From Alkalispirochaeta americana (GTDB taxonomy: Bacteria; Spirochaetota; Spirochaetia; DSM-27196; Alkalispirochaetaceae): 64,000 nt of DNA. Both the position numbers and the translations under genes were made by a program. A model generated the notes under the pieces. It made no database searches, was not told the origin of the DNA, and saw nothing but the letters and a program-made list of their open reading frames with translations. Shown here one piece after another: positions 1-64,000 of this stretch; position 1 is the first letter of the stretch, and the number at the start of each line of letters is the position of its first letter. Where the stretch lies: positions 186,001-250,000 of the forward strand of contig NZ_FTMS01000001.1 of NCBI RefSeq assembly GCF_900156105.1, read 5' to 3'.

Positions 1-1
1 C

Positions 2-223
2 CGGGGTGAATCCTATGCGGATCGGATCTGCCGAATAACAGGGTTGGCCTTGGGTTTTCTTGTGGGTCTTGTGATATTATCGGTTATACGCATTCCCATT
101 ATCCAGGGGGGCTTCAAGCCGGCCAACTCTGTTGCGTTCGGTCTTTTTCTGCTCGCCCTGGGGCGTATTGTGGTAAATAAAGTGTCCGTCCGGGGAGATT
201 CCCCGCACAAGGAGAATCATTAG
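2..223 (+). CDS. Rnf-Nqr family membrane subunit, C-terminal part (RnfE-like)
   Basis: The reading frame is open from the left edge to a TAG at 221-223, so only the last 73 codons are present. The fragment is hydrophobic, with two likely membrane segments (about residues 10-30 and 43-60) and a short polar tail. It lies 2 bases before a start codon for an RnfA-like protein. In Rnf and Nqr operons the RnfE/NqrD subunit directly precedes RnfA/NqrE, and the two form a pseudosymmetric membrane pair in the sodium- or proton-pumping ferredoxin:NAD oxidoreductase. The RnfE assignment rests mainly on this position, because the conserved N-terminal region is outside the window. Confidence 0.55.
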   Translation, partial: RGESYADRICRITGLALGFLVGLVILSVIRIPIIQGGFKPANSVAFGLFLLALGRIVVNKVSVRGDSPHKENH

Positions 224-225
224 AC

Positions 226-822
226 ATGCAACTTGGAGCCTTGCTGCTGACCGCGGCGGTGGCACAGAATGTTGTGCTGGTCCATTTTCTGGCGCCCTGG
301 CCCCTGCCTGATCTGGTTCGATCGGTTCGGCGGAGTGTTCTTTTTTCTCTCGGTATAACGCTTGCACTGGTATGGGTCTCCCTGCTCTATGGAGCTCTTT
401 TCCGGTTTGTTCTGCTTCCGCTTTCTCTGGAGTATCTGGCAACGGTTTCCCTTCTGGGGGTGCTGGCCTTCTCCTCTGCCGGAGGAATCGCGCTGGTTTC
501 GTTTTTTTCCCCTTTCTCCCGGGAGCACTGCGCCCGGGTTCTCCCGGTGGTCTTCTTTAACAGCACCCTCTTTGTGGTGCCCATGGCGATCGCCGCCGAG
601 GTGGATTCCCTCCGCCTCATGCCTGCCGTGGCTGCGGCGGCAGGGCTGGGGCTTTTTTGTGCGCTGGTTCCTGTCGCGGCTGTCATACGACACCTCCAGG
701 GGGTTCGCTTGCCCCGGGTCCTTCGGGGTGAGGTGATCGTGCTTCTGGCTGCTGCAGTTTTTGCCCTGGCGCTTCAGCAGATCGATGGCCTGCTTGCTTC
801 ATTTATTTATCCGCTGTGGTAA
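226..822 (+). CDS. RnfA-like (Rnf-Nqr family) membrane protein lacking cluster cysteines
   Basis: This 198-residue protein has about six membrane helices and the length and layout of RnfA/NqrE. The N-terminal stretch QNVVLVHFL corresponds to the family segment around NNFVLVKFLG, and the C-terminal pattern (VLRGEVIVLL, then a final helix ending in DGLL) also fits RnfA. In typical RnfA one cysteine follows the first segment and another lies in a TNC motif; with RnfE they hold an intramembrane 2Fe-2S cluster. Here the matching positions read Trp (APWP) and Ser (FFNST). The gene starts 2 bases after the preceding Rnf-Nqr fragment, so they are co-transcribed. RnfB does not follow. It may be a divergent paralogue. 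Confidence 0.75.
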   Translation: MQLGALLLTAAVAQNVVLVHFLAPWPLPDLVRSVRRSVLFSLGITLALVWVSLLYGALFRFVLLPLSLEYLATVSLLGVLAFSSAGGIALVSFFSPFSREHCARVLPVVFFNSTLFVVPMAIAAEVDSLRLMPAVAAAAGLGLFCALVPVAAVIRHLQGVRLPRVLRGEVIVLLAAAVFALALQQIDGLLASFIYPLW

Positions 823-914
823 CTACAGGATGTGGCGATGCCTTCCAGATACAGATGGATCATCCCGGCCGGGTTGCACGGCAAAGGAGGAGAGAGTAAA
901 CTTCGCTCGGTGTT

Positions 915-2942
915 ATGAGTTCGATTAACCTCATTCTTGGTTCCCACAATAGCCAAATTCTCGATCTCTCCGAAGCTGATCAAAAAGCTCAGTATGAGTA
1001 TAGTATCAAGCCGTTTCTAAAGCTTCTCTACAATCGGAGGGATCTGAACTTTACGCTCTACTATTCTGGACTTCTTCTGGAGTGGCTGGAGAAACACCAT
1101 TCCGAGTTTGTCGATGTTCTCCTGGAGATGGTTCGGCGAAAGCAGGTAGAGCTTCTGGGGGGAGCCTTTTTTGAGCCTCTCTTGCCTCTGATTCCCAAGA
1201 CGGACAGAATTGGTCAAATCGAGCGCATGACCACCCATCTGCGCAAGTGCTTTGGTCGACGCCCTCGGGGCGCGTGGGTTCCTGAAAGCGTCTGGGATCA
1301 GCGGATCGCGGCGAGCATGAATACCGGCGGGCTGGATTACGTCCTCTTGCGGGAGTCCGTATTTGGCGGAGGGCTCCCTCTGGAGAACCAGTTCTGGCCC
1401 GTCCTGACCGAGGATCAGGGGAAAACCCTTCTTGTTCTTCCCGTGGCGCATCATCTGAGTGAGACGCTCTTTCAGCAGACCCCTGAGGATGTGATGGCCT
1501 TCCTGAGGCGTGTGAACGAAGAGAATCCCCCACGGCAGGGAGGGGACAATTCAGCCCTGCGGCCCGTGGTGGCCCTGATGTTTAACGGAGCTCAAATTGG
1601 CTACAGCCCCGAGCAATCCGCTGCGGCCATGGTGTGGTACGAGCGGTTTCTGGATCTGGTGACGGCAAACCGGGACTGGATTCATGTGGATGTGCCCGGC
1701 AGAATGCTTCAGCAGGGACGGCCCGTGGATCGTGTCTATGCACCGGCCAGCACGGTATCGGCCCTCCTGGGGCGGTTGTCGCCGAAGGGAGCCTCCGAGG
1801 AAGATCGGGAACCACCGGGAAGTGGCGAGGCACTCCGGATGGAGAAGAGCAGTTTCCGCTCGATCATGGAGATGTATCCCGAGAGTGCACGTCTCTACGC
1901 CCGAATGCAGCATACCCATGTGCTGGTAAACCAGATTCGCGGGGACAAGTACCGGAAAATGACGGCCCGCGAGGAGCTGTGGCGGGGGCAAAGCCATTTT
2001 GCTTACTGGCCAAACAGCTCCGGGGGAATCTATCGGTCAAATCTGCGCAAGGCTACCTACGCGGCTCTGATAGAGGCCGAAAAGACCACGCGGGAGCGGG
2101 GCGTTTTTATTCCGGCTATCTCCCGGGTCGATGTGGATCTGGATGGCCGCGAAGAGGTTTTGTACCAGGGAAACGAGATTAACGCCTATCTTCACCGCTT
2201 TGGTGCACGCCTCTTCGAGCTGGATTGCATCAGCAAGAACTGGAATTATCTGGATACCTTTCAGCGGTGCCCCGAGGAATTCCACGACGAGGCCACGGTG
2301 ACGGCCGGGTACGACCTCTGGCCCAGGGCCGGTTTTGTGGACCACCTCCTCCTGCCCGAAAACACCGCTGCCGAGTTCTCCCGAGGGGAGCGGCGCTCTC
2401 TCTGTGACATCTCTTCCCTGGAATACCAGATCAAATCTCTTGACAAGGATCACAACGCTGTCGTTTTTCGGGGCACCTGCCGAACGGATGATACCCTGGT
2501 GGAGTTGGTCCTGCAGAAGCGGTATCGCTTTATCAAGAACCGTATCGAGGTTGACTATGAGATCGAGAACACCGGGATGGAAGCTCTGGAGGCGGTCTTT
2601 GCTGTGGAGCTGAATCTCTCCTTCCATTCCCTTGAGGTGGACAGTCTGCGCCTGCACGTCCGTCAGGGGCGCTTGCGACAGGAGATCGCCCCCGATATGA
2701 CTGAGCTTCAGGGGATATCGGACATTCAGTTTCATGATTTGCGCAATAACACGAGGATTCAGGTCAATCCGGGGGAACGGCCCGATCTGTGGAGCTTTCC
2801 CGTGGAGGCCGTCGGGTTTCTGGGAGATCGCCTTCACTGGTTTTACCAGTCAAACTGTAGTGTCTTTCGCTGGCCGCTGAATCTCTCCCCGGGCGAGGCC
2901 CGGACCATCTCCCTTTCCGTCAAAGTGGAACAGAATCGATAA
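915..2942 (+). CDS. GH57-family glycoside hydrolase-like protein (DUF1925/DUF1926 type)
   Basis: At 675 residues this matches the architecture of GH57 4-alpha-glucanotransferases and amylases: an N-terminal beta/alpha barrel, a middle DUF1925 helical region (about 310-390) and a C-terminal DUF1926 beta domain (about 400-670). Motif GAWVPESVWD contains Glu124, which aligns with the family nucleophile. The block that normally reads DDGEKFG reads FNGAQIG (residues 223-229), so the expected acid/base Asp is Asn224. Canonical starch or glycogen activity is therefore uncertain. No signal peptide is visible, so a cytoplasmic location is likely. The start follows a GGAGG-like ribosome binding site at about 886-893, which is rather far upstream. 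It could still transfer glucans, or be a carbohydrate-binding relic. Confidence 0.8.
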   Translation: MSSINLILGSHNSQILDLSEADQKAQYEYSIKPFLKLLYNRRDLNFTLYYSGLLLEWLEKHHSEFVDVLLEMVRRKQVELLGGAFFEPLLPLIPKTDRIGQIERMTTHLRKCFGRRPRGAWVPESVWDQRIAASMNTGGLDYVLLRESVFGGGLPLENQFWPVLTEDQGKTLLVLPVAHHLSETLFQQTPEDVMAFLRRVNEENPPRQGGDNSALRPVVALMFNGAQIGYSPEQSAAAMVWYERFLDLVTANRDWIHVDVPGRMLQQGRPVDRVYAPASTVSALLGRLSPKGASEEDREPPGSGEALRMEKSSFRSIMEMYPESARLYARMQHTHVLVNQIRGDKYRKMTAREELWRGQSHFAYWPNSSGGIYRSNLRKATYAALIEAEKTTRERGVFIPAISRVDVDLDGREEVLYQGNEINAYLHRFGARLFELDCISKNWNYLDTFQRCPEEFHDEATVTAGYDLWPRAGFVDHLLLPENTAAEFSRGERRSLCDISSLEYQIKSLDKDHNAVVFRGTCRTDDTLVELVLQKRYRFIKNRIEVDYEIENTGMEALEAVFAVELNLSFHSLEVDSLRLHVRQGRLRQEIAPDMTELQGISDIQFHDLRNNTRIQVNPGERPDLWSFPVEAVGFLGDRLHWFYQSNCSVFRWPLNLSPGEARTISLSVKVEQNR

Positions 2943-3002
2943 CCCCCTCCACCTTCCGGGGGGCTCTGATCCGGGAGCGGTGCCTGGCCTGTGGGGTGCT
3001 CT

Positions 3003-4319
3003 TCAGGAGCCTCCCTGGAAGGTTCTCCGCTGGAGGATTCCTTCAGTCCAGGGCCGGACTTCCTGGGAGAGCGGCCCCCGGGCTGCCAGAAGAAACTCCG
3101 CGAAGGCCGGTTCCCGGCGCCCGTCAAAGTAGAGGGCTTGTCCCAAATAAAACCGTACCCGGTGCTCAAGATCCTGGCTCAAGGGGAGTTCCAGAATATT
3201 TCGCAGGAGTTCCGTGGTGCGGGCGTAGTCCCCCTTCTCGAAATGGCCAGTGATAACCTGTGCCACCGTTCGCTCCGTCCCTTCTGTTGCGGAATCGCGC
3301 TCCTGGGGAAGAATCCGGGGGATCGGGTTGAAGAGCTGGTCCCGGGGGGCATCTTCCAGAAGGCGTGCCAGGCTGCGCCGGGTTTCGGGGTGCAACTCCT
3401 GGGGCTGTCCCTGATAGGGGATGTCCCGAACGATCAGCCGATGGCTTCCCGGGACAGCCTCGCTGGACAGTTCCAGCATCGGTAGCGGGGCGGGGCGTTT
3501 GGGAGGGCTTGTCAGCCGAAGGTGGGAGTGGATGGTTCCCCGGAGGGGTATTTCTGTAGACTCCCGGAGTACGTTCGATCCGGGAACGATCTCCACGGAC
3601 CCTCTCTCGACGAGAGAGGTGTCGAAGACCCCGTAATAGTAGGCTACACCGGGGATGGCGTGGTCAACGAACCGTCGGGTATCGCTGTCGATGCGTTCCA
3701 GCAAGGTTGCTTCTGCCAGGGCTGTGTCGTCGGTCAGGGGCTTCAGGCTGCGGTAGATCGCCAGCTCCCGGCCTCCCCGGGAGGGGGTGAACCGGAGAAC
3801 CACCACCGTGTCCTGGGGCTGGGCCACCAGATCGTAGACGCGGGCAGCCCGGTCTTCTTCGGTATCGAGTCGGGAGACCTTCACGGGGCGAATTGTCTTG
3901 TTCCGGAAGGGAACAAAGACGGGAAACTCCTGGTCCTCGCTGTCTACCGCTACCACGGCGTAGAAATAGGATCCCACCTCGGGAGGGGTATCGAGATAGG
4001 TCTCCACTCCCGGGTATGTGGTGTGAAGGTGTTGAGCTCCGGGAAAGGTCTCAGGGGTGATTTCCCGGGTGTGGCGGTAGATGCGATAGGTTCCGCCAGG
4101 GAGATCCTGGGAATCTCTCCAGGTGAGGCGGATCTGGGGGTCCCGAAGGGCAACGCGAAGCCGTGATACAAAGGGGGCAAAGACCTCCTGCCTCGCTTCG
4201 TCCGTCTGCTCCCTGGGAGGGGTTTCCCCGGGCTGAGTTTCTCCCTGGAGGGGAGATGGTCCTGTAACCGCAACGGCGATCATGAAGATAAGAAAAAACC
4301 GGGATGTCCTTCGATTCAT
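3003..4319 (-). CDS. Exported protein with fibronectin-III-like modules, unknown function
   Basis: This is a 438-residue protein with an N-terminal signal peptide (basic MNRRTSR, a hydrophobic core, then a polar region from about residue 27). Two related beta-rich modules are visible, at about 58-130 and 150-220. Each begins with a strand containing LTW or LRF, then a YRIYRH or AIYRS turn, and ends in a YFYAV or YYYGV strand, as in fibronectin type III folds. A mid-region motif gives a second stretch on surface-protein-like residues. The C-terminal 90 residues are helical and resemble one or two TPR units. It is probably periplasmic or anchored at the surface. It is followed downstream by cdd but separated from it. 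I do not recognise a named family. Confidence 0.7.
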   Translation of the reverse strand: MNRRTSRFFLIFMIAVAVTGPSPLQGETQPGETPPREQTDEARQEVFAPFVSRLRVALRDPQIRLTWRDSQDLPGGTYRIYRHTREITPETFPGAQHLHTTYPGVETYLDTPPEVGSYFYAVVAVDSEDQEFPVFVPFRNKTIRPVKVSRLDTEEDRAARVYDLVAQPQDTVVVLRFTPSRGGRELAIYRSLKPLTDDTALAEATLLERIDSDTRRFVDHAIPGVAYYYGVFDTSLVERGSVEIVPGSNVLRESTEIPLRGTIHSHLRLTSPPKRPAPLPMLELSSEAVPGSHRLIVRDIPYQGQPQELHPETRRSLARLLEDAPRDQLFNPIPRILPQERDSATEGTERTVAQVITGHFEKGDYARTTELLRNILELPLSQDLEHRVRFYLGQALYFDGRREPAFAEFLLAARGPLSQEVRPWTEGILQRRTFQGGS

Positions 4320-4495
4320 GCACTCCTCCCTTGTCTAGTCATCGGCATGGACGCGCCCCTTCCGTAGCCCCGGAAGGGTGTAAAAGGCTTCCGGAGGTGC
4401 GATCGCCCGGGAAACGGATCAATCGGGAGCTCACGCCCCGTTCAAAAACCAGATGACCCTTCAGGACGATGGCTCCTTCCGGATGATGCCCCCCT
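4320..4495. other. Intergenic gap with a GC-rich hairpin
   Basis: No gene is seen in this 176-base gap. An 8-bp perfect inverted repeat, CCCTTCCG/CGGAAGGG, lies at 4357-4378 with a 6-base loop. There is no run of T on either side, so it is not a standard intrinsic terminator. The gap must hold the promoter of the exported protein gene that starts at 4319 on the minus strand, but no convincing hexamers stand out. Confidence 0.35.
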
Positions 4496-4951
4496 TCAGG
4501 AAAAGGACGAGAAGGGATGGGGGAGAAGTTCTCCCAGGGTGAGGGTCCGCTCTATTCCCTGGAGACTTGCCAGATGGATCGGCGTGGAGGGAGGGCAAAA
4601 CTCCTGGATTACCTGGAGGCAGAGGGCGCAGGGCACCGCCGGGGGGGAGGCATCGGTGACTACCATAATCCGGGCAACAGAAATGGTGCCGTAGCGGGCG
4701 ATGGCGGTGAAGAGGGCGTTTCGCTCTGCACAGACCGTGGCGCCGTAGCTGGCGTTTTCCACGTTGCACCCTGTGATGATATCCCGGGGGTTGTCCAGCA
4801 GAAGGGCTGCTCCTACCTTGAAGCCCGAGTAGGGCGTGTAGGCCTTCTGACGGGCCTCCAGGGCCTTGTGAAAGAGTTGTTCCTGTTCGTCCATAGGAAG
4901 GGTATTGTATCGTCCGGGGTGAAAGGGTGCAATGTTTTCTTCGGTTTTCAT
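4496..4951 (-). CDS. cdd: Cytidine deaminase
   Basis: The 151-residue product deaminates cytidine and deoxycytidine to uridine in pyrimidine salvage. The zinc-site motifs are both present: CAERNALF, whose first Cys binds zinc and whose Glu is the proton shuttle, and PCALCLQVIQEF, the PCxxC pair. The N-terminal YTPYSGFKVGAALLL and GCNVENASYG blocks are also characteristic. I chose the ATG at 4951 (MKTEEN); a longer open frame extends upstream, but it would overlap the preceding gene. A second possible start (MDEQEQ) lies 18 codons further in. It is the last gene of a minus-strand run after dapL and an unknown gene. Confidence 0.93.
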   Translation of the reverse strand: MKTEENIAPFHPGRYNTLPMDEQEQLFHKALEARQKAYTPYSGFKVGAALLLDNPRDIITGCNVENASYGATVCAERNALFTAIARYGTISVARIMVVTDASPPAVPCALCLQVIQEFCPPSTPIHLASLQGIERTLTLGELLPHPFSSFS

Positions 4952-5001
4952 GGCTCCGGGGCCTTTCCCGGCGCCGGGAATTTTCCGGCCTTGGGCACCG
5001 C

Positions 5002-5502
5002 CTATTGGCCGGGAAGGATGGTGGAATAGACATAGCCCCGGGGCCCCTGGCGGGGAATCTCCTGGAGATACTGCAGAAGTTCCTGCCGGCTCCACCAGGA
5101 ACGGGATAGCACCAGCCGGTGGGTCTCGTCGAGGGAAAAATTATGGCGGTATGGGCCAAGTCGTTCCAGTCGGAGAATTGCCCGGAGCATGACATCGGGG
5201 TCTTCCGGATTGAAGCAGATTCGCACCGACCTGACCGCCCGGGAGAGTCCTGCCAGGATCTCATCTTCCTCGTTCTGGTAATGAACCGAGAGAAAATCGG
5301 GAATTCCCTGCCGGGAGATTTCCCGATCCACCGGGGATGGTTCCTGGAGGTGTTCTGCTTCCATGAGGACCATCCGTCCCTGTTGACGGCGAACAGCCCG
5401 GCGAAGCGCCCCGGGGACGGGGCCCGCCGCCAGGGCGAGGCCACCCCGGGGAATAAAGGTGGAAAAATGTGCAACCTCCCGGGAGGAGGGAAAGATGGCC
5501 AT
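5002..5502 (-). CDS. Conserved-looking protein of unknown function
   Basis: This is a 166-residue soluble protein without signal peptide or membrane segments. The central stretch contains many acidic and basic residues. The C-terminal half reads like a small alpha/beta domain ending in a tyrosine-containing strand (GYVYSTILPG). It starts 14 bases after the dapL stop codon and ends 50 bases before cdd, so it is very probably part of the same transcription unit. I do not recognise the family. The CDS call rests on codon usage like that of its neighbours, the good operon spacing, and the lack of a better frame on either strand. Confidence 0.6.
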   Translation of the reverse strand: MAIFPSSREVAHFSTFIPRGGLALAAGPVPGALRRAVRRQQGRMVLMEAEHLQEPSPVDREISRQGIPDFLSVHYQNEEDEILAGLSRAVRSVRICFNPEDPDVMLRAILRLERLGPYRHNFSLDETHRLVLSRSWWSRQELLQYLQEIPRQGPRGYVYSTILPGQ

Positions 5503-5516
5503 GGCTTTTCCCTGTT

Positions 5517-6740
5517 CTATTTCAGGGCTGCCTGGATTCGTTCCATGGCCCGCTCGACCTTTTCCCGATCGTTAAAGGCGCTGATGCGAATATAGCCTTC
5601 TCCGGCCGCTCCGAAACCTGCTCCCGGGGTTGTGACCACACCGGCTTTCTCCAGGAGTAGATGGAACAGTTCCCACGAGGGGCGCTGAGCATCCACCCAG
5701 ACATAGGGCGCGTTTTTTCCGCCGTAGCTGTTGAATCCTGCCTGGTCCAGCCCCTGACGGATGATCCGGGCGTTTTCCAGGTAGTAGTCTGTGAGGGATC
5801 GGACCTCTTCCGTGCCCCGGGGGGTGTAGATCGCTCCGGCAGCGCGCTGTATGGGGTAGGAGGCTCCGTTAAACTTGGTGGTCTGGCGGCGGGCCCAGAG
5901 ATCCCGCACGGCCACGGGGGTGCCGTTGCTTGTCCAGGCCTGAACCGTGGGGGGGATGACGGTATAGGCACAGCGGAGGCCCGTGAAACCTGCCGTTTTG
6001 GAGAAGCTGCGAAACTCCACGGCGCAGGTTTCGGCTCCGGGTATCTCAAAGATCGAGTGAGGCAGATCGGGGTCCCTGATGAAGGAGACGTAGGCGGCAT
6101 CAAAGAGGATGAGGGCTTGGTGTTTCCGGGCGTATTCCACGTATGCAGCGAGTTGTTCCCGCGTGGCGGTTGCTCCCGTGGGGTTGTTGGGGAAGCAGAG
6201 ATAGATCAGGTCCACCTCTTCTTTGGGCGGAGGTGGTACAAAACCGTTTTCTTTCGTGCCTGCCAGGTAGGTGAGTCCCTGGTAGCGACCGTTCTCGAAT
6301 ACTCCTGTGCGTCCCGCCATAACGTTGGTATCGACGTAGACCGGATAGACCGGGTCCGGCACGGCCACGCGCAGGTCAGGCGAAAAAAGCTCCTGGATAT
6401 TTCCGGTGTCGCATTTGGATCCGTCGCTCACAAAGACGTCGTCGGGAGAGATCGCTACCCCCCTGCTCTGGAAGTCCTCACGGGCGATCGCCTCCCGAAG
6501 AAAATCGTAGCCCTGTTCCGGTCCGTATCCGCGAAAGGTGTCGGGTGATGCCATCTCGTCTATGGCTGTGTGGAGTGCCTCCAGGGTAGCGGCTGGCAGT
6601 GGACGAGTTACATCGCCGATTCCGAGCTTGATTATGTCCTGTTCCGGGTGTGCCTCCTGGTGGGCCCGGATGCTTTTGGCTATATCCACAAAGAGGTAGG
6701 ATGCGGCGAGTTTCTGATAGTGTTCGTTAATTTGTATCAT
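5517..6740 (-). CDS. dapL: LL-diaminopimelate aminotransferase
   Basis: The 407-residue PLP enzyme converts tetrahydrodipicolinate directly to LL-diaminopimelate, bypassing the succinylase or acetylase branches of lysine/DAP synthesis. The start at 6740 ([11 protein letters not shown]) matches the family N-terminus; an upstream extension in the same frame has no family character. The PLP lysine lies in [33 protein letters not shown] and [15 protein letters not shown] are diagnostic blocks for DapL over other class I/II aminotransferases. Two 13-bp direct repeats (6767-6792) lie in the 5' leader. DapL in a spirochaete fits DAP production for lysine; the cell wall amino acid itself may be ornithine in this phylum. 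Confidence 0.93.
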
Positions 6741-6890
6741 CTTTGTTTGTCTCCAGTTTTCGTCCCGGTTCTTGTCTCCGGTTCTTGTCTCCGGTAGATA
6801 AAATACGCGATAGTAACGGTCATGAAAAGGGTGCGGCCGCGAATCCTCGCAGAGCCGTGAGAAGACGACGATCATGAAGAGGATGCAATA
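6741..6890. promoter_or_regulatory. Divergent intergenic region between dapL and GAF gene, with 13-bp direct repeat
   Basis: These 150 bases separate two divergently transcribed genes and must carry both promoters. The unit GGTTCTTGTCTCC occurs twice in tandem at 6767-6779 and 6780-6792, inside the dapL leader. AT-rich stretches suited to -10 elements lie at about 6795-6815. No full -35/-10 pair is convincing by eye. Confidence 0.4.
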
Positions 6891-7418
6891 ATGAGAGAAA
6901 AAGAGCGGGAGCCCTCACGAGCCACGGTCGACTATGGGGTCCTCTTCCAGGCGTGCCGTCAGGAGTTGCTTCGGGGGGCGCCGAGGCAGGCGGGGCTGCA
7001 ACTGGTCTGTGATCTTTTGAGACGGGAGGTTTCCCATTACGACTGGTTCGGTTTGTATATCGCTGTTCCCGAAGAACGGATGCTGGTGCTGGGGCCTTTC
7101 TCGGGGTCTCCCACGGAGCATGTGCGGATTCCCTACGGGCGGGGTATCTGCGGGCAGGCGGCGGAACGGGCAGAGACGTTCCTGGTGGACGATGTTTCCG
7201 CCCAGGAGAATTATCTTGCCTGTAGTCTCAGTGTCCGTAGCGAGATTGTGGTGCCGATATTCGGGCCTCCCGGTTCGGATCGGGAGGGGGTGGTGATCGG
7301 CGAGATCGATATTGATTCCCACAGGCCGGGAGCCTTTTCCGGGGAGGACCAGCGGTTTCTTCAGGATCTGGCCCTTGAAATGGCTCCCTTTGTTCCGAGG
7401 GTCCCTTCCGTCGGCTAG
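6891..7418 (+). CDS. GAF-domain protein, free methionine-(R)-sulfoxide reductase-like
   Basis: The 175 residues form a single GAF domain of the fRMsr/YebR size class, which reduces free methionine-R-sulfoxide. The blocks [28 protein letters not shown] and SEIVVPIF follow the order seen in fRMsr. Two of the three usual cysteines are present, in GICG and LACS; the last is the usual catalytic position. The third, expected just before RIPYGRG, is replaced by His (TEHVRIP). Function as a reductase is plausible, but a plain ligand-sensing GAF domain cannot be excluded. Its stop codon overlaps the convergent dinB stop at a shared CTAG. Confidence 0.75.
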
Positions 7419-8677
7419 GGGGATTCCTCTTCTTCTTCCCGTGAGGTTTTCATCCAGAGGCCTCGCTGGATCGATCCGTTTCCGAATCGGTCGCGAAGTT
7501 GGCGGATTGTGGGGTCCAGGGCGTCTTCCCGGGAATCCCGGTCCCGGGTTTCCCGGGGAAAGAGGTCCTGCTGAAGGGGTTCGGTCCAGGAGTTCCTGCG
7601 GGCTTCTCCGGCGATTCCCACCCCCAGAAGCCGCAGGGGTTTTCCCTCCCGTCGTTTCTCCAGGAGTTGCCAGGCTACGGTGGCAAGTTTCCGGGTTCCC
7701 TCGGGGGGATCGGTCAGGGTGCGGGAGGCGGAGTGCGTCTCGAAGGAGGGGAAACGGAGCTTTACCTGCACTGTGGGGCCGCGCCAGTCTTCCTGAAGAG
7801 AGCGCTGGATCACCTCTTCGGCCATTGCCAGGAGATGCTGCTTCAGGAGCACCGGATCAGCGATGTCCTCAGGAAAGGTGCGTTCTGCCGAGATGCTGTG
7901 TCGCTCGTGGAGGCCTTCGTGGATGCCCGGGTCCTGGCCACGGCAGAGCAGGTAGAGGAACTCTCCTGTAGAAGCTCCAAAATGGCCCCGGAGGAACTCT
8001 GCCCGCTGTTCTCTCAGGGCCACAACGGTATTGATCCCCAGCTGTTCCAGCCGGCGCCGGGTGACCGCGCCCAGGCCCCAGAGATCTTTCAGCTTCAGGC
8101 TCGCCACAAAGCGGGCTTCTTCTCCCGGAAAGACGCGGTAGAGCCCGTCGGGCTTGTCCACATCGCTCGCCAGTTTTGCAATGAGTCGTGAGGGGCCAAT
8201 GCCGACGGAGATGGTCAGTCCTGTGGCGGTGCGGATCTCCTCCTTCAGCCTCCGGGCGATCTTCTCGGGAGGGCCCAGGAGTCGTTCCGTGCCGGTCATC
8301 TCCAGGAAGGCTTCGTCGATGGAGACGATTTGTACCCGGGGAGAATAGTTTTCGAAGCGGCTGGTGATCTCCCGGGAGATCTGGCGGTATCGCTCCATTC
8401 TGCTGGCTGCCACGATCGCCTGGGGGCATCGTTTCAGGGCCTGTTGCATGGGCATGGCGCTGTGGATGCCGAAGCGTCGGGCCTCGTAGCTGCAGGCGGC
8501 CACCACACCCCGCTTGTTTCTGCCGCCCACCAGAAGGGGCTTTCCCCGGAACGCGGGGTTGTCCAACTGCTCCACCGAGGCGAAGAAGGCATCCATATCG
8601 ACATGAAAGAAGAGTTTTTCTCGGGGGGGCTGGCCCTCGGCGGGGGTGGTGTCGCTACTCCAGGGTCGCTCGCTCAT
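7415..8677 (-). CDS. dinB: DNA polymerase IV (Y-family, error-prone)
   Basis: The 420-residue translesion polymerase has the Y-family catalytic blocks FFHVDMDAFFASVEQ (first metal Asp) and VSIDEAFLEMTGTERLLG (SIDE motif). The helix-hairpin-helix region is near LWGLGAVTRRRLEQLGI, and a little-finger domain follows to about residue 350. The last 45 residues are polar and may hold a sliding-clamp binding motif: QQDLFP fits the QLxLF pattern. The start at 8677 overlaps the 3' end of the upstream membrane-protein gene by 23 bases, so the two are translationally linked on the minus strand. The stop lies in the CTAG at 7415-7418 shared with the convergent GAF gene. Confidence 0.93.
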   Translation of the reverse strand: MSERPWSSDTTPAEGQPPREKLFFHVDMDAFFASVEQLDNPAFRGKPLLVGGRNKRGVVAACSYEARRFGIHSAMPMQQALKRCPQAIVAASRMERYRQISREITSRFENYSPRVQIVSIDEAFLEMTGTERLLGPPEKIARRLKEEIRTATGLTISVGIGPSRLIAKLASDVDKPDGLYRVFPGEEARFVASLKLKDLWGLGAVTRRRLEQLGINTVVALREQRAEFLRGHFGASTGEFLYLLCRGQDPGIHEGLHERHSISAERTFPEDIADPVLLKQHLLAMAEEVIQRSLQEDWRGPTVQVKLRFPSFETHSASRTLTDPPEGTRKLATVAWQLLEKRREGKPLRLLGVGIAGEARRNSWTEPLQQDLFPRETRDRDSREDALDPTIRQLRDRFGNGSIQRGLWMKTSREEEEESP

Positions 8678-10763
8678 AAAGGGTCCATTTCCGGGTTATC
8701 CGGTCCCGGTTGATCAGGTTCCCGGTGCCGGTACTGCCTGCGGTACTCGTGCCGCTTATGCTGCGGGAGTCCGGGGAAAGATAAAAGGAATCCTCCAGAA
8801 TCGACGCAGGAAGGGAGAAGCTGCTTGTTGCTGTGGTGGTGATTGTCACCGGCAGGGTATCGGCGCGGAATACCAGCGTTCCCCGGGTTCGCTGGGGAGG
8901 AAGTGGGCCGGTTTGCACGGAGAAATGGGCGTGACGACTGCCGACAGGTTCCTTCATGGGATGATCCGAGGCATAGAGCTGTATCGGCTGGTTTGCTTCA
9001 AAGGATATGTCCAGGGTTTCGGCCGATTCCTGGAACTCCACGGACCAGTGGAGGGAGTGGCGGTCCAGGAGACGGGATGTCTCTGTGTGCAGTTGGAGCG
9101 GCGGTGCAGGCCCGGAGAATAGATCCTCCTGACAAGGGATCTCTTTGCATCGGATCGGCTCCTCTCCAGCAACAAGGATCGTTACCTCCGAGGAGATCCT
9201 CCTGTTCCCGGAGGTGATGCTACGATGCCCCGTCAGAGAGAGCTCTCCATCGGGATGGCCAGGTCCGGAAAGCTCCTGCCCCAGGGAGAACTCTTCGGTC
9301 ACCCTGAGGGGCAGGGGCAGATCCTTCTGGAAATGCGTGATCATTGTCGCCGCTGTAAGGGCGAGGCCCACCGTGGCGGTCATGGTCAGAAGCGGTACCA
9401 GAGGAATCCGGGAGGCGATCGCGTCAAGGCGGAAGAACATGAGAAGCGCTGGCAGAAGAATCGCCGCTGTGAGAGCTTCCCGGTAGAGGGGCGGCGTGAG
9501 GAGCGCGGTGATCATGGGGAGGTCTGCTGCGGGGGTCAGGACGGCGATCAGGTAGACCAGGGGGGTAAGGGCAAAAATGAGGGTGACCATCTTGATCCAG
9601 GCCCGGTGGCCCAGGCTGAAGAGGACACCAAAAAAGAAACTTACCGTGAAATAGGCTCCCATCACCAGGCTGGTCAGTCCCGAAGCGATTGCTCCCACCA
9701 GGAGAAGGAGCACGGCTGTGCCGGAATAGACCGCCGTGGCACGGCGAAGGCGATGTCGCAGGGTGGTGGCCATGATCCCCAGGGCGGTACAGACCGCCGA
9801 AATTTTGCCTGCCACCAGAATTGTTGGTGGCGGAGGGTGGGGGAAGAGTCTCAGGATGGCACGGATTGCCAGGTTTGCAGCCACGAGACTCCCCAGAATC
9901 ACCAGGAGGCTGACAAAAATCGCCGGCATGTTATGTCCCATGGACCTGAGATAATGGAGTGTCCGGCGGGGAAAGCTCACGGAGTAGAGCAGCAGCACCA
10001 GGGCAAGTCCCACGAGGATTCGCACCAGGGTGAATTCGTCGATGATCACGGGACGGGGCAGAGGAAGGATCAGGTAGTTGATGTCCTGTTGCCGGAAGGC
10101 TTCCCGGGAGCTCTGGAGATGGTCGAGCAGGGGAGGAATTGTCCGGGAGAGATCCCGGGGAGTTTCCAGAAAGAGTCGTGCTGCCGGAACTCCCTCCCGG
10201 AGGGCGTTGTCGAGGGGGGGATCGGCCAGGCCGTAGCCGAGGCGGGCTGCGTTCAGCTGGGCTGTGTTGAGTCCGGAGAAATCAGCTGCCGTGATCGCCT
10301 GTACGAGCCAAAGGGGGGCTGCCCCGCCCGGAACGGCTACGCGCCACTCCGTGGAAGGGCCCGGAGCAAGGAAGATGCGAGGAATATCGGGGGCGACCTG
10401 GGGCAGCCCTGCGGCGATCCGTCCGCCGTCGCCCGCCTTGTGACGAGGGGCTGTCAGGAGCAGGGCGAGACGGGAATCGGCCAGATGCGAGAGGTGCAGC
10501 AGAAGCTCTTCGTCACCGGGATGGGCCACCACTACCAGCAACAGGGGGTCGTCTCCCCGGGAGATCAGGTAGTCCTGGTGGAAGCTGGGGCCTCCCGTTT
10601 GATCGGGCAGAAGGACCTCCTGAACCTCTGCCTCGGGAAAAATATGGTGCAACCGGGATGCCTCATCCCGGGCTGCCCCGGTGGCAGTCCCCGGGAGTGC
10701 CCCGGAGGGGTGGGAAAAAGCGAGAAGGATTGATACACTCAGAAAGATTCGGTTACGGCTCAT
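8655..10763 (-). CDS. Large polytopic membrane protein with exported N- and C-terminal domains
   Basis: The 702-residue protein starts with a signal-anchor or signal peptide (MSRNRIFLSVSILLAF). An extracytoplasmic domain of about 200 residues follows, then eight or so membrane segments between about residues 240 and 480, and a beta-rich C-terminal domain of about 200 residues. The first domain contains LLVVVAHPGDEEL and a DSRLALLLTAP stretch. This recalls the core strands of M28-type peptidases that carry multiple membrane helices (the Fxna/GAA1 style), but the full metal-ligand set is not visible, so that link is only a suggestion. It overlaps dinB by 23 bases. It is divergent from the nitroreductase gene. 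Confidence 0.7.
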   Translation of the reverse strand: MSRNRIFLSVSILLAFSHPSGALPGTATGAARDEASRLHHIFPEAEVQEVLLPDQTGGPSFHQDYLISRGDDPLLLVVVAHPGDEELLLHLSHLADSRLALLLTAPRHKAGDGGRIAAGLPQVAPDIPRIFLAPGPSTEWRVAVPGGAAPLWLVQAITAADFSGLNTAQLNAARLGYGLADPPLDNALREGVPAARLFLETPRDLSRTIPPLLDHLQSSREAFRQQDINYLILPLPRPVIIDEFTLVRILVGLALVLLLYSVSFPRRTLHYLRSMGHNMPAIFVSLLVILGSLVAANLAIRAILRLFPHPPPPTILVAGKISAVCTALGIMATTLRHRLRRATAVYSGTAVLLLLVGAIASGLTSLVMGAYFTVSFFFGVLFSLGHRAWIKMVTLIFALTPLVYLIAVLTPAADLPMITALLTPPLYREALTAAILLPALLMFFRLDAIASRIPLVPLLTMTATVGLALTAATMITHFQKDLPLPLRVTEEFSLGQELSGPGHPDGELSLTGHRSITSGNRRISSEVTILVAGEEPIRCKEIPCQEDLFSGPAPPLQLHTETSRLLDRHSLHWSVEFQESAETLDISFEANQPIQLYASDHPMKEPVGSRHAHFSVQTGPLPPQRTRGTLVFRADTLPVTITTTATSSFSLPASILEDSFYLSPDSRSISGTSTAGSTGTGNLINRDRITRKWTLYERATLE

Positions 10764-10821
10764 GACGATCTATACCCCGAGCATAGGGAGGGGAGGTCCC
10801 TTGGGTCAAGGAGGAGGAACC

Positions 10822-11331
10822 ATGGAAATGCTTCCGGAAATCGCCCATCGCCGCAGTATTCGCGTCTATAAACCGGAGGCTCTGGCGGGCGATGCGATCA
10901 ACCGGATTCTGGAGGCGGGACGGCGGGCTCCGTCGGCAAAAAACCGGCAGACCTGGCGCTTCATCGTGGTGACCGACCGGGAGAAAAAAGGGAAGCTCGC
11001 CGAGGCCTCCTTTGGCCAGGAACAGGTGGAGCAGGCCGGCGCGGTCTTTGCCCTCTGTACCACCAACGTCGATTACATCATGCCTAACAACCAGCCCAGC
11101 CACCCCGTGGATATCGGAATCGCCTCGGCCTTCATGATGCTCCAGGCGGAGCACGAGGGGCTCGGCTCCTGTCCGATAACCACTTTTCAGGAGGCCGATG
11201 TCAAGGTGCTTCTCAGTGTCCCCCACAAGATGCGGGTGGTGATGTTGCTGGCCGTGGGTGTTCCCGGAGAGAGGGGTGAGTTAACACCCCGGTTTCCTCC
11301 GGAACGAGTGGTGGGGTACGAGCACTGGTAG
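10822..11331 (+). CDS. Nitroreductase-family FMN oxidoreductase
   Basis: The 169-residue flavoprotein has the family N-terminal signature HRRSIRVYKPEAL, the FMN phosphate-binding block RRAPSAKNRQTWRF, and the later stretch HEGLGSCPITTF that lines the flavin site. These enzymes use NAD(P)H to reduce nitro compounds, quinones or other electrophiles; the substrate cannot be read from sequence. I chose the ATG at 10822 because GGAGGAGG lies just upstream (10811-10818); the open frame continues upstream without family similarity. The C-terminal GVPGERGELTPRFP is a common nitroreductase ending. It is a single-gene unit, divergent from the membrane protein and convergent with ddl. Confidence 0.9.
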   Translation: MEMLPEIAHRRSIRVYKPEALAGDAINRILEAGRRAPSAKNRQTWRFIVVTDREKKGKLAEASFGQEQVEQAGAVFALCTTNVDYIMPNNQPSHPVDIGIASAFMMLQAEHEGLGSCPITTFQEADVKVLLSVPHKMRVVMLLAVGVPGERGELTPRFPPERVVGYEHW

Positions 11332-11368
11332 TCTCGCCGCAATCGGTGCTATCGGGTGCTATCGGATA

Positions 11369-12505
11369 CTACCGGGCTTGATAATCCCGCATTGAGCGAT
11401 GGCGGTCCCGTTCCAGGGCGAGGGTGAGAAGTTCGCGCAGCAGTTCTGCGTAGGTGACCCCTCCCTCCTGGACCATCTTGGGATACATGCTGATCGGGGT
11501 AAAGCCGGGGAGGGTATTGATCTCGTTCAGGTAGATCTGCCGGGTCTCGCGGTGCAGAAAGCAGTCAACCCGGGCGAGTCCGGCGGCGCCCACGGCAAGA
11601 AAGGCTTGTCGGGAGAGTTCCTCAATTTCCCTGGCCAGGGCCGGGTCCAGATCAGCCGGAATCTTCAGCGCCGCTCCTGCAGGGTCGGTGTATTTCGCCT
11701 CATAGTCGTAGAACTGGTGCGAGGGGATCACCTCGCCGGAGGGAAAGGTCCGGGGATCGGAGTTTCCCAGGACAGCGGTCTCTATTTCCCGCACCGTCAG
11801 GGCCTGCTCGATCAGGACCGTGGCGTCCACTCGAAAGGCCCGTTTCAGCGCCGCTCCCAGGTGCGCAGAATCCTCCACGCGGGTGATGCCGACGCTGGAT
11901 CCCGCGGCGTTGGGCTTCACAAATACCGGAAATCCGAAGGTTCCGATGATCCGCTCTGTCGCAGTTTGGGTTATTTGGGAAAGAGCGTCTGGCCCAGGGT
12001 TCTTTCCTGAAGGGGCCTGGTTCACAGTGATGGCGTCGGTCACGGTGATATAGGGCACCACGGGAAGGTTGTTCTGTTCCCAGATCTGCTTTGCCCGCAC
12101 CTTGTCCATGCCCAGGGCGCTCCCGGTAACTCCGCTCCCCACGTAGGGAAGGTGGCACATTTCCAGGAGGCCCTGGATCGTGCCGTCTTCGCCGTAGGCT
12201 CCGTGAAGGACGGGGAAAACGCAGTCTACGGGAAGAACCGTGCCTGAGGTATCAACGATTCCCTCCCCGGGGTGCAGGGCAAGGGCGCTTTCAGGGTCCG
12301 GGATGATCGTGAGAGCACCCGTCTCCCGGGCGCACCGGAGTTGCTCGGTCTTGTCCTGGAGGAACCACCGGCCCTCGAGGGTGATGCCTGCCAGGCTCAG
12401 GGAGACGTCGGGCATTTTCTCCAGCTCCCGGATCACTCCTGCTGCTGAGATCAGCGAAACCTGGTGCTCCTGGGACTGGCCCCCATAGAGAACGACTACA
12501 TTCAT
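11369..12505 (-). CDS. ddl: D-alanine--D-alanine ligase
   Basis: The 378-residue ATP-grasp enzyme makes the D-Ala-D-Ala dipeptide for the peptidoglycan stem. VVLYGGQSQEHQVSLISA at the N-terminus is the typical Ddl substrate loop (GGxSxEHEVS). HGAYGEDGTIQGLLE, KPNAAGSSVGITRV and RVDCFLHRETRQIYLNEINTLPGFTPISMYPKM give the remaining ATP, Mg and D-Ala sites. It follows murE by 10 bases on the same strand, so the two cell-wall genes form an operon. The 3' gap to the nitroreductase gene (11332-11368) contains short GGTGCTATCG repeats. Confidence 0.95.
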   Translation of the reverse strand: MNVVVLYGGQSQEHQVSLISAAGVIRELEKMPDVSLSLAGITLEGRWFLQDKTEQLRCARETGALTIIPDPESALALHPGEGIVDTSGTVLPVDCVFPVLHGAYGEDGTIQGLLEMCHLPYVGSGVTGSALGMDKVRAKQIWEQNNLPVVPYITVTDAITVNQAPSGKNPGPDALSQITQTATERIIGTFGFPVFVKPNAAGSSVGITRVEDSAHLGAALKRAFRVDATVLIEQALTVREIETAVLGNSDPRTFPSGEVIPSHQFYDYEAKYTDPAGAALKIPADLDPALAREIEELSRQAFLAVGAAGLARVDCFLHRETRQIYLNEINTLPGFTPISMYPKMVQEGGVTYAELLRELLTLALERDRHRSMRDYQAR

Positions 12506-12515
12506 GGAACACGCC

Positions 12516-14078
12516 TCATGGGGTGCAACTCTTCTGGAGAGCTGCTTCCAGCTCCTGGGCTACCACGGCAGCCTCGTCCCAGGGGGCAACTCGGTCGGCG
12601 TAGATGATCGACGCTTCGTGGCCCTTGCCGAGAAAGAGGAGGGTGTCTCCTGGTTCGGCCAGCTCCAGGGCCCGGCGTATGGCCGTGCGCCGGTCCGGCT
12701 CCAGGATGAGCCGTCCCTCACTGCGGATGGATGGGTCTGCCCGGTCGCACCCTTGGGCGATTTCTTCCAGAATTGACCAGGAATCTTCTCCCCGGGGGTC
12801 TTCATCGGTGAGAATGACTACCTGGGCATGGCGGGCCGCGATCTCTCCCTGCATGGGACGCTTTTCCCGGTCCCGTTCTCCTGCCGATCCAAAGACCACG
12901 ATGAGCCGGTTTCGGGTGAAGTCCTTCATCATGGGCAGAACCGTTTCGAAGGCTCCCGGTGTGTGGGCGTAGTCAACGATGGGGAGAAATGGCGTCTCCC
13001 GGGAGACGATCTGCATCCGTCCGGGCAGGGGCTTGATCCTTTTCAGGACATCGAAGAGATCCAGGGGGTTTCGGTCGAGGAGATGGGCCGCCGTGAGAAC
13101 GGCTGCCAGGACGTTGTCCACGTTGAACCGTCCCGGAAAGGGGATGGTGACCTCCCGGGCCTCCCTGTTCCAGTGAACGACGCAGCGGGTCTCCTCGGCG
13201 GTGGACTCCAGATCGGTGGCAATGAGGTCCGCTTCGGGATTCTCCACTCCGTAGGATATGACTTCCTGCCGGGTGGCATTGCGGAAATAGTAGGCGTTGG
13301 GGTCGTTGGCGTTGATCACGCCGAAGATGGGCCAGTCGGAATCGCCGATGCGTTTTGCGCTGCGGTCCAGCGCCCGGAAGAGGTTTGCCTTGTCGCTGCG
13401 GTACTGTTCGAAACTTCCGTGGAACTCCAGGTGTTCGTGGTTGATGTTGGTGAGAACCGCCGCGTGGAACTGGACATCCCGAAGCCGGGAGGTTCGCTCG
13501 CTCAGGCCGTGAGAGGTGGCCTCCACCACGGCTACCTCCTTGCCGTTGTCGATCATCTCCCGAAGAAAGCTTTGAATCTCGGGAGCTTCCGGCGTGGACT
13601 GGCGAAAGCTGTTTTTTTCGGGCCGGATATCCCGCTTGATCAGGACTGTGGAGATAAAGCCCGATTCCAGATCCTGTTGCGTCAAAATTTGATCGATCAG
13701 CCAGGTGGTGGTGCTTTTTCCGTCGGTGCCGGTGACTCCTATGAGGGGAATCTCCCGGGAGGGGTTATTGTACAGCCGGGCCGCCAGGGTGCTCAGGGCG
13801 TGGCGACTATCGGTGACCTGAATATAGACTGCTTCGGGTTCCAGCACATCGGGCAGTACTTCGCAGAAAATTGCCCGTGCTCCTGCGGCGATCGCCGGGG
13901 TGATGAAATCGTGCCCGTCCACGTGAATGCCGGGAAGTGCCACGAAGGCGCTATCCGGGCCGGCCTGGCGGGAATCATAGACAAGACGGCGGATCAGGGG
14001 ATCGCCGGAACCGTGGGAAGCGACAGTGGGAAGGCACTTGGCCAACCTGGAGAGATGCATTTCAGCCATGGCCCGCAT
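12516..14078 (-). CDS. murE: UDP-N-acetylmuramoyl-tripeptide synthetase (MurE family)
   Basis: The 520-residue Mur ligase adds the third stem residue to UDP-MurNAc-L-Ala-D-Glu. The ATP-binding loop is GVTGTDGKSTTTWLID; the central-domain blocks EATSHGLSERTSRLRDV and NINHEHLEFHGSFEQY are MurE-specific. The amino-acid recognition motif, DNPR in meso-DAP enzymes, reads DEDPRGED here, so the third residue need not be DAP. Known spirochaete peptidoglycans use ornithine, which is compatible. Three in-frame ATG codons (14078, 14069, 14060) compete; none has a clear ribosome binding site. It is followed 10 bases later by ddl. Confidence 0.92.
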   Translation of the reverse strand: MRAMAEMHLSRLAKCLPTVASHGSGDPLIRRLVYDSRQAGPDSAFVALPGIHVDGHDFITPAIAAGARAIFCEVLPDVLEPEAVYIQVTDSRHALSTLAARLYNNPSREIPLIGVTGTDGKSTTTWLIDQILTQQDLESGFISTVLIKRDIRPEKNSFRQSTPEAPEIQSFLREMIDNGKEVAVVEATSHGLSERTSRLRDVQFHAAVLTNINHEHLEFHGSFEQYRSDKANLFRALDRSAKRIGDSDWPIFGVINANDPNAYYFRNATRQEVISYGVENPEADLIATDLESTAEETRCVVHWNREAREVTIPFPGRFNVDNVLAAVLTAAHLLDRNPLDLFDVLKRIKPLPGRMQIVSRETPFLPIVDYAHTPGAFETVLPMMKDFTRNRLIVVFGSAGERDREKRPMQGEIAARHAQVVILTDEDPRGEDSWSILEEIAQGCDRADPSIRSEGRLILEPDRRTAIRRALELAEPGDTLLFLGKGHEASIIYADRVAPWDEAAVVAQELEAALQKSCTP

Positions 14079-14147
14079 GGTAGCAATTGCGGTGGGTCAA
14101 GGCAACCATCCCGGGGGCCTCCCGAAGGAGGCTTCCCCGAGAGAAGA

Positions 14148-15149
14148 CTAGCCTTCTTCGCTGTAAAGAAAGTTGAAATAGTCCATATCGGTGCTGAGGG
14201 TCTTGCGGAACTGAGGCATCGTCTTCCGGTAGGACTCGATAGCCCTCCAGAACGCAAAGAACTCCGGATCTTGCCGGTAGGCATTGGTATAGATCGTTGC
14301 CGCTTCGGCATCGGATGTTCCCCGGATCGTCTCGGCCCGTTCGTAGGCCTCGGAGATGATCGATCGGCGCTCGTTGTCCCGCTGTCCCAGAAGCTCCTGC
14401 TTGCGGCCCTCGCCGTAGGAGCGGTAGGCTTCGGCGATCTGCCGTCGTTCCGAGACCATCCGTTCGTACACGCTTTCCGTGAGGTCCGCCGAATAGCGGA
14501 TCTGGCGAATGACGATATCCTTGATCTCGATGCCCATCTCCTGGGCGGTCTCGTTGGCCCGGGTGAGCATGACTTCCGAGAGAGCCTGGCGGCCTATGGA
14601 AATGTTGGGCTGATTTTCCACCACCGCCAGGAGGTTGGTAATCTCACGCAGGCGTCGGTCGTCGCCGTCTTCGGCTGCCAGTTCCGCCTGGGAGGGCATG
14701 GGCTGGGACCGGACGATCTCGTTGATCACGTTTGAATCACGCACCGCCTCTTCCAGGGAGTGCCCCGAGATTACCGTACGCACGGCGCTCTCGATCACGT
14801 CGTTCAGACGCGAATAGGCTCGCTCCATGGTGGTGACGGCCCGGTAGAAGAGGTCCGGGTCCTGAATGACCCAGCGCGCCGTGGTGTCTACCCAGATAAA
14901 CTGGTTTTCCGAGGTGGGCATTCGCCGGGCCTCGCCGTCCCAGGAAAGGATCCGTGCCGAGTAGGGGACTACCTGGTCGATCACGGGGGTCTTCAGGTGA
15001 AGGCCTGCATCCTGGGTGACTTTTACGATCTGGCCAAAACGGATGATCAGGGCCTGACGTCCTTCGGGGACGATATAGAAGGGGCCCAGGATCACAAGAA
15101 AGATACCCGCTACGAGGAGTACCGTGAGGATTGATGATATCTTTTTCAT
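14148..15149 (-). CDS. hflC: HflC, SPFH-domain regulator of FtsH protease
   Basis: The 333-residue protein has one N-terminal membrane anchor (about 5-27), an SPFH/prohibitin domain (EGRQALIIRFGQIVKV through the VVQDP-type region), and a long charged coiled-coil helix around 220-280. The C-terminal stretch SDAEAATIYTNAYRQDPEFFAFWRAIESY is typical of HflC. With HflK it forms a large periplasm-facing cage around FtsH hexamers and modulates membrane-protein degradation. Its start codon overlaps the hflK stop by 4 bases, so translation is coupled. FtsH itself is not in the window. Confidence 0.94.
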   Translation of the reverse strand: MKKISSILTVLLVAGIFLVILGPFYIVPEGRQALIIRFGQIVKVTQDAGLHLKTPVIDQVVPYSARILSWDGEARRMPTSENQFIWVDTTARWVIQDPDLFYRAVTTMERAYSRLNDVIESAVRTVISGHSLEEAVRDSNVINEIVRSQPMPSQAELAAEDGDDRRLREITNLLAVVENQPNISIGRQALSEVMLTRANETAQEMGIEIKDIVIRQIRYSADLTESVYERMVSERRQIAEAYRSYGEGRKQELLGQRDNERRSIISEAYERAETIRGTSDAEAATIYTNAYRQDPEFFAFWRAIESYRKTMPQFRKTLSTDMDYFNFLYSEEG

Positions 15150-16156
15150 CGGGCACCTCCCGTGGTGAGACCCTGGCGCTGCATGTTCAACAGAGGAATG
15201 AAGTTTGACAGATTGCGATCGATCAGCTCAGGCCGTTCCGGCTCCTGAGACGAATCATCGGGTATGAAGACGTCCTCCACCATCTCGTAGTAGAGACGGG
15301 TTCTGGTTGTGCGGGGATCGTTGCGGTACTCCCTCAGGACGTTTACAAAGCGCGATGCGTCTCCCCGGGCACGGTTGACCCGCTCTGCAGCGTAGCCCCG
15401 GGCAATCTGCACCATCTGTTCTGCTTCACCCCGGGCTCGGGGAATTTCCCGGTTATAGGCCTCACGGCCCTCGTTGATCAGGCGGTTCATGTCCTGGATC
15501 GCCCGGTTCACATCCTCGAAGGCGTCCTGAACCCGTCCCGAAGGAGGTACGATGTTCTGGAGGCGCACGGCCGTGACGGTTACACCCAGGTTGTAGCCCT
15601 GGAAGACATCGTTCATTTGATCCTGGGCGAACAGTTCGATTGCAGGGCGTTCGTCACTCAGGACGTCGATGATCGCCCTATCTCCCACGAGGCGGTTTAC
15701 TGTGGACTGCGAGATATCCCGGATCGTCCGCTCCTGGTCTTCCACGTTGAAGAGCCAGTCCGTGGGGTTGGTGATGCGGTACTGGATGATCCACTCCACA
15801 TCGACGATGTTCAGATCCCCCGTGAGCATGAGGGATTCTTCCTTGTAGTCACGCTGGGACATGACCGATGTTACTCCCGGCTGCTGGAGGCGAAAGCCGA
15901 ATTGCATATTCTGGACTGCCTGGGTTGGTACGTTATAATTTTGTTCCATCCCCAGGGGCAGTTTGAAGTGAAGGCCCGGGGCTGCTGTCCGGTGATAGCG
16001 GCCAAGCCGCAGTACTACGGCCTCCTCTGTCTGATCGACCACGAAAAAACTTGTGGTGATCATGCCAAGGAGGAGGATTACTACTGCGACGATCGCCAGC
16101 GCTTTTCCATTTATTGAAAAGGGAAAGCGGGGCGTGGAGTCGTCCTGTTCCGACAT
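15146..16156 (-). CDS. hflK: HflK, SPFH-domain regulator of FtsH protease
   Basis: The 336-residue partner of HflC has a short cytoplasmic N-terminus, a membrane segment at about 14-36 and the SPFH domain with DQTEEAVVLRLGRYHRT and GLHFKLPLGMEQNYNVPTQ. The helical region contains NRLINEGREAYNREIPRARGEAEQ. The N-terminal Gly/Pro-rich extension of proteobacterial HflK is absent, so it is shorter than E. coli HflK. It is first in a two-gene operon with hflC and is divergent from the PpiC foldase gene across 176 bases. Confidence 0.93.
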   Translation of the reverse strand: MSEQDDSTPRFPFSINGKALAIVAVVILLLGMITTSFFVVDQTEEAVVLRLGRYHRTAAPGLHFKLPLGMEQNYNVPTQAVQNMQFGFRLQQPGVTSVMSQRDYKEESLMLTGDLNIVDVEWIIQYRITNPTDWLFNVEDQERTIRDISQSTVNRLVGDRAIIDVLSDERPAIELFAQDQMNDVFQGYNLGVTVTAVRLQNIVPPSGRVQDAFEDVNRAIQDMNRLINEGREAYNREIPRARGEAEQMVQIARGYAAERVNRARGDASRFVNVLREYRNDPRTTRTRLYYEMVEDVFIPDDSSQEPERPELIDRNLSNFIPLLNMQRQGLTTGGAR

Positions 16157-16332
16157 AGCGAATGCTCCTTAAAGATTGTGACCCTGCATCCAGGATCGGT
16201 ATGGTTTGGTTCTCTCCCACACAGTAGCCCGCCGAGGGAAGGGCGTCAAGGAAGCTCCTTTACAGACTCCATCGATTTATGGTGGACTGGGGAGATTACA
16301 ACGAGTACAACGATACACGAAGGAGAATAACA

Positions 16333-17376
16333 ATGAAACATACACGAATAACCGCGATAACGGCGGCATTGTTCCTCCTCCTGACGCTCCCCTTGTGGGC
16401 GCGGGGAGGACAGGAAAAGGAACAGGAGGCGGAAACTTCCGCCCCGGCAGTCCAGGAAGAAACCAGGGAAGAGAAAAGCCTTTCCCGGGATGAACTGGCA
16501 GCTCGGGTAAACGGCCGGGGAATTTCCCGGGAAGAGTTCGACGATGTGGTGGAGACCAACATCTACCGTTTCGAGATGCATAATGACCAATCGTTTCCCC
16601 AGGATCGCCGGGGGGAGCTGGAACGGCAAGTCCTGGACGGGCTGATTACCCGCACCGTTCTGGAAACCGAGGCCGAAACGCAGGGGATTGTGGTCACCGA
16701 CGAGCAGCTGAGCGAGGCCCTCGAGCAGTTCCGGAGTCAGTTTCCCGACCGGGAGTCCTACCGGGCAGCTCTGGAGCAGCAGGGGTTTTCCGAGGATCTC
16801 TTTGAGGCCGAGGTTCTGCGGCAGATTGCGATCGAGACGCTGATTAACACCAGGGCTTTCGAGGGGCTGACCGTGGACGAAGCGACGGCTCGGGAGTTCT
16901 ACGATGCTCATCCCGATTATTTCGAGCGCCCCGAACAGGTAGCCGCCCGCCATATCCTTCTCTCGGCTGAGGAGGGGGCAGACAAGGAGCAGCTTCGGTC
17001 CCGGCTTGGCGAGATCCGGCAACAGCTCCTGGACGGCGCTGATTTCGGAGAGATGGCCCGGGAATACAGCGATTGTCCCAGCTCGGCTGAGGGCGGTGAG
17101 CTGGGGGCCTTTGGCCGGGGTCAGATGGTTCCCTCTTTCGAAGAGGCTGCCTTTTCCCTGGATGCCGGGGAACTCTCGGATATCGTGGAAACCCAGTTCG
17201 GTTTCCATCTGGTCCAGGTGACCGAACGGATTCCTGGCCGGGTCATCGCGTTCACCGATGTGCTTCCCGAGATCGAGGAGTTTCTCCTGGAAGATCTGCA
17301 GAACGAGGCCGCCCGGAATTACGTCACGTCCCTGCGCGAGGCTGCGCAGATCGAAGAGTTCGTCCAGATCGACTGA
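16333..17376 (+). CDS. Exported PpiC/SurA-type peptidyl-prolyl isomerase
   Basis: The 347-residue periplasmic foldase starts at ATG 16333 behind AAGGAG (about 16319-16324). The signal peptide covers about residues 1-27 (hydrophobic FLLLTLPLWA, then a GGQEKE linker). A SurA/PrsA-like N-terminal helical chaperone domain spans about 60-185, and a parvulin domain about 210-310. The parvulin motifs are AARHILLSAEEGADKE, GADFGEMAREYSDCPSS, GGELGAFGRGQMVPSFEEAAF and QFGFHLVQV. No lipobox cysteine is seen. It likely assists folding of outer-membrane proteins. It is followed by metG after a GC-rich hairpin. Confidence 0.88.
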   Translation: MKHTRITAITAALFLLLTLPLWARGGQEKEQEAETSAPAVQEETREEKSLSRDELAARVNGRGISREEFDDVVETNIYRFEMHNDQSFPQDRRGELERQVLDGLITRTVLETEAETQGIVVTDEQLSEALEQFRSQFPDRESYRAALEQQGFSEDLFEAEVLRQIAIETLINTRAFEGLTVDEATAREFYDAHPDYFERPEQVAARHILLSAEEGADKEQLRSRLGEIRQQLLDGADFGEMAREYSDCPSSAEGGELGAFGRGQMVPSFEEAAFSLDAGELSDIVETQFGFHLVQVTERIPGRVIAFTDVLPEIEEFLLEDLQNEAARNYVTSLREAAQIEEFVQID

Positions 17377-17385
17377 TCCCTGCTT

Positions 17386-17435
17386 CTCCCCCGGGGCCGG
17401 TATGGTTGACCACCCGGGGGAGCAATCCCTATAGT
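17386..17435 (+). promoter_or_regulatory. 10-bp GC hairpin overlapping a candidate metG promoter
   Basis: CTCCCCCGGG (17386-17395) pairs perfectly with CCCGGGGGAG (17413-17422) across a 17-base loop, just after the PpiC stop. No T-run follows, so termination would not be classical. The loop contains TTGACC (17406-17411), and TATAGT lies at 17430-17435 with an 18-base spacer, which together make a reasonable sigma-70 promoter. If used, transcription would begin about 2 bases before the metG ATG, giving a nearly leaderless mRNA. Confidence 0.4.
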
Positions 17436-17443
17436 GAGGCGTC

Positions 17444-19762
17444 ATGAAAAAACGCCTCATTACCAGCGCACTTCCCTACGTAAACAATATTCCTCACCTG
17501 GGAAATCTCATCCAGGTCCTCTCGGCTGATGTGTTCGCCCGGTTTTGCCGATCCCGGGGGTACGAGACCCTCTACGTCTGCGGCACCGACGAGTACGGCA
17601 CCGCCACCGAGACCCGGGCTCGCGAGGAGGGAATATCCCCCGAGCAGCTCTGCACGCGGTATCACGCGATTCATACCGAAATTTATGAGTGGTTCCATAT
17701 CTCTTTTGACAAGTGGGGCCGAACCTCGACGCCCGAACAGACTGCGATCGTTCAGTCAATTTTTCGCAATCTCCATGATCAGGGGTATATTCGGGAGCGG
17801 ACCATCGAGCAGCTCTACAGCGAGAAATCCCGGATGTTTCTGGCCGACCGCTACGTGGCGGGAACGTGCCCCAAGTGCGGTCACGGCGATGCCCGGGGAG
17901 ATCAGTGCGAAGAATGCGGATCGCTGCTGGATCCGACAGACCTGATAGAACCCCGGAGCGTAATGGACGGAACACGGCCGGTGATCCGCGAGACCACGCA
18001 TCTCTACATTGACCTCCCGGCGATCCTGCCGAAACTCCAGCAATGGATGTCCGAGGCGAGCGAGCGAGGCCGCTGGGCCCGCAACGCAATTCGCATGACC
18101 GAGGCCTGGATACGGGATGGCCTGAAAGAGCGGGCGATAACGCGGGACCTCAAGTGGGGAATCCCCGTTCCCCTGGAGGGGTTTGAAGACAAGGTTTTTT
18201 ACGTATGGTTCGACGCTCCCATCGGGTATATTTCGATCACCGCCACCCTGACTGACCAGTGGGAGCAGTGGTGGAAGAACCCCCGGGAGGTGGAACTCTT
18301 CCAGTTTATCGGAAAAGATAATATTCCCTTCCACACGGTGATCTTCCCCTCGTCGCTTCTGGGGAGCGGTGAGGACTGGACCATGCTGCACCACATGAGC
18401 TCTTCGGAGTACCTGAACTACGAGGGCGGGCAGTTTTCCAAGAGCAAGGGCATCGGTGTCTTTGGTACCGATGCCCGGGAGACGGGTATCCCCGCCGATG
18501 TGTGGCGGTTTTACCTCTTCTACAACCGGCCCGAGACCAGCGATTACACCTTTACCTGGGACGATTTCCAGGAAAAGGTAAACGGTGAGCTGATTGGAAA
18601 CCTGGCGAACCTGGTGAACCGCACCACCACTTTTCTGGCGCGCTTCTTCGACGGAACTCTTCCTCCTGAGGTGTCCCTGGATAGCGCCGGATCACAGGAT
18701 CGTCAGGCTTTCTGGGATGAGGTCCGGCAGCGCGAGGCCGAGATAACGGAGAAGCTGGAGTGGGCCGGACTCCGGGAGGGGCTGCGACGGATCTTTGCGC
18801 TTTCCAGCTACGGAAACCGGGTTTTTCAGGCGGCTGAGCCCTGGAAAACCCGCAAGACCGACCCCGAGGGAACCCATCTGCTTTTGGCCGATCTGGTCTA
18901 TCTGGTGCGGGATCTGGCGATCCTGATCGAGCCCTACCTGCCCGCTACGGCAGAACGGGTCAGGTCTCTCCTGGGTGCGTCTGCGGAGGGGGCCTGGAAC
19001 TGGACTGCCCTGGGAGATCCCCGGGGGCTTTCCCGAATTGCCACTCCCGAGATTCTCTTCGAACAGCTTTCGGACGAGCTGATCCAGGAGTTGCGGGACC
19101 GTTTTTCCGGCAGCCAGGCCGATCGTGCCCGGCGGGCCCGTGAGGCCGGGGACGCGACGAAGGCAGACGCGAAGGGGCCCGGTTCTCCCCGGGAGGGCAA
19201 AACCGGCGCGAAGAGTGACAAAAACAGAAAGGATCATGCCGTGAGTGAACGACTTGAGGATCAGTTTGCAGAAAAGGTTGAGCTTCGGGCGGCAAAAATT
19301 CTGGAGGTGGAGCAGCACCCCGAGGCGGACAAGCTCTATATCGAGCGGCTCGACGATGGCACCCCCGAGGGGCGGACGATCGTCAGCGGTCTGCGCGGCC
19401 ACTATACTACGGAAGAGTTGGTGGGCAAGACCATTGTGGTGGTGGCAAACCTGAAACCAGCCAAGCTCCGGGGGGTAAAAAGCGAGGGAATGCTTCTGGC
19501 CGCCAGCTCCGGTGAGGGAGACCAGGAGATTGTGGATGTGCTCTTCCTGGAAGGGGTCGAGCCGGGGTCCCGGATTCTTCTGCAGGGGCAGGAGCAGAAC
19601 GCCTCTCCCCAGGATTCTCTGAAACGCCTGAAGGTGGATGATTTCTTTGCGATTCCCCTTCGTGCCGTGGACGGGGCGGTTCTTGTGGGCGAGACACCGC
19701 TGGTGGACGCCGGGGGGGCTCCCCTGAAAACAAGCCGCCTCTCCCATGGATCGGTGGGGTGA
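17444..19762 (+). CDS. metG: Methionyl-tRNA synthetase with C-terminal tRNA-binding domain
   Basis: The 772-residue class I synthetase has the HIGH-type motif as PHLGN near the N-terminus and the KMSKS loop as FSKSKG at about residue 330. A zinc knuckle with CPKC and CEEC lies at about 143-162. A lysine- and alanine-rich linker (about 555-605) leads to a Trbp111/EMAP-II-like tRNA-binding domain (LEDQFAEKVELRAAKILEVEQHPEADKLY through KLRGVKSEGMLLAA) at about 605-700. About 60 further residues follow. It charges tRNA-Met for initiation and elongation. Its stop is close to or overlaps the start of the FemX-like gene. Confidence 0.95.
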   Translation: MKKRLITSALPYVNNIPHLGNLIQVLSADVFARFCRSRGYETLYVCGTDEYGTATETRAREEGISPEQLCTRYHAIHTEIYEWFHISFDKWGRTSTPEQTAIVQSIFRNLHDQGYIRERTIEQLYSEKSRMFLADRYVAGTCPKCGHGDARGDQCEECGSLLDPTDLIEPRSVMDGTRPVIRETTHLYIDLPAILPKLQQWMSEASERGRWARNAIRMTEAWIRDGLKERAITRDLKWGIPVPLEGFEDKVFYVWFDAPIGYISITATLTDQWEQWWKNPREVELFQFIGKDNIPFHTVIFPSSLLGSGEDWTMLHHMSSSEYLNYEGGQFSKSKGIGVFGTDARETGIPADVWRFYLFYNRPETSDYTFTWDDFQEKVNGELIGNLANLVNRTTTFLARFFDGTLPPEVSLDSAGSQDRQAFWDEVRQREAEITEKLEWAGLREGLRRIFALSSYGNRVFQAAEPWKTRKTDPEGTHLLLADLVYLVRDLAILIEPYLPATAERVRSLLGASAEGAWNWTALGDPRGLSRIATPEILFEQLSDELIQELRDRFSGSQADRARRAREAGDATKADAKGPGSPREGKTGAKSDKNRKDHAVSERLEDQFAEKVELRAAKILEVEQHPEADKLYIERLDDGTPEGRTIVSGLRGHYTTEELVGKTIVVVANLKPAKLRGVKSEGMLLAASSGEGDQEIVDVLFLEGVEPGSRILLQGQEQNASPQDSLKRLKVDDFFAIPLRAVDGAVLVGETPLVDAGGAPLKTSRLSHGSVG

Positions 19763-19769
19763 CTCCGGC

Positions 19770-20804
19770 ATGACGGGATCGCTCCTGCAGACTGCCTGGT
19801 GGGGAGAGCTGAAGGAGGAGTTCGGCTGGTCCGTGACCACCGCCACCGAGGGGACGCGGGTCTTCTGCCGTTCCCTGGGGCCTTTCAGGCTGGGATACAT
19901 TCCCTTCGGGTTTTCCCGGGCGACCGGTGATCCTCCCGGGCCGGGAGCGATCGGGCAGGTGGTTCAGTCCATGCGAGAGGCTGCGAAGGATCTCCCCGGG
20001 AGACCCCATCTGCTGCGGTGGGACGTGCCGTGGCAGGTTGATCACTTTGATCGGAGCGAGGCTGTGGCTGCAGGGCTTCGTCCTGCTCCTGTCCGCGTCC
20101 AGCCCCCCGATACGGTGGTGGTCTCTCTTCAGGACGAAGAAGAATCCCTGCTCTCGCGGATGAAATCAAAGACCCGCTATAATATTCGCCTGGCCCAGCG
20201 CCGGGGTGTCCTGGTAGAGGCCTTTACAGCCGATGATTCCCGGGCAGACCGGGAGCTGATGCTGTGGTACGAGCTCTATCAGGATACGGCCCGGCGTGAC
20301 CGGATCACTATTCATCCCTTCTGTTACTACCGGCGGGTTCTGGAGTTATCCCGCCGGGACGGGGCTCCGCGTCTTACGCTGTATCAGGCCCGGCACGAGG
20401 GGGATCTGCTCGGCGGAATCGTGGTGGTTTCCTGGCAGGGGACCTCGACCTACCTCTACGGTGCCGGAGCCGATATAAAACGCAATCTCATGGCGAGCTA
20501 CCTGTTGCAGTGGGAGGCGCTTCGCCAGGCCCGGGCCCGGGGGGATCGGTCCTACGATCTCTTCGGGATCCCTCCCTCGGATGACCCGGCTCATCCCATG
20601 CACGGGCTGTATCGCTTCAAGACCGGCTTCGGGGGGGAACTGCTCCACCGGCCGGGATGCTGGGACCTTCCTCTCCACCAGCATCGCGCCTGGTGTTTCC
20701 GCAACGCCGAGAGGGTGCGGGGATGGTACTACCAGGGGCTGCGCAAGGGTCTGGAGGGAAGCCTCGGCCGGATCAGGGCTGCCGCCGGGAGACCGGGGGC
20801 ATGA
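19770..20804 (+). CDS. FemAB-family peptidoglycan aminoacyltransferase
   Basis: The 344-residue GNAT-fold protein transfers an amino acid from aminoacyl-tRNA to the third residue of lipid II or precursor. The N-terminal block LLQTAWWGELKEEFGW is the family LQS-x-WG signature. LSRMKSKTRYNIRLAQRRGV marks the substrate-binding helix, and YRRVLELSRRDGAPRL and YGAGADIKRNLMASYLLQWEAL complete the double GNAT core. DLFGIPPSDDPAHPMHGLYRFKTGFGGE is the typical C-terminal signature. I place the start at 19770 (MTGSLLQ); an alternative ATG at 19746 would overlap metG by 17 bases. Inference: it could add the glycine branch found on ornithine in treponemal peptidoglycan. Confidence 0.88.
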   Translation: MTGSLLQTAWWGELKEEFGWSVTTATEGTRVFCRSLGPFRLGYIPFGFSRATGDPPGPGAIGQVVQSMREAAKDLPGRPHLLRWDVPWQVDHFDRSEAVAAGLRPAPVRVQPPDTVVVSLQDEEESLLSRMKSKTRYNIRLAQRRGVLVEAFTADDSRADRELMLWYELYQDTARRDRITIHPFCYYRRVLELSRRDGAPRLTLYQARHEGDLLGGIVVVSWQGTSTYLYGAGADIKRNLMASYLLQWEALRQARARGDRSYDLFGIPPSDDPAHPMHGLYRFKTGFGGELLHRPGCWDLPLHQHRAWCFRNAERVRGWYYQGLRKGLEGSLGRIRAAAGRPGA

Positions 20805-22939
20805 TGAGCTATCGCCGTTGGCCCGTCGGCAGGGGGCTGCTCCGGATGGTTTTTCGGTGGTTTTTCCCAGGTGTCCCGGGGCGGCTGCTCCCGGGGGGGG
20901 TCGCTCTGGGGCTGGTGCTCGCGGGAATGCTTGCGGGGTGCCGGAGTGCTCCCGATGAAGACATCCTCCCGGAGCTGGTCGACTGGGGGGTGCATTTCCA
21001 CCAGGCTCCTGCCGATGGAACGGAGCTCGCCACCGACGAGGTCCGACTGGTGATTTCCCCGGGAACTCTGGACATCGGCAGGGTCCAGGCGGTGGTCCTT
21101 CGGCTGAACTGGACGGAGCCTGATCCCGACATGGGGGTGATAGCCGGCGATTTCGAGAAGCGAAAGGAGCTCCTGGAGCTCGCCGATCAGAACCCGCCGT
21201 TGATATCCTTCCTGCTTCCCCTGGAAGGGGTCCCCCAGGGGGCTCCTGTCAGGGTCGGGGCCTTTCTGGAACTTCAGGAGGGGGCGCTGGTGCCGGTGAA
21301 GGAGCCCTTCACCGTTACCTTTGAGCTCTCCCTGCCGCAACCGGGGGGGCTTCAGGAAGAGCTTCTGACGATAGACCCCCGGCCGGTCCTCTCCTGGGCC
21401 AGGGACGAGGCAATTTCGGCGGTGGAGATTTCTTTGGCAGGGGAACGGGAGATCCTGGTCCCCGGCGATGGGCCTGGGGACGACCAGGTATCGCTCCGTC
21501 CCTCCCGGGATATTCTCTCTTCCGGGGAGCTTCTCCGGGGAGGCGAGTTTCCCTGGCGCCTGCGCAGCGTCTCTCCCCGGGGAGTTCGGGGCCCCTGGTC
21601 CGAGGCTGGTCTCATTCGCTATGACCTGACCGAGAGTGTTCCCGTTTCCACAGGTCTCAGGTCGGGCGATCGCACCGTTGTGTCCCGGCCGGCCCTGGTT
21701 TGGGCCGGGGTGGACGGTACCAGTCAGTATCACCTGGAGTATTATCTGGAATCGGAGGAGCACCGCCTCGAGGGGCTGGTTATCACCGAAGAGAGTCGTC
21801 ACCGTTTTTCCGGTGAGGAGGCGGAGTTTTTCTCATCGGCAGGAGCCGGAGCAACCCTGCGCTGGCGGTTGCGCGGCGAGAACCTTCGGGGAACCCCTAC
21901 TCCCTGGAGCGACTATCACGAGACAGAGCATCTCCTGCTGATCTCGGCCCTGGAGCCGCTGATTCATCCCGGCGCCGAGGCCCAGGTGCTTCTGGGGGCT
22001 CCCCGGGGAACCCCCGGGGCCCGCCCCGACGAGATGCCCCAGGTGCCGGTGGTGCTGGATGGCCCCTTGGGGGTCGCCCGGACGCCGCTCACGGTGGAGG
22101 CCGTGGCGGAACTTTTTAACCAGGGCCTCCGGTCGGGAGAACTCTCCCTCTCTGGAGGGCGTCTGGTGGAGGTCCGGCAGGAGGTTCCTCTGCTGGCGCT
22201 GGAGGGACTCGACTTTGGTTCCCAGTTTGGACTCAGGGAAGAGGTGGGGGCCACTCAGGGAGAATCCCGTCTGGGCGTTGTGCCGGGATATCGCTCGCAT
22301 CCTGCTGTGGGAATCACCTGGTTCGGGGCGGTCTGGCTCATGAATCGTCTTTCGCTGCTCGAGGGGCGGGACCAGGCCTACGAGATACGGGGGGACGAGG
22401 TTTTTTGGGACCCCCGGGCTTCGGGGTATCGCCTTCCCACGGAGGCCGAGTGGGCTCTGGCCGCAGCAGCCAGGAGACGTCTTCCCCGGGAAGGGTGGGC
22501 GGAGCCGCTGGTGGTCTTCCGGGAGCTCTCCTCCCGGGACCTTCGGAACATCAACTTTCTCCGCAGCGGCGACGCCTGGGAAGATCCTTTGCCGCCGTAC
22601 ACCCGGGCCGGGGGGCCCACGTCACCTGTGGGGGCTCTCACCGGGGCCGCTCCGGCGGGGGTTCAGGATCTTTTGGGGAATGTCTGGGAATGGTGCTGGG
22701 ACTGGTACAGCCCTGAGCGGGGAATTCCTCTGCCCCGAAACTACGCAGGCCCCGAGGAGCCCGCGCCCGATCTCTACGGGAGAGTCTTGCGTGTTGTCCG
22801 CGGTGGGGCCTGGAATACTCCCCGGGAGGGGTTGCGTCCAACAATGCGAGGGGCCTTCGCCCCTGCTGCGGCGAGCCACAGCATCGGGGTTCGCCCGGCC
22901 CGGGGGGCTGCAGAGTACCCTCCCGGGGAAGTGCAATGA
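20801..22939 (+). CDS. Lipoprotein with formylglycine-generating-enzyme-like (SUMF1) domain
   Basis: The 712-residue protein starts at an ATG overlapping the femX stop (ATGA at 20801-20804). A long basic N-terminus leads to a hydrophobic stretch ending in LAGMLAGC, a good lipobox at about residue 47, so it should be a lipoprotein. Residues about 60-430 are beta-rich and may form Ig-like modules. The C-terminal 260 residues carry the FGE-sulfatase fold: GITWFGAVWLMNRLS, YRLPTEAEWALAAAA, GNVWEWCWDWY and RVVRGGAWNTPREGLRP. The cysteine pair of true formylglycine-generating enzymes is not obvious, so this is more likely a binding or structural relative than a sulfatase activator. Translation is coupled to femX. 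Confidence 0.85.
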   Translation: MMSYRRWPVGRGLLRMVFRWFFPGVPGRLLPGGVALGLVLAGMLAGCRSAPDEDILPELVDWGVHFHQAPADGTELATDEVRLVISPGTLDIGRVQAVVLRLNWTEPDPDMGVIAGDFEKRKELLELADQNPPLISFLLPLEGVPQGAPVRVGAFLELQEGALVPVKEPFTVTFELSLPQPGGLQEELLTIDPRPVLSWARDEAISAVEISLAGEREILVPGDGPGDDQVSLRPSRDILSSGELLRGGEFPWRLRSVSPRGVRGPWSEAGLIRYDLTESVPVSTGLRSGDRTVVSRPALVWAGVDGTSQYHLEYYLESEEHRLEGLVITEESRHRFSGEEAEFFSSAGAGATLRWRLRGENLRGTPTPWSDYHETEHLLLISALEPLIHPGAEAQVLLGAPRGTPGARPDEMPQVPVVLDGPLGVARTPLTVEAVAELFNQGLRSGELSLSGGRLVEVRQEVPLLALEGLDFGSQFGLREEVGATQGESRLGVVPGYRSHPAVGITWFGAVWLMNRLSLLEGRDQAYEIRGDEVFWDPRASGYRLPTEAEWALAAAARRRLPREGWAEPLVVFRELSSRDLRNINFLRSGDAWEDPLPPYTRAGGPTSPVGALTGAAPAGVQDLLGNVWEWCWDWYSPERGIPLPRNYAGPEEPAPDLYGRVLRVVRGGAWNTPREGLRPTMRGAFAPAAASHSIGVRPARGAAEYPPGEVQ

Positions 22940-22951
22940 TCTCCGGCGGGA

Positions 22952-24160
22952 TCAGGTAATTCCGTACTGCTTTTCCAGCTCTTCGTAGCGGGTAATGACG
23001 CGACGCACGTATTCCCGCTTTTCCGGGTAGCGCTTGTACGAGAAGGATCGTTTGAAGCCGTAGACGATGATATCCTTCAGTTGTTTTGGCGGAATTGAAA
23101 AGGTCTCCAGGGCCAGTTCTATCTCCTTGGTCACGGTGGTGTGCGATACAAGGCGGTTGTCGGTGCAGAACGTCACCGAGAGGCGGTGTTTCAGCATCTC
23201 TCTCAGGGAGTGATCCTGGACAGAAGGAATATCCGGTGCCGTCTGGAGGTTGCTGGTGAGGCAAACCTCGATGGTTGTCCGGTTGTTGGCGATATAGTCG
23301 ATCAGACGCTCCACGTATTCGTCGGGGTTCTCGATCGAGGTATCCCGGATATGATCGGGGCTGAAGAGCCGAAGGCCATGGCCGATCCGGTCGGCGTGAA
23401 GTTTTGTTATGGCCTGGAAGATCGATTCGGGTCCGTAGGCTTCTCCGGCGTGGACGGTTTTGTTCAGGAAATGCTCGTGAACGTAGTCAAAGGCCTCCTC
23501 GTGATCCCCGGCGGGGTATCCGAACTCGCTTCCTGCCAGATCGAACCCGACAATCTGCAGATCGGTCTCGTTTCGAAGTTTTACCGTAGCCCGGGCCAGC
23601 TCCCTCGAGGCCATCTGAATGATCTCCTGCTGACTTGAGTAGCTGTGGACGGAGCTGAGGGTCTGGTAATAGCGGGAAAAGTTGGGTGCAAAAAAACGCA
23701 TGGCGATCACGATGATGCCGTAGTCGAACTCGGGTTCTTCCGGGGGAAGGGTGGCGTTTATCTCTGTCCGGGCCCGGCGCAACCCTTCGTCCACGGCGTG
23801 CATGACCTGGGAAAAGGGGAGCTCCTCCGTGACGTGCAGCTGGGGAGCAAAGCGCACTTCCAGGTGCCGCACGCCTTCCCGGGCGTTGTCCCAGGCAAGT
23901 TCGAAGGCGATCTGCTGGAGGTGTTCTGCCCGCTGCATCACCTTTGTGGTCAGGCCGAATCCCCGCAGGTATTCGTCGAGGCTTTCGTAATGAGGTTTGA
24001 AGACCAGCTCGTTCAGCCCCTCGGGAGTATACGAAGGGAGTTCTATCTTCTCCTCCCGGGCGATATCGATCAGGGTCTGCTCCCGCAGGCTTCCATCGAG
24101 GTGGACGTGAAGGTCGGTCTTGGGAATACTCTGAATAAACTCTTTTGGATAGTGCTGCAT
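22952..24160 (-). CDS. add: Adenosine deaminase
   Basis: The 402-residue amidohydrolase converts adenosine to inosine in purine salvage. Zinc ligands are in TDLHVHLDGS (about 15-24). The catalytic His/Glu region appears as HAGEAYG near residue 237 and is followed by RIGHGLRLF. The second zinc/Asp region is SVTFCTDNRLVSHTTVTKE. ASREL, the AGSEFGYPAGDHEEAFDYV block and the length all fit. It is a single minus-strand gene, convergent with the FGE-like lipoprotein gene 12 bases away. The upstream 86-base gap (24161-24247) separates it from the end of murD on the same strand. Confidence 0.93.
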   Translation of the reverse strand: MQHYPKEFIQSIPKTDLHVHLDGSLREQTLIDIAREEKIELPSYTPEGLNELVFKPHYESLDEYLRGFGLTTKVMQRAEHLQQIAFELAWDNAREGVRHLEVRFAPQLHVTEELPFSQVMHAVDEGLRRARTEINATLPPEEPEFDYGIIVIAMRFFAPNFSRYYQTLSSVHSYSSQQEIIQMASRELARATVKLRNETDLQIVGFDLAGSEFGYPAGDHEEAFDYVHEHFLNKTVHAGEAYGPESIFQAITKLHADRIGHGLRLFSPDHIRDTSIENPDEYVERLIDYIANNRTTIEVCLTSNLQTAPDIPSVQDHSLREMLKHRLSVTFCTDNRLVSHTTVTKEIELALETFSIPPKQLKDIIVYGFKRSFSYKRYPEKREYVRRVITRYEELEKQYGIT

Positions 24161-24247
24161 GGTTACACTATACCCCCGAAGGAAGGCCCCGAAAACCCGG
24201 AAACGAAAAAACCTGGAAACGGGACAAAACTGATCCCGCGAGACTCC

Positions 24248-25777
24248 CTAGAGGGGCTTCTGCCGAGTTTGATCAAGGGTTGCCCGCACCAGATCGCGGA
24301 ACTGGTTGCCCCGGTCGAACTCGTTCCTGAACATCCCGAAGGAGGCGCAGCCCGGTGAGAGCAGGACCGTCCCCGGGGTGTTCTGCTCTTTCCCCTGGTC
24401 GAGGGGCAACTTCAGGGTCAGCTCCCGGGCCAGCTCCAGGGCCAGGGAAAAGGCTTCATCCAGGGAGTTACAGGGGCCGTGGAAGGGCACGTTCTGGTCC
24501 CGAAGGAGCGCCAGAAGCCGCTCTGTGGCAGACCCGGCCAGGAGAACCAGGGCACCTCCGCCCGAGACGGCCCTTTTTCCTGCTTCTGCCAGGGGAGAGA
24601 GATCGAGCCCCTTGTCGCTCCCTCCTGCCAGAAGGATTGTTCCTTCGGGATAGGCCCGGGATGCTGCTTCGGCGGCCTCGGGGATGGTGGCTGCCGTGTC
24701 GTTGACGAAGGAGATGCCTCTTTTTTGTCCCAGGTGCTCCAGTCGATGGGGAACTCCTGAGAAGGTTTCTGCTCCCGAACGTATTTTCCCGGGGGGGACT
24801 CCCAGATACCAGGCTGCCGAGGCAGCCATGGCAAGATTGCCCAGCATGTGGTCTCCCCTGAGAAGGGGTGTCTCCGGAAGCAGCCCCGGAGGGACGGTCT
24901 CCCGGGAGATGACCGCCAGAGTTACTTCGGCAGACCTGGCCAGGGCGCGCCGGAACCGGTCGCTCCAGGGGGGCTGTTCTCCCAGGATGCAGAGGGCTTT
25001 CTTCTGAAAAGACTGGAGAAGCTCCTCCTTGTCCAGGACATATTCCTCGAGGGAAGGGTAGTAGTCCTGATGATCGGGGAGGATGTTGGTAATGATCCCC
25101 ACCGAGAGGAGGAGTTCGGGAAAGAGAATCTCCCGGGGCAGGGGCTGGCCGGAGCGTTGGCCGTTATGGTCTCGGCAGAATCGAAGGTCTCCCAGTTGAA
25201 ACGACGAGAGCTCCAGCACTACGGGATCTCCCGGCTGGAGTTCTTCGAGGAAGCTCAAGGGAGATATGGTTATGTTTCCTCCCAGTTTTGTCCCGGGGAA
25301 GTGCTGTGCGAGCAGGGAAGCTGTGGCGCCGGCGGTGCTGCTCTTCCCCTTGGTTCCGGTGATCGCTACCAGAGGCCCGGGAGAAGGCCCGGCCTGCCGC
25401 CAGTGAGCAAGGAAGAGGGCGATATCGGTGGTCACGGCCGGTGCCAGCCGGAGGAGGGGGGCACTGCGGGGCACGGCGGGATTTTTCACCACCAGATCTG
25501 CTTTGGAAAAGTCTTCTTCCCGGTGCTCTCCCAAAACGCAGCGGACTTCCCGGGGAAGTTTCTCCAGGGTCGGGGCAAGCTCACGGGGCGAGCGCAGATC
25601 GGTGACGGTTACCCGGGCTCCGCAGGATGTGAGGTAGCGCGCCGCCGCAAGGCCGCCCCCGTGAAGCCCCAGCCCCATGACGGTGACACGACGCCCCTTC
25701 AGGGGAGACTCCTTCTCGGGAGGTTTTGTTTTTGGTGGTTCTGTCCCTGATGGTTCTATGCCTGATGGTTCTGTCAC
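24248..25777 (-). CDS. murD: UDP-N-acetylmuramoylalanine--D-glutamate ligase
   Basis: The 509-residue Mur ligase adds D-Glu to UDP-MurNAc-L-Ala. It has the MurD N-terminal Rossmann block RRVTVMGLGLHGGGLAAARYL, the ATP loop AITGTKGKSSTAGATASLL, GGNITISPLSFL, NILPDHQDYYPSLEEYV, and the C-terminal LLAGGSDKGLDLSPL and LSPGCASFGMFRNEFDRGNQF. The first 28 residues are an unusual Pro/Glu/Ser-rich lead encoded by near-repeats, so the natural start could be internal, near residue 29. It overlaps the 320-residue upstream gene by 4 bases. Confidence 0.93.
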   Translation of the reverse strand: MTEPSGIEPSGTEPPKTKPPEKESPLKGRRVTVMGLGLHGGGLAAARYLTSCGARVTVTDLRSPRELAPTLEKLPREVRCVLGEHREEDFSKADLVVKNPAVPRSAPLLRLAPAVTTDIALFLAHWRQAGPSPGPLVAITGTKGKSSTAGATASLLAQHFPGTKLGGNITISPLSFLEELQPGDPVVLELSSFQLGDLRFCRDHNGQRSGQPLPREILFPELLLSVGIITNILPDHQDYYPSLEEYVLDKEELLQSFQKKALCILGEQPPWSDRFRRALARSAEVTLAVISRETVPPGLLPETPLLRGDHMLGNLAMAASAAWYLGVPPGKIRSGAETFSGVPHRLEHLGQKRGISFVNDTAATIPEAAEAASRAYPEGTILLAGGSDKGLDLSPLAEAGKRAVSGGGALVLLAGSATERLLALLRDQNVPFHGPCNSLDEAFSLALELARELTLKLPLDQGKEQNTPGTVLLSPGCASFGMFRNEFDRGNQFRDLVRATLDQTRQKPL

Positions 25778-26736
25778 GCCGGGGCTCCGGGAAGATGCAC
25801 TTCGAACTCCTTCATATCATCCTGATTCAGGTAGGCCCGGAGGGAGATGTCCTGCCAGGGGGCCTGAAGATCCTCCGGGACCAGTTCTTTCAGTTCCTGA
25901 AACAGCGGAAGATCTTCCGAAAAGGGTTCCGATCGGAGGGTCTGCTGGATCGCTTCCAGGTGGGGCTCCAGAAAGAGCCTGGTCTTGTGGAGAAGCGGCA
26001 CGGCCCGGGGCCGTTCCTGGACGCGGAGATCCAGGGGGGTGTGGGAGAGGGTCCTGAAACGGCTTGTCAGGGGGTAATAGGGGTAGAGCCGTTTCCCCCG
26101 GGGGATCACCAGGCGGGAGAAAAACTTTGTCAGGTCGTTGTCGATCCAGATTCCCTCCACAAAGTAGCCTCTCCCGGTCTCACCGATCCAGGTATCGGAA
26201 ATTAGTTGATCTACCCGGAGTTCCCGGGGCTCTTCTCCCACGGGGGGATCAGCCAGGGGAAGGAGACTCGCCTCCAGGGGGGCCAGGTTGCTCTCGTAGC
26301 GAGGGGTCTGGTCGTTGGAGCCTTTCTCTATGACCCGGTGGAGGGTTGGTCGAAAGGATATGTCCAGGCGGAGGTGAAAGAGATAGTGCCGCCCCTCCAG
26401 GCGAAAAAGTTTGTAAAATACGGGGCGGAGGATCTCTCTGGGGTCAAAGGCATAGCGGAGACCCTGGAAAATTTCCGGCAGCAGCTGGTACAGATCCTGC
26501 AGGAGCGACTGGATCGCTTTTTGATATTCCCTCCCGGGCGTGGCAAGGCGGACATCGTGATGGATGGGAAAGGAGGGAACCTGAAAGGCTGTGTCCAGCT
26601 TCAGAAAGAACTCCTCGGCCTGGTTGAAATGAGCGGTATAGCTCACCTCCTGGGGGAGGGGGTTCTGAAGAAGCTCGGTTATGGTCTCGTCGGGAGCGAC
26701 GAAACACAGTACGCCAGGGCTTGTGGAGAGGTTCAC
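25774..26736 (-). CDS. Protein of unknown function upstream of murD
   Basis: This 320-residue protein has no signal peptide or membrane helix. It contains several Phe/Tyr-rich strands (FHLRLDISFRPTLHRV, YFVEGIWIDNDLTKFFSRLVIPRGKRLYPYYPLT) and Pro-rich turns, suggesting a compact beta-rich fold. The start at 26736 gives MNLSTSPGVLCFV. It overlaps murD by 4 bases (ATGA at 25774-25777), which implies translational coupling. I do not recognise the family; it may be restricted to spirochaetes. Confidence 0.65.
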   Translation of the reverse strand: MNLSTSPGVLCFVAPDETITELLQNPLPQEVSYTAHFNQAEEFFLKLDTAFQVPSFPIHHDVRLATPGREYQKAIQSLLQDLYQLLPEIFQGLRYAFDPREILRPVFYKLFRLEGRHYLFHLRLDISFRPTLHRVIEKGSNDQTPRYESNLAPLEASLLPLADPPVGEEPRELRVDQLISDTWIGETGRGYFVEGIWIDNDLTKFFSRLVIPRGKRLYPYYPLTSRFRTLSHTPLDLRVQERPRAVPLLHKTRLFLEPHLEAIQQTLRSEPFSEDLPLFQELKELVPEDLQAPWQDISLRAYLNQDDMKEFEVHLPGAPA

Positions 26737-26849
26737 CCGTAAAAAGTACTCTTAAACGGTATCTCGCGCAAGTCTTCGGGGGAATCGGCGGGTGTCGTTC
26801 CTGGGCTTTGGCAGTTGTGATTCCCCGCCCGTGGCGCTACAGTAAGAGT

Positions 26850-28163
26850 ATGAACCGTTTCTTTTCGTCTGGTCCTCGCGGGCCGATTCGGGGTTTCCCT
26901 GGTCTTCTCCCTGCCGTTTTGATTCTGGCCATGGTCGCCGGGGCAGGTTCTCTCTTTGCAGAGGGGGCCCGTGGCGCCGGGGCGCCTGGTGATGCCCGGG
27001 CAGAACGCCCTTTTGCGGTGGTGATCTACGCCGAAGGGTACGATGTATCGATCTTTCGCAACGGCCAGCTTTCCTCCTACGATGTGCTCACCGACGATGT
27101 GATCGGCATGCCCCTCTTGGCGGGTGATCTCGTTCAGACCGACCCGGATACATTTCTGGAGATCCAGCTTGTGCCGTCCCGCACGGTGGTGAAAGTTGCC
27201 GAGAACACCACCTTCGAGATAGAACGGCTGGGTCAGGAGGGCGGCGGCGGGCTGGCTGTCTCCTACGGGCGTCTGCGCGCCAGGGTGGAGCGAGCGCTCC
27301 GGGATGACCCCTTCGAGGTTCGCGGGTTTTCAGCCGTGGCAGGGGTTCGCGGGACTGATTTTGGATTTGATACGGTGGTTGACCGGGCCAGTCCCGGGGA
27401 GCTGCAAACCCGGGTCTATACGTTCTCGGGAAGCGTGGAGGTGCGGGACCGTCCTGACCCCTCGATGCCCGCCGATAGTGCCGAGCCCCAGGTGGTCCAG
27501 CTTGGTGCAAACGAGATGGTTTTGGTGAGGACCGAGGTTCCTGAAGCGCTGGCGCTGCGGGACGAGACCGATCTGAGGCCCCTGGATCCTCCCCTGGGGG
27601 AGACCGCTCCGGCCCGGCCGGTCCGGTTCGAGCGCCGGGAGCTTGAAGAGGAGATTCAGGTTTTCTGGCAGCAACAGGATTATCGCGAGGAGCCTCTCGA
27701 TCCGGCTGCCATCGACGAGCGCTTTCCCGGTGTCCGCCAGAGGGTGGATGAGATCGATCAGGAGCGGCGGCGTTTGGAGGAGACCCGGCGTCTTCGTGAG
27801 GGCGGTGAAGCCCCGGCCCTGGAGGCGTTCCTGCCGGGAGAGGAGATTCCTCCGGGGCAGGAGATCGTTCCCGACAGGACCCTCGATCTGCAGGACGACA
27901 GGCCCTCGGGGAGAGCCCGCCGGGTTATCGAACCCCGGGATGCTCCTTCCTTGAGCAGGCAGACCCGCCGGGCTGGTCACTGGATGGTTGGTCTGGGGCT
28001 CGCCCTGGAGATTTGGGGTGCCTCGCTGGCCTGGTACGACGATGGCTACCGCAGTGTTTCCGACCTCGATCAGGGAGGAGCCTCGGTGGCGCTCATGGGC
28101 TCGGGAGCGGTGCTCATTACCTCGGGGCTGATCTCGTACCTGATCAGCCTTGTGGCTGACTAG
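26850..28163 (+). CDS. Exported FecR-domain protein with C-terminal membrane helices
   Basis: The 437-residue protein starts at ATG 26850; the open frame upstream lacks a signal peptide. A signal peptide covers about 1-38. The FecR fold spans about 45-200: GDLVQTDPDTFLEIQL, TTFEIERL, GRLRARVERAL and FSAVAGVRGTDFGFDTV, which is the typical core ending in VRGTDF. A charged Pro/Glu-rich linker follows, and two membrane helices lie at about 380-435. Classic FecR proteins are sensors for sigma factors, but here there is no FecI or TonB receptor next to it. It is convergent with a pseudokinase-like gene, and its TAG stop lies in a 15-bp tandem repeat. Confidence 0.8.
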   Translation: MNRFFSSGPRGPIRGFPGLLPAVLILAMVAGAGSLFAEGARGAGAPGDARAERPFAVVIYAEGYDVSIFRNGQLSSYDVLTDDVIGMPLLAGDLVQTDPDTFLEIQLVPSRTVVKVAENTTFEIERLGQEGGGGLAVSYGRLRARVERALRDDPFEVRGFSAVAGVRGTDFGFDTVVDRASPGELQTRVYTFSGSVEVRDRPDPSMPADSAEPQVVQLGANEMVLVRTEVPEALALRDETDLRPLDPPLGETAPARPVRFERRELEEEIQVFWQQQDYREEPLDPAAIDERFPGVRQRVDEIDQERRRLEETRRLREGGEAPALEAFLPGEEIPPGQEIVPDRTLDLQDDRPSGRARRVIEPRDAPSLSRQTRRAGHWMVGLGLALEIWGASLAWYDDGYRSVSDLDQGGASVALMGSGAVLITSGLISYLISLVAD

Positions 28164-28198
28164 TCTTCCTGTGGCTAGTCTTCCTGTGGCTAGTCTTC
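28160..28198. repeat. 15-bp tandem repeat covering two convergent stop codons
   Basis: The unit TAGTCTTCCTGTGGC occurs at 28161-28175 and 28176-28190, with a partial third copy to 28198. The plus-strand FecR gene stops at the TAG of copy 1, and the minus-strand gene stops at the CTAG starting copy 3. Confidence 0.75.
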
Positions 28199-29617
28199 AG
28201 GAGGGGCCAGGGTGATCTCTTCCAGCTCCTGCACCGTCGAGGTGATCTCTGTAATGAGCCAGCCATGGCGGGACGGTTCGAGTCTCAGCACGTCCCGGGT
28301 CCAGGCGATGATGATCGCCGGTTTCTCCTGATCGTCGGCGGCGGCCCCCTCGGGTCTCCAGAGGGCATAATCAACTTGGGCCAGGAATGCCTGGTCATCC
28401 TCTCCGAGGGGAGTGATCTCCAGATTCGATATCCCGTAGGGTATAAGGTCCGGCGGGTTTCCCGCTTCCTGCCATTCCCGGGGGGTGCGAAACCGGCTGT
28501 GCCGTTCGTGAGCGGTCTGGACCCGGTCGATCACATAGAGATTTGTCACCTCCCGTATCGTTGCGCGGGCAACGCCCTTCCCGGTGGCGTCGTCCATAAA
28601 GAGATGGTCCAGGGCGTTCCAGGCCTGATAAAATCCTTCTACCAGTTCCAGGGGAGCAAGCCCGGCTGTGGCAGGGGCTGCCAGACGGCTTCTGATCATC
28701 GCTGCAGGGATCGTTGAGAGCACCAGGGCTACGGCGGCGATCACCACGATGCGGCTGCGGTTTTTTCGCCAGAAGGTTTTTCCCCGACGCTGGCGCTGGT
28801 CGCGTTGAAACTGCTCCAGGGCGGAGTCCTGTCTGGCCTGGCGCTCCTGGTGAGGGATATCCTCGAGCCAGGCTCCCCGGTTTTCCCGGACCGCTTCCAG
28901 GATGAGCTCAAGCGCCTCAAGGTCGGCCGGCCGTGCGCCCTGGAGCAGGTCGTCCAGAATGGATGCGACCTGGGGGAGCACCTCCGGGCGGAGACTATGG
29001 AGGGGTCTGATCTCCACGGTTGGGTCCTCGTCCTGTTTGGCAGGTCCTTTTGCCGGAGGCTCTCCAGTCAGGGCCTGATAGATGATTGCCGCTGTCTGAT
29101 AGACGGCAGCAGGGAGAGGACGGGCTGCTGCTTCCCGGCCCAGGCGATCGTTCCAGTAGGGCTCAAGCAGATGATTCCGCAGGGTTCCCGGTAAACCCTG
29201 GTTGATTTCCCGGCACAGGCGGGAGTCCAGGAGGAGCAGATCCCCCTGGGGAGTAACCAGGGATGTTCTGATGTTGCAAAGGGAGTACCGCCCCTCGGGC
29301 AGTTCCCGCACCAGGGCCTGGAGAAAAGGGGTGACCCATGGGGGGACGGGCTGGTCCGGTTTCCAGGGAAGGAGTTCTTCCAGGGTCTCGCCCTCCAGGG
29401 GTGGGCCGGCCAGGTAGTAGGTTCCTTCGAGGCGAAGAACCCGGGCTATGGGCCAGGGCGTGGATTTGTGGGGGCCGGCGATACAGCCGCCCCGGCGGGC
29501 TGCGGCGCTCACGTTCTGTGCGGTGTGGCCTCTGGGCTCTATCCCACAGCATAGCGCCAGAAGGGGTGGGTCCTGGCCGGAGAGAAGGATTCGGCTTGCG
29601 GTGGATTCCTCGGTCAT
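28190..29617 (-). CDS. Single-pass membrane protein with degenerate protein-kinase-like domain
   Basis: The 475-residue protein has a cytoplasmic N-terminal region (1-270) that reads like a decayed Ser/Thr kinase. A YSLCNIRTSLVTPQGDLLLLDSRL stretch sits where kinases have the catalytic loop and DFG motif, and AAVYQTAAIIYQALTGEPP matches the usual helix after the activation segment. The HRD Asp and DFG Asp environment is not intact, and no glycine-rich loop or Lys is clear. One membrane helix lies at about 287-308. The outer 165 residues form an alpha/beta domain (LVEGFYQAWNALDHLFMDD onward) like NTF2-type ligand domains. It is convergent with the FecR gene and is followed by a Memo-like gene in the upstream direction. 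Confidence 0.6.
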   Translation of the reverse strand: MTEESTASRILLSGQDPPLLALCCGIEPRGHTAQNVSAAARRGGCIAGPHKSTPWPIARVLRLEGTYYLAGPPLEGETLEELLPWKPDQPVPPWVTPFLQALVRELPEGRYSLCNIRTSLVTPQGDLLLLDSRLCREINQGLPGTLRNHLLEPYWNDRLGREAAARPLPAAVYQTAAIIYQALTGEPPAKGPAKQDEDPTVEIRPLHSLRPEVLPQVASILDDLLQGARPADLEALELILEAVRENRGAWLEDIPHQERQARQDSALEQFQRDQRQRRGKTFWRKNRSRIVVIAAVALVLSTIPAAMIRSRLAAPATAGLAPLELVEGFYQAWNALDHLFMDDATGKGVARATIREVTNLYVIDRVQTAHERHSRFRTPREWQEAGNPPDLIPYGISNLEITPLGEDDQAFLAQVDYALWRPEGAAADDQEKPAIIIAWTRDVLRLEPSRHGWLITEITSTVQELEEITLAPPED

Positions 29618-29667
29618 GATGTGTTGGTCCCTTTCCCTGCCTCGACTGGAATGTGCTCTGCCGGGGC

Positions 29668-30468
29668 CTAGATGTAGGCGATCGATGCGAAGACAACGCT
29701 CGCCGTTTCGCCGTGATAATCGGTCTCAAAGGTACCACGGCTGAGCAGGGAAGGGCGAGTGGTATCGCCTGCCAGGATGTGACCGACTGCGAGGGGAGAG
29801 AGGGAGCGGGGGGGAGAGGAGATTGTTTCCAGGGGGGCCAGGATCGCCTCCCCGGGAGCGTCCATGATGAGTCTGATCATGTTTCTGGCCCGCGCATCGG
29901 CCTCGCGGGGCGTTGTGAATCCGCTGAGATTGGCGCTGACCAGGGTGACGACCTCCCTCGTCATGACAAGGTGTGAGAGGGTTCTTGCCACGTAGCGGAT
30001 CTCCAGGGGGGTAAGCTCCTCCACCAGCAGGGGGAGCAGGGGAACCGGCCCGAAGAGATAGTGCAGGGGCGGGAGCATCAGCTCCAGGCTGTGGTTCTGC
30101 AGGTGAGCGACTTCATCGAACTGGAAGATCGTCGAAGATTTTGCCAGGGAAGAGAGGGTTTCTGTTTCTATGGGGAGCTCTCCGAAGGGTGTGGAAAAGC
30201 TGGTCGACTCGGGGAGCAACACGCGCCCCCGGGTGTCAGCGTGGGGTGCTGCCAGGAGGATGATCATCTCGGGCCGCCGGTCAAGGACGGTTCGAAGGGC
30301 CTTCATTACGTAGGGAAGGGTGATGCTGTAGGCCCCGTAGGGAGCAACCACTGTGCGGGAGTGGCCGGGTGTTGCCGAGGTGTTGGCCAGGGCCCGCTGG
30401 AGGGATTTTCGCAGTTGCTCCGGGTCGCTCTCGTAGTACAGCCCTTCGGCAAGCATTGATCGAATCAT
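29668..30468 (-). CDS. Memo-like protein (AmmeMemoRadiSam system protein B family)
   Basis: This 266-residue protein follows the MEMO1/AmrB plan. VVAPYGAYSITLPYVMKAL corresponds to the PHAGYxYSG block, LLAAPHADTRGRVLL to the second His block, and HLQNHSLELMLPPLHYLFG to the EHSLEVQLPFL signature. LVSANLSGF and the final ASVVFASIAYI fit the C-terminal strands. The first conserved His is replaced by Tyr (PYGAY), and the usual late Cys is not evident, so the family's metal or redox site is probably lost. No AMMECR1 or radical-SAM partner is next to it. It lies 50 bases upstream of the membrane pseudokinase gene on the same strand. Confidence 0.75.
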   Translation of the reverse strand: MIRSMLAEGLYYESDPEQLRKSLQRALANTSATPGHSRTVVAPYGAYSITLPYVMKALRTVLDRRPEMIILLAAPHADTRGRVLLPESTSFSTPFGELPIETETLSSLAKSSTIFQFDEVAHLQNHSLELMLPPLHYLFGPVPLLPLLVEELTPLEIRYVARTLSHLVMTREVVTLVSANLSGFTTPREADARARNMIRLIMDAPGEAILAPLETISSPPRSLSPLAVGHILAGDTTRPSLLSRGTFETDYHGETASVVFASIAYI

Positions 30469-30632
30469 CTTTGAAAGTATAGATCATTTCCCGGGGGTCT
30501 TCGAGTGTTGTCGCATCTTTTTGTTTGGCCTTTTCTGGTGCTTGCACATTACTTGCACGGGGCCTCTGTACGGAGCCTCTGTATGGGGGGGCTGCGGGGG
30601 CTGCACGGCATCTGGAGATGCCGTGATTGTGG
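30469..30632. other. Intergenic gap with 9-bp hairpin and short direct repeats
   Basis: No gene is seen in this gap. CACGGCATC/GATGCCGTG forms a perfect 9-bp stem with a TGGA loop at 30604-30625, just beyond the 3' end of the NFACT gene. There is no T-run on the minus strand, so it would be a weak terminator at best. GAGCCTCTGTA-like sequence occurs twice at about 30560-30585. Confidence 0.4.
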
Positions 30633-32054
30633 TCAGGGTTCCCCTGGCGAAGAGAGGTCCGATCCGATGCCCAGGGCGCGAAGCCGTTCCTGGTCGAGGC
30701 GGATTTCCAGGTTTTTCTCTTGCGTGGGAAGAACCAGCCCTCTGGGGCCGTCCTTGGCACGGCGCAGGTATTTGACCTGGGTGTAGTAGAGGTGGGCCTG
30801 GCCGTTTTTTCTGGCCTGGCTGAAGAAGACCGCCAGGTTTCCCGCATCAAGAAGGACCTCCAGGGGAACGGAGCGGTTTTTCTGGCCCTTGATGAAGACG
30901 TATCCTCCGGGACAGTCCCTGGTGTGGAGCCACCAGTCGTTTCCCCGCACGGACTTTCGCAGGAGGTGGTCGTTTTCCCGGGCATTTCGTCCTACCAGAA
31001 TCTGAAAGCCCCGGGAGGAGAAGTGAAGGCCTGGCCCGGTGCTTTCCGTGGCCCGGTTGCTTTTGCCGGTTTGCTCCAGGTGGTGGGCCAGTTCCCGCAA
31101 CCGGGATATCTCGCATTGGTCCAGCTCGTGCAGGGTCGCCTCCGCTTCGGCGATTCCCCGCTGGAGATTTTCGGCGGTATCCTGAAGAAAGGCCTGGTTT
31201 TTCCGGGCCTTGGCGGCCTTTTCGAAAAAGGCCTGGGCATTCTCGGGAAGAGACGCCTGGGGGTCCAGGGTGATCCTCACGGGGCGGTTGTCCCGGGCAT
31301 AATCTTCTACATCGAGCCAGGTGTCGCCGGGTTTTCCCCGGTAGAGGAAGGCGAGAATCAGTTCTCCGTAGTGCTGGTATTGATCGGCGTCGGCTGCCTG
31401 GGTCCGCCCCCGGTCTATTTCGGCCAGGCGTGCCAGAAGCCGGTCCCGGCGGCGTTCCAGCGTGCGCCGGCAGGTTGTTTCCAGCCGTTCCCGTTCCAGG
31501 GTCCGCTCTTGCTGGTGATAGATCTCTTCGATCGCGTCGTTGAAGGACATCGTTTCGGGCACGGGACGGACATCCCGGAGCTCGAACCGTTCCGGCGGGG
31601 AGGGGAGAAAGATGCGGCCGCTTTCGATGTCCTGGGAGGGTTTGCGGAAAAAGGCATCCAGGATTGTATCCGAGGTATCGGTGACGACGATGTTTGAGCG
31701 GGTGCCCCAGAAGCGCAGGTAGGTCTTGGTGAGTTCTCCGTTGTGGAGAATCTCCAGTCGGACGATGCGGTCCTGGAAGAGGTGCTCTGCCGAGACGATG
31801 CGGCCTCCCCGGAGGCGGGCGTGGAGAAAGGACTCAAACCGCTGGTGGCTTCGTTTTGCCCGGGGCGGGGCGTTTGTTTTGTGGAGGCGAACCCGGGGAT
31901 GTTCCAGGCATATTCGGAGCCACCATGCCTGATGAGGCTGATAGAGCTGGAGGAAGAGGTTGCGGAAATCGGGTTGAATAATTTTCTGGATCGACTGTCC
32001 CGGGAGTTCCAGCTCCTGCAGAATCAGGTCGATTTCAGCGTTGTTCAGTGACAC
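30633..32054 (-). CDS. NFACT (RqcH / Rqc2-type) ribosome quality-control protein
   Basis: The 473-residue protein has an NFACT-N domain at the start (NAEIDLILQELELPGQSIQKIIQP, FLQLYQPHQAWWLRICLEHPRVRLHKT), a central helix-hairpin and coiled-coil region (about 170-330) and an NFACT-R domain. The last contains FSSRGFQILVGRNARENDHLLRKSVRGNDWWLHTRDCPGGYVFIK. It is shorter than Bacillus RqcH (about 570). RqcH binds stalled 50S subunits and recruits tRNA-Ala for Ala tailing; older annotations call it fibronectin-binding protein. Its start overlaps the folC stop by 10 bases, as the last gene of the hisD operon. Confidence 0.88.
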   Translation of the reverse strand: MSLNNAEIDLILQELELPGQSIQKIIQPDFRNLFLQLYQPHQAWWLRICLEHPRVRLHKTNAPPRAKRSHQRFESFLHARLRGGRIVSAEHLFQDRIVRLEILHNGELTKTYLRFWGTRSNIVVTDTSDTILDAFFRKPSQDIESGRIFLPSPPERFELRDVRPVPETMSFNDAIEEIYHQQERTLERERLETTCRRTLERRRDRLLARLAEIDRGRTQAADADQYQHYGELILAFLYRGKPGDTWLDVEDYARDNRPVRITLDPQASLPENAQAFFEKAAKARKNQAFLQDTAENLQRGIAEAEATLHELDQCEISRLRELAHHLEQTGKSNRATESTGPGLHFSSRGFQILVGRNARENDHLLRKSVRGNDWWLHTRDCPGGYVFIKGQKNRSVPLEVLLDAGNLAVFFSQARKNGQAHLYYTQVKYLRRAKDGPRGLVLPTQEKNLEIRLDQERLRALGIGSDLSSPGEP

Positions 32055-33490
32055 GGCTGCGTTCCCTCCGGAGGGGCTTCGGCATGGAGGGGCTCCTTCA
32101 GGGCAAGGCGGCGGATTTCTCCCACCATGTAGAAGGATCCTGTCACCAGAATGGGCGGGGCTTCCCTGCAGGAGGAACGATCGAGGCTGTTCAGCTCCCG
32201 GGCCCGGATCAGGGCTTCCCCGGGATCGGGGATCAGCTCCGCAGAAAGGCCTTCCTCCTGAAGGGTTCGAAAAACGGTCCGGGGATCTCCCGGTTTGAAC
32301 GTTCCCGGTCGGGAGACGATCACCCGGGATACGCCCGGTCGGAGCGCTTTGGCGATGCCCCTCAGATCCTTTCCGTCGACCACTCCCAGGATTGCCACGC
32401 TTCCCGGCCGGGTCAGTGTTCGAACTGCTTGAGCTACGCTCTCGGGGGTGTGGGCGCCATCCAGGTAGAGGTCTGCCAGGCGTTCGCCCCGGCCCGGAAG
32501 GGTTGTTCGGGTCAGGGCTTCTTCCAGGATCTGCCGGGGGGCCTGGCGGACTGATTTCCGTCGGAGCAGTTCCCGGTAGGCCTCCAGGGCCAGTGCGGCG
32601 TTGATCCGCTGAACCTCGCCTCCCAGGGTCAGGGGGATGGTACGGGGCAGGGGATGCAGGCGCAGCAGGGGCGCGCCGAGCCGGGCTGCCTCCAGGGCAA
32701 GGACCCGTCGGGCGTCTCTTCGCTGGGGGGCTGTGATCAGGGGGATGCCCTCCTTGATGATCCCTGCTTTTTCCCGGGCTATTTCCGGCAGGGTGTCTCC
32801 CAGGTAGTCCTGGTGTTCCAGCTCCAGCCGGGTGATGATCGTCAGGATGGGCTTGCAGAGGTTCGTCGCGTCCAGGCGTCCTCCCAGACCCGTCTCAAGG
32901 ACGGCGAACTCGCAGCCAGCGGAGGTGAAGGCACAGAAGGCCAGGGCCGTGAGAAGCTCGAAGGTTGTGGGGAGCTCATCGGGGGGGCAGCCTTCCTGTT
33001 CCAGGGAGGGTACCAGATTCCAGACCCGGAGGCTCTCGTTCAGGAGGATTTCCTCGGGTGAGGCGTCCCGGGTGGTGTTCCCGTCCCGATCTGTCTCTTC
33101 CCGGTCTGTCTCTTCCCGGTCTGTCTCTTCCCGGCCGCCAGTCAAAACCCGGAACCGCTCCCGATAGTCAGTCACGTGGGGAGATGTGTAGAGCCCCACG
33201 CGGTGGCCGGCAGCGGCAAGGAGCTCCGCCGTGAAGGCTGCGGTTGAGCCCTTCCCCTTGGAGCCGGCCACGTGGATTACGGGAAGCCCGGCGTGGGGGT
33301 TTCCCAGGCGCTGAAGGAGCGTTTCCATGCGGTTGAGGCGATACTGGCGCAGGCGGGGGGTGCCGCCTCGCTCCAGGTTGGTGCGGGACTCGAAGCGTCG
33401 GAAGGCCTCGTCCAGGGTCCATTGGTCCGGGGAAGCCTGGCTCCGGGATTGCCGGTTTTGAGGGTGCTCATCCTGGTTGCCCGGGGTCAT
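32045..33490 (-). CDS. folC: Bifunctional folylpolyglutamate synthase / dihydrofolate synthase
   Basis: The 481-residue Mur-ligase-family enzyme adds glutamate to dihydropteroate and folates. The ATP loop is HVAGSKGKGSTAAFTAELL, and VLETGLGGRLDATN, TRLELEHQDYLGDTLPEIAREKAGII and DGAHTPESVAQAVRTL are diagnostic. I chose the start at 33490, where ATGA overlaps the hisD stop; the frame extends further upstream without similarity. An insertion around residues 120-135 is encoded by a threefold 15-bp repeat (33091-33135) giving repeated REETD, and it lies in a surface loop after SPHVTDYRERF. The 3' end overlaps the NFACT gene. Confidence 0.9.
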   Translation of the reverse strand: MTPGNQDEHPQNRQSRSQASPDQWTLDEAFRRFESRTNLERGGTPRLRQYRLNRMETLLQRLGNPHAGLPVIHVAGSKGKGSTAAFTAELLAAAGHRVGLYTSPHVTDYRERFRVLTGGREETDREETDREETDRDGNTTRDASPEEILLNESLRVWNLVPSLEQEGCPPDELPTTFELLTALAFCAFTSAGCEFAVLETGLGGRLDATNLCKPILTIITRLELEHQDYLGDTLPEIAREKAGIIKEGIPLITAPQRRDARRVLALEAARLGAPLLRLHPLPRTIPLTLGGEVQRINAALALEAYRELLRRKSVRQAPRQILEEALTRTTLPGRGERLADLYLDGAHTPESVAQAVRTLTRPGSVAILGVVDGKDLRGIAKALRPGVSRVIVSRPGTFKPGDPRTVFRTLQEEGLSAELIPDPGEALIRARELNSLDRSSCREAPPILVTGSFYMVGEIRRLALKEPLHAEAPPEGTQPCH

Positions 33491-34812
33491 GACGAGGCAG
33501 TGTCCTCGTCGCGGCGCCGCAGGGCCATGGCATGAGTATAAAACCCTTCGCTGTCGGCCAGGGTGATCACATGATCCTTCATGGTCTGGTATCCCCGGGG
33601 AGTGATCTCGATCAGGGAGGAGCTTTTCCGGAAGTCTCGCACCGAGACAGGCCCGAAGGTGCGGGCCCACCCCCCCGTGGGGAGAACCGCGTTGGGTCCT
33701 GCTGCGTAGTTTGCCAGACTGAAGGCGCTGTGCTCGCCGATAAGGATCTCCGAGGCGTTGGTGATTCTCGAAGCCAGGGCCCGGGAATCCTCACAGGTGA
33801 TCAGCAGGTGTTCCGGGGCGAAGTCGTTTACGATCTCCACGGCCTGGTCCTCGTCGGCGGCCACGATGATGCCCCCGTAGCCGGTAAAAACGTCGCGAAG
33901 AAAGGTTTTTCGCGGTTCCGGCACCTGGTCGATCAGGGAAGATACCTGATCGGCCACTTCCCGGGCCAGTCTTTCCGAGGGAGTGACCAGAAGCGCCGAT
34001 GAATCACTGCCGTGTTCAGCCTCGATCATCAGGTCCAGCGAGACCTTCCAGGCCCGGGCGCTCTCGTCGGCAAGAACGATCGACTCCGAGGGGCCTGCAG
34101 GAACTCCTACATCGACCCGGTCTGCGACGATTCGCTTGGCTGCCGCAACCCAGGCGCTTCCGGGGCCAACAATCTTGTGGACCGCGGGAACCGTTTCCGT
34201 TCCGTAGGCCAGGGCGGCCACGGCTTGGGCGCCTCCGGCGCGGTACACCCTTTCCAGACCGCACCGGCGGGCTGCGTAGAGGACTGCCGGATCCACAGAT
34301 CCGTCGGGTCGGGGTGGTGTGGTCACGGCCAGGAGGGGAACCTCGGCCAGGACGGCAGGTACAGCCAGCATATAGAGCATGGAGGGGAAACTGCCTCTGC
34401 CGCTGGGCACGTAGAGGCCTACCTTTTCTATGGGGGTGGAGCGCTCCGAGGCGATGATCCCGGGGCGGACCTCCACAGTGATCATGGCTCGTTCGACCTG
34501 GGCCTGGTGAAACCGGCGGATATTTTCGATGGAGAAATCGATCGCCTCCCGGAGTGTTCGGGGGAGATCCGCTTCGGCCTGGTCAAACTCGGCGGGTGAC
34601 ACGGCGATCCCCCGGGATGAGATGTCGGCCTGGTCCAGTTCCCGGGCGTAGCGGATGAGGGCTGCGTCGCCCTCCTGCTCTACTGCCTGGACGATCGGCC
34701 TGGCCTGTGCAACCAGGGATTCGATATCGATCTGGGAGCGAGCCATGATGCGCGCCCGTTCGGGATCGCTCAGGGCATCCCAACGTTTTGGTTCTATCTT
34801 CGTGGTGCTCAT
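33487..34812 (-). CDS. hisD: Histidinol dehydrogenase
   Basis: The 441-residue zinc enzyme performs the last two oxidations of histidine synthesis (histidinol to histidine). Diagnostic blocks are VGLYVPSGRGSFPSMLYMLAVPA, RAGGAQAVAALAYGTETVPAVHKIVGPGSAWVAAAKR, VGVPAGPSESIVLADE, EAEHGSDSSALLVT and NYAAGPNAVLPTGGWAR. The zinc and catalytic residues (Gln/His in AEHGSDS, Glu/His in APEHL) are present. No other his gene is in the window. It overlaps folC by 4 bases and the upstream membrane-protein gene by 4 bases, so translation is coupled through the operon. Confidence 0.95.
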   Translation of the reverse strand: MSTTKIEPKRWDALSDPERARIMARSQIDIESLVAQARPIVQAVEQEGDAALIRYARELDQADISSRGIAVSPAEFDQAEADLPRTLREAIDFSIENIRRFHQAQVERAMITVEVRPGIIASERSTPIEKVGLYVPSGRGSFPSMLYMLAVPAVLAEVPLLAVTTPPRPDGSVDPAVLYAARRCGLERVYRAGGAQAVAALAYGTETVPAVHKIVGPGSAWVAAAKRIVADRVDVGVPAGPSESIVLADESARAWKVSLDLMIEAEHGSDSSALLVTPSERLAREVADQVSSLIDQVPEPRKTFLRDVFTGYGGIIVAADEDQAVEIVNDFAPEHLLITCEDSRALASRITNASEILIGEHSAFSLANYAAGPNAVLPTGGWARTFGPVSVRDFRKSSSLIEITPRGYQTMKDHVITLADSEGFYTHAMALRRRDEDTASS

Positions 34813-35258
34813 ACCGCGGGATCATACCACGCAGGGGGCTGAGAAGGTAGATAGCGGTGGTGGATCGCATCGAAAAGAATAAAGATTCCCGCCGTCAGGG
34901 CAGAGCCGATGGCCACCCCCTGAAGGAAGGGATGCTCCGTGGTCAGGGGCGTTGCCAGGGCTCCCGCCAGGAAGGCCAGGGTCTCCAGGCGCAGCGCCAT
35001 CCCCAGGCATTTCCGCAACCTTTGGGTCTGGGCCACAACGCGGTATTCGTCGGGGTAGCTCCCTGCGCCCTGCCGTGCCCGAAGTCCCGCCAGATATCCC
35101 AAAAGCAGGAGAATCGTTCCTCCTGCTGCGGCGGCAACGCCGGCTCCGCGCCCGGCCAGGGGAGCCCCCAAGAGAGCTGCTCCCCCTGAAATGGCAAGGA
35201 TGCTTCCCAGGAGTATTCTTCGTAGCGCAAGGTGTGTCAGAAAACGATAGATATCCAT
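34809..35258 (-). CDS. Small four-helix membrane protein, unknown function
   Basis: This 149-residue protein has four likely membrane segments (about 12-30, 38-58, 85-104 and 113-132) and an intervening loop with YRVVAQTQRLRKCLG. It is the first gene of the hisD-folC-NFACT operon and overlaps hisD by 4 bases. I do not recognise the family. A weak resemblance to small inner-membrane proteins with paired helices does not give a function. Confidence 0.6.
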   Translation of the reverse strand: MDIYRFLTHLALRRILLGSILAISGGAALLGAPLAGRGAGVAAAAGGTILLLLGYLAGLRARQGAGSYPDEYRVVAQTQRLRKCLGMALRLETLAFLAGALATPLTTEHPFLQGVAIGSALTAGIFILFDAIHHRYLPSQPPAWYDPAV

Positions 35259-35482
35259 TATACTTCCAGAATAGAAGGTTTTTGTGGCGCTGGCCAGAGG
35301 CTGCTATCTGTGATATTTTAACGGTCTCGGGCCGAGATACGGCCCCTGCTCCCGGTGCTCCCTCCACAGGAGGCGGCGAGGCAACCGCAGAAAGGCCACC
35401 GGCCAGAGCGGGCGTTGTCCGAGCGCCGCCAGAGAGCAGGCACAAAGAGCCAAACAGAGAAAACAGAACGGGGAAAAGAGCT
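35259..35482. promoter_or_regulatory. Divergent intergenic region between the hisD operon and fabV
   Basis: These 224 bases contain no gene and must carry promoters for both directions. The AT-rich patch GTGATATTTTAACG at about 35311-35324 is the best -10-like region for fabV. The 3' half is GC-rich with an overlapping open frame that I regard as non-coding. No clear operator is visible. Confidence 0.35.
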
Positions 35483-36655
35483 ATGATTATTCAACCGATG
35501 ATACGCAACAATATCTGTATGAACGCCCATCCTGGAGGGTGTGCGTTGAACGTACAGCAACAGATCGCCCACGTGCGCCAGGCAGGCCCCGTGACAGCAC
35601 CCAAACGGGTTCTTGTCATCGGGGCTTCTGCCGGATACGGCCTCTCGTCGCGGATCGCCGCTGCCTTCGGGGCCGGCGCCCGGACAATCGGGGTCTCCTT
35701 CGAGACACCCGCCAAGGGCTCCCGCACCGCTTCGGCGGGCTGGTACCTGGATCAGGCCTTCCAGAAAGAGGCTGGCGCAGCGGGGCTTCAGCACAAGAGC
35801 ATCATCGGCGATGCCTTCTCGCACCAGGTGAAAGAAGAGACGATCCGGGAAATCCGCTCCATGATGGAGCAGGTAGACTTTGTGGTCTACAGTCTGGCTT
35901 CGGGGGTGCGGATAGATCCCGATACCGGTGAGATGTACCGGTCGACCCTCAAGCCGATTGGCCGCGACTATCGGGCTCTCTCCCTGGATAGCCGAACTGG
36001 TGAGGTGGCAGAGGCCACCGTTCCCGCGGCGACGGAGGAGGAGATCGCCCAGACCGTGAAGGTCATGGGTGGCGAGGACTGGGAGCTTTGGATCAAGGCT
36101 CTTCAGGCGGGGGGAGTTCTTGCTCCCGGGGCTGTCACCGTGGCCTATTCCTACATCGGTCCCAAGCTGACCTTTCCCCTCTACCGTGATGGAACAATAG
36201 GGCGCGCCAAGGATCATCTGGAAGAGACCGCCCGCAGTCTGGACACGGTCCTTCGCGAATCCGGCGGACGAGCCTGGGTGTCGGTAAACAAGGCCCTTGT
36301 GACTCGTGCCAGCTCGGTGATTCCCGCCGTTCCCCTCTATCTGGCGCTTCTCTACCGGATCATGAAGGAGAAGGGGCTCCACGAGGGGACGATCGAACAA
36401 TGCCTCCGGCTCTTTTCGGAGAAACTTTTCACCGGGGAAGAGCCGCCGGTGGATTCCCTGGGCAGGATTCGTATTGATGATTGGGAGATGCGCCAGGACG
36501 TGCAGGACGAGGTCGAGCGGGACTGGGAGAAGATCACCGTCGAGACCCTCCCTCTTTTGGGGGATGTCGAGGGGATCAAGGAGGATTTTCTCAAAATTCA
36601 CGGGTTTGGATTCCCCGAGATCGATTATTCCGCCGATGTGGAGGTCTCCTCTTGA
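35483..36655 (+). CDS. fabV: FabV/Ter-family trans-2-enoyl reductase
   Basis: The 390-residue NADH-dependent reductase reduces trans-2-enoyl-ACP (FabV) or enoyl-CoA (Ter). The start at ATG 35483 gives MIIQPMIRNNICMNAHPGGC, the expected N-terminus. The Rossmann glycine motif is VLVIGASAGYGLSSRIAAAFG. The active-site Y-x8-K is in PLYRDGTIGRAKDHLEET, and VTRASSVIPAVPLYLALLYRIMK is a family block. The closest characterised relative I know of is Treponema denticola Ter, of about the same length, so either fatty-acid synthesis or butyrate-type reduction is possible. It is a single gene, followed 76 bases later by a helicase. Confidence 0.92.
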   Translation: MIIQPMIRNNICMNAHPGGCALNVQQQIAHVRQAGPVTAPKRVLVIGASAGYGLSSRIAAAFGAGARTIGVSFETPAKGSRTASAGWYLDQAFQKEAGAAGLQHKSIIGDAFSHQVKEETIREIRSMMEQVDFVVYSLASGVRIDPDTGEMYRSTLKPIGRDYRALSLDSRTGEVAEATVPAATEEEIAQTVKVMGGEDWELWIKALQAGGVLAPGAVTVAYSYIGPKLTFPLYRDGTIGRAKDHLEETARSLDTVLRESGGRAWVSVNKALVTRASSVIPAVPLYLALLYRIMKEKGLHEGTIEQCLRLFSEKLFTGEEPPVDSLGRIRIDDWEMRQDVQDEVERDWEKITVETLPLLGDVEGIKEDFLKIHGFGFPEIDYSADVEVSS

Positions 36656-36731
36656 GAACTTCGATCCAGAACGCCGATACAGCGCCTGGATGCGTTGTCG
36701 CTGAGCGCAATATCCGGTAGGCTTGAGGCAT

Positions 36732-38546
36732 ATGAAATTCGACGAACTCCAACTGGACAGTGCGATTCTTTCCGGCGTTGCGGCCGCCGGGTTTGAGGAG
36801 TGCACACCTGTACAGGCACAGGCTATCCCCTTGGTGCTGGACGGGCGGGATGTGATGGTTCAATCCCAGACCGGAACGGGAAAAACAGCCGCTTTCTTGT
36901 TGCCCACCTTTCATCTGCTTTTGCATAACGAACGCTTTCGCGGTACCACCGCTATTGTCATTGCTCCCACGCGGGAGCTAGCCGTTCAAATCAAGGACGA
37001 GGCAAATCTCCTGGCAGAGGGGTTGCCCCTCAGCACCGAGGTTTTTCACGGTGGTGTCGGCTATGAGGGGCAGCAAAAAGCGCTCTCCCAAGGGGTGAAT
37101 ATCCTGGTGGGAACTCCCGGCAGAATTCTTGACCTGAGTCAGTCCGGTTCCATGGACTTGCGGACAAACGGTGTGGTTATCATCGACGAGGCTGATCGGC
37201 TTCTCGATATGGGGTTTTACCCCGATTTGCGCAAGATGCTTCGCAGGATGCGTCCCCGGGAAGAGCGCTTGAATATGCTCTTCAGTGCCACCCTGGGAAC
37301 GAAGGCCCGGAATATCGCCTGGGAGCACATGAACAACCCCGCCGAGATCGAGGTTGCCCCGGAGCAGGTGACGGTTGATAAAGTGCAACAGGAGTTGCTC
37401 CATGTGGCTTCCCGGGACAAGATGTCGGTGCTCCTGGGAATTCTGGAGCGGGATCAGCCCCGGAACGCGATTGTCTTCACCAACACAAAACGGGCGGCCG
37501 AGGAAATCTCCCGGCGTCTGGCCATGAACGGCTTTCCTACGGAGTATATCAGCGGGGACTTGCCGCAAAAGAAGCGCCTTTCGATCATCACAAAACTGAA
37601 GGCGGGAGAGGCCGAGTTTCTTGTTGCAACCGATGTGGCCGCCCGGGGTCTTCATATCGACAACCTGGATATGGTGGTCAACTACGATCTTCCCGAGGAT
37701 ATCGAGGCCTATGTGCACCGGATTGGGCGTACCGCCCGGGCCGGAGAGAGCGGCAAGGCCGTTACTCTGGCGTGTGAGCGCTATGTCTTCAGCCTCGATG
37801 CGATCGAGCGGTATATCAATCAGAAGATTCCCGTGGGGGAACTCACGCCCGATTTGTATCGGGAGGATGCCAGTGCCGGCAGGCGGATTCACCTCGAATC
37901 GGGAGGACGTGACCGTGACCGTGACGGACGCCGGAGTCGTGATCGTGACGGAGGACGGCGCAGTCCCGGTGGCGAGAGACGGCGGGAACGTCCCCGCTCC
38001 GAAGGTCGGCACCACGAAGGTCGCCGCCACGAGGGGCGGTCTGCCGAAGGTCGGCACCACGAAGGTCGCCGCCACGAGGGGCGGCAGGAAGACCACCGCG
38101 ACGAGCGCCTCCGGGGCAAGAAAACGCCTCCGCCAGGGCGAATGCGGCGAAGTGCCGAGCCTGTGGGGGCCGCACCTAGCTCGGGCGATACCCTGGAACA
38201 GCGCCTGGCCTACTACCGGAAGAAATACGGTGAAGATTTTCAGCCCACCGACGAGATGCTCGCAAACCTGGGGGGGGATCAGCCCCGGAAAAAAAGCAAG
38301 CGCTCCTCCGGCCGCCGTCGCAGCGGGGCCTCGGCGTCCAGGGATTCTGCTTCCAGGGCCGGGGCCGGCACACCCGCTCCGGCACAGAGAGCACCTGCAG
38401 CGGGAGCAAAGGCATCCCCCAAGAGGGACGCTCCGAAAAAGGCCTCACCGGAAAGGGTTCATCCCCCGGCTGGGGAGGTCTCCCGGGAGGAACCCCGGGG
38501 TATTGTGGGAAAACTCAAGGGTCTCTTTGGAGCCCGAAAGAAGTAG
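36732..38546 (+). CDS. DEAD-box RNA helicase with repetitive basic C-terminal tail
   Basis: The 604-residue helicase starts at ATG 36732 (TTGAGG-like site upstream). RecA-like domain 1 has the Q motif ECTPVQAQAIP, motif I SQTGTGKT, PTRELA, DEAD in IIDEADRLLD, and SAT. Domain 2 has ATDVAARGLHID and HRIGRTARAG. From about residue 385 the tail is rich in Arg, Asp, His and Gly and carries near-repeats of GRHHEGRRHEGR (encoded around 37996-38085), then a Ser/Lys/Pro-rich end. This tail resembles the RNA-binding tails of cold-shock or ribosome-biogenesis helicases. It lies just before rpsD. Confidence 0.92.
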   Translation: MKFDELQLDSAILSGVAAAGFEECTPVQAQAIPLVLDGRDVMVQSQTGTGKTAAFLLPTFHLLLHNERFRGTTAIVIAPTRELAVQIKDEANLLAEGLPLSTEVFHGGVGYEGQQKALSQGVNILVGTPGRILDLSQSGSMDLRTNGVVIIDEADRLLDMGFYPDLRKMLRRMRPREERLNMLFSATLGTKARNIAWEHMNNPAEIEVAPEQVTVDKVQQELLHVASRDKMSVLLGILERDQPRNAIVFTNTKRAAEEISRRLAMNGFPTEYISGDLPQKKRLSIITKLKAGEAEFLVATDVAARGLHIDNLDMVVNYDLPEDIEAYVHRIGRTARAGESGKAVTLACERYVFSLDAIERYINQKIPVGELTPDLYREDASAGRRIHLESGGRDRDRDGRRSRDRDGGRRSPGGERRRERPRSEGRHHEGRRHEGRSAEGRHHEGRRHEGRQEDHRDERLRGKKTPPPGRMRRSAEPVGAAPSSGDTLEQRLAYYRKKYGEDFQPTDEMLANLGGDQPRKKSKRSSGRRRSGASASRDSASRAGAGTPAPAQRAPAAGAKASPKRDAPKKASPERVHPPAGEVSREEPRGIVGKLKGLFGARKK

Positions 38547-38599
38547 TCATAAAAGTGCAGTCATGAGACTGTAAGCAATCCGACTGTAGTCAATCAGAC

Positions 38600-38628
38600 T
38601 TGACAGGGCGTGGTCGTTGGCATATTAT
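38600..38628 (+). promoter_or_regulatory. Sigma-70-type promoter of rpsD
   Basis: TTGACA at 38600-38605 and TATTAT at 38623-38628 are separated by 17 bases, close to consensus. The rpsD ribosome binding site AAGGAG and ATG at 38674 follow about 45 bases downstream. Confidence 0.85.
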
Positions 38629-38673
38629 TTCGCCTCGATACGCGTTCGTTGGAAGAAACAAGGAGAATAGTGA

Positions 38674-39288
38674 ATGGCCCGACCTTCAAAAGCCCGAGGC
38701 AAAATTGCACGCCATCTTGGCATTAACGTCTTTGGAAACCCTAAGTACGACCGTCTGCTCAAAAAGAAACCGTACGGGCCGGGCAACCCCAAAAAGGGGC
38801 GTATTCGCGAGACCGAGTATGCACGACAGCTGAAAGAGAAACAGAAAGTCAAGTTCGCCTACGGATTATCGGAGCGACAGTTCCGAAACCTTTTTTACAA
38901 GGCAAAATCCATGCGCGGCGTGGCTGGACACAACATGCTGATCATGCTGGAACGGCGGCTCGATAACGTGGTGTATCGCATGGGAATGGCTGCAAGCCGA
39001 CGGCAGGCCCGTCAGCTCGTAAGCCACGGTCATATCCATCTCAACGGACGCAAGATGACTGTTCCCAGTGCGCTGGTACGTCCCGGTGATCTGATCGCCG
39101 GCAAGCCCAAAAAGAGCAGCGAGATGCTCATGCGCCGACTCGTCTCGGAGAACTCTTCCCGGCAGGCTGCGCCGTGGATTGAAGTCTCTCAGGATGATCT
39201 CACCGGTAAGGTGTCTATGCTTCCCACGCGGGATATGATTCCCACGATTGCGGAAGAACAGCTTATTGTCGAGTTTTACTCGAAGTAA
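38674..39288 (+). CDS. rpsD: Small ribosomal subunit protein uS4
   Basis: The 204-residue protein binds 16S rRNA early in 30S assembly. The N-terminal MARPSKARGKIARHLGINVFG, the S4 domain RRLDNVVYRMGMAASRRQARQLVSHGHIHLNGRK and the ending PTIAEEQLIVEFYSK are typical. The N-terminal zinc cysteines of some S4 proteins are absent (the Cys-free type). It is monocistronic here, away from the usual ribosomal-protein clusters, with its own promoter and a strong terminator. Confidence 0.97.
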   Translation: MARPSKARGKIARHLGINVFGNPKYDRLLKKKPYGPGNPKKGRIRETEYARQLKEKQKVKFAYGLSERQFRNLFYKAKSMRGVAGHNMLIMLERRLDNVVYRMGMAASRRQARQLVSHGHIHLNGRKMTVPSALVRPGDLIAGKPKKSSEMLMRRLVSENSSRQAAPWIEVSQDDLTGKVSMLPTRDMIPTIAEEQLIVEFYSK

Positions 39289-39360
39289 GACTGCACAAGC
39301 AGACCGGCTGTCCCCACGGGGGGTGGTCGCCGTTCGAAGAGAACGGGGTTGCAGAGGGAA

Positions 39361-39391
39361 CGGGGTCGCTTCGGCGGCTCCGTTTTTTTTT
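39361..39391 (+). terminator. Intrinsic terminator of rpsD
   Basis: A 9-bp stem with two G-U pairs, CGGGGTCGC/GCGGCTCCG, is closed by a TTCG tetraloop and followed by nine T residues (39383-39391). It lies 72 bases after the rpsD stop. Confidence 0.92.
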
Positions 39392-39560
39392 GTGCTGCGC
39401 CCGGCAGGAGTACCCCCGCAGGAGTACCCCCGGAAGGAATGTCTCCGACAGGGCCCCCGGCAGGGCACGTCCCGAGAGGACGCCCCCCGGATTCCCCGAT
39501 CCCGGGCAAGCGTGCCTTCTCCTGTTCAATAGATTTCACCTCCCTGCCGATACTTCAGAC
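39392..39560. repeat. Non-coding gap with a 14-bp direct repeat
   Basis: After the rpsD terminator the gap holds GCAGGAGTACCCCC twice in tandem (about 39404-39431), then GC-rich sequence without a clear gene. The promoter of the following regulator must lie in the last 100 bases. Confidence 0.5.
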
Positions 39561-40835
39561 ATGCGACGTTTTCCCGTTATCAGCAGTGATCCGGCCCTGA
39601 ACGATCGGATCAAGCGAATATGCAGCCGCTTCGGTCAGGCCTTTGAGCCCTTGTTTCTCACCTCCTCCGAAGAGGCCCTGGAGTATATCCGGTACGAGCT
39701 TCCCGAGTTTCAGGTGGTGCACTTTTCAGATCCCCTGATCGACGGAGTTGCCCTGATCCAGGCGATCACGGAAGATCCCTGGCTTCATTACGGGGGCGTA
39801 ATCGGGGTCTATTCCCGCAAGGATAGCTCGCGTGTGGAGAACTTGCCCCGTGAGACCAACGTGGTCACCATGATCCGTCGGGGAGAGTTTGTGGAGACCT
39901 TCTTTCGCGTTCTTTATCTGCTCCATAAAAACAGGCAGATTCTCTTCCAGAGGGACTTGCAGATGGATTTTATCGGGACCATTCACGGAAATCTGGAGAT
40001 GGATAACGATCCCTACAACGCCCGGACCTATGCTGCGCTCATCGCGAACTTTCTCTTCAACAGCAACTACATTGACCTGGAGCTTCGGGATCGCCTTCAC
40101 GTCACGCTCTTTGAATTGATCATGAACGCTATCGAGCATGGCAACTGCGGGATCTCCTATGAAGAGAAGAACCGTCACCTCCACGATCAGGGTGATATCA
40201 TCCCCCTGATCCGGGCGAAATGCAAAGACCCCGATATCGGCAGGCGTCGTGTGGGTGTCTCCTATACCATCGGAAGGGAGTCATCGAGCTTTACCGTCTC
40301 CGACGAGGGGGAGGGCTTTGACTGGCGGACCCGCTTTGAGGATAGCCAGGTGAATCTCGATCTGCACGGCCACGGTATCCGCATGGCGCGCCATTACTTC
40401 AGCGGTCTCTCCTATAATGATCCCGGGACTGAAGTCTCCTTCGAGGTGCGCCACCAGAAGGAGGCCAACGCCACGCCTGGCCTCTTTTCCGATGAACGTC
40501 CCATCACCCTCGAGGCGGGCGAGGCCGTTTTCCGCGAGGGTGATGATTCGAACGATCTCTACTACATCGTGAGCGGTACCCTGGACATCCTGAGCAAGGA
40601 TCAGCTGGTGGCAACCCTGACACCGGACGATATATTTCTGGGGGAGATGTCCTTTCTCCTGGGAAACCGCCGGTCTGCCACGGTGGTGGCCAGAACGGCC
40701 AGTACCCTGATCAAGGTATCAAAAAATACCTTTGTCTCGGGGATTCGTCGTCAGCCCCATTACGGGATTTTCCTCGCGCGCCTTCTGGCGCAACGCCTTT
40801 CCCGTCTGAACCGCCAGGTTGCCCTCACGGGCTAG
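39561..40835 (+). CDS. Regulator with receiver-like, HATPase and cyclic-nucleotide-binding domains
   Basis: The 424-residue protein starts at ATG 39561 (MRRFPVISSD); upstream in-frame sequence has no domain. Residues 1-125 look like a divergent response-regulator receiver. Residues about 150-310 contain a serine-kinase-type HATPase: FELIMNAIEHGNCGISYEE (the N-box), then DEGEGFDW and HGHGIRMARHYF (G boxes). Residues about 315-424 are a cNMP-binding domain: EAGEAVFREGDDSNDLYYIVSGTLDIL and LGEMSFLLGNRRSATVVARTAST. No membrane helix is seen. The combination suggests a cytoplasmic switch, such as an anti-sigma-type kinase gated by a nucleotide. Partners are not in the window. Confidence 0.85.
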   Translation: MRRFPVISSDPALNDRIKRICSRFGQAFEPLFLTSSEEALEYIRYELPEFQVVHFSDPLIDGVALIQAITEDPWLHYGGVIGVYSRKDSSRVENLPRETNVVTMIRRGEFVETFFRVLYLLHKNRQILFQRDLQMDFIGTIHGNLEMDNDPYNARTYAALIANFLFNSNYIDLELRDRLHVTLFELIMNAIEHGNCGISYEEKNRHLHDQGDIIPLIRAKCKDPDIGRRRVGVSYTIGRESSSFTVSDEGEGFDWRTRFEDSQVNLDLHGHGIRMARHYFSGLSYNDPGTEVSFEVRHQKEANATPGLFSDERPITLEAGEAVFREGDDSNDLYYIVSGTLDILSKDQLVATLTPDDIFLGEMSFLLGNRRSATVVARTASTLIKVSKNTFVSGIRRQPHYGIFLARLLAQRLSRLNRQVALTG

Positions 40836-40852
40836 GGGATGTACTCTCGGGG

Positions 40853-41146
40853 CTATCGATCAAGGCCCTCGGAGTCGGGGCTGTCGGGGCTGTCGGGATC
40901 GAGGCTATCGGGATTGATCCCGGGAGGGGATGTGCTATCCAGGGTGATATCGTAGCCGATGGCCTGGACAAAGCCCCGTATTTTGCTGATCGTTTGGGGG
41001 TTTCCGTCAAAGTCCAGATGAAGTGTGCCGGTGGCCCGGTCAACCCGGGCTGTGTCAACTCCGGGAAGCCTGCGCGCCATATGAACAATTCCGATCGAGC
41101 AGGATGTGCAGGTAGCCCCCGAGAGGGAAAGCGTTGCTGTTTTCAT
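40853..41146 (-). CDS. Heavy-metal-associated (HMA) domain protein
   Basis: The 97-residue protein is one ferredoxin-like HMA domain with the metal motif ATCTSCSIGI (CxxC) near residue 13, as in copper chaperones and ATPase leader domains. The loop SGATCTSC differs slightly from the GMTCxxC consensus. A 25-residue Ser/Asp/Pro-rich tail (from DSTSPPGINPDS) is encoded by short repeats. No P-type ATPase is adjacent. It is likely a small cytoplasmic copper- or zinc-binding protein. Confidence 0.75.
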   Translation of the reverse strand: MKTATLSLSGATCTSCSIGIVHMARRLPGVDTARVDRATGTLHLDFDGNPQTISKIRGFVQAIGYDITLDSTSPPGINPDSLDPDSPDSPDSEGLDR

Positions 41147-41213
41147 GGGAAAAATGTACTAAAGCTTACTGTTATGGTAAAGTTTTTTCTTTAAAACTCC
41201 GGGAAGGCCCGTG

Positions 41214-43154
41214 CTACCGGCGACCGATTTGCTCTTCCAGTTGCGCCCGATTCACGGTGATCCACAGAGGACGTCCGTGGGGGCATCGGGGCTCTTCCAG
41301 CTTCAGAACGCGGCGTGCCAGCTCCTCTCCCGTAATGCTATCCAGGTAGTCGCCCGCTTTTATCGCTGCCTTGCAGGCGATCCGGGCGAGAAACTCCCGG
41401 TCGAACATCTCCTGAATTCCCCCCAGTTCCAGAACCGTCTCAATCAGGGTTTCCCGGCAGAGCCGGTATTCACCGGGCAGGGCCGTGATGCGCCATCGCT
41501 GTGGGCCATCCTTTTCCAAGATGATCCCCAGGGACCGGTATTCTTCCTGATGGTTTTCCAGAAGCTGATCCTGATCGGGTGTCGTCTCGAACTCTTCGGG
41601 AATGAGGAGTTTCTGGGGTATCCGGTCCGACGCGAGACGATCATAGAGAAGCCGCTCGTGGGCGGCGTGCTGATCGATCATGTATAGTTCCTCTCCCCGT
41701 TCCACCAGATTAAAGGTGCCAAAGACTGTCCCGTGAAAGAGCAGTTCTTCCTCTCTCCCGGGCGGGGAACCTCTCTCATCGTCCAGGTGCTTCGGGTTTT
41801 CGGGCAACGGTCCGGTGGATCGGGAGGGAACGGCCTGGAGGGTATGCTGGAAGGGTTCTCTCCGGGAGGGCCCCCCGAAGGCCGGGGTTCTGTTGGCGGG
41901 TGGCCGGCCTGGAAAAGATCTGCTCGGGGAGGGCTCTCTCCCCCCAGGCTCGGTGAAGGGACTGCCGGACCGTCCTTCCGGAGGAGGCTGATTGGAGGGC
42001 CCCCGGGGAAAGAGGGGCTGGGATTCGGCCGCTTCGCTCCGGGAGGACTCCTCCGGGGATTCCCGCCGGGTTTCCCATTGGGCTGCCCGGAGAGCAAAGG
42101 CCCGAAGATGGCTGCGGAGGAGATCCACCAGGCGGTGGTGGATCTCGGCGGCTCTGCGCAGCCGGACTTCACGCTTGGCAGGGTGGATATTGAAATCGGT
42201 CAGCTCGGGATTGACCGTGAGGAACACCGCTGCCACAGGAAAGACGCCGCCGTGCTGGACGTCCTGGTAGGCGTACTCCACGGCCTGGACAAACTTGAAC
42301 TCCGTGACGCGACGGTTATTGATGTAGATGTGGATCGCCTTGCGGTTTCTCCGGATAACCTCGGGATGAGCCGCGATAACGGTGCAGGAGAAGCCTTCGC
42401 CGCTGCCCTGTAGTTGGGTAAGGCTCTGGGGGGGGCAGATTCTGGAAAATATCTGGCCGGCCCGCTCCAGCAGGGTTTGCTCCGGCAGTACTTCCTGACG
42501 GCCCCCTGCCGCAGGGAAAGAGAACCGCACTTCGGGAAAGGGAAAGGCCTTCTCCAGGATCGTCTCCCTGATCGCCTGGCTCTCGTTTTGGGCCCTGGAG
42601 AGGAAACGTTTCCGGGCCGGCATGTTTGCGAAGAGTCTTGCCACGGTAATCGCCGTGCCCGGTCTGGGAGGGGCTGGTTGAAGGCGCTGCAGCTCGGCGT
42701 CGCGGATTTCGGCCCGGTGACCCGAGGACTGGCCTTTCATGGTGCTTTCGATGGTGAGGTCGCTCACAGCGGCGATGCTCGCCAGGGCTTCTCCGCGAAA
42801 TCCCAGGGAAGTGGCCCGTTCCAGGTCTTCCAGCGACCGGATTTTGCTGGTGGCATGGGTCTGCCAGCAGAGGAGGAGGTCCTCCCGGCTCATGCCGGCC
42901 CCGTCGTCGCGGACCCTGATCAGATCGCTCCCGCCGTTCTCCCAGGAAATATCGATGGACGATGATCCTGCGTCGAGGGCGTTGTCGAGAAGCTCTCTTA
43001 CCACCGAGGCGGGTTTTTCGATCACCTCTCCTGCAGCGATCCGCCGGGAAACCTCCGGCGGAAGAAGGGCGATCCCCGTCCGCTGCTCCTGGTGTTTCTG
43101 GTGCTCCTGTGGTTCCTGGTGCTCCTGTGGTTCCTGGTGCTCCTGTGGTTCCAT
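41214..43154 (-). CDS. mutL: DNA mismatch repair protein MutL
   Basis: The 646-residue protein starts at 43154 after GTAGGGGA; another ATG 12 codons upstream would overlap the next gene. Its N-terminal GHKL ATPase has LPPEVSRRIAAGEVIEKPASVVRELLDNALDAG, DDGAGM, and THATSKI/SLGFRGEALASI. A Pro/Ser/Gly-rich linker spans about 350-450. The C-terminal domain has endonuclease-type motifs DQHAAHERLLYD, ACKAAIKAGD and CPHGRP, so this is the nicking type of MutL; the last motif position is Asp where Glu is usual. Three perfect 18-bp repeats (43098-43151) encode the Gln/Glu/His-rich N-terminal extension ahead of the ATPase. Confidence 0.94.
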   Translation of the reverse strand: MEPQEHQEPQEHQEPQEHQKHQEQRTGIALLPPEVSRRIAAGEVIEKPASVVRELLDNALDAGSSSIDISWENGGSDLIRVRDDGAGMSREDLLLCWQTHATSKIRSLEDLERATSLGFRGEALASIAAVSDLTIESTMKGQSSGHRAEIRDAELQRLQPAPPRPGTAITVARLFANMPARKRFLSRAQNESQAIRETILEKAFPFPEVRFSFPAAGGRQEVLPEQTLLERAGQIFSRICPPQSLTQLQGSGEGFSCTVIAAHPEVIRRNRKAIHIYINNRRVTEFKFVQAVEYAYQDVQHGGVFPVAAVFLTVNPELTDFNIHPAKREVRLRRAAEIHHRLVDLLRSHLRAFALRAAQWETRRESPEESSRSEAAESQPLFPRGPSNQPPPEGRSGSPFTEPGGREPSPSRSFPGRPPANRTPAFGGPSRREPFQHTLQAVPSRSTGPLPENPKHLDDERGSPPGREEELLFHGTVFGTFNLVERGEELYMIDQHAAHERLLYDRLASDRIPQKLLIPEEFETTPDQDQLLENHQEEYRSLGIILEKDGPQRWRITALPGEYRLCRETLIETVLELGGIQEMFDREFLARIACKAAIKAGDYLDSITGEELARRVLKLEEPRCPHGRPLWITVNRAQLEEQIGRR

Positions 43155-43161
43155 TCCCCTA

Positions 43162-45609
43162 CTAAAACCCGATCTCGGTCTGAATGACAACCATGGGGGT
43201 CATCTTGGGCCTTCCATCGGAGTCATAGATGATCTCTCCGTCCTTGTCCCGTTCCAGCGTTGTCGATACCCGGGCCGTGATCTTCACCAGATCGCTGACA
43301 GGATAGGTGATATGGCCTGCCAGCGTAGTATGTTCGTCGAGGAGGTCCGACTGATCGTAGCCGCCCCATTCTCCCAGGGCTGCAGCAAAGTAGCGTCGCC
43401 GGTACTCGGCGCCCATCCCGATGCCCAGAGGAAGAACTCCCTCGGTAAGGGTGAGGCGGAGCAGAAACTCGTCCTCCGAGAGGGCTTCCCAGTGTCCTGA
43501 CGAAGAGATCTCCCAGGGCCACCGGTAGCCTGCTCCCAGATGCAGGATCTCGAAGAAGGTGATCTCTGCTTCTCCTGCTACCGCCATGGATTGGTCGCGA
43601 TATTCCTTTGCATCGGGGTCTGCCAGATAGGCCAGGGTTTCGGCGGCGTAGCTTCCCCGGAGGCGGTCGTAGGTGGGGCCGTAGAAGCCCGGCCGGAAGG
43701 CTCCGTTATAGTACTGGTACTCCAGGCGGTAGCGCAGGGACGATGTCCAGCCCCGGATTCCCGTGGTCCAGCCGAAGTTTCGGGGGCGACCGGAGTCAAA
43801 ATCCACCAGCGCGTTGGTTTTGACGCCCGAAGAGATCGATTGTCCTTCCAGGTCTGTGGAGTTTCGTACAAAGGGAACCAGAAAGCCCGCCTCGGTGTAG
43901 CCTATGAGCGACGATGTTTCCCGCCGGATGAAGGGGATCGCCACATCCATGGCCAGGGCAGTGAAGAGGGGATCGCCCTGATCGGCCGCTTCCTGGGCTC
44001 CCGAGGGTTCCTGGGGGAGGGCCGTGGCGGGGCGTCTGTCGGTGACAACACTAAACCCCACCTCGGCAGGATTCACCGGAGCTGCGGGGCGGGCGAAAAG
44101 ACGGCCTCCATATATTCCCGGGTCTGCCGCATCGTTCACCATCGCCTGAAACCCCCACTCGGGGCGGTCTATGGCGAGAAAGACACCCAGGCGGCGGGTA
44201 GCTGGAAATTCCAGGTCGTTGGCGTAGTCTCGCATGAGCAATCCCTGGCCGATGGTAAAGGAGTTCAGGTTTCCCAGGTGGAGCTGGAAGGGGTCTCCCT
44301 CGCGGCCGTAGCGGAAATACTGAACCTTCAGGGCCAAGTCGGTGACCAGATCGTGAAGGGCTCCGGCGGGGTCGTCGGACCAGTCCTGGTCGGTTCCGAA
44401 GGACCACTCGTTGTTTCCCTCGGGCTGGTACCAGTCGTCGGGGTCAAAGATGTTTTCCCGGTAGGTAACAGGAAGGTAGAACGCTGCATCCAGGCGGTTT
44501 GTGGTGATTCGGGGCTGAAACACCACCTGCCCGTAGGTTTCCCGGTTGATCGTGACGGCTCCCATCTGCATTCCCGTGGCCTGGACCAGTCGTCCCAGAC
44601 CGCGCTCAAGGGTTCCCGGAGGGGCCGGATCTTCTGGATCGGGGGCTGTCTCCCGGGGGCGTTCCAGGGGAACCGCCACGGTGGCGGTGAGATCCGGATC
44701 GCGGTCCCGGGGCTCTTCCTGATCGGCCGCTTCTTCCTCGACCCGTCTCGAGAGAAGGCTCGACGGGTCGAGGAACTCAAAGCGAAGTCCCTCCTGAAAG
44801 TCCCCGATCCGTTCATCGCTCCAGGCTTGGGGCAGAAAGGGTTCCTCTCCCAGGGTGATTCCCTGTCGGGCGGCCAGGTAGATTTCTCGCTCCTGATCCC
44901 GCTCGGTGACAATTATCTGTCCCGAGAAGACGAAAATCTCTTCCAGAATCAGGTCTTCTTCGGTCGGCGGCGGGGCCGGAGAAAATTCTTCCCGGGCGAC
45001 ATCTTTTTCCTGTCCCGGCGGTTCCTGTCCCGGCGGTTCCTGTCCCGGGGGTTCCGGTCCCGGCGGTTCCTGTTCCAGGTCTCCCGGCTCCGGGTCCTCT
45101 GGTTCTGCATCATCCAAATCCCCGGCAGTCCGGGGCCGCAGGGAAACTCCAAAATCCGTCCCCCGAACACCCAGGACAGCGCCGGGGATATCCATGGTGT
45201 AGCGGGCACTACGGTCCCTCGTAGGGGCAACCACAAGTCGCGCAGCCCCCCTCCGGAGGGTGCTCCTGGTGGTTGACGCCCCTTGGTGGCCCTGGAAGGT
45301 GTTGATCTCGAAGGATGTATGGGGCGCGATCCGCAGGAGGCTCCCCGCAGGATCCAGGCGCAGTTCCGCCCCGCTGTAGCCCGTGGTCATGCGATCCCCC
45401 GGCGAGAGGGCGATGCCCAGAAAGAGGTCGACCGTGAAACCGTCGGAATCGATCACCTCCAGTTCATGAAGATCGTCGGCGTACTCCAGAATTGCCACGG
45501 ATCCTTCCTGGGCCCAGACCAGGGAATTTCCCGGCAAAAGGAAAATACCTGCCGAGGGGGCCAGCAGCCCCGCCAGAAGGAGAAGAATAACCTTGTAACC
45601 ACGCTTCAT
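43162..45609 (-). CDS. FecR-domain protein fused to an outer-membrane beta-barrel-like region
   Basis: The 815-residue exported protein begins with a signal peptide (about 1-33). The FecR-like domain spans about 40-165: SPGDRMTTGYSGAELRL, TSFEINTF and AVLGVRGTDFGVSL. A Pro/Gly/Glu-rich linker with PPGQE repeats (15-bp units, about 45008-45075) follows. From about 350 the sequence alternates aromatic beta strands, and the final strand ends in Phe (VVIQTEIGF), as in outer-membrane barrels. The barrel part resembles the next gene product (YFRYGREGDPFQLHLGNL... and GGRLFARP). It is probably a surface-associated structural protein, not a classic FecR sensor. Confidence 0.75.
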   Translation of the reverse strand: MKRGYKVILLLLAGLLAPSAGIFLLPGNSLVWAQEGSVAILEYADDLHELEVIDSDGFTVDLFLGIALSPGDRMTTGYSGAELRLDPAGSLLRIAPHTSFEINTFQGHQGASTTRSTLRRGAARLVVAPTRDRSARYTMDIPGAVLGVRGTDFGVSLRPRTAGDLDDAEPEDPEPGDLEQEPPGPEPPGQEPPGQEPPGQEKDVAREEFSPAPPPTEEDLILEEIFVFSGQIIVTERDQEREIYLAARQGITLGEEPFLPQAWSDERIGDFQEGLRFEFLDPSSLLSRRVEEEAADQEEPRDRDPDLTATVAVPLERPRETAPDPEDPAPPGTLERGLGRLVQATGMQMGAVTINRETYGQVVFQPRITTNRLDAAFYLPVTYRENIFDPDDWYQPEGNNEWSFGTDQDWSDDPAGALHDLVTDLALKVQYFRYGREGDPFQLHLGNLNSFTIGQGLLMRDYANDLEFPATRRLGVFLAIDRPEWGFQAMVNDAADPGIYGGRLFARPAAPVNPAEVGFSVVTDRRPATALPQEPSGAQEAADQGDPLFTALAMDVAIPFIRRETSSLIGYTEAGFLVPFVRNSTDLEGQSISSGVKTNALVDFDSGRPRNFGWTTGIRGWTSSLRYRLEYQYYNGAFRPGFYGPTYDRLRGSYAAETLAYLADPDAKEYRDQSMAVAGEAEITFFEILHLGAGYRWPWEISSSGHWEALSEDEFLLRLTLTEGVLPLGIGMGAEYRRRYFAAALGEWGGYDQSDLLDEHTTLAGHITYPVSDLVKITARVSTTLERDKDGEIIYDSDGRPKMTPMVVIQTEIGF

Positions 45610-45642
45610 GATGCCTCCTGTCCCCGCTGATCGGCGAAGATC

Positions 45643-46983
45643 CTAAAATGCAATGGTTGTCTCCAGCCCCGAGGTAATCGTCCAGGGGTCTCCCTCGGCC
45701 AGAGGATCGTGGCGCAGATCGGTCACCAGGGAGATGACCACCGGGCCGGACCGGATGTTCAGACGGATGCCCAGAAGGGTGTCCTCTGCCTCCAGGATGT
45801 CGGCTGGTTTGGCCAGGTCGAAGGTCTGGTAGGTGCCGGAGAAACTCAAGCCGGGAAACCCCGGAAAGGCTCCCTCGGCGATGGTCAGAGTGCTCTGGAG
45901 ATCGGGGCCGACCCCTGTTCCGTCCTCGAAGGGCCCGCTCATGGTGGTCACGAAACGCAGGCCTTCCTGGGCAGAGGAAAATCCCAGGCGGGCGAGCCAG
46001 CCCAGGGTTCCCTTCACGTCCCGGTCGCCGTCGTATACCCGAAAGCGTTCAACCCTGCGGCGGTCGTAGCTGCTGTCGAAGTAGGTGGGAATAAAGTTGT
46101 CTTCGTAGAGGCGTAACTGCCCGCCGTAGAGGATTCCCAGGGGACCGGCCCGGAGAACCCCGCCTGTGCCGACCATTCCCCCCAGGCGGTCATCCTGGTT
46201 CACTACATCGCCGAAGACGGCCAGACGGAGCCGCTCCGCCTCCACCAGGGGAATGCGGGTATCCACACCCCAGATGATCACCGGGTCCGGTGTGGATTTG
46301 TCGGCGAAGGGGTTTTGGGGCGACTCCTGTTTCTGCACATGGTAGTAGGGATCGCGGTCCACCGCCAGGGTTCCGCCCACCTGAAGGCGGGAGAGCAGGG
46401 GAAGATTCATCCCTCCCAGGGGGCGGATGAAAAGCCGCCCGGCGATCACGTCCCAGGCTGCGGTATTCGCCACCACCGTCTCGATTCCCCCGTAGGGGAG
46501 TCCCACCGCCAGGGCATCAAGATCGAAGAGAGCGCCAAAGAGGGGGCGCTCAGGCCGAAAGAGCTGGTTGGAGTAGGATTCCATGATGAATCCGTTCCCC
46601 AGGGTGGCGTCGGAGAAGGACCCCAGGCTGAGGAAGAGAGAATCACCTTTTTGGCCGTAGCGCAGGTAATCGATTTTGGGGAGGTAGAGTTCCAGGACAT
46701 TCATCTCCCCCCGGGGGTTCCAGTCTTCTTCGCGGATCTCGAAGTCCTGGCCGTCGCCACCGGTAAAGCGGTAGTGAATTTCCAGGTTGAGGCCCAGGCT
46801 GAATTTCCCTGCCGTCAGGTGTGGCCGCAGGGCCAGGAGTTGATAGGAGATAGTCTCCCCTGTTTTTTCCTCGGAGAAGGAGACGACTCCCAGGCCGATG
46901 GAGGTGCCTGTTTCCAGGCTTTGAAGGGGCAGGGTTCCCAGGAGGGTTCCCAGTATTCCTGCCAGTAGTATTGATCGCTTCAT
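45643..46983 (-). CDS. Outer-membrane beta-barrel-like protein, paralogue of the upstream gene product
   Basis: The 446-residue protein has a signal peptide (about 1-22) and consists of aromatic-rich alternating strands ending in Phe (SGLETTIAF), as expected for an outer-membrane barrel. It contains YLRYGQKGDSLFLSLGSFSDATLGNGF and AGRLFIRPLGG, which align with the same order of motifs in the 815-residue neighbour, so the pair are paralogues. There is a 33-base gap between the genes on the minus strand, so they are co-transcribed, this one first. Function is unknown. Confidence 0.72.
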   Translation of the reverse strand: MKRSILLAGILGTLLGTLPLQSLETGTSIGLGVVSFSEEKTGETISYQLLALRPHLTAGKFSLGLNLEIHYRFTGGDGQDFEIREEDWNPRGEMNVLELYLPKIDYLRYGQKGDSLFLSLGSFSDATLGNGFIMESYSNQLFRPERPLFGALFDLDALAVGLPYGGIETVVANTAAWDVIAGRLFIRPLGGMNLPLLSRLQVGGTLAVDRDPYYHVQKQESPQNPFADKSTPDPVIIWGVDTRIPLVEAERLRLAVFGDVVNQDDRLGGMVGTGGVLRAGPLGILYGGQLRLYEDNFIPTYFDSSYDRRRVERFRVYDGDRDVKGTLGWLARLGFSSAQEGLRFVTTMSGPFEDGTGVGPDLQSTLTIAEGAFPGFPGLSFSGTYQTFDLAKPADILEAEDTLLGIRLNIRSGPVVISLVTDLRHDPLAEGDPWTITSGLETTIAF

Positions 46984-47109
46984 CTGACCGCTCCTTGTCT
47001 AAATATAATCGGCATGGTGAGGTATTGCAATTTATCTGTAAACATCGGGTTCTGTCGCTGGATTCAGGGGAGTTTTTATTCTGCTGTTGCGACGGCGCCT
47101 TCAGTTCCT

Positions 47110-47252
47110 TCTGGCGCTACCACCGAGGCAATCCGGATCTACCGGGACAAGGGCGTGGTGGAGAAAGGGTTCCACCGGATCCTGTTTCCGGTCACCAAGC
47201 GACAGCGGAAATCTATCAGGCCTTTGGCATCGTCCCGCCGGTGCAGGTATAA
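47110..47252 (+). pseudogene. Frameshifted transposase remnant (IS1634/IS4-like C-terminal piece)
   Basis: One frame encodes EAIRIYRDKGVVEKGFHRIL, which resembles the conserved Y-x-x-K-x-x-VEK segment before the end of IS1634/IS4-type transposases. A second frame continues as AEIYQAFGIVPPVQV followed by a stop, like the usual C-terminal end. The two halves are out of frame and the N-terminal part is missing. It lies left of the CRISPR array. Confidence 0.6.
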
Positions 47253-47397
47253 TTTTTCCGGGAAATTAGGATGGAACTCGCCGATATTCCCTGTGCCCTG
47301 CAGTATGCCCGTTGGCTCATGCCGCTGTCACGAAAGTCTCGGCAGATTTTCTGCCACCGTTCTCGATGCTCTGGTGGTGCTTTCATGGGTTTGCCTC

Positions 47398-47418
47398 CTG
47401 GAGAGACATTCTCTCCAG
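47398..47418. other. Perfect 9-bp hairpin near transposase debris
   Basis: CTGGAGAGA and TCTCTCCAG flank a CAT loop. There is no T-run. It may be part of a former IS end. The surrounding stretch (46984-47889) has no intact gene; it contains the two transposase remnants and otherwise nothing that I recognise. Confidence 0.45.
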
Positions 47419-47430
47419 AAGCACCCGGTA

Positions 47431-47745
47431 TTAACAGGTGGGGATAATGTTACGGTTACGTAAAAAAATCATATCATCGCATGCGCCACCACCAAACTCG
47501 CCTTTGTCAACGATCAGAGTTTTCCGATACGCCCGACAGCGGACTCGCAGGATCGGGACTAACCGACTGTAATGGTATTTCTTGTACGCTCCGTGACGGG
47601 TGAAGCAGCCGAGCTTTCTGCAGTGCGGACAGCCTTCTTCCCTGAGAATTGATCTCCAGAAGATTTCTATCCAGCTGAGGCTGTAGTCAAATACGGAACG
47701 GTCGATTAGTATAACTGTAGTTGGTGGGGGAAATCGGGTAGGCCG
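47431..47745 (-). pseudogene. N-terminal zinc-ribbon fragment of a transposase
   Basis: An open minus-strand frame without an ATG encodes WRSILREEGCPHCRK, then FTRHGAYKKYHYS and LRVRCRAYRKTLIV. The CPHC pair, the RHG element and the basic RxRC segment are typical of the zinc-ribbon start of transposases and DUF6431-like proteins. The frame stops at 47431 after about 80 codons, so the catalytic part is lost. The second cysteine pair is incomplete (RCRAYRKT). Confidence 0.55.
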
Positions 47746-47823
47746 CTAACCTATGAGCCCGGTTTCCTTTCCCCTTTCTTTCAAGTCTCAACTACAGTAT
47801 TTCGGTTATATTCCCTGATTCAT

Positions 47824-47855
47824 AAACAATTAGTGCGGGCCTCAACAGGGGCGAC
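47824..47855 (-). repeat. Degenerate terminal CRISPR repeat
   Basis: Exactly 34 bases left of the first perfect repeat, a 32-base slot ends with GGGGCGAC, identical to the last 8 bases of the repeat; the remainder has diverged. The 34-base interval 47856-47889 would be a further, oldest spacer. This is the leader-distal end. Confidence 0.7.
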
Positions 47856-47889
47856 TAGCGTCCTTCCAGCTTTGCAAACTCGGATACCT

Positions 47890-49238
<1,349 letters not shown>

Positions 49239-49428
49239 CTTCCAATTATAACTCTTTTTTGGCCTGTGAGTTAAGAGCGCCGATTCGCGAACGTCGTTCA
49301 CGCTCGACGAGCGAGGCTGCTTTTCCTTCTCTATGCTGTAAAAGATCATTGCTACAAAAAGAATTACGGCTTCCGCGAAACCTCCGGGAGTTCCTGAACC
49401 TTTACGGTTCGCGATGTCTCCTCAGCAG
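49239..49428 (-). promoter_or_regulatory. CRISPR leader with two adjacent palindromes
   Basis: This is the AT-richer 190-base interval between cas2 and the newest repeat. It contains an A/T-tract (CTTTTTT) next to the array and two neighbouring short palindromes, GAACG-T-CGTTC at 49289-49299 and CGCTCG-A-CGAGCG at 49301-49313. Such elements are often found in leaders, where they help spacer insertion. No gene is seen. Confidence 0.75.
49245..49274 (-). promoter_or_regulatory. Promoter of the CRISPR array
   Basis: On the minus strand TTAACT (49269-49274) and TATAAT (49245-49250) are separated by 18 bases. The -10 lies 6 bases from the first repeat, so transcription would start at the edge of the array. 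Confidence 0.75.
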
Positions 49429-49719
49429 TCAAACTATCATCGGTCCTTCCATGTCCAGGGACGGTTTTGCGCCGATGTGCTCGACCTTGCGTTTGTAGTT
49501 TGATCCGAGATGATAATAGCGGAGACTGTCCTGTTCCCGGTCTATGATCTTCTCGAGGTTATTTTTTAGCCGCATCCACTGGGCGGGGTCAAGGATGCAC
49601 TCGAATACGGAGTACTGCACGCGTTGTCCGTAGTTCTGGCATTCCTTGGCAATTTTACGCAATCTCGCAGCTCCGCCGGGTGAGGTCACCGCTACATCGT
49701 AACTGACAAGCACCATCAT
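49429..49719 (-). CDS. cas2: CRISPR-associated endoribonuclease Cas2
   Basis: The 96-residue protein has the ferredoxin-like Cas2 fold with MMVLVSYDVA at the start (the conserved Asp), GQRVQYSVFECIL and DSLRYYHLG. With Cas1 it forms the integration complex that adds spacers. I chose the start at 49719 behind CTGGAGATAAC; a second ATG follows at once. The cas1 stop lies 4 bases upstream. The C-terminal tail (KRKVEHIGAKP) is typical of type I-C Cas2. Confidence 0.95.
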   Translation of the reverse strand: MMVLVSYDVAVTSPGGAARLRKIAKECQNYGQRVQYSVFECILDPAQWMRLKNNLEKIIDREQDSLRYYHLGSNYKRKVEHIGAKPSLDMEGPMIV

Positions 49720-49723
49720 GTCG

Positions 49724-50755
49724 TTATCTCCAGAAAAAAGGTGGATATCCGTCGATATCGCCCCGAATATACCGGGCGAGTAGATTTGCCTGAACAAAGA
49801 ACAGTAGGCCGATGGGAATAGATTCATCGATGTACGGATGAAACACTTCTTTTTGTTTTCTGGTCTGGTATTCGGTCAGAAGCGTCTTTCGCGTATCATC
49901 GTCCATTACGACAGCACCGTTTTCCGCGATCTTAAACCCGGCCTTGCCGATCTGACGCCGGTTGATCAATGAAAGAACGAGACGATCCGCGATTACCGGT
50001 CGAAACTCTTCCATCAGATCGAGCGCCAGTCCTGGGCGTCCCGGCCGGTCCCGGTGCAGAAACCCCACCGACGGGTCAAGGCCAACGGTTTCCAAAGCAG
50101 ATCTGACATCATGAGCAAGTAGCGTATATGTGAACGAGAGCAAGGCGTTCACTTCGTCCAGCGGGGGGCGACGGTTACGTTCCCGGAATACGAACGTCTC
50201 TTTCTGGTCGATGATTAAATGATTGAATACGCTAAAGTAATGTGCGGCGGCGATTCCTTCGATACCGCGGATCTCGTCGGTTGTTGTCGCCTTATCGATC
50301 TGGCGAAAAAAAGCGGCCATCCTGGAAGATGCTGCTTTCAGCGCGGTTCCATCCACTTTTTCCTTATGGTCACGAAGGGTGCGGTTTACGGTGACTCTGC
50401 TATTCGCAATCTTAGCCGATACAACATTTGCTGCTATCTCTCGTGTCGCCATCGGATCGTCCGCTTTCCGGTACTGTTCCCGGCGCAAGAGAACATTTCC
50501 GCTTATCGGCCCCCGTACAGAGGCGAGAAACCGTCCGTATTCCGTCAGGAAAGAGACACTGACATCCTTTTCGGCACAGAAACCCAGAAGAAAGGGCGAA
50601 CAGAGAACGTTGCCAAAGCAAACCAGACCGCCGAGACCGTGTATTGGCAGTTGTAGAACCTTCTTTGTCGCCTGTTCCACCACGAGGGTTTCGCCCTCCT
50701 TGCGGAGGTAGCTACCTTGGGTGGATACGTAGAGAGTGTTGAGCAGCTTTCTCAA
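49724..50755 (-). CDS. cas1: CRISPR-associated integrase Cas1
   Basis: The 343-residue protein starts at a TTG (50755) within TTGA, overlapping the cas4 TGA and behind AAAGGAGGAAG. An N-terminal beta domain (LLNTLYVSTQGSYLRKEG) leads to the helical catalytic domain. Metal-site blocks are EGIAAAHYFSVFN (Glu), NRRPPLDEVNALLSFTYTLL, GLDPSVGFLHRDRPGRPGLALDLMEEFRPVIAD (His and Asp). It is the integrase for new spacers. It is a type I-C Cas1 by context and length. Confidence 0.97.
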   Translation of the reverse strand: MRKLLNTLYVSTQGSYLRKEGETLVVEQATKKVLQLPIHGLGGLVCFGNVLCSPFLLGFCAEKDVSVSFLTEYGRFLASVRGPISGNVLLRREQYRKADDPMATREIAANVVSAKIANSRVTVNRTLRDHKEKVDGTALKAASSRMAAFFRQIDKATTTDEIRGIEGIAAAHYFSVFNHLIIDQKETFVFRERNRRPPLDEVNALLSFTYTLLAHDVRSALETVGLDPSVGFLHRDRPGRPGLALDLMEEFRPVIADRLVLSLINRRQIGKAGFKIAENGAVVMDDDTRKTLLTEYQTRKQKEVFHPYIDESIPIGLLFFVQANLLARYIRGDIDGYPPFFWR

Positions 50756-51411
50756 GTTTCTTCCTCCTTTAGTCCCAGGCGAAGTTGGTTGGCTACATAC
50801 CGGGACACGCGTTTACCTCCACCTGATGTAGCCCGGGGCATACAGAGCTCATAGAGAGAGCAACGGTCACACTTCTGTTTCCTGTACTCAGCTTGTGGGG
50901 TTTCCGTGGACAGGAACAGCTGCTGCACGAGCCGAATCACGGTCTGCGTCCGGTCCCGCAGTTCCTGATCAAAGGCAACGGTGGAACGACGATGTTCCTG
51001 CAGATAGTAGAACTGCCCTTCCGGAATACCGGTACCGAACATCTCTTCAAGACACAGGGCCTGGGCACAAAGCTGTACGTTGTCCACATCGGCAGGTTTT
51101 GTCTTTCCCCGTTTGAACTCAACCGGGCGGATCATCGCGTACTTACCGGTTCCGGATTTCTCGAACTCCACAAGATCAGCTTTTCCGATCAGCCCGTGTT
51201 CCAGCGATCGAACCGCCATACCGTACTCGGCGCGCCGGGCACGCCGGGACTCATGGTGTTCCTTGTCTACACGTTCGTGGAGAATGCGCCCTTCAGCCGT
51301 GTAGAGGTTCTCCCGCCAGAGCTGCTCGATGTGTATGAGCGCAACCTGCCGCTCGCAATACATCGCATGCTGCAGCGCGGAGATCGGAATCAGTTCGTCT
51401 TCGGTGAACAC
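50752..51411 (-). CDS. cas4: CRISPR-associated exonuclease Cas4
   Basis: The 219-residue RecB-family nuclease trims prespacers and helps define the PAM during acquisition. The nuclease motifs are GKADLVEFEK and RPVEFKRGK; iron-sulphur cysteines are in YCERQ and in the C-terminal CDRCSLYELC. The start is a GTG at 51411, since an in-frame TAA lies just upstream. The 26-base gap to the Fic-derived gene contains a near-perfect duplication of AAATGGGTNCTAAAA. It overlaps cas1 by 4 bases. Confidence 0.95.
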   Translation of the reverse strand: MFTEDELIPISALQHAMYCERQVALIHIEQLWRENLYTAEGRILHERVDKEHHESRRARRAEYGMAVRSLEHGLIGKADLVEFEKSGTGKYAMIRPVEFKRGKTKPADVDNVQLCAQALCLEEMFGTGIPEGQFYYLQEHRRSTVAFDQELRDRTQTVIRLVQQLFLSTETPQAEYRKQKCDRCSLYELCMPRATSGGGKRVSRYVANQLRLGLKEEET

Positions 51412-51437
51412 TTTTTAGCACCCATTTTAGTACCCAT

Positions 51438-52067
51438 TTACCAGTTGACGGTTTTCCTCCAGCGGGCGTTGTGTCCCCGTCCGGTTGATTGGATTCGCTT
51501 GTCGTCACGCAGTCGTTTCAGAATACGCCGGACCATCTCCAGGCTCACCTCGAGACATCTGTCACGGATCCCGGAAATGCTGAACGATTGGTTTTTTTTC
51601 GCGATCGCCTGCAGGATCAGTTCCGTCTTGTTTCCTCGCCCGTTTCCAACGTCGGACAGCCGTTGTTCATACTCCTTGTACGCACCGGCATCCCAGGTAT
51701 CCCCCCGCACGAGACGATGCAGATCCAGCACTGTCTTCTCAGTTATCGGGATCGCGTCACCGTCGTCGTGAATCCGCGACAAGGCCTGACGGTATTCCCG
51801 CACCTCTTCCTCGTCACGATCACGCAGATGCGGGGGCCCGAAAACAACCGTGTTGATCCGGGATTGATCAATTTCCACGCCTTCTATCCGGTTAGAAGAG
51901 ACGGTGCTCTCCACCAGAGCGTGCTGCCAGAGTGCCTGGAGTTTCTGCGACGCCCGTCGAGTAAGCATTTCCTGCCTGCCTTTGAACTCACCGAGATCGG
52001 CCAGATACCACCGAACGGTTGCCGGCATAGATGAAAACTCTCCCGGAAAACGCCGCAGAGTCGTCAC
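51438..52067 (-). CDS. Fic-derived protein lacking the catalytic core, with C-terminal winged helix
   Basis: The 209-residue protein starts at GTG 52067 behind AAAGGAG with 9-base spacing. The N-terminal half matches the Fic_N helical region: LVESTVSSNRIEGVEID, where S-N-R-I-E-G fits the inhibitory-helix pattern (S/T)xxxE(G/N), then EEVREYRQALSRI and TEKTVLDLHRLVRGDT. Where full Fic proteins continue into HPFxxGNGR, this one passes from DAGAYKEYEQRL directly to a winged-helix-like segment (ILQAIAKKNQSFSISGIRDRCLEVSLEMVRRILKRLRDD). No AMPylation site is present. The position between cas7 and cas4 is not part of standard type I-C operons. It may be a regulator using the winged helix, or a remnant that was kept. 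Confidence 0.75.
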   Translation of the reverse strand: MTTLRRFPGEFSSMPATVRWYLADLGEFKGRQEMLTRRASQKLQALWQHALVESTVSSNRIEGVEIDQSRINTVVFGPPHLRDRDEEEVREYRQALSRIHDDGDAIPITEKTVLDLHRLVRGDTWDAGAYKEYEQRLSDVGNGRGNKTELILQAIAKKNQSFSISGIRDRCLEVSLEMVRRILKRLRDDKRIQSTGRGHNARWRKTVNW

Positions 52068-52088
52068 AGCGAGAAACTCCTTTAACTG

Positions 52089-52970
52089 TTACAGCATCTC
52101 CGTCATCTGCACAGTATCCGGCAGTTTTTCGTGATGCACAACGATCTGGTAATCGGAAAACGCTCGTGAGGGACCGTTCTCGCTACTTGCCCTTCGGACT
52201 TCGATTGTCTCAAACAGTTTGTGTGCCGGAGCGTTTCCGAGCTTGGTGGCGTGTTTGAAGACGAAGAGCTTCCGGGCGGCCATTTTGCCCCGGGCAGCAG
52301 CGTGATCGTGCTCGAACATATTGATCAGAGCTTCCCAGAAGAGCGCCAGATCTTCCTCTGAGAATCCGGTCTGTCCCGCCAGGTGAGCCGAGATGTATCC
52401 CTCGGCACGATAGAGGCCGTACGGAATGATATTCTTTTTACCCATGGTACGGTTATCGCCCTGTTGACTTTCCGCTTCCCGCTCCGTAGCAACAGCCATC
52501 CGAGTAATCGATATCTCCCGGGGAATCACCGGATCGATACTGCGGGCGAAATTCATCTGGGCCGGGCCTCGCACTTGCCCGCAGTTCACTTTCAGACTCA
52601 TCACCGCGCCAAATGTACGAACATCGAAGAAGTTTGCGCACATCCACTCACGCGCTTTTTCTACCTCTTCGCCGGAGCCTTTGCGTTTGCCGTCAGTGGT
52701 CTTGCTGGCACCGATCGCTTTGTGAGCACGCTCGTGCGCGTGGACCAGGATCGCTTTTTCCCGTATATAGATCTCGTACGGGGATGCTCCTTGCTTCACT
52801 ATTTCCACATAGTTGCGAACCTTGCGTTTAAGACATACGTCGGTCACGATTCCGTAATTGGTTTCCGGATCAACCCGAGGCAAGTTGCCTGCGTCAGGAT
52901 CTCCGTTGGGATTACCGTTCTCAACGTCAAACAGATATACAAACTCGTAGCGATTGTTCAGTTCCGTCAT
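52089..52970 (-). CDS. cas7: Type I-C Cascade backbone subunit Cas7 (Csd2)
   Basis: The 293-residue RAMP protein coats the crRNA in multiple copies. The N-terminus [27 protein letters not shown] is the Csd2 signature. [32 protein letters not shown] and [18 protein letters not shown] are also diagnostic. GGAGGAA lies 8 bases before the ATG at 52970. It follows cas8c by 38 bases and precedes the Fic-derived gene by 21. Confidence 0.96.
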
Positions 52971-53008
52971 CTTCTTGTTCCTCCGTGGTTCTGTAGTGCG
53001 TTTTGTGT

Positions 53009-54766
53009 TTACTCACCGTCAGTGGTGATGTCGACTTTTTCCGATTTTGTGAAGAACGCTTTTCGCTGGTGGTAATAGCCCAAGGCAAACATTCCCTGAT
53101 CCTCAAGGCTGAGATGAGATGGAAAACGATCGATCCCATCTACTATTTCCTGAATAAGTTTTTCTTTGAACACCTTTGGTCCCTGCTCCAGCTTTGCCAG
53201 GTGGTGTTGATTCAATCTGAGCAGTTGAGAAAAAACCACTCCCGGTGTCGCCGAGGCGGCGCTGTAGAAGCGATCCTTGATCGTTGCATTTGTTCCGGGG
53301 ATCGCTTCCGCCTGTGCTTTTTCCAGTACCGCAAAAAGCCGTCCCAGGCGGTACGCCACGTTGGTGGCATGCTCGTTTAACACTTTTGTCACCTCCATCG
53401 GTTTTGATTGTATTCGTGCGTTTCTTGTCAGCACCGCTTTGATCAGTGCCGCCCGATAGTATCCGATTACGCCATCCGCCCTTATCCGATCAATTAGCGC
53501 CGCGAGGATGTATGAGGGGTAAGCCGCACCGGTGAGGACCGATCGGGTCATTGCTCCCGCGAGGGTCGGTTTGATGTTCTCACTCTTGTGCTGTGGGGCC
53601 GTCTCGATGAGCAGATGCCAGATCCCGGGAAATTCAAGCTCATTGTCGTATTCGCGGACGATCTCCAAGTCCCGGAAGTGCTGTCCCAGAACTTTGTCCA
53701 GCTCAGCTACCGTCCCGGAGTGCCAGAATCGCACCGCCAGACGGGATGCATTTGGGGCGAGGCCGAGGATATGGAAGCGGACCGACTCGTCGATATCTTC
53801 CGGCTGCTTGCCGCTTCGGATCGACTGCAAATAGGTTCCCACAGATGCTGCCGTTTCTGCTCCTGACAGATTGGTCTCACGCGGATCCATCACGAATCCA
53901 AGAAAATTCTCGACGGGAGTTGTTCGTTCCGCCCAGAAGACTGTGGTCGCATCACCGATCTGGATCTTCTGCCGTGACTCAAAGCGAAGCAGGTGGTTAA
54001 GTGCGGTGGTGTAGGCAAAGGCGGCGTCCGTTCCTACTGGCGCGTTGTAGCTTTGCTCCTTCCCGTACGACGTAAATGTATCCAGATTGAACGATACGAT
54101 CGCCGCGCCCATTGTCTGAGCGTCCCGGACACCTTTGATCTTGTTATGAAGTCGCGCGACCGTCGCCCTTTTCCCGGTGATCAGACAGGTCTGCTCCTGC
54201 AACGGTTCGTCGCCATCGCCACGATCGTTTGCTCCGGACGCCCAGGCGTTTATCCAGGTGTCCCGTACGAGAGGCCGCTCGTGAATGTAGCGCTGCTCGT
54301 CTACCAGTCGGAAGACAAGGTTCGTGCCGACGATCTCTAACCAGCTTTCAAGTGACGGTGCGTGTGCAGGGACCCATGCGTCGAGAAAGCGCAATGTAGC
54401 TCGCATTCCTTCATCGTCGATGCCGTCACCGATCTCGTGGTTCCATGCCCGGAAAGCCTCAAATGTTTTCTGGCTTCGCTCAGGTTTGCCCTTATCGTCT
54501 GCGCCGAGCACGTATCCGGTATTATCCCACAGGAAGTTTGCTGCGATGTTCACCGATTTTACGACTGCTTCAGGCACCATCATTGAGACGGGACGTGGCG
54601 TCTTCCGGGTTGTATCACGGATATCCTGTATCTGAACCAGATTTCCGTCATTATCGAGAACGAGTGCCCAGGAGATATTCTGCGGCGAGTATCCGGGTGG
54701 CGCAATGCCTGATCCGGGGTCGCCGTTTAAACGCTGGTAGTACGAGTACAACTCCTGCAAAATCAT
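53009..54766 (-). CDS. cas8c: Type I-C Cascade large subunit Cas8c (Csd1)
   Basis: The 585-residue protein recognises the PAM and recruits Cas3. Diagnostic features are [17 protein letters not shown] at the start, [56 protein letters not shown] and the C-terminal [19 protein letters not shown] with the closing YYHQRKAFF motif. In type I-C an internal start often yields a small Cas11-like subunit from the C-terminal part; a candidate cannot be fixed here by eye. AGGAGGTG precedes the ATG, and the start overlaps the cas5 stop by 4 bases. Confidence 0.95.
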
Positions 54767-55482
54767 GACAGCACCTCCTCGCTTTCAAACGGCGGGACGT
54801 GGAGGACGCCGTTATCCAGGCGAGCACGGAAAAACCGCGGCGTCATCTCGTTCTCAAAATCTATATCGTGCAACATCCAGCCCAGTTCGCGGGTCGCATC
54901 GCTGCCGGTCAACAGTGTTTGTGGTATTTCATCCTTATCGATCCACGAGAAATCCACGGGGAACTCTCGCGTCCCGAAGTACGGCTGGTGAAAGCACTGA
55001 CCCTGCTTTGCGCGACGGCTGAAGATCTCCAGATGTTTGGCGGGTTTGTCGTCGCTATGCTCGACCTCGCCCATCTCGTCCGGAGTCTTCGCTCGATCGG
55101 TCAGACGAAACGATGCTTCGATTACATAATCCACGTCTTTGAGAACGAGGGAGGCCCGCTGCTGTCGGTCCTCCTCGATAAATACCTCGACTGGTGATGT
55201 TCCGTCGCTCATCGCTCGCCGGACCGTGCCAATTGGTACCTTCACCCCGGCCGAGCCGGAAACACCCAGCTCGTTTCGTCGGATGTTGGTAAACCGGATT
55301 GGCGCGAGTACATGGATTCGTTCGACAACCCACCGGATCGCTGGTTTCCAGTAGATTGCCTCCAGGATTCCCCGCGCCGCAGATGGTGTCATTACGTCGT
55401 AACTCACCCGTTCCACTTTCATTTCGGGACGAGTAAAGCACGCATACCGTCCGCTGACACGGAGGGCTATACCGTATGCCAT
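54763..55482 (-). CDS. cas5: Type I-C pre-crRNA nuclease Cas5 (Cas5d/Csd5)
   Basis: The 239-residue RAMP protein processes pre-crRNA in type I-C, which has no Cas6, and caps the 5' handle. The start at 55482 ([30 protein letters not shown]) lies 5 bases after AAAGGAGGTG; the frame extends 10 codons upstream without a good site. Characteristic blocks are [26 protein letters not shown] and the C-terminal [18 protein letters not shown]. The catalytic set in Cas5d (Tyr, Lys, His) would include residues near KPAIRW and the conserved Tyr. It is translationally coupled to cas8c. Confidence 0.95.
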
Positions 55483-55498
55483 CCCTTCACCTCCTTTC

Positions 55499-57754
55499 TT
55501 ACCCCATGACAATTAGGTTTTCCGCCAAGTAAAACGACGGTACCGTCGGATTAAGTCCGAGACGATCGTCGTACGCTTCTTTCATGCCAAAGTCGGTCAT
55601 TACATACTGCTCCTCCCTGATTCGCTGTACGTATCCTGCCTGTAATAGCGTCGCCACCGCACGTGGTCTCAGTGAGACGGTGTACGGCTGAAGTCGACGG
55701 AGGATCGCCCCGGGGTAATCTGTTTTTTCCAGCGCCCGGCAAAGATTGCGGGCATGTTTATCGTTTGGTACGATGATCCCGATCTGCTCGTCAGCGATCA
55801 GGCGATACTTCCCTGATACAGTCTTGAAGGGGAAATCACCGCGAGTAGTACCAGTCCGGAAGTCGTCGAGGATTCGCTCCTTGTCGAGGCCTCCACTCTC
55901 ATCTTTGATCCAGTAGAGTTCCCGGAAGAACTCCCGCACCGTGCTGGATCGCAGAATTTTCGACTCACGCCCCCGGAGCACGAGTTCCGCGATTTGCGCG
56001 TTCTGCCGGAAGTATCCTGCTGGTAAGCCACCTTCAGGACGAAAGACATGAACTTTTCCGCGACCAGCCAGTTTACCCTCCCGATTACAACGCCCCGCCG
56101 CCTGCACGATTGAATCGATACCTGCAAGTGCCCGGTAAACGACGGGGAAATCCAGATCCACGCCTGCCTCCACCAGCTGGGTGCTGACAACGCGGCATGG
56201 TTTACGCTCTGCCAGGCAATCACGTATTTCGTCCAGAACGGCTCGACGGTGGGTCGGACACATCAGGGCGGAAAGGTGGAAGACATCGGCGCTTTCCGCA
56301 TCGAGCAGTTCCACCAGTTTGCGTGCGTGGCCGCGGGTGTTGACGATGCAGAGAACCTGTTCTTCCGTTGCGAGGCGGCTGGCAAGTTCTTTATCCTGTA
56401 CTTCACCGATCATCGTGGCATCCACCCGATCGAACACTCGTTCCAGTTCTTCCGGGTTGCTGACTATTTCCCGTACCTGTGGAAGTCCTCCTTGGAAGGA
56501 CTCGTTCGCGATTAACGCAGGCTGTGTGGCCGTGCAGAGAACGATAGTGGATCGGTATGTCTCGGATAATTCGCGAATCACTTCTATTGTTGGTTTCAGA
56601 AACGGCACGGGCAACATCTGAGCTTCATCCAGAATAACCACGCTGCGCGCCACATTATGCAATCGCCTCGTTCTGGATGACCGGTTGGAGAAGAAGGACT
56701 CGAAGAACTGTACGTTGGTCGTTACTATGATCGGGGGATCCCAGTTCTCGCACGCCAAACGGCGTCGTTCTTCCCGGTCTTCATCGACATCATCGCGATC
56801 CGGCACCAGGTTGGAATGGTGCTCCAGCACTACCTCGTCGCCGAAAACTGACCGGAATATCTGTGCTGTCTGTTCGATGATCGACGTATAGGGAATTACG
56901 TAAATTACCCGGCGCAAGTCATGCTGAACAGCGTGATCCAGGGCGAATGCGAGTGACGACAATGTCTTGCCTCCCCCGGTAGGTACCGAAAGCGAACGTA
57001 ATCCGGGAGCTTCCCGCGCAGCGCACCGGCACTCTGCCAGGATCTGTTGTCGCTGCCGGTTTACTACTGTCTCGGGAGCGTTTCCGACGAGCTTTATCAG
57101 GTGTTCATCGAGTTTCTTTTTCAGCATAATGATCGTAGGATACGTCCCGCGGGCATTGTGTCGGTCCGGATCCACGAAGGCTTCCGTATCGAGAAAATCC
57201 GCATCCACTAGGCATGAGAAAACCATGCGGGTAAAGAACGCTGCCTGAAATCCGAGTCTGCGTTGGTCAGGATTCGGTCCGGTGAACGGAACCGGTTCTA
57301 TCTCCGGCAGTTCGTCCGCGAGGAGTCCCGGACTCGGCTCACTTCGGTTAAGCCGACGCGACAAACATGACTCGTCGTCGCCGGAAGCGCCGTCGGGTAT
57401 TCCCGTATGGTGTCCCGCGACGCAGTACGCCAGGAGTTTGCCGGCACCGGGCGGTTGCACGATTTTTTCGATTGCGTACTTGGCTCCCGGCGTTGAATGA
57501 TCCGCGCGCTGTGCGTTTTCTCCTCGTATCAGGGCCCGGATTCTGCGCTGGTACTGTGAGAGACACTTCCCGTCGTCGTGAAGCAGACCGGCAACAACAC
57601 CCCAGTTGCGACAACCGAAAAGGTCTGCGAAGATGCCGGCTTGTTTGGCCACACCGTGCAGGTGTTCCTCCAGTGGCTGCAGTGCACCGTCATTACGACT
57701 GTGCCCGACGAGGAATGACGGATCGTCTATCCGCTTGTCTAAGGTTATCTCCAT
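55499..57754 (-). CDS. cas3: CRISPR-associated helicase/nuclease Cas3
   Basis: The 751-residue effector has an N-terminal HD nuclease ([41 protein letters not shown]) and a superfamily 2 helicase. Walker A is [19 protein letters not shown], the DEAH-like box is [10 protein letters not shown], and the last motifs are [10 protein letters not shown] and [11 protein letters not shown]. It unwinds and degrades targets marked by Cascade. It is the first cas gene, 16 bases before cas5, with an interrupted palindrome upstream. The SD (AAGAGAG) is weaker than those of the following genes. Confidence 0.96.
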
Positions 57755-57810
57755 GTAAAACTCTCTTGTTGCCGATACTCAATTGTCATGACCCGTATTT
57801 TCCGGTATCA

Positions 57811-57831
57811 GTGTTGCAGGTGCGGCAACAC
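57811..57831. promoter_or_regulatory. Interrupted palindrome in the cas3 promoter region
   Basis: GTGTTGC (57811-57817) and GCAACAC (57825-57831) are perfect 7-bp arms with a 7-base spacer, one helical turn and a half in all. It lies 57 bases upstream of the cas3 start, between the WYL regulator gene and the cas operon. It has the size and symmetry of a dimer operator. The promoter itself is not obvious by eye. Confidence 0.5.
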
Positions 57832-57876
57832 AAATCGCGAATGTTTCTCCGGTACGTGGGTCGGTGACGTCAAAGG

Positions 57877-58950
57877 CTACACAAACGTTTCCTTTTCTCT
57901 CTTGCTCTTGCTCTCGCGGTAAACCCCCAATCCCCGCTCAAAATCCCGCCGATGCTCCTCCCGGAGCCACGAGGGCTCGATTACTTCAACATCGGGACCC
58001 CAACCCCTGATCCAGGGATACATCTCCCGCGGTTCCGCTACGGCACCGCTCCAAATCAATCCGCCATCCTGCTGCGGTTCCAATGTCTGGCTGCCGTGCC
58101 ACAGCGTTTCCGCGACGCGGTCCGCGACTGCCGGTCCGAAGCGAAGGACAACCTGCACGGGTGGGGCATCCCCAGCCCAGATACCCCATGCGTGCATCAG
58201 CCGGGAGGGAACCTTCTCCACGGGGATCGCTTTCAGGAGGCCCTCGTCCGGCTCCAGCAGGGTTATCTTGCGGATACGTTCTATCTTGAGCGTCCGGAAG
58301 CGGCCGGACGATGTGTGGTGCAGCGGGATGCCAGGTTTGCCGTCGGTCTGGTTGTTGGAGTCAAGGTCCCACGCCAGCAGGTGAACTGAACGTCCCTCAT
58401 GGTGTGGTTCCAGCGTAAGCGGAACGAGTCGATAGATACGATCCTCGCCGTGATTCCGGGAATAGTGCGTTACTTCTATCGGTCGGTATTCCGTGATCGC
58501 GATACCCAGTTGTTCCATGATGGCACGGTATCGCACCCCCGGTTGATGTCCCGAGCCGGAGGGGAAGCGCTCGATCTCCTCTGCTGTTTCCCGAATTCGG
58601 TCAGCAAGACGGATACTGACTCGACCCTGGGCGTCCGCCAGCTTGCGGAGTGCCGCTGAAGCGTGTGGAAAGGGAAATTTCATGACCCGCGCGAAGAGGC
58701 GAGCCGCCAGATGCAGGGCCTCCAGTTCAAACATTGTCAATCTGATCGTGGTGAGATATCCCTTTTTGTCCAGAAACAGGCGGCCGGAATCGGATTCCTG
58801 CAGGGGAAGCATTGACGTTAGCGACGTGACATCCCGGCCGATAGTACTGCGGTGGACTCCCAGCCGGCCGGCAATTTCCGAACGGGACAAGCCATCGGGG
58901 TGATCCAGCAGAAGGCGTTCAATCTGTTGCATCCGGTCAGATTTAGCCAC
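57877..58950 (-). CDS. WYL-domain transcriptional regulator of the CRISPR island
   Basis: The 357-residue protein has an N-terminal helix-turn-helix (DRMQQIERLLLDHPDGLSRSEIAGRLGVHRSTIGRDV), a central helical region and a WYL domain (ITEYRPIEVTHYSRNHGEDRIYRLVPLTLEPHHEGRSVHLLAWDLDSN). A C-terminal WCX extension follows (PPVQVVLRFGPAVADRV). I use the GTG at 58950 (VAKSDRMQQ) because it suits the family N-terminus; longer (ATG 59010) and shorter (ATG 58932) starts are possible and the ribosome site is poor in all. WYL proteins regulate some CRISPR and other defence loci, and it is next to the cas operon on the same strand. Confidence 0.85.
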   Translation of the reverse strand: MAKSDRMQQIERLLLDHPDGLSRSEIAGRLGVHRSTIGRDVTSLTSMLPLQESDSGRLFLDKKGYLTTIRLTMFELEALHLAARLFARVMKFPFPHASAALRKLADAQGRVSIRLADRIRETAEEIERFPSGSGHQPGVRYRAIMEQLGIAITEYRPIEVTHYSRNHGEDRIYRLVPLTLEPHHEGRSVHLLAWDLDSNNQTDGKPGIPLHHTSSGRFRTLKIERIRKITLLEPDEGLLKAIPVEKVPSRLMHAWGIWAGDAPPVQVVLRFGPAVADRVAETLWHGSQTLEPQQDGGLIWSGAVAEPREMYPWIRGWGPDVEVIEPSWLREEHRRDFERGLGVYRESKSKREKETFV

Positions 58951-59023
58951 CTCTATAGTTATACAATGAATTTTCGCTAAAATGGGAATGAATGTTCCGC
59001 TCATCGTCACGAAGGGGGGATGA

Positions 59024-59194
59024 GTTAGCGAATACGTTGATCTTTTTCTCTTCGGGCCATGTCAGACGGGTAAAATCACGCTCCTCCGGGAAACCTTTCC
59101 CCATGCGCTATGGCACGATCTTCTGGAGAGCGATATCTTTTTCAGGCTCAGTGAACTCCGCCCCGGGTCAGTTCGCATGACGGATAACACCTGA
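59024..59194 (+). pseudogene. Remnant of an AAA ATPase (DUF4143 family)
   Basis: The frame has no ATG and reads LFLFGPCQTGKITLLRETFPHALWHDLLESDIFFRLSELRPGSVR, then stops. This matches the Walker A region and next strand of DUF4143-type ATPases (FLFGPRQTGKTTLL...), with an altered loop (GPCQTGKIT). About 55 codons remain. It lies at the right edge of the CRISPR island. Confidence 0.7.
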
Positions 59195-59236
59195 ATTTCC
59201 ACGACCTCGATTACAGCTCTTCCCACCGCGCCGATC

Positions 59237-62200
59237 TCAATAGCGCAGCACCCCCTCCACCCCCGCCTGGATACCAAAAATGTGGAGGGCTCCCTCGTCG
59301 TATTCGGCGGTGTCGGTGTACCAGCCAAGATCGGCGTAGAGCCTGATCTCGCTGGAGGGGTTGATCACCAGGGTTGTGGAATGGCCCAGCTGGATCTCCC
59401 TGGTTTCGAGGTTGCCGTCGCGGCGTGTGGCCGAGGCGGTGAGCCGTTCCTGGTGCTCCAGGAAGGGTGACGTCTTCTGGCGTCGGAGAACGTCCAGAGG
59501 TGGATAGCTCTCCTGGCGCCACTGGTAGCCCAAAGTGGTGGAGGTTACGGTCTTGACCTCGTCGTTGCCTGTCACGGTGAGGGTGGTTACCAGCGAAGCC
59601 TCGCGGTGCGGTGCTATCAGCAGGGTCGTTTCCTGGAGCAGGGATGTCTCCCAGCGGGTGATCTCTCCCGGCACCGCTTCGATCAGGGAGAGGCTGAGGC
59701 GGTTGCGGAACTCGTCGCTCTCGTACCGCTCCGTCAGGGGGCGGCTTCCCCGGGACCCGAAGAGGTTTATCGCCCGGGCTGTGGCGGTGATCTGGTATGT
59801 GCGGGTATCGGTCCGGGTATCTCCTTCCCAGAGGGTGCGGCGCTGCAGGCTCCCCTCGGCCTCGGCGGGCAGGATCAGGTCCTGGAGGCGGGAGGCAAAA
59901 GAGCGGGTAAAGCCCAGGCCCGCCCGGGATTCGTAGCTGCGGTTCTCGCTGTTGCCCGAGAGGTCCTCCAGCCCCAGCGATTCCGGGGAGAGGAAGAGTT
60001 CCGCCAGGGGAGGGGCGCTCAGAATGACCGGTTCCCGGTGGAGCGCCCGGGCCCAGAGGGAGGCGTCCCGGGAGAGGGTGTCGCTCTCGACGCGCCGGGT
60101 GCTGCTGTAGGTGCGCTGGTACCGGGGGGTGATCCGCCAGAGTCGACGCCCCGGATCGGACTGCTCGTGGGGGATCGTCAGGTCCAGGAAGGCTTCCTGG
60201 CGTTGGGTCCCCGCTGTGGCGCTTCTGTTGCGCCAGCTGCCGCCGCTCTTCAGGGATGCTCCGTGGAGGAAAGCTCCGTGCCAGGACCCCTCGCCCGTCA
60301 CCGAGGCCCGCCGTTCCTGGCGGGACGTTTCGCCCGAGGGTCCCTGGGAAAGGACGAACCGTCCTGTTTCCTGCCAGGACTCGCTGTAGTCTCCGCTCGA
60401 GAGCCTCCGGTCCAGGTCGGTCAGTTCGGCTGTGCCCTCCAGGGTGAGGTCCCAGGTTTCTCCCGAGGGGAGGGCCGCCCTGGTCTTCCAGTTCAGGAGG
60501 GTTTCCCGGTCGTCGCTGCGGTGAAGGTGGGAGAGGCGGTACCGTCCCAGGCGCGGGTCTCCCAGGGAGAGGGCGAGCCGTCGCTCTGCCAGGGGGCTGC
60601 GGGAGTCAAAATCCCGGTAGAACTCCTCTTCCAGGGTGAGTTCCCCCTCGCCGGGGGGAATCAGGGGGATCACCAGGTGGTGTCCCGCAGCGCCGGTGGT
60701 GCCGTAGCCCTCCTCACCCCGCAAGGCCAGCTCGCCCGAAACCCGGAATCGCTCCTGGCGATAGCTCGCCCGGCTGGTGGTGTCGAGGGTGCTCACCGAG
60801 GAGTCGCTCTCGCTGCCCCGGAACCCCTCGGTGTGAGCCCGCATTCCCTGCTCCAGGGTGAGGGTTCCCGGCCCCAGGGGGATGGTCCAGGCCGCATCCA
60901 GCCGCCCGGCGAAGGCGCTTCCCGCCCGGGGGTCCCGGGCGTGGAGTTCGTCGAAGTACAAGGCGCCCTCCGGGGATACCCCCACAAGGGTGATCTCTCC
61001 CAGGTGCAGCAGGGCCTGGCGGTCCCGGGGCAGCCGGGCTCTCTCGATCGTTCCGGACCAGCCCGAGACGGCCACAGACCCCGAGGAGAGATTCAGGGTG
61101 ATCTCCCTCCAGGGGTCTTCCCCGGTTTTTCCCTGCAGGGCCTCGGCAGGGAGGGTTATGGTCAGGGTCTCCCGGAGGGGAGCTCCCCGATAGGGGGCCA
61201 GGGTCAGCTCCACCCGGGCCTCCGGGGGGGGATCGTCCGGATCGGTGTCCAGGTAGGCGTAGAAGACCAGGGTATCGTAGTGGTTCACCGAGAAATCGGG
61301 CAGGGGGAACTCGGCCCGCACCGGCGAGGGCTCCGACGATGAATCTTCCTCCCAGGATATCTTCAGAACGGGCTGGTCCCTGTCGTCGGGGTTGAACCGG
61401 CTCCGCACGGGGCCAAAGCGGGAACGCAGAGAGGGGGTGGCCGGGTCATCCTGCACTGCAGCCAGGGCGTTCCGGTCCCGTCCCGAGGTGATCGTGGCGT
61501 TGCCCCGCCGGTCCAGCTCCACCTCGCCGATCAGGAGCCGGCCCGAGAGGCCCGAGTTGCCCGGGTTTGTCACGAGGAAGCGCACGCCCCGAAGATCGGC
61601 CAGCCGCTCGGCCTCCTGGGGGGTGAGGGTCACGGTATGGCGCTGCCAGCCCGGGGCGGGGTCCAGCGATTCCGCCCCGGCACCTCCGGGGAGGGAGAGG
61701 ATTCCCTGGGGAACCTCCTCCAGCAACACCCCGTCCCGGCGCGGGTCCTCGCGGTGGGGCGCCGTGAGCCCCGGGGCGTCCTGGCCTGCCCGGCGGAGCG
61801 ATCCCGCCAGGGGGCCCTCGGGAAAGATAAAGGGAAAGGTCGGGTCCAGGGCGCTGCGTCCCGTGGCGGCCGTGCCGTCCCCGTCCAGGTCCTCTCCCAG
61901 GGCACCCAGGTGTATGTCCAGGCGGGGGTGGTCGGTCTGATTCTCGTCGGCCGGAAGATACCGGTAGGTCACCGTCACCTGCCGGGTATCGCGCAGGTCC
62001 GCCGGTGAGGCCGGGGCCCGCAGAAGGGCTCCCACCCACTGGTCATCCGCCAGGTCCTGCCATTCCAGGACGCCCACCGTGCCGGTGTAGGCGCTGTCGG
62101 TGCTGCGGGCCAGGTAGGGCCCCAGGCGCGCGCCTTCCCGGTCGGGATCGGCCTCCCGGGAGGTCTGGTAGGGCTGAAGAGAGGTGGACCCGAAGGTTCC

Positions 62201-64000
62201 CGTCTCCCAGTAATCCCGGTAGAGCGCTATTGCGCGGCTTTCCCGGGGAAAGGTCCGGGCCACCCCGGGGAGGTCCTCGGGAAAGGACGAGGGGAAGAGC
62301 GTTCGCTCCCGGGGTGCCAGGGTGAAGCTCCGGGCTTCTCCCCCGAAAAGCCGGAAATAGCCGGTGGTATCGGGTTGGTAGAGCTGTGCCGCAGCGGCTG
62401 CTTCCAGGGAGAGGCGGTTTCCCTGGAAGGTGGCTCCCGCCGAGACTGTGCCGTGGCCGGGGTGCTCTTCCATCTCCCGGGAGTATTGGGCCTCGCCAAC
62501 GCTCCATCGGAGCCCTCCTGCCAGGGTCAGGAGCAGGGATTCCCGGGGTTCCCAGCGGGTTCCTCCAATAACGACCAGATCGTTCACCGGTTCGTCGGGA
62601 GTATAGACGCGGTAGCGCACTTCTATCTCTCCCCCCTGGCCGCTCTCCCGGGGCAGAAGAATCTCCCCCGTGTCGTAGTCGATCCGGGCTCCCCCCAGGG
62701 GGCGGCCGTTGCGTGTCACCGTCACGGTGCCGGGCACGATGTCTCCGTCCAGGTAGCGGGTTCCGCTGTCACCCTCGTATTCCAGAAGAATGTCGAAATC
62801 GGCCCTGCGGGCAGAACTCTCTGCGCCGGGTCCGTACATCGCGGCGTGGGAGGCCCGGGGCGAGCGGTCCGCGAAGGGGTGCATCCAGCGGAACCGGAGG
62901 TTTTCCTGGGGGTCAGCCTCCTCCCGGCGGATCACCCGCAGGAACGCCCCCTCTCCCACGGGTTCAATCACATAGAGCTCCTCCTCTGCCAGGGGAGTTC
63001 GGGTATTGCGGTGTACCAACCTCACCCGGGCATCGCCCCGCTCCAGGGCCCTGCCCGCTTCAGGGGGCAGGGAGTAGTGGTTTGCCGCAGCGAAGGGCGA
63101 GTAGAGGCCGGGCGAGGTCAGGATCACCCCCCGGCGGCCGGAGCCGCTTCCGGCTGTCACGGTCATTCGGTGGAACCCCGGATCTGTCCCGTAGGACTCC
63201 TCAAAAGCCGGGGCCGGAGTGTCTTCGTAGGGGAAGGGCACCGTCTCGTCCGTGGGGGTCCGCTCCTTGTCCAGCTTCACCACCCATCCCGAGGTATCCA
63301 CCAGGGGAGTGTAGGATGCCGCCAGGGTGGTGTGCGGGGCAACCTGGGGCGCCAGGCGAATCATTCCCAGGGTTTCGTCCAGGACGTAATCTCCCTTTTC
63401 GGGGTCCAGACGGCGGAACCGCAGGGGCCGGTCCGGTTTGTCGGGGGTGATCAGAACGGACCCTTCCGGGTCCAGGGCGTAGACCGTGACATTTCTCACC
63501 GGGGCCTGGGGCAGCAGGAAGACCCTGTTCTGGAGGTATTCCTCGGGGGATATCCGCCGCTGCTCCAGCGCTCCCTGGTTGAAGCGGCGCTGCTCCAGGC
63601 GGGAACTCTCGAGCTGGAGCAGCAGTTCGTGGTAGGTCCGGGCCGTGGCAAGCCGGAGCACTGCTCCGGGATTGGGGGTGGTGCCGGTGTTTCCCCGGGC
63701 GCTTCCCGTGTACTGGTAGGGGTAGGAGGAGATCGTCAGGGGAACGTTTCCCAGGACCACCTCCTGGATCAGCTCATCCTCTTCACCGATATAGCCCGCC
63801 GCGAGGGTATTCAGGCGGGATTGATCCTCGAAGGAGGCCTCGAAGAAGAACTTTTGATAAAGCCAGAGTGATATTACCAGGTCCAGGGTTTGGGAGAAGG
63901 GCTCCGTTTCGAACCCCCGATAGGGATACGGCGCGGTTACCCGTCGGCCCGTGTCAGGCAGTTTGGGGTGCAGGGCAAAGCCCCAGGAAACTCGTGTCGA
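59237..64000 (-). CDS. Very large outer-membrane protein with SprA-like N-terminal motifs (5' end beyond window)
   Basis: The frame is open from the right edge (no stop in 63761-64000) to a TGA-type stop at 59237; at least 1587 residues are present, so the true start lies outside. Within the first 160 visible residues YIGEEDELIQEVVLGNVPLTI and EEYLQNRVFLL match, in order and spacing, blocks of SprA (GxEDDIIxxIxxGNVSxPL and YDxNRHFFL), the outer-membrane translocon protein of type IX secretion in Bacteroidota. Later regions are aromatic beta strands with many Ser/Arg/Gly repeats and end in a barrel-like C-terminus (GVEGVLRY). The similarity is from memory of the family. A large barrel with a structural role is the alternative. 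Confidence 0.65.
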   Translation of the reverse strand, partial: STRVSWGFALHPKLPDTGRRVTAPYPYRGFETEPFSQTLDLVISLWLYQKFFFEASFEDQSRLNTLAAGYIGEEDELIQEVVLGNVPLTISSYPYQYTGSARGNTGTTPNPGAVLRLATARTYHELLLQLESSRLEQRRFNQGALEQRRISPEEYLQNRVFLLPQAPVRNVTVYALDPEGSVLITPDKPDRPLRFRRLDPEKGDYVLDETLGMIRLAPQVAPHTTLAASYTPLVDTSGWVVKLDKERTPTDETVPFPYEDTPAPAFEESYGTDPGFHRMTVTAGSGSGRRGVILTSPGLYSPFAAANHYSLPPEAGRALERGDARVRLVHRNTRTPLAEEELYVIEPVGEGAFLRVIRREEADPQENLRFRWMHPFADRSPRASHAAMYGPGAESSARRADFDILLEYEGDSGTRYLDGDIVPGTVTVTRNGRPLGGARIDYDTGEILLPRESGQGGEIEVRYRVYTPDEPVNDLVVIGGTRWEPRESLLLTLAGGLRWSVGEAQYSREMEEHPGHGTVSAGATFQGNRLSLEAAAAAQLYQPDTTGYFRLFGGEARSFTLAPRERTLFPSSFPEDLPGVARTFPRESRAIALYRDYWETGTFGSTSLQPYQTSREADPDREGARLGPYLARSTDSAYTGTVGVLEWQDLADDQWVGALLRAPASPADLRDTRQVTVTYRYLPADENQTDHPRLDIHLGALGEDLDGDGTAATGRSALDPTFPFIFPEGPLAGSLRRAGQDAPGLTAPHREDPRRDGVLLEEVPQGILSLPGGAGAESLDPAPGWQRHTVTLTPQEAERLADLRGVRFLVTNPGNSGLSGRLLIGEVELDRRGNATITSGRDRNALAAVQDDPATPSLRSRFGPVRSRFNPDDRDQPVLKISWEEDSSSEPSPVRAEFPLPDFSVNHYDTLVFYAYLDTDPDDPPPEARVELTLAPYRGAPLRETLTITLPAEALQGKTGEDPWREITLNLSSGSVAVSGWSGTIERARLPRDRQALLHLGEITLVGVSPEGALYFDELHARDPRAGSAFAGRLDAAWTIPLGPGTLTLEQGMRAHTEGFRGSESDSSVSTLDTTSRASYRQERFRVSGELALRGEEGYGTTGAAGHHLVIPLIPPGEGELTLEEEFYRDFDSRSPLAERRLALSLGDPRLGRYRLSHLHRSDDRETLLNWKTRAALPSGETWDLTLEGTAELTDLDRRLSSGDYSESWQETGRFVLSQGPSGETSRQERRASVTGEGSWHGAFLHGASLKSGGSWRNRSATAGTQRQEAFLDLTIPHEQSDPGRRLWRITPRYQRTYSSTRRVESDTLSRDASLWARALHREPVILSAPPLAELFLSPESLGLEDLSGNSENRSYESRAGLGFTRSFASRLQDLILPAEAEGSLQRRTLWEGDTRTDTRTYQITATARAINLFGSRGSRPLTERYESDEFRNRLSLSLIEAVPGEITRWETSLLQETTLLIAPHREASLVTTLTVTGNDEVKTVTSTTLGYQWRQESYPPLDVLRRQKTSPFLEHQERLTASATRRDGNLETREIQLGHSTTLVINPSSEIRLYADLGWYTDTAEYDEGALHIFGIQAGVEGVLRY

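Follow-up and report, generated by a model that had tools for sequence, protein, structure and literature searches.

A gene between cas7 and cas4 in the type I-C CRISPR operon of Alkalispirochaeta americana is clearly derived from a full Fic protein, whose catalytic core was lost through one slippage or recombination deletion between direct repeats, with no gradual refinement. It is probable that a SoFic-like Fic entered the operon, was disarmed by this one deletion and persists as an inert passenger, in which case one mutation neutralized a gene of the suicide type inside the CRISPR operon while the downstream adaptation genes stayed unbroken. The Fic gene alone is a curiosity of one genome. 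The more interesting lead is the junction where it lies, at which classical toxin–antitoxin pairs recur in the I-C operons of Spirochaetota, a pattern relevant to whether, in type I systems, immunity by CRISPR is physically tied to programmed dormancy.

The window, that is the whole stretch of 64,000 nucleotides analyzed here, holds a complete type I-C operon in the order cas3–cas5c–cas8c–cas7–[ORF]–cas4–cas1–cas2. Its main genes score above curated cut-offs (Csd2 411 bits, Csd1 571, Cas5c 191, Cas1c 514 and Cas4 119.5), and its parts are as follows.

57877..59010, minus strand: transcriptional regulator of the WYL/HTH type, upstream of cas3; other I-C operons of Spirochaetota also have one alongside
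55499..57754, minus strand: cas3, curated profile match
54763..55512, minus strand: cas5c, curated profile match
53009..54766, minus strand: cas8c (Csd1), curated profile match
52089..52970, minus strand: cas7 (Csd2), curated profile match
50752..51411, minus strand: cas4, curated profile match
49724..50755, minus strand: cas1 (Cas1c), curated profile match
49429..49719, minus strand: cas2, profile match
47890..49238, strand not given: CRISPR array of 21 repeats with a 65–66-bp period, downstream of cas2

Within the array, at 48500–48600, two adjacent spacers look identical, which would be a duplicated repeat–spacer unit, and the translation contains a repeated peptide.

An earlier note on this DNA had described an intact 630-bp frame between cas7 and cas4, running in the same direction with its own AAAGGAG site, and this was confirmed on the sequence, including the gaps of 21 bp on the cas7 side and 26 bp on the cas4 side. 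The following features were assigned to it.

51438..52067, minus strand: core-less Fic ORF of 209 aa, GTG start and TAA stop
52077..52083, minus strand: AAAGGAG ribosome-binding site, 9 nt before the GTG
51684..52067, minus strand: retained N-terminal Fic region, residues 1–128, 58–61% identical to full-length Fic relatives
51879..51896, minus strand: SNRIEG, residues 58–63, which matches the (S/T)xxxE(G/N) inhibitory motif of class II and aligns with intact relatives
51672..51683, minus strand: deletion junction GCGTACAAGGAG, encoding AYKE (residues 129–132), placed by comparison with intact relatives
51453..51638, minus strand: C-terminal winged helix, about residues 144–205, from the AlphaFold model and alignment with intact relatives

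The ORF is regarded as a real coding frame because its synonymous codon use (0.102) resembles that of the neighboring cas genes (0.05–0.12), the other two forward frames being negative. The gap between this gene and cas4 (51412–51437) is filled by an imperfect 13-bp tandem repeat (ATGGGTACTAAAA / TGGGTGCTAAAAA, minus strand).

Fic ancestry rests on three agreeing matches: about 60% identity to full-length Fic proteins, a hit to the PADLOC SoFic profile and a hit to a solved Fic structure. The nearest relatives in the genome scan are all full-length (about 347–358 aa, with HPFRDGNGR) and are 58–61% identical over residues 1–132; their C-termini are 36–46% identical to residues 129–208, and the two parts are collinear. 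The SoFic profile (PDLC03963) gives 32.9 bits, covering only positions 35–141 of 361, compared with 109 bits over positions 36–286 for an intact relative, which PADLOC thus scores as SoFic; the 209-aa protein is not a SoFic member, its match falling short of most of the profile. The closest solved structure is PDB entry 8uqu (E 1.5e-33). The descent from a full Fic enzyme proposed in the earlier note is thus borne out, and so is the loss of the core: PF02661 (Fic), on which the full-length relatives score 60–66 bits in Pfam, has no match in the 209-aa protein, and the HPFx(D/E)GNGR catalytic loop is absent, falling inside the deleted 140 codons. The profile search that the note had recommended recovers Fic_N only below threshold (15.4 versus a cut-off of 26.7 bits). 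The (S/T)xxxE(G/N) motif in the retained N-terminal region (SNRIEG, residues 58–63, within SSNRIEG, residues 57–63) and homology along the whole retained sequence place the protein with class II Fics, and the inhibitory-type motif and winged-helix C-terminus reported earlier are both present.

Comparison with the intact relatives locates the deletion precisely. AYKE stands at residue 129 in the 209-aa protein and in all seven intact relatives compared; in each of the seven a second copy, [AG][CY][KQ]E, follows at residue 269, 140 codons after the first. The 209-aa protein has a single AYKE and then continues with the sequence that in the relatives comes after the second copy. The gene therefore equals an intact relative from which exactly 140 codons (420 bp) have been taken out, with the join at the short direct repeat GCNTACAAGGAG (AYKE). 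In the DNA of the relatives both deletion ends carry GCNTACAAGGAR-like repeats, one copy of which, GCGTACAAGGAG, is left in the A. americana gene. The lengths agree, since 209 + 140 = 349 aa is the length of the Fic family, and the deletion is in frame because both AYKE repeats share one reading frame. The earlier note had suggested that only the regulatory and DNA-binding portions of the protein were left; the outcome is as described, with the core gone and the ends kept, but one 140-codon deletion suffices to produce it. Other members of the same family are independently broken in other ways: one (L019, 8001–8508) has an out-of-frame internal deletion, another (L203) has internal stops, and a copy on contig C47 of G308 (L211) is split into two short frames.

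Structure models were obtained with AlphaFold. The 209-aa protein was modeled with a mean pLDDT of 55.5, residues 1–84 lying mostly at 32–48 and the C-terminal winged helix at about 80–88. For the intact relative L017, with a comparably shallow alignment, mean pLDDT was 80 and the model has a Fic fold, whose best structural match was 8uqu (TM-score 0.92 on target length). Of the comparison with full Fic proteins that the earlier note had called for, the winged helix comes out well, whereas the N-terminal bundle is modeled with confidence only in the presence of the core; in these models the helices of the N-terminus, that of SNRIEG among them, seem to need the missing core. The only matches of the 209-aa model, to winged-helix repressor-like chains, had E > 0.01 and were not considered meaningful beyond the C-terminus.

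Signs of pseudogene decay were sought as frameshifts or stops, changes at conserved sites and branch lengths, and none gave a signal; the frame is open. In a leave-one-out comparison with 16 intact relatives, the retained region of the protein shows one change among 33 invariant sites, and the root-to-tip distance of the protein, 0.69, is inside the range of the intact relatives (0.58–1.08). The retained parts thus change no more rapidly than their counterparts in intact relatives, although a recent deletion would give the same picture: the test measures mostly pre-deletion evolution and so cannot separate a gene that has been kept from one that broke recently. A second copy of the core-less gene was found in none of the genomes, phages, viral contigs and plasmids searched; phages and viral contigs gave no match, plasmids gave distant Fic proteins only, and none of the same-genus genomes has it. 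The earlier note had named absence from other I-C loci together with a pseudogene-like substitution pattern as grounds for rejecting its reading; the absence is observed and the substitution pattern is not.

The intact relatives lie in a particular kind of neighborhood. Two Fic genes (L012 and L014) stand directly before hsdR, one (L013) adjoins the genes for DarT and a macro-domain protein (DarTG), and one (L017:204-9137) sits between PLD/SNF2 helicase and PglX/type IIG methylase genes, separated from one neighbor by 7 bp and overlapping the other by 4 bp. As the relatives adjoin type I restriction, PLD/SNF2 and PglX-like, and DarTG genes, the family is one that accompanies defense operons. 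A further Fic gene (L016) adjoins an AAA helicase resembling PADLOC MkoC, and the L017 gene set may be a DISARM- or BREX-like variant in which a Fic gene is embedded. This usual place in defense operons had escaped the earlier note, as had the recurrent toxin–antitoxin genes of the junction described below.

Sofic is reported to mediate anti-phage abortive infection by AMPylation, to dimerize through its alpha1 helices and to have a C-terminal domain that regulates the AMPylase domain (PMC12249575). Like SoFic and other class II AMPylases (PDB entries 3eqx and 3zcn), the intact relatives combine a Fic fold, an N-terminal inhibitory-type helix, HPFxDGNGR and a C-terminal winged helix; the 209-aa protein differs in lacking the whole catalytic core. 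The SoFic equivalog is remote from this family, L017 scoring 41 against a cut-off of 550 bits. The Bordetella bronchiseptica Fic in 8uqu is about 42% identical to L017 and has the same N- and C-terminal regions; unlike the 209-aa protein, it is full-length with HPFPDGNGR intact.

The course of events that we consider probable begins with an autoinhibited SoFic-like Fic gene of class II, full-length at about 349 aa, which would have entered a CRISPR operon in place of a restriction operon, between the interference genes cas3-5-8-7 and the adaptation genes cas4-1-2 and been co-transcribed as an abortive-infection companion. Deletion between the in-frame repeats then removed the catalytic core, and the 209-aa product would be unable to AMPylate, probably with only its winged helix folding stably. 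The intact leftover frame probably serves mainly to keep the operon non-polar for cas4–cas1–cas2, the remnant being a passenger at a junction where spirochetes repeatedly carry toxin–antitoxin modules. The intermediate state is postulated, as no intact Fic was seen in any of the cas operons surveyed. The lack of relaxed constraint in the retained parts, the native codon usage and the intact frame weigh against a passenger and are compatible with a kept function.

About 115 I-C operons in three phyla were surveyed (about 40 from Spirochaetota, 60 from Bacillota and 20 from the phylum of L019), and none of the others contains a Fic gene, so that the search for the same gene suggested in the earlier note yields no conserved accessory gene. 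One operon of the same-class set (L093) is identical to the operon of Treponema saccharophilum, which places the set, and with it the window, in Spirochaetota. An insert was defined as at least 300 bp at a junction, and cas7|cas4 was compared with cas3|cas5, cas8|cas7, cas4|cas1 and cas1|cas2. The comparison omits cas5|cas8; 326-bp gaps seen there in four operons (L048, L049, L084 and L086) look like alignment artifacts, with an identical value, at the cas8 start, and were not counted. Among Spirochaetota, 12 of 39 operons have a cas7|cas4 insert, against 2 of 154 at the four other junctions (Fisher p about 7e-8, uncorrected for phylogeny). Operons with inserts come from at least eight families, and the inserts are all co-directional with the operon. 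One of 18 operons from the phylum of L019 has an insert. Besides the Fic gene, the following occupants were recorded in Spirochaetota.

L078: MNT+HepT (Pfam)
L086 and L095: DUF4160+DUF2442 (Pfam)
L097 and L105: addiction-module antitoxin and PIN (Pfam)
L103: addiction-module antitoxin and ParE (Pfam)
L104: HicB/HicA, HicB sub-threshold (Pfam)
L083, L084 and L101: unclassified or weak (Pfam)
L108: no clear gene

Judged by these domain matches, the inserts are mostly toxin–antitoxin pairs. Makarova et al. (2012) proposed that immunity and toxins are coupled, but stated that typical antitoxins are not among the genes of immunity loci (PMC3506569); the Spirochaetota operons with predicted two-gene pairs of the typical kind are counter-examples to that statement. 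This proposal, the present junction and CreTA have in common that toxin-type genes occur inside or next to cas operons; CreTA is described as pairing an RNA toxin with an RNA antitoxin that the effector guides (PMC10097628). The literature yielded nothing specific on Fic in cas operons or on toxin–antitoxin genes between cas7 and cas4.

The excess at one junction, the uniform orientation, the spread over at least eight families and the set of occupants, with DUF4160+DUF2442 and the antitoxin–PIN pair each appearing twice, would also be expected if the cas7|cas4 boundary of spirochete I-C operons were a selected site for guard modules that back up or stabilize the operon, the Fic gene being one disarmed occupant. 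We regard such selection as possible but hold it with reserve, since toxin–antitoxin genes are common and mobile, and tolerance of insertion at the boundary between two modules would be enough. The Bacillota sample, moreover, has no insert in 58 operons; there cas7 and cas4 overlap.

Adoption by the operon as a regulator, as the earlier note had it, seems doubtful. The winged helix would bind DNA within the operon or close by and adjust expression of cas4–cas1–cas2 or of the whole operon, with the Fic N-terminus as a dimerization arm. Consistent with this are the ribosome-binding site and intact frame, the unaccelerated evolution and native codon usage, the confidently modeled winged helix and the retention of the segment aligned with the Sofic alpha1 dimerization helix (PMC12249575). 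However, the comparative data lend it no support: the gene occurs in one genome, being absent from other I-C operons and from the same genus, and it is the product of a single mutational event. Furthermore, its N-terminus is poorly modeled without the core, a WYL regulator is already present at the operon, and the reported target of the C-terminal domain in Sofic is the AMPylase domain. Still less probable is a combination of these two readings, in which a standing guard site triggers dormancy upon loss or failure of CRISPR and a disarmed Fic guard has kept its winged-helix and inhibitory parts as a regulator.

Action in trans on another Fic is very unlikely, whether through the SxxxEG helix as a VbhA-like antitoxin or through a heterodimer that poisons a full-length Fic. 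In the class I toxin–antitoxin system VbhT–VbhA, the antitoxin VbhA, like the 209-aa protein, has an SxxxE(G/N) helix without a core, and SNRIEG is kept here; however, the similarity to VbhA at that helix is insignificant (PF18495, 11.1 versus a cut-off of 25.9 bits, E 0.42, with 0.014 for a relative), and no cognate toxin is adjacent. The one intact Fic of the host genome (G000:C38 = L222:1174-2247, 358 aa) is a potential partner, but it is a canonical SoFic-type protein with Fic_N and SoFic-like_C on another contig, has its own inhibitory-type motif SSAIEN, and is only distant kin of the present family. The gene for this protein overlaps the end of an upstream ORF that looks HsdM-like by eye (no Pfam match), and a VapBC-like pair lies downstream. 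An assembly error or minority allele masking a full Fic gene is scarcely credible, for although the genome is a draft in 65 contigs and the deletion lies between short repeats, a repeat of 8–12 bp is far below usual assembly k-mers and reads, and the repeats are merged into one copy in perfect frame.

Returning to the surveyed operons, some further genes were noted. At the cas8|cas7 junction of another spirochete I-C operon (L089, oriented 8881–9616) there is a UPF0175+DUF3368 (VapBC-like) pair. An ORF of 297 aa with HEAT repeats lies between cas7 and cas4 in L193 (oriented 7507–8400), in the genome that also has the broken Fic L019; its C-terminus is possibly nuclease-like, with no Pfam match there. 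Finally, the operon of L104, which carries HicBA at cas7|cas4, has an ORF that appears GIY-YIG-like by eye between cas3 and cas5 (oriented 5899–6186).
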